Source: Sphingomonas bacterium | GTDB lineage: Bacteria; Pseudomonadota; Alphaproteobacteria; Sphingomonadales; Sphingomonadaceae | DNA length: 10,070 bases | NCBI GenBank assembly: GCA_026785965.1 | Contig: JAJAYY010000126.1 | Location: 1-10,070, forward strand | Direction: 5' to 3' | Shown: one piece after another, positions 1-10,070 of the stretch | How the letters are laid out: the number at the start of each line of letters is the position of its first letter | Position numbering within the stretch: the stretch's first letter is position 1 | Notes under the pieces: model-generated | Databases searched by the model: none | Seen by the model: only the letters and a program-made list of their open reading frames with translations | What the model was told of the DNA's origin: nothing | Position numbers and translations under genes: made by a program

Positions 1-240
1 AAAGCGCGGCGAACAATTGTGAATGGTCCAGCGTAAGCTCGGCGTCGCGGGCCGGCCCCCCCCCCGCGTGGGCCGCCAACGGTAATCCCCACCCCCCCCA
101 CGCGGCGGGGGGCGGGCGCGCGGCGCGGTCTCTCCCCCCCCGCCCGCCCCCCGCCGCGCACCCCGCCGCCCCCCGGGCGGGGGGCCCCGCGGCGGACGCC
201 GAGCTTACGCTGGACCATTCACAATTGTTCGCCGCGCTTT
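1..240. repeat. 46-bp perfect inverted repeat around a G/C-only loop (contig-end fold-back)
   Basis: Bases 1-46 are the exact reverse complement of bases 195-240. The 148 nt between them (47-194) are almost entirely G and C, with long C and G runs and only scattered A or T. The right arm reads naturally into the trpA coding frame; the left arm is its mirror. I read this as a fold-back or chimeric read end at a contig terminus, with the loop as poorly called sequence. A genuine long palindrome is possible but less likely, because the symmetry stops exactly at the G/C tract and lies at the very edge of the window. Nothing in 47-194 looks like a gene. Confidence 0.85.
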
Positions 241-425
241 GCAATGTCGGCGCGCCGCCGCCGGTGCTCGGCTTTGGCATCTCCTCGCCTGAGCAAGTTC
301 GCCAATCCCTCGCCAGCGGCGCGGCGGGGGTCATCTCGGGCTCGGCGATCGTCGCTAAGGTTGGCGACGGCCCCTCCGCCGTGCGCGATTTCGTGTCCTC
401 GATGAAGGCTGCAACCGCGCGCTAG
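195..425 (+). CDS. trpA: Tryptophan synthase alpha subunit, C-terminal fragment (5' end missing)
   Basis: TrpA cleaves indole-3-glycerol phosphate to indole and glyceraldehyde-3-phosphate and passes indole to TrpB; it is cytoplasmic. About 76 residues remain, open from the fold-back junction at 195 to TAG at 423-425. They contain the phosphate-binding GFGIS loop, then SPEQV, the second phosphate-binding segment GVISGSAIV, and an ending SSMKAATAR. From memory this is close to the enteric TrpA ending (GFGISAPDQV, GAISGSAIV, MKAAT) and unlike the GFGIRD/VADAVVIGS style I associate with sphingomonads. A TTG at 225 is not a real start, since the family sequence continues upstream of it. The gene's last 4 bases overlap the convergent dctA. 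Family proteins have about 265 residues, so about 70% is missing. Confidence 0.8.
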
Positions 426-1747
426 GCGGCAATCATCTTCGGATCGAGCTGGTCGACGCTCGGCATCACGCCGTCGAGCGCGGCTTCGAATTCGTCGCGG
501 TTGAGCCGGCCTTCCCAGATCGTCACGATCACGCACGCCACCGCATTGCCGATGAAATTGGTCAGGCTGCGGCACTCGCTCATGAAACGGTCGACGCCAA
601 GGATCAGCGCCATCCCCGCGACCGGGACCGAGGGCACGATCGACAGCGTCGCGGCGAGCGTGATGAAGCCTGCCCCGGTCACGCCCGCCGCGCCTTTCGA
701 GCTCAGCATCGCCACCCCGAGCAGCAGCGCCTGCTCGCCGATGCTCAAATCGACATTGCACGCCTGCGCGATAAATAACGCCGCCAGCGTCATGTAGATG
801 TTGGTCCCGTCGAGGTTGAACGAATAGCCCGTCGGTACGACCAACCCGACGATCGATTTGGGACAGCCGGCGCGTTCCATTTTCTCGATCAGCGAGGGCA
901 GGGCGCTCTCGCTTGACGAAGTGCCGAGCACGAGCAACAATTCGGTCTTTAGGTAAGCGATCAGCTGGAAGATCGAGAAGCCCGCGATCCGCGCGGCGAG
1001 GCCGAGCACGACAATCACGAACAACAAGGAGGTGATGTAAAAGGTCGCCACCAGCCCGGCGAGGTTGGCGAGCGTACCGATGCCAAATTTGCCAATCGTA
1101 AAGGCCATCGCCCCGAACGCGCCGATCGGGGCGAGCTTCATCACCAGTGCGACGATCTTGAACATCACGATCGACAATTGGTTGAGCGCGCCGAGCACAC
1201 CGTCGCCCTTGTCGCCGATCATCGCCAGCGCCACTCCGAATAGGATCGCCGCGAGCAGCGTCTGGAGGATGCTTCCCGCAGTCAGCGCCGACACGAAGGT
1301 ATCGGGGATGATGTCGAGCAGGAAGCCAGTCAGCGTCGTGGCATGCGCCTGGTCGGCATAATCGACGACCTTCGACGCATCGAGCGTGGCGGGGTCGATG
1401 TTGAGCCCAGCGCCGGGCTGGACAACATTGGCAACGACTAGCCCGACGATCAGCGCGAGCGTCGAAAAGAAAATGAAGTAAGCGAACGCATTGCCCGCTA
1501 CGCGCCCGACCGCGGCAAGGTCACGCAATCCGGCGATACCGGTGACGATGGTCAGGAAGATCAGCGGCGCGATGATCATCTTGACCAGCTTGATGAAAGC
1601 ATCGCCGAGCGGCTTGAGCGCTTCGCCGGTCGCCGGCGCGAAACAACCGACGAGTACGCCGAGGATGATCGCGCTGAGCACCTGGACGTAGAGGTGAGTG
1701 TACCAGCGGCCGGCAGGGCGAGGCGCCGGTAGGTCGGTGACGATCAT
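422..1747 (-). CDS. dctA: C4-dicarboxylate:cation symporter DctA (DAACS family)
   Basis: This is an inner-membrane symporter that takes up succinate, fumarate and malate with protons or sodium. The 441-residue protein shows the glutamate-transporter fold marks. Helices start near residue 18. The serine-rich re-entrant loop [10 protein letters not shown] is near 275-284, NLDGTNIY in TM7 is at 311-318, the second hairpin [10 protein letters not shown] is near 349-358, and [18 protein letters not shown] in TM8 is at 384-401. These agree best with DctA among the family's glutamate, serine and dicarboxylate carriers. The ATG at 1747 is chosen over one 16 codons upstream (1795), because a strong AAGGGGAA lies 5 nt before it and the length then matches rhizobial DctA (about 441). 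The stop overlaps trpA. It diverges from aroG with 77 nt between starts. Substrate is assigned from family likeness only. Confidence 0.93.
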
Positions 1748-1752
1748 CGCGG

Positions 1753-1760
1753 TTCCCCTT
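1753..1760 (-). promoter_or_regulatory. Ribosome binding site of dctA
   Basis: AAGGGGAA on the minus strand lies 5 nt upstream of the ATG at 1747. It decides the dctA start against the longer reading frame that begins at 1795. Confidence 0.75.
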
Positions 1761-1766
1761 TGCCCG

Positions 1767-1795
1767 ATCAGAGCGGCGCCGGTTGGCTTTTGCAA
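1767..1795 (-). promoter_or_regulatory. Possible sigma-70-type promoter of dctA
   Basis: Read on the minus strand, TTGCAA (1795-1790) and TCTGAT (1772-1767) are spaced by 17 nt, each matching four of six consensus bases. Transcription would start a few bases upstream of the dctA ribosome binding site. The whole dctA/aroG intergenic gap is only 77 nt, so any aroG promoter must overlap this element. The match is weak and is offered as a candidate only. Confidence 0.3.
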
Positions 1796-1824
1796 GCGCT
1801 CGATGTTGCGCTAGGGCGGCGGCG

Positions 1825-3018
1825 ATGAGCGCGACCCTGGTTCACCCCGACGGCTGGTACCCAGCATCATGGCGCCGCCACCCGGTGCGGCAGATGCCGG
1901 CCTATGCCGATGGCGCGGCGTTGCGCTTGGTTGAACAACGGCTCGCGGGTGCTGCTCCGGTAATCCTTATCGACCAGGCGGCGCGGTTGCGCACGGCGAT
2001 GGCGCGACTGGAGAGGGGCGAGGGATTCCTGCTCCAGGGCGGCGACTGTGCCGAAAGCTTCGACGATCCGGTCGCCGAGCAAGTGGCGGGGATCGTCGGA
2101 TTGTTTGACGCCATGGCCGCGCGGCTCGCGCCGGCCATTGACGGACCGCTGATCGAGGTCGCGCGAATCGCCGGTCAGTTCGCCAAGCCACGCAGCGCCG
2201 AGGTCGAGTGCCACGACGGGGTCGGCCTGCCCGCGTACCGCGGCGATATCGTCAATGGCGCCGCATTCGATGCGTGCGCCCGCGCCGCCGATCCGCAGCG
2301 GATGATCCGCGCGCATATGCAATCGGTCGGCACCGCCGCCAGCCTCGCCGCCGCGCGCGGGGCGGGGAGCCCGGTGTTGACCAGTCACGAAGCGCTGCTG
2401 CTGCCTTATGAGGAAGCGCTCACTCGGCGCGATCCCGTCGGGCGCTGGTGGGCGACCTCGGGCCATCTGCTGTGGATCGGCGACCGCACGCGCCAGATTG
2501 ACGGCGCGCACGTCGAATATCTTCGCGGCATCGACAATGTCGTCGGGGTCAAGTGCGGCCCGTCGATGACCAGCGATGAGCTTTGCCGCCTGGTTGAAAC
2601 GCTCGATCCCGCCAATCGCCCTGGCAAATTGGTGATGATCGGGCGCTTCGGGGCGCGCCGCATTGCCGAAGCGCTGCCGCCGCTGATGCGTGCTGCTGAG
2701 GAAGCGGGAAAGCAATTGGTGTGGGCGATCGATCCGATGCACGGCAACACCAGCATGGTCGGGAAGCGCAAGGTCCGCCGCCTGCCCGACATTCTCGCCG
2801 AAATCGACGCCTTTTTCGCCATCGCACGCGCCGAAGGCGTGCATCCGGGTGGACTCCACCTTGAAATGAGCGCGCTCGATGTCACCGAATGCCTCGGCGG
2901 GCGCGGCCCGGCCTCGCTCGACGATCTTGAGCGCAACTGGCTCACCGCGTGCGATCCGCGCCTTAATGCACGCCAAGCGATCGATCTTGCCGGCCATGTC
3001 GCGGCGCTGTTCGCGTGA
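1825..3018 (+). CDS. aroG: 3-deoxy-7-phosphoheptulonate (DAHP) synthase, class II, short form
   Basis: This enzyme condenses phosphoenolpyruvate and erythrose-4-phosphate, the first shikimate-pathway step. Class II is shown by WYPASWR (11-17), LLQGGDCAESF (69-79), ARIAGQFAKPRSAE (113-126), WIGDRTRQIDGAH (217-229), IDPMHGNTS (302-310), HPGGLHLEM (340-348), TECLGG (354-359) and ACDPRLN (375-381). The expected metal ligands are Cys75, His306, Glu347 and Asp377. Only 397 residues are present against about 450-470 for long forms. Between the Cys and the first His it has 231 residues, where the M. tuberculosis enzyme (Cys87 to His369) has 282. The missing stretch matches the helical insertion used for allosteric inhibition in long forms, so this resembles PhzC-like short enzymes. 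The ATG at 1825 has AGGG upstream; a TTG at 1783 would add only low-complexity residues. The stop overlaps the aroA GTG. The symbol follows common usage for this class. Confidence 0.95.
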   Translation: MSATLVHPDGWYPASWRRHPVRQMPAYADGAALRLVEQRLAGAAPVILIDQAARLRTAMARLERGEGFLLQGGDCAESFDDPVAEQVAGIVGLFDAMAARLAPAIDGPLIEVARIAGQFAKPRSAEVECHDGVGLPAYRGDIVNGAAFDACARAADPQRMIRAHMQSVGTAASLAAARGAGSPVLTSHEALLLPYEEALTRRDPVGRWWATSGHLLWIGDRTRQIDGAHVEYLRGIDNVVGVKCGPSMTSDELCRLVETLDPANRPGKLVMIGRFGARRIAEALPPLMRAAEEAGKQLVWAIDPMHGNTSMVGKRKVRRLPDILAEIDAFFAIARAEGVHPGGLHLEMSALDVTECLGGRGPASLDDLERNWLTACDPRLNARQAIDLAGHVAALFA

Positions 3019-4262
3019 AGCTGGTCGCGAATTCCAGTAGCGCGCTTCGCGGGATCGCACCGATCCCCGGTGACAAAAGCTGCTCGCATCGCGCGCTAAT
3101 CCTCGGCGCGCTGGCGAACGGGACGACGCGGATCACGGGGTTGCTGGGCAGCGACGACGTCCTGGCGACCGCGCGCGCAGTTGCTGCGCTCGGCGCTACC
3201 GTCAAGCATGTCGGTCCGGGCGAGTGGCAGGTTACCGGCAGTCGCTGGACCACGCCCGCAGAACCCATCGATTGCGGCAATAGCGGCACTGCGGCGCGAT
3301 TGTTGCTTGGCGCGTGCGCGGGGGTCGAAGGGTTGACCGTCACGCTGACCGGCGACCAATCGCTGTCGAAGCGCCCGATGCAGCGAGTCACCGCGCCGCT
3401 CGAACGGATGGGGGCCAAGTTCGACGGCGGCGATCATTTGCCAATCACGGTTCACGGGCAGGCGCTTGGCGCGATCCACCATCTCAACATCCCCGCCTCG
3501 GCGCAGGTCAAGTCGGCGCTGCTACTCGCGGGAGTGACGAGCGGCGCGGCGGTGAGCGTCAAAGAGCCGCTGGCGAGCCGAGACCATAGCGAAATCATGC
3601 TAGGCGAATTCGGCAATCCGCTGACCGGGTGCGACATCGCGATCGCTTCGGACCCGTCGTCGGCCGCCTTCCCGCTGGTGGCCGCGGCGATCGTACCCGG
3701 ATCGGAAGTCACCGTGCGCGGGCTGCTGGTCAATCCGCTGCGTACCGGGCTGTACGAAGTGCTGGAGCAAATGGGCGGCGCGATTGCGCTCACCAACGAA
3801 CAGCTTCAATCGGGCGAGATCGTCGCCGACCTGACGCTGCGCCATGCCCCACTTCAGCCGTGTCACGTCACTGCCGCCAACGTCCCGGCGATGATCGACG
3901 AAATCCCGGCGCTCGCAGTCGCATGCGCCTATGCCGATGGCGAGAGCGTGATCGAGGGGTTGGCGGAATTGAGGGTCAAGGAAAGCGATCGGCTGGGCGC
4001 GATCGTCGCCGGGCTGGTGGCGTGCGGCGTTGCCGCAATTGCCGACGGCGATGCGTTGCGGATCTTCGGGCGCGGCACAGTCCGCGGCGGCGGCAAGGTC
4101 GTGACGCATGGCGACCACCGCATCGCGATGGCCTTCCTCACCCTCGGCCTCGCTTCGGAACAGCCGGTCGAGGTCGACCAGGCCGAGATGATCGCGACCA
4201 GTTTTCCCAATTTCGTCGAAGTGATGCAGGGTCTCGGCGCACACATCGAGGAAGTGGCATGA
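3015..4262 (+). CDS. aroA: 3-phosphoshikimate 1-carboxyvinyltransferase (EPSP synthase, class II-like)
   Basis: This cytoplasmic enzyme joins phosphoenolpyruvate to shikimate-3-phosphate. In the 415-residue protein one sees [10 protein letters not shown] (18-27; Lys21), [10 protein letters not shown] (87-96), [10 protein letters not shown] (116-125), [12 protein letters not shown] (162-173), SRDHSE (188-193), [11 protein letters not shown] (213-223), NPLRTGL (240-246), MIDEIP (293-298; Asp295 the probable catalytic acid), RVKESDRL (320-327) and DHRIAM (367-372). Resemblance to the class II CP4 enzyme runs along the whole length. Two oddities stand out. About 20 residues are missing at 200/201 compared with CP4, and the CP4 Ala-for-Gly position is Gly91 as in E. 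coli, which argues against intrinsic glyphosate tolerance at that site. It starts with GTG overlapping the aroG stop (GTGA), and its stop overlaps the aroC start (ATGA). Confidence 0.95.
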
Positions 4263-5251
4263 GCATCAACACTATTGGCCATCTGCTGCGCCTGACCACG
4301 TGGGGCGAAAGCCACGGGCCGGCGATCGGCTGCGTGATTGATGGTTGCCCACCTGGGATCGAGCTCGACGCGGCGCACATCCAGCGCTTTCTCGATCTGC
4401 GCCGCCCCGGCACCGGCAAGAACGTGTCGCCACGGCAAGAGGCTGACCAAGTGCGGATTTTGTCGGGGGTCTATGAAGGCCGCACCACCGGCACCCCGAT
4501 CGCGCTGATGATCGAGAACCGCGACGCCCGCAGCGCCGACTATCCGGCTGATGCGCCCTATCGCCCGGGCCATGCCGATTATGCCTATGATGCCAAATAC
4601 GGGTTTCGCGATCCTCGCGGCGGGGGGCGGGCGTCGGCGCGCGAGACGGCGATGCGCGTCGCGGGCGGCGCGGTGGCGCGGCTGGCGATCCCCAACGTCG
4701 ACATCGCCGCGCGAGTGATCGAGATTGGTGGCGAGGCTGACGCGGGACGGTGGGAGGCATTGCTCGATCAAGCGCGATCCGCGGGCGACAGCCTTGGCGC
4801 CGTGGTCGAATGCATTGCGACCGGCGTGCCGGCGGGGTGGGGGGCGCCAATCTATGCCAAGCTCGACGCGGATCTGGCTTCGGCGTGCATGGGGATCAAT
4901 GCGGTAAAAGCGGTCGAGATTGGCGACGGGTTCGGTGCGGCGCGGCTCAGGGGCAGCGAGAATGCCGATGCGATGCGCGCCGGTGCGACGTTCGACAGCA
5001 ACCATGCCGGCGGGATTGCCGGGGGGATTTCGACCGGGCAGCCGATCGTTGTCCGCGTGGCGTTCAAACCGACCAGCTCGATCCGCATCGCCGTTCCGAG
5101 CATCGATGCGGCGGGCAATGAAGTCGAATCATCGACTACGGGGCGTCACGACCCGTGCGTCGGAATCCGCGGTGCGCCGGTGGTCGAGGCCATGGTCGCG
5201 TTAGTGTTGGCCGATCATAAGCTGCTGCACCGCGGGCAATGTGGCCACTAA
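4259..5251 (+). CDS. aroC: Chorismate synthase, compact form
   Basis: AroC makes chorismate from EPSP with reduced FMN and is the last common step to Phe, Tyr and Trp. The protein has 330 residues and shows [10 protein letters not shown] (13-22), RRPGT (48-52), RPGHADY (102-108), [17 protein letters not shown] (117-133), GVPAG (189-193), [13 protein letters not shown] (213-225), [15 protein letters not shown] (247-261), FKPTSS (269-274) and [10 protein letters not shown] (295-304). The family usually has 350-365 residues. The segment between IEIGG (155-159) and GDSLGA is about 19 residues shorter than in E. coli and lacks the FFCPD stretch. The ATG overlaps the aroA stop (ATGA), with GAGG a few bases upstream inside aroA. 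The reading frame is open much further upstream, but that part is Arg-rich shadow sequence within aroA. The TAA overlaps the convergent paaD stop. Confidence 0.95.
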
Positions 5252-5688
5252 TGGCATTTGAAGCGGTCGAACGGCTCAAGGCACGCCGTGCAGCGCCATT
5301 GCGCCTTGCATGGGGTCGATCCGAAACGGCTGATTTCTTCGGTCTCGGTCGATCCGCATTGCGGGCATGTCGCCGCCGTGGCGAGGTCCGGCGGGGCGAT
5401 GCCATACGCGCGCAGCTTGTCTTTGCCCGCGTCGCTGATCCAGTCGGTGGTCCACGCCGGGGCGAGGCGGGTTTCGATCCCAACCGAGCGATAGCCAGCG
5501 GCGTCGAGCGCGGCGCGGATGCTTTGTTCGATAAACTGGGTCGCTGGACAACCCGAATAGGTCGGGGTGATGATCACCTTGCCGCCCTCGACCCCGCGGA
5601 CGATGCCGAGGTCGAGCACCGACACGGCGGGAATCTCGGGGTCTGGCACTGCGGCGAGTACCGCCATTATCCCCGCCACATCGGTCAC
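5248..5688 (-). CDS. paaD: PaaD-like phenylacetyl-CoA epoxidase maturation factor (MIP18/DUF59 domain plus Cys-rich tail)
   Basis: PaaD proteins are needed for the PaaABCE ring-epoxidase and are thought to act in Fe-S or metal cluster handling. The 146-residue protein has an N-terminal MIP18/DUF59 domain (PDPEIP at 15-20, [10 protein letters not shown] at 41-50 with Cys47) and a C-terminal zinc-ribbon-like part. That tail has CPQC at 108-111, Cys127, CTAC at 133-136 and the ending PFDRFKCH, which is typical of PaaD rather than of SufT. The GTG at 5688 overlaps the thiolase stop in a GTGA, so this start is preferred over codons further upstream that lie inside the thiolase gene. It is the last gene of a hppD-paaJ-paaD operon. 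No paaA, B, C or E is in the window. The stop overlaps the aroC stop. Confidence 0.88.
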
Positions 5689-6887
5689 GCGCGTTCCAGC
5701 GCGAGCGCGATTCCCTGGCCGACGCCGATGCACATCGTGGCGAGCGCGTAGCGGCCGCCATTGCGCTGCAATTGCTCGGTCGCGGTCAGTGCGAGCCGCG
5801 CCCCCGACATGCCGAGCGGATGGCCGAGCGCGATCGCCCCGCCGTTGGGATTCACCTGGGCCGCATCGTCGGCGAGGCCGAGCTGGCGCATCACCGCCAG
5901 CCCTTGCGCGGCGAACGCCTCGTTGAGCTCGATCACGTCCATGTCGGCGATGGAGAGCCCAAGCCGCTTGAGCAATTTGAGCGATGCCGGGGCAGGGCCG
6001 ATGCCCATGATGCGCGGGGGCACTCCAGCGACTGCAGCGCCGAGGATGCGCGCGCGGGGGGTGAGGCCGTGGCGCTTGGCGGCGGCTGCGGAGGCGATGA
6101 TCAGCGCCGCCGCGCCGTCGTTGACCCCCGAGGCATTGCCCGCGGTGACGGTGCCGTCCTTGCGCACGATGGGCTTGAGCTTGGCGAGCGCGTCGAGGCT
6201 GGTGAGGCGCGGATGCTCGTCCTGCTTGACGCGCAATGGGTCGCCCTTGCGCTGGGCAATGTCGACCGCGACGATCTCGGCGGCGAAGCGACCGCTCGAC
6301 TGAGCGGCGGCGGCGCGCTCCTGGCTGCGCTGGGCGAAGGCGTCTTGGTCCTCGCGACTGATGTTAAACTCGTCGGCGACATTTTCTGCGGTGCTCGGCA
6401 TGGTGTCGTCGCCATAAGCGTCGCGCATCTTGGGGTTGACGAAGCGCCAGCCGATGGTGGTGTCGTAAATTTCGGCGGTGCGGTCAAACGCCGCGGTCGC
6501 CTTGGGCATCACGAACGGCGCTCGGCTCATGCTTTCGCTGCCCCCGGCGATGATCAGCGAATCTTCGCCCGAGCGGATCGAGCGCGCGGCCTGCGCGACC
6601 GCGTCGAGCCCCGAGCCGCACAAGCGGTTGAGCGTCACCCCGCCGCTGCTGTCGGGCAGCCCGGCAAGCAGGCCCGCCATCCGCGCGAGGTTGCGATTAT
6701 CCTCGCCCGCCTGGTTGGCGCAGCCGAGGATGACATCGTCGAGTTCGCCCCAGTCGACCCCCGGATTGCGCGCGATGAGTGCAGCGATCGGGATCGCAGC
6801 GAGGTCGTCGGCGCGGACGCTGCTGAGCGAGCCGCCATAGCGGCCGATTGGGGTGCGAACGGCGTCGCAGATGAAGGCGTCGGTCAT
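5685..6887 (-). CDS. paaJ: 3-oxoadipyl-CoA-type acetyl-CoA acyltransferase (PaaJ/PcaF thiolase)
   Basis: This thiolase cleaves 3-oxoadipyl-CoA to succinyl-CoA and acetyl-CoA; PaaJ also cleaves 3-oxo-5,6-dehydrosuberyl-CoA. The 400-residue protein is full length. It has NRLCGSG with nucleophile Cys90, [11 protein letters not shown] (117-127), [14 protein letters not shown] (249-262), NEAFA (322-326), [17 protein letters not shown] with His356 (346-362), and CIGVGQG with Cys386 (386-392). The start [16 protein letters not shown] and [12 protein letters not shown] are hallmarks of PaaJ/PcaF as opposed to general acetoacetyl-CoA thiolases. PaaJ and PcaF cannot be told apart by eye; the paaD neighbour favours paaJ. 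It follows hppD by 5 nt, with AAAAGG around the hppD stop as likely ribosome binding sequence, and overlaps paaD in a GTGA. Confidence 0.9.
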
Positions 6888-6892
6888 GCCTT

Positions 6893-7981
6893 TTAGATCA
6901 CCCCGCGGCGGATCTGGTCGAGCTCGATACTCTCGAACAGCGCTTTGAAATTGCCTTCGCCAAAGCCTTCATTGCCCTTGCGCTGGATGATCTCGAAGAA
7001 GATCGGGCCGATCACATTCTGGGTGAAGATCTGGAGCAATAGCCCCTGGCCCTCGGTCGGCGCGCCATCGACGAGGATGCGGCGCCGTTCGAGTTCGGCG
7101 GTCGGCTCGCCATGGCCTTCGACGCGCTGGTCGACGAGCTCGTAATAGGTATCGGGCGTGTCCTGGAACGCGATCCCGCGGTCGCGAAGAATGTCGACCG
7201 TCTGGTAAATGTCGTCGCTGCCGAGCGCGATATGCTGGATGCCTTCGCCATTATAGTCGCGCAAAAATTCCTCGATCTGACTCTTGTCGTCCTGGCTCTC
7301 GTTCAAGGGTATCCGCAGCTTGCCGCACGGGCTGGTCATCGCTTTGGAGATCAGCCCGGTGACCTTGCCCTCAATGTCAAAGTAGCGAATCTCGCGGAAG
7401 TTGAAGAGCCGCTCATAGAAATCCGCCCAATGCGCCATCCGCCCGCGGTGCACATTGTGGGTCAAATGGTCGATGTAAGCGAGATGAGAGGCGTGGCTCG
7501 CCTCCTTCGCCGCAGCGTCGGGTGAAAAGTCGAAATCGACGTCATAGATCGAACCGCCGGCGCCATAGCGATCGACCAGATAAAGCCGCGATCCGCCGAT
7601 GCCCTCGATCGCCGGAATGTCGAGCTCGCCCTCGGCAACGTCGCTTGGGGCGTCGGTTGCGCCAAGCCCAAGCGCGCGCTGATGCGCCGCTTTGGCATCC
7701 TTGACCCGAAACGCCATCGCGCAGGCGCACGGCCCATGCTCGCTGGCGAATTGCTCGGCAAAGCTGCCCGGTTCGGCGTTGATGATGAAATTAATGTCGT
7801 TCTGGCGGTGCAGCGTTACATTCTTGCGCTTGTGGCGCGCGACTTCGGGGAAGCCCATCTTGGTAAACAAGGCGCGGAGCAAGTCAGGATCGGGAGCGGC
7901 ATATTCGACGAATTCGAAACCGTCGGTGCCCATCGGATTTTCGAGCCCGAGCGGGCCAAGTTCAAGCGTATCAGTGGCCAT
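6893..7981 (-). CDS. hppD: 4-hydroxyphenylpyruvate dioxygenase
   Basis: HppD converts 4-hydroxyphenylpyruvate, made from tyrosine by transamination, to homogentisate, using non-heme Fe(II). The 362-residue protein has two vicinal-oxygen-chelate halves. The catalytic C-terminal half carries IDHLTHNV (170-177; His172), [10 protein letters not shown] (248-257; His250) and [18 protein letters not shown] (328-345; Glu330). The His-His-Glu spacing fits the P. fluorescens enzyme. [17 protein letters not shown] (212-228) and [10 protein letters not shown] (314-323) are further family marks, and these favour HppD over hydroxymandelate synthase. The ATG at 7981 is chosen over one 17 codons upstream because AAAGGAG lies 9 nt before it. 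It heads the hppD-paaJ-paaD operon and diverges from phhB and phhA, which feed tyrosine towards it. Confidence 0.96.
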
Positions 7982-7990
7982 TTCGGCGAT

Positions 7991-7997
7991 CTCCTTT
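7991..7997 (-). promoter_or_regulatory. Ribosome binding site of hppD
   Basis: AAAGGAG on the minus strand, 9 nt from the ATG at 7981. It fixes the start against the longer reading frame beginning at 8032. Confidence 0.8.
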
Positions 7998-8232
7998 GGC
8001 GGTTCCCTGCTCCGCACAGGCGCGCATTGCAAGGCGAGTCGCGGCGCTCGAACACGCTGTAAGGTCGCAAAGGTCCTACCACGTCATGCCAGGAATCGCC
8101 CCGGTTGGTGGTTTCTCAAGGGTCGGGAGGGACGCTGCGCGGTGGTCGCGGACAAGCATGTCGCAAAGATAGACACGCGGCGCGGGTGTAGGACAGCGAT
8201 TTCTGCATCGACGCAATCGGGTCGCGCAAGCC

Positions 8233-8260
8233 GGATGGCTTCGCTACGCTGGCGATGACG
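8233..8260 (-). repeat. REP-like intergenic element
   Basis: On the minus strand this reads CGTCATCGCCAGCGTAGCG followed by AAGCCATCC. It closely resembles the dispersed element family with consensus GTCATTGCGAGCGNAGCG then AAGCAATCC that I know from many bacterial intergenic regions. The arms ATGGC and GCGAT form an imperfect stem. It sits just upstream of the phhB ribosome binding site. Only one copy is in the window, so its repeat nature is inferred. Confidence 0.45.
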
Positions 8261-8263
8261 AAG

Positions 8264-8268
8264 AAAGG
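8264..8268 (+). promoter_or_regulatory. Ribosome binding site of phhB (supports a TTG start)
   Basis: AAAGG lies 8 nt before the TTG at 8277. There is no ATG or GTG in the right frame nearby upstream; the ATG at 8255 is in another frame and stops after six codons. Confidence 0.6.
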
Positions 8269-8276
8269 TCAGTGAT

Positions 8277-8537
8277 TTGGACATCAGCGAGGGATGGACA
8301 CGAAGCGAGGACGAAACCGCTTTGACGCGGAGCTATCGCTTCAAGGATTTCGCGCAGGCATTTGCGTTTCTGACGCGGGTCGCGGCGCATGCCGAGGCGG
8401 TCGATCACCACCCCGAATTCACCAGCGTGTGGAACCGTGTCGATTTCCGGCTGACGAGCCATGATGCGGGCGGGGTGACCGAGCGCGACGTCGCGCTGGC
8501 AGAAGCGATCGACGGGTTGGCGGCAATGGCTGGTTAG
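8277..8537 (+). CDS. phhB: 4a-hydroxytetrahydrobiopterin dehydratase (pterin-4a-carbinolamine dehydratase)
   Basis: PhhB dehydrates the 4a-hydroxypterin formed by phenylalanine hydroxylase so that the cofactor can be reduced and reused. The 86-residue protein covers the whole family domain: YRFKDFAQAFAFLTRVAAHAE (20-40), the active-site run DHHPE (43-47), VWNRVDFRLTSHD (51-63) and GGVTERDVALAEAID (65-79). It begins at TTG (8277) with AAAGG 8 nt upstream; no other start fits as well. It lies on the same strand as phhA but is separated from it by a lipoprotein gene and a leader region, so the two may be transcribed separately. It diverges from hppD. Confidence 0.93.
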   Translation: MDISEGWTRSEDETALTRSYRFKDFAQAFAFLTRVAAHAEAVDHHPEFTSVWNRVDFRLTSHDAGGVTERDVALAEAIDGLAAMAG

Positions 8538-8586
8538 GGTGGAGGGCGGACGTTGACGCTCGCCCGAAGAACTCTACGCTGCTTAA

Positions 8587-8982
8587 ATGCTCAGGAGTTT
8601 AATCGCCGTCGCCGTCACTCTTTCTCTTGCTCTTGGCGGCTGTTCCAGCGCTTGCAAAAATACTATTGTTAGCAAGGCGAAATCTCCTGATGGAGAGCAT
8701 ATTGCGGTCCTGTTTCAACGAGGCTGCGGTGCCACAACAGGCTTCTCTACCCAGGTCTCCATACTTGCGCCGGATGAAGCGACGAGTGGCGGAGGCAACA
8801 CTTTCGTGGCCGACGATGATCATGGCGCTGCCGCAGTTGGTGCGTGGGGCGGGGCATGGGCCGATATGCGTTGGATTGCTCCGGATCATCTGCTGATCAG
8901 ATTCGCCGCGAACTCCCGCATTTTCGAGCAAAACGGGCAAGTATCAGGTGTGAAGATCAGCTACCGTTCCGCGACGCCTTGA
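8587..8982 (+). CDS. Small predicted lipoprotein of unknown function
   Basis: I do not recognise a named function. The 131-residue product begins with a signal peptide (Met, Arg, then a hydrophobic run) and a lipobox LGGC, with the lipidated cysteine at about residue 19, so it should be membrane-anchored on the periplasmic side. The mature part has SPDGEHIAVLFQRGCGATTGFSTQ (33-56), WGGAWADMRWI and LLIRFAANSRIF. SPDG, CGATTGFSTQ and the Trp/Gly-rich stretch recall a widespread uncharacterised family (possibly DUF5412-like), from memory only. Codon use is visibly AT-richer than in the neighbours, suggesting separate acquisition. No strong ribosome binding site precedes the ATG. It separates phhB from phhA. 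Confidence 0.75.
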   Translation: MLRSLIAVAVTLSLALGGCSSACKNTIVSKAKSPDGEHIAVLFQRGCGATTGFSTQVSILAPDEATSGGGNTFVADDDHGAAAVGAWGGAWADMRWIAPDHLLIRFAANSRIFEQNGQVSGVKISYRSATP

Positions 8983-9057
8983 ATGTCCACGATGGTCGCA
9001 AGCGGACGGTCGCTTGGCCATCTGGCGTTCAGATGCGCGATGCGATAGGGTCGTCGC
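8983..9057 (+). promoter_or_regulatory. Region of three short dyads upstream of the phhA leader ORF
   Basis: Three perfect 6-bp inverted repeats follow each other: CAAGCG-N6-CGCTTG (8999-9016), CATCTG-N5-CAGATG (9019-9035) and ATGCGA-N8-TCGCAT (9040-9059). The third has the leader AGGG in its loop and runs into the leader ATG. They could be operators for a phh regulator or hairpins in the leader transcript. No clear -35/-10 pair was found. None has a T-run, so they are not intrinsic terminators for the upstream gene. Confidence 0.4.
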
Positions 9058-9114
9058 ATGAGCAGCTTCTTGCCCTCGACGACTTATTATCCGTGCGCGG
9101 CGGAGACGGGGTAG
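9058..9114 (+). CDS. Candidate leader peptide of phhA with tandem tyrosine codons
   Basis: This 18-codon ORF encodes MSSFLPSTTYYPCAAETG and stops at TAG (9112-9114). AGGG (9047-9050) lies 7 nt upstream of the ATG, a good spacing. The peptide has one Phe (codon 4) and two adjacent Tyr codons (codons 10-11, both TAT), 21 nt before its stop. An intrinsic terminator begins 16 nt after the stop, and phhA begins 77 nt after it. This order (ribosome binding site, short ORF with tandem codons for the relevant amino acid, terminator, biosynthetic gene) is that of an amino-acid attenuator. A role as a stalling sensor for charged tRNA-Tyr is inferred. A chance ORF cannot be excluded. Confidence 0.6.
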   Translation: MSSFLPSTTYYPCAAETG

Positions 9115-9136
9115 GCGCGTGCCTGCTTCGCCCCGC
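9099..9136 (+). promoter_or_regulatory. Possible antiterminator pairing in the phhA leader
   Basis: GGCGGAG (9099-9105) can pair with CTTCGCC (9126-9132) including one G-U, around an inner hairpin AGGC-GCGT-GCCT (9113-9124). Alternatively CGGGG (9107-9111) can pair with CCCCG (9131-9135). Either would occupy the 5' arm CCCCGC of the longer terminator helix. A ribosome at the leader stop would cover these bases, while one stalled at the Tyr codons would leave most of them free. A weakness is that the shorter terminator hairpin (9149-9164) does not use 9131-9136 and would stay possible. Confidence 0.35.
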
Positions 9137-9170
9137 TGCTCGACTGACCCTCGCTTCGGCGGGGTTTTTT
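9131..9170 (+). terminator. Intrinsic terminator between the leader ORF and phhA (attenuator)
   Basis: Six T residues (9165-9170) follow GCGGGG (9159-9164). That arm can pair in two ways: with CCTCGC (9149-9154), closing a stable UUCG loop, or in an 8-bp helix of CCCCGCTG (9131-9138) with CGGCGGGG (9157-9164) including one U-G pair. It lies 21 nt before the phhA ATG, so any transcript coming from upstream would end before phhA unless it is overcome. It could instead simply end the upstream lipoprotein transcript, but the phhA promoter would then have to fit in almost no space. Confidence 0.75.
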
Positions 9171-9178
9171 ATTGCCTG

Positions 9179-9183
9179 AAGGA
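9179..9183 (+). promoter_or_regulatory. Ribosome binding site of phhA
   Basis: AAGGA, 8 nt before the ATG at 9192 and directly after the terminator T-run. Confidence 0.75.
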
Positions 9184-9191
9184 CCAAGCCG

Positions 9192-9977
9192 ATGATCGAG
9201 CAAGCCCTCCGCAAGTCCTCCGCCAGCGACCGCTGGCAGGATTATGTCATTGCGCAACGCTGGGACGCGTTCAGCGCCGAGGATCATGCGGTGTGGGACA
9301 TTTTGTTCGAGCGCCAGGTTGACGCGCGCGGGACGCGGATCGTGGCGCCGTTCCTCGACGGGCTCGACCTGCTCCACCTGTCGAAGCCGGGGATCCCCGA
9401 CCTGGCCGAGCTCAATACCAAATTGCTTCCCAAAACGGGGTGGCGGACGGTCGCGGTGCCGGGGCTGGTGCCCGACCATATCTTTTTCGCGATGCTCAGC
9501 GAGCGGGTCTTCCCGATCGGCAATTTCATCCGCACCCGGGCGCAGCTCGATTATCTTGATGAACCCGACTGCTTTCACGACATCTTCGGCCATGTGCCGA
9601 TGCTCAGCGACCCGGAACAAGCGCGGCTGATGGAACATGTCGGCAAGCTTGGATTGGCAGCGATCGCGCGCGGGCACGGCGAAATCGTTGCGCGAATCTA
9701 TTGGTACAGCGTTGAATTCGGGCTTTCGCGTGAGGATGGGCAAGTGAAGATTTACGGTGCGGGGCTCGCATCCAGCTTCGGCGAATTCGGGGTCAGCCTA
9801 GACGACGAAGCCGTTGAGCGGCGCCGCTTCAGCATCGCCGAGGCGGCCTCAACGCCCTATGAAAACGACCATATGCAGCCGCTTTACTTCATCAGCGACG
9901 GGGCGAGCGAGGTTGCCGCACAGATTTGCGCAATCGACGCGGCGGCGCGTGATGCGCTCGCCGCGCCGCCGCGCTGA
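9192..9977 (+). CDS. phhA: Phenylalanine 4-hydroxylase (pterin- and iron-dependent)
   Basis: PhhA hydroxylates phenylalanine to tyrosine with O2 and tetrahydropterin, in the cytoplasm. The 261-residue protein is the single-domain bacterial type, with no regulatory ACT domain; the P. aeruginosa enzyme is about 262 residues. Iron ligands are visible in DCFHDIFGHVPML (126-138; His129, His134) and YWYSVEFGL (170-178; Glu175), with the same 5- and 41-residue spacings as C. violaceum His138/His143/Glu184. The pterin-binding stretch VPGLVPDHIFF (89-99) and IYGAGLASSFGE (187-198) are also present. The ATG has AAGGA 8 nt upstream. PhhB and HppD nearby support the role in tyrosine formation and aromatic breakdown. 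Expression is probably controlled by the leader and terminator directly upstream. It ends 6 nt before the end of a convergent gene. Confidence 0.97.
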   Translation: MIEQALRKSSASDRWQDYVIAQRWDAFSAEDHAVWDILFERQVDARGTRIVAPFLDGLDLLHLSKPGIPDLAELNTKLLPKTGWRTVAVPGLVPDHIFFAMLSERVFPIGNFIRTRAQLDYLDEPDCFHDIFGHVPMLSDPEQARLMEHVGKLGLAAIARGHGEIVARIYWYSVEFGLSREDGQVKIYGAGLASSFGEFGVSLDDEAVERRRFSIAEAASTPYENDHMQPLYFISDGASEVAAQICAIDAAARDALAAPPR

Positions 9978-9983
9978 TCGGAA

Positions 9984-10070
9984 TTACGCCCCGCTGATCA
10001 CTGTCGCGCCGCCCGTGGGGACGCCATAGAGCTTGGGGGCGCATTTAGCGGGGGGCCGGCCGCAACCGGG
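9984..10070 (-). CDS. C-terminal end of an unrecognised minus-strand gene (partial)
   Basis: On the minus strand a frame open from the window edge ends at TAA (9986-9984). Its last residues are KCAPKLYGVPTGGATVISGA. The stop lies 6 nt from the phhA stop, a convergent arrangement seen twice more in the window. Only about 28 codons are visible, and the outermost bases are a G/C-rich run that may be unreliable, so no family can be named. It could be chance, but the frame has plausible codon use up to the stop. Confidence 0.35.
   Translation of the reverse strand, partial: PGCGRPPAKCAPKLYGVPTGGATVISGA

Follow-up and report, generated by a model that had tools for sequence, protein, structure and literature searches.

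The phenylalanine hydroxylase gene (phhA) in the window, the whole 10,070-nucleotide stretch of Sphingomonas DNA that was analyzed, is preceded by what we read as a ribosome-mediated transcription attenuator, which would respond to charged tRNA-Tyr and regulate phhA as a gene of tyrosine biosynthesis; we put the probability of this reading at roughly 0.87. The initial annotation had proposed Tyr-codon attenuation of phhA under end-product control, and this core reading is supported by the conservation of the leader, by covariation within it, and by the scarcity of TyrA in related genomes. That an attenuator exists, and that it senses Tyr, is very likely. The leader ORF, its Tyr codons and how they are spaced, the terminator, the covariation between the ORF tail and a downstream strand, and the scarcity of TyrA are all established by comparison of sequences.

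In the proposed mechanism, transcription would begin shortly before the leader ORF. When Tyr-tRNA is ample, the ribosome would reach the stop codon and cover the ORF tail, and the terminator would form before phhA. When Tyr-tRNA is short, the ribosome would stall on the Tyr codons and the exposed tail would pair with the strand running up to the terminator's 5' arm, a strand that in many members takes in the arm itself; this helix would block the terminator and permit read-through into phhA.

Conservation of the Leader ORF and Its Tyr Codons

PhhA converts Phe to Tyr, and pterin-4a-carbinolamine dehydratase (PhhB) is its partner. The genes and codons at the center of the analysis are the following:

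8277 to 8537, plus strand: upstream phhB-like gene for a pterin-4a-carbinolamine dehydratase (PF01329, E 1.3e-28)
9058 to 9114, plus strand: leader ORF MSSFLPSTTYYPCAAETG, upstream of phhA, 18 residues, with ATG at 9058-9060 and stop TAG at 9112-9114
9085 to 9090, plus strand: control codons TAT TAT (Tyr-Tyr), with 7 codons between the second TAT and the stop
9192 to 9977, plus strand: phhA, phenylalanine 4-hydroxylase, 261 aa (PF00351, E 2e-41)

The best NCBIfam match of PhhA was TIGR01267 (phenylalanine 4-monooxygenase), at 241.5 bits and thus under the cut-off of 264.75. A 131-residue ORF (8587-8982) separates the phhB-like gene from the leader; its start looks lipoprotein-like by eye, and a Pfam search returned no match for it.

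The 18-residue ORF with tandem TAT-TAT that had been described before phhA is indeed present in the sequence. When the 330 nt upstream of phhA were scanned in 81 regions (80 phhA loci from public genomes plus the window), tandem Tyr in a short ORF turned up in the window and in the 11 relatives nearest to it, which all carry the label Sphingomonas; the remaining 69 regions had no such ORF. The occurrence of such an ORF upstream of phhA exceeds chance.

The genus of the window (g1) was represented by 71 genomes, 65 of them with phhA, giving 69 loci; some of these genomes are the same as in the public-genome scan. The initial annotation had proposed looking for relatives that keep phhA without the ORF or without its Tyr codons; across the 68 loci examined (the locus of G055 was left out), a Tyr-containing short ORF and a terminator were kept at 65, the three loci lacking the leader being G013's second copy and the two copies of G031. 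Sixty-four leaders were retained by an automatic filter, which called for an ORF with at least one Tyr and a stop 40-68 nt before a T-tract following a GC run, while the 65th, in G069, encodes YYY and has an interrupted T-tract. Tandem Tyr occurs at 53 of the 68 loci and in 52 of the 64 filtered ORFs; the leaders without it carry YAY, YPY, YHY or scattered Tyr.

Within the last 18 codons of the 64 leaders, Tyr accounts for 14.6% of the residues, vs 1.6% in the translations of seven window ORFs, a 9.2-fold ratio that is somewhat inflated because the filter demanded one Tyr; the second most enriched residue, Thr, reached 2.1-fold. The filter set no demand for two Tyr or for a given distance between Tyr and stop. 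At least two Tyr were nevertheless found in codons -16 to -6 of 60 of the 64 ORFs, the corresponding counts being one for Phe, three for His and zero for Trp, and in 49 of the 64 leaders exactly 7 codons lie between the last Tyr and the stop. The stop in turn is 50-61 nt from the T-tract in all 64 filtered leaders (filter window, 40-68 nt).

This regularity bears on the possibility that the terminator merely ends transcription arriving from the phhB side and that the ORF is fortuitous. A phhB-like gene does lie upstream on the same strand, as such a reading would have it; the stop-to-T-tract distance in 64 of 64 leaders, the enrichment in Tyr, and the covariation and promoter-like block described below already contradict it, and we regard it as hardly credible.

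Leaders in Related Genera

A covariance model built from the 64 leaders (R2) was used to search 298 genomes of the family. At E 0.001 it matched in 89 of them, mostly via its terminator part; the 12 hits below 1e-8 fell in g1 (six) and in the genera g54 (four) and g45 (two). Inspection of 20 hits outside g1 yielded six Tyr leaders and 14 hits without one. In g54, which belongs to the same family, 21 of the 26 genomes had a hit at E 1e-5, and when all 27 hits in g54 and the two in g45 were inspected, 24 proved to be Tyr leaders and five to be Met/Ile/Thr leaders. Twenty-three of these Tyr leaders are followed by phhA (L245 among them), the remaining one lying at a contig edge.

The Met/Ile/Thr leaders, found in g54 (L260 on the minus strand, L261 and L263 on the plus strand, L265 and L266), are followed by a terminator and then by an aspartokinase-like gene, an assignment for which one gene was checked, its partial protein scoring below the cut-offs of the models. 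They resemble the phhA leader in being found by the same covariance model and in having similar spacing and a similar terminator, and differ from it in control codons and target gene.

Covariation of the ORF Tail with the Strand before the Terminator

In the g1 leaders the tail of the ORF pairs with the strand immediately upstream of the terminator. Both sides co-vary, as can be seen by eye in GCGGTGG/CCACCGC, GCGATGG/CCATCGC, GAGGTTGG/CCAACCTC, GAGGCTGG/CCAGCCTC and CAGGTG/CACCTG. In an alignment-free swap test, the duplexes formed by each leader's own tail and strand averaged -16.0 kcal/mol, vs -12.7 kcal/mol for permuted ones, and none of 20,000 permutations was as low. On dissimilar representatives, p was 5e-5 (n = 23) and 0.003 (n = 16), values that are indicative because the sequences share history. 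When the linker was used as a control, own pairs were weaker than swapped pairs. The compensatory changes that the initial annotation had suggested looking for were thus found, by the swap test, between the tail of the ORF and the strand downstream of it.

Two other approaches were less informative. Against mononucleotide shuffles, the tail/strand duplex had a mean z of -0.73, with 9 of 64 below -2, a comparison that gave little because GC-rich shuffles pair well. RNAalifold, applied to the 64-sequence alignment, recovered the terminator alone, missing the tail helix because its register shifts between subgroups.

The covariation also helps to judge whether the conserved peptide might be a trans-acting or an arrest peptide, with the terminator incidental. 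Conservation of the ORF would be in line with this idea, and a trans-acting leader peptide, peTrpL, is reported in the text available from PMC7298713. Outside the Tyr codons, however, the peptide is highly variable (endings include EVGIG, AVETG, EAGTS and RAGPI) while the RNA of the tail covaries with the downstream strand, and both Tyr codons are in use (143 TAT and 26 TAC in the 64 leaders), so that a role of the peptide as such seems very improbable to us.

The Terminator and the Predicted Switch

The RNA elements of the window that enter the proposed attenuator are the following:

9097 to 9116, plus strand: predicted 5' strand of the antiterminator (ORF tail and stop), pairing 9097-9103 with 9133-9139 and 9107-9116 with 9121-9130 when the ribosome is stalled on the first Tyr codon
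9121 to 9139, plus strand: predicted 3' strand of the antiterminator, which includes the 5' arm of the large terminator
9130 to 9165, plus strand: large terminator hairpin, stem 9130-9138/9157-9165, in the MFE fold obtained when the ribosome sits on the stop codon (-18.2 kcal/mol)
9146 to 9166, plus strand: alternative small terminator hairpin with a cUUCGg loop, sharing the 3' arm, in the MFE fold of the unmasked leader
9165 to 9170, plus strand: T-tract TTTTTT of the terminator

The intrinsic terminator that had been placed between the short ORF and phhA is there, with TTTTTT at 9165-9170. Terminator-like sites show no overall excess in the window (9 found vs 7.8 expected), the leader terminator being the first-listed of the nine and the one with TTTTTT. 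The fold of 9040-9172 reached -61.5 kcal/mol (z -2.65), and 1 of 200 shuffles was equally stable. A search of Rfam release 15 at the gathering score, leader and riboswitch families included, gave zero matches in the window.

The two alternative pairings proposed earlier for an antiterminator, 9099-9105 with 9126-9132 and 9107-9111 with 9131-9135, are complementary by eye. The accompanying caveat, that the small UUCG hairpin could still form, also holds: in the window, 9146-9166 is left unblocked by the predicted antiterminator. The switch is the weak point of the model.

For the nascent RNA, we predicted folds in which a ribosome masked the penultimate Tyr, the last Tyr or the stop, as well as folds with no ribosome. 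At least half of the terminator 5' arm was predicted to be sequestered in 29, 24 and 1 of the 64 g1 leaders for the three ribosome positions, respectively, and in 34 of 64 with no ribosome. For the window, the predicted pairing of the 5' arm was 0.85 on the penultimate Tyr, 0.71 on the last Tyr, 0.24 at the stop and 0.85 with no ribosome. In 9 of the 64 g1 leaders, sequestration at the stop exceeded that in the stalled state by more than 0.2. In g54, where folding took in 19 of 22 leaders (three were not located by the script), at least half of the arm was predicted to be sequestered in 18 of 19 on the penultimate Tyr, 17 of 19 on the last Tyr and 0 of 19 at the stop; the exception was L245 (0.06 stalled vs 0.38 at the stop). 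The two g45 leaders gave a slight contrast, 0.71 or 0.57 stalled vs 0.56-0.57. The antitermination step is thus well predicted in g54 and in about half of g1. The main predicted difference between the stalled and the completed state is the tail helix, which would make it the natural antiterminator.

In 35 of the 64 g1 members, chiefly those with YYYPDEVG, EAGT and AVETG leaders, the tail helix is predicted to sequester less than half of the arm, ending 1-8 nt before it (24 members) or entering it by 1-4 nt (11 members). This shortfall lends some weight to a variant in which Tyr sensing is the same and part of the lineage has no classical, mutually exclusive antiterminator, the tail helix adjoining the terminator and hindering it through crowding or timing, or uncoupling of ribosome and polymerase playing a part, the more so as tail and strand still match by eye in these members. 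Against it stand the 29 of 64 g1 and 18 of 19 g54 leaders with a 5' arm predicted to be sequestered by half or more, and we consider the variant possible but doubtful.

A simple equilibrium switch was rejected. With the 3' arm made, the terminator 3' arm was paired at equilibrium to at least 0.72 in every ribosome state of the 12 leaders tested, meaning that the complete terminator forms in all of these states; switching by the proposed attenuator would therefore have to be kinetic. Furthermore, since half of the 5' arm is often sequestered with no ribosome present, untranslated leader RNA would often read through, which sets the phhA leader apart from classical superattenuation.

A Promoter-Like Block ahead of the Leader ORF

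Upstream of the leader ORF, the window contains a conserved block and a -10-like element:

9019 to 9032, plus strand: promoter-like block CATCTGGCGTTCAG, covering the -35 region and some of the spacer, an exact match to the pattern
9044 to 9049, plus strand: -10-like GATAGG; transcription is predicted to start a few bases ahead of the leader ATG

The pattern [TA]TCA-N9..15-ATA was found before the leader ATG in 43 of 64 leaders, a count in which the motif itself had some influence on the choice of ATG; under neutral rules it was found in 38 of 64 (most downstream ATG) or 31 of 64 (most upstream ATG), and in control windows in 1 of 179. In relatives, the upstream motif resembles CATTGATCGTTCAG-N11-GATAAG. 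These counts suggest that the motif is a promoter and that transcription starts a few bases before the ATG. As an SD-like motif precedes the chosen ATG in just 15 of the 64 leaders, the ORF may be near-leaderless.

This arrangement affects two details of the initial annotation. The AGGG at 9047-9050, taken there for the ribosome binding site of the ORF, overlaps GATAGG, which lies where many relatives have a -10-like element, a correction to that reading. Pairings had also been proposed for the 5' region 9048-9056: 9050-9056 is indeed complementary to 9077-9083, but the existence of these pairings in the RNA is doubtful because the promoter-like element would place the start near 9055-9057. 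If the ORF is near-leaderless, 9048-9056 would be largely untranscribed and the pairings would be absent from the RNA.

With up to two mismatches allowed, CATYNRNCGTTCAG-N12-ATA (window 9019-9047) gave 41 matches in five g1 genomes vs 13 for the reversed control, and may represent a promoter type of broader use whose spacer has a conserved GTTCAG.

Tyr Supply and the Role of PhhA

TyrA (PF02153) exceeded its cut-off in 4 of the 71 g1 genomes, with any match at E 0.001 in 12 (controls 14/14); of the 53 genomes with completeness of 90% or more and contamination of 5% or less, it did so in G017 and G031 only. In the family sample of 298 genomes, TyrA was over the cut-off in 263 (controls 13/14) and PF00351 was found in 254. 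Because TyrA is over the cut-off in so few g1 genomes, PhhA appears to be the only identifiable Tyr route in most of the genus, and the logic of treating it as a Tyr-biosynthesis enzyme, as had been suggested, seems borne out at the level of gene content.

The same data speak to a catabolic attenuator, one reporting Phe or general translation instead of the need for Tyr. The window also encodes HPPD, an enzyme of Tyr degradation, as might then be expected, but Phe shows no enrichment in the leaders (0.8% vs 3.8% in window ORFs) and TyrA is over the cut-off in those 4 of 71 genomes; we find such a function improbable.

The presence of the leader does not simply mirror the absence of TyrA. In G031, TyrA is present and both phhA copies are leaderless; in G013, a TyrA split over two frames adjoins the leaderless phhA copy; in G017 and G061, TyrA and leader occur together. 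The leader was not found at the phhA loci of g7, g11, g19, g20, g52, g55, g60, g65, g80 and G258, covering 21 genomes (L183-L203), namely 20 without TyrA plus G348 with a TyrA hit, 12 of the TyrA-less genomes being identified by subtraction from a printed list. Nor was it found at 30 phhA loci of TyrA-bearing genomes from other genera, for a total of 51 loci, the upstream scan used being one that recovers 61 of the 65 known leaders. Ten other sampled genera (g45 and g54 excepted) gave no TyrA match, and the leader was found in g1, g45 and g54 only. A rule by which loss of TyrA entails gain of the leader was rejected, given phhA without leader in 20 TyrA-less genomes; the leader thus follows lineage and not TyrA loss as such.

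Some observations concern aromatic amino acid supply more generally. Prephenate dehydratase (PF00800) was found in 14 of the 71 g1 genomes (controls 14/14) and chorismate mutase (PF01817) in 44 of 71 (controls 13/14), so that many members of the genus may need external Phe or another enzyme. Five nearly complete genomes, G029, G038 and G041 (g1) and G123 and G198 (g54), have no phhA match and no TyrA over the cut-off (for G198, absence of phhA was established by subtraction from a printed list); they are probable Tyr auxotrophs or use another route.

Relation to Known Attenuators

Leader-peptide attenuators control the trp, phe, his, leu and thr operons. The phhA leader is like these amino-acid operon attenuators in having control codons for the end product, an intrinsic terminator before the gene and a competing RNA strand. 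It differs from them in its control by Tyr, in having a pterin-dependent hydroxylase as its target, in being possibly near-leaderless and in that the competing helix, in many phhA leaders, reaches only the edge of the terminator.

The trpL and pheL leader attenuators are described in the available part of PMC11802643. According to the same excerpt, the aroR leader of Corynebacterium glutamicum (Neshat 2014) contains Phe-Tyr-Phe and responds to Phe limitation, Tyr availability being without effect. Insofar as that summary goes, aroR shares with the phhA leader a Tyr among the control residues and a location before an aromatic-pathway operon, and differs in its target, DAHP synthase. Two computational leader ORFs, uORFC-8-2 (cysS, Rhodobacterales) and uORFC-13-1 (aroF, Acholeplasma), are proposed as attenuators in the accessible portion of PMC8632094; as presented there, they are alike in being leader ORFs with control codons and differ in codons (Cys and Phe), genes and taxa. 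The same portion contains no mention of phhA. In the sections available from PMC1173090, phhA is treated as catabolic, under the control of PhhR or possibly of Lrp/AsnC, and putative tyrA attenuators are listed.

A leader-peptide attenuator specific for Tyr, or one with phhA as its target, was not found in the open-access literature, most subscription papers lying outside this scope; the combination would seem, within those bounds, not to have appeared in print. A more ambitious proposal is that the phhA leader is the first Tyr-specific leader-peptide attenuator, acquired when a usually catabolic hydroxylase became the only known Tyr route, and that antitermination proceeds without mutually exclusive hairpins in 24 of the 64 g1 members, over a third, where the helix induced by stalling would end just before the terminator; taken as a whole, we hold this to be unlikely.

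On the main reading, attenuation by charged tRNA-Tyr, phhA would gain both a function in biosynthesis and a mode of regulation in bacteria most of which have no TyrA. Tyr would join the amino acids sensed by leader-peptide attenuators, and the leaders of this lineage would provide a compact switch with natural variants, the helix overlapping the terminator in some and extending no further than its edge in others.
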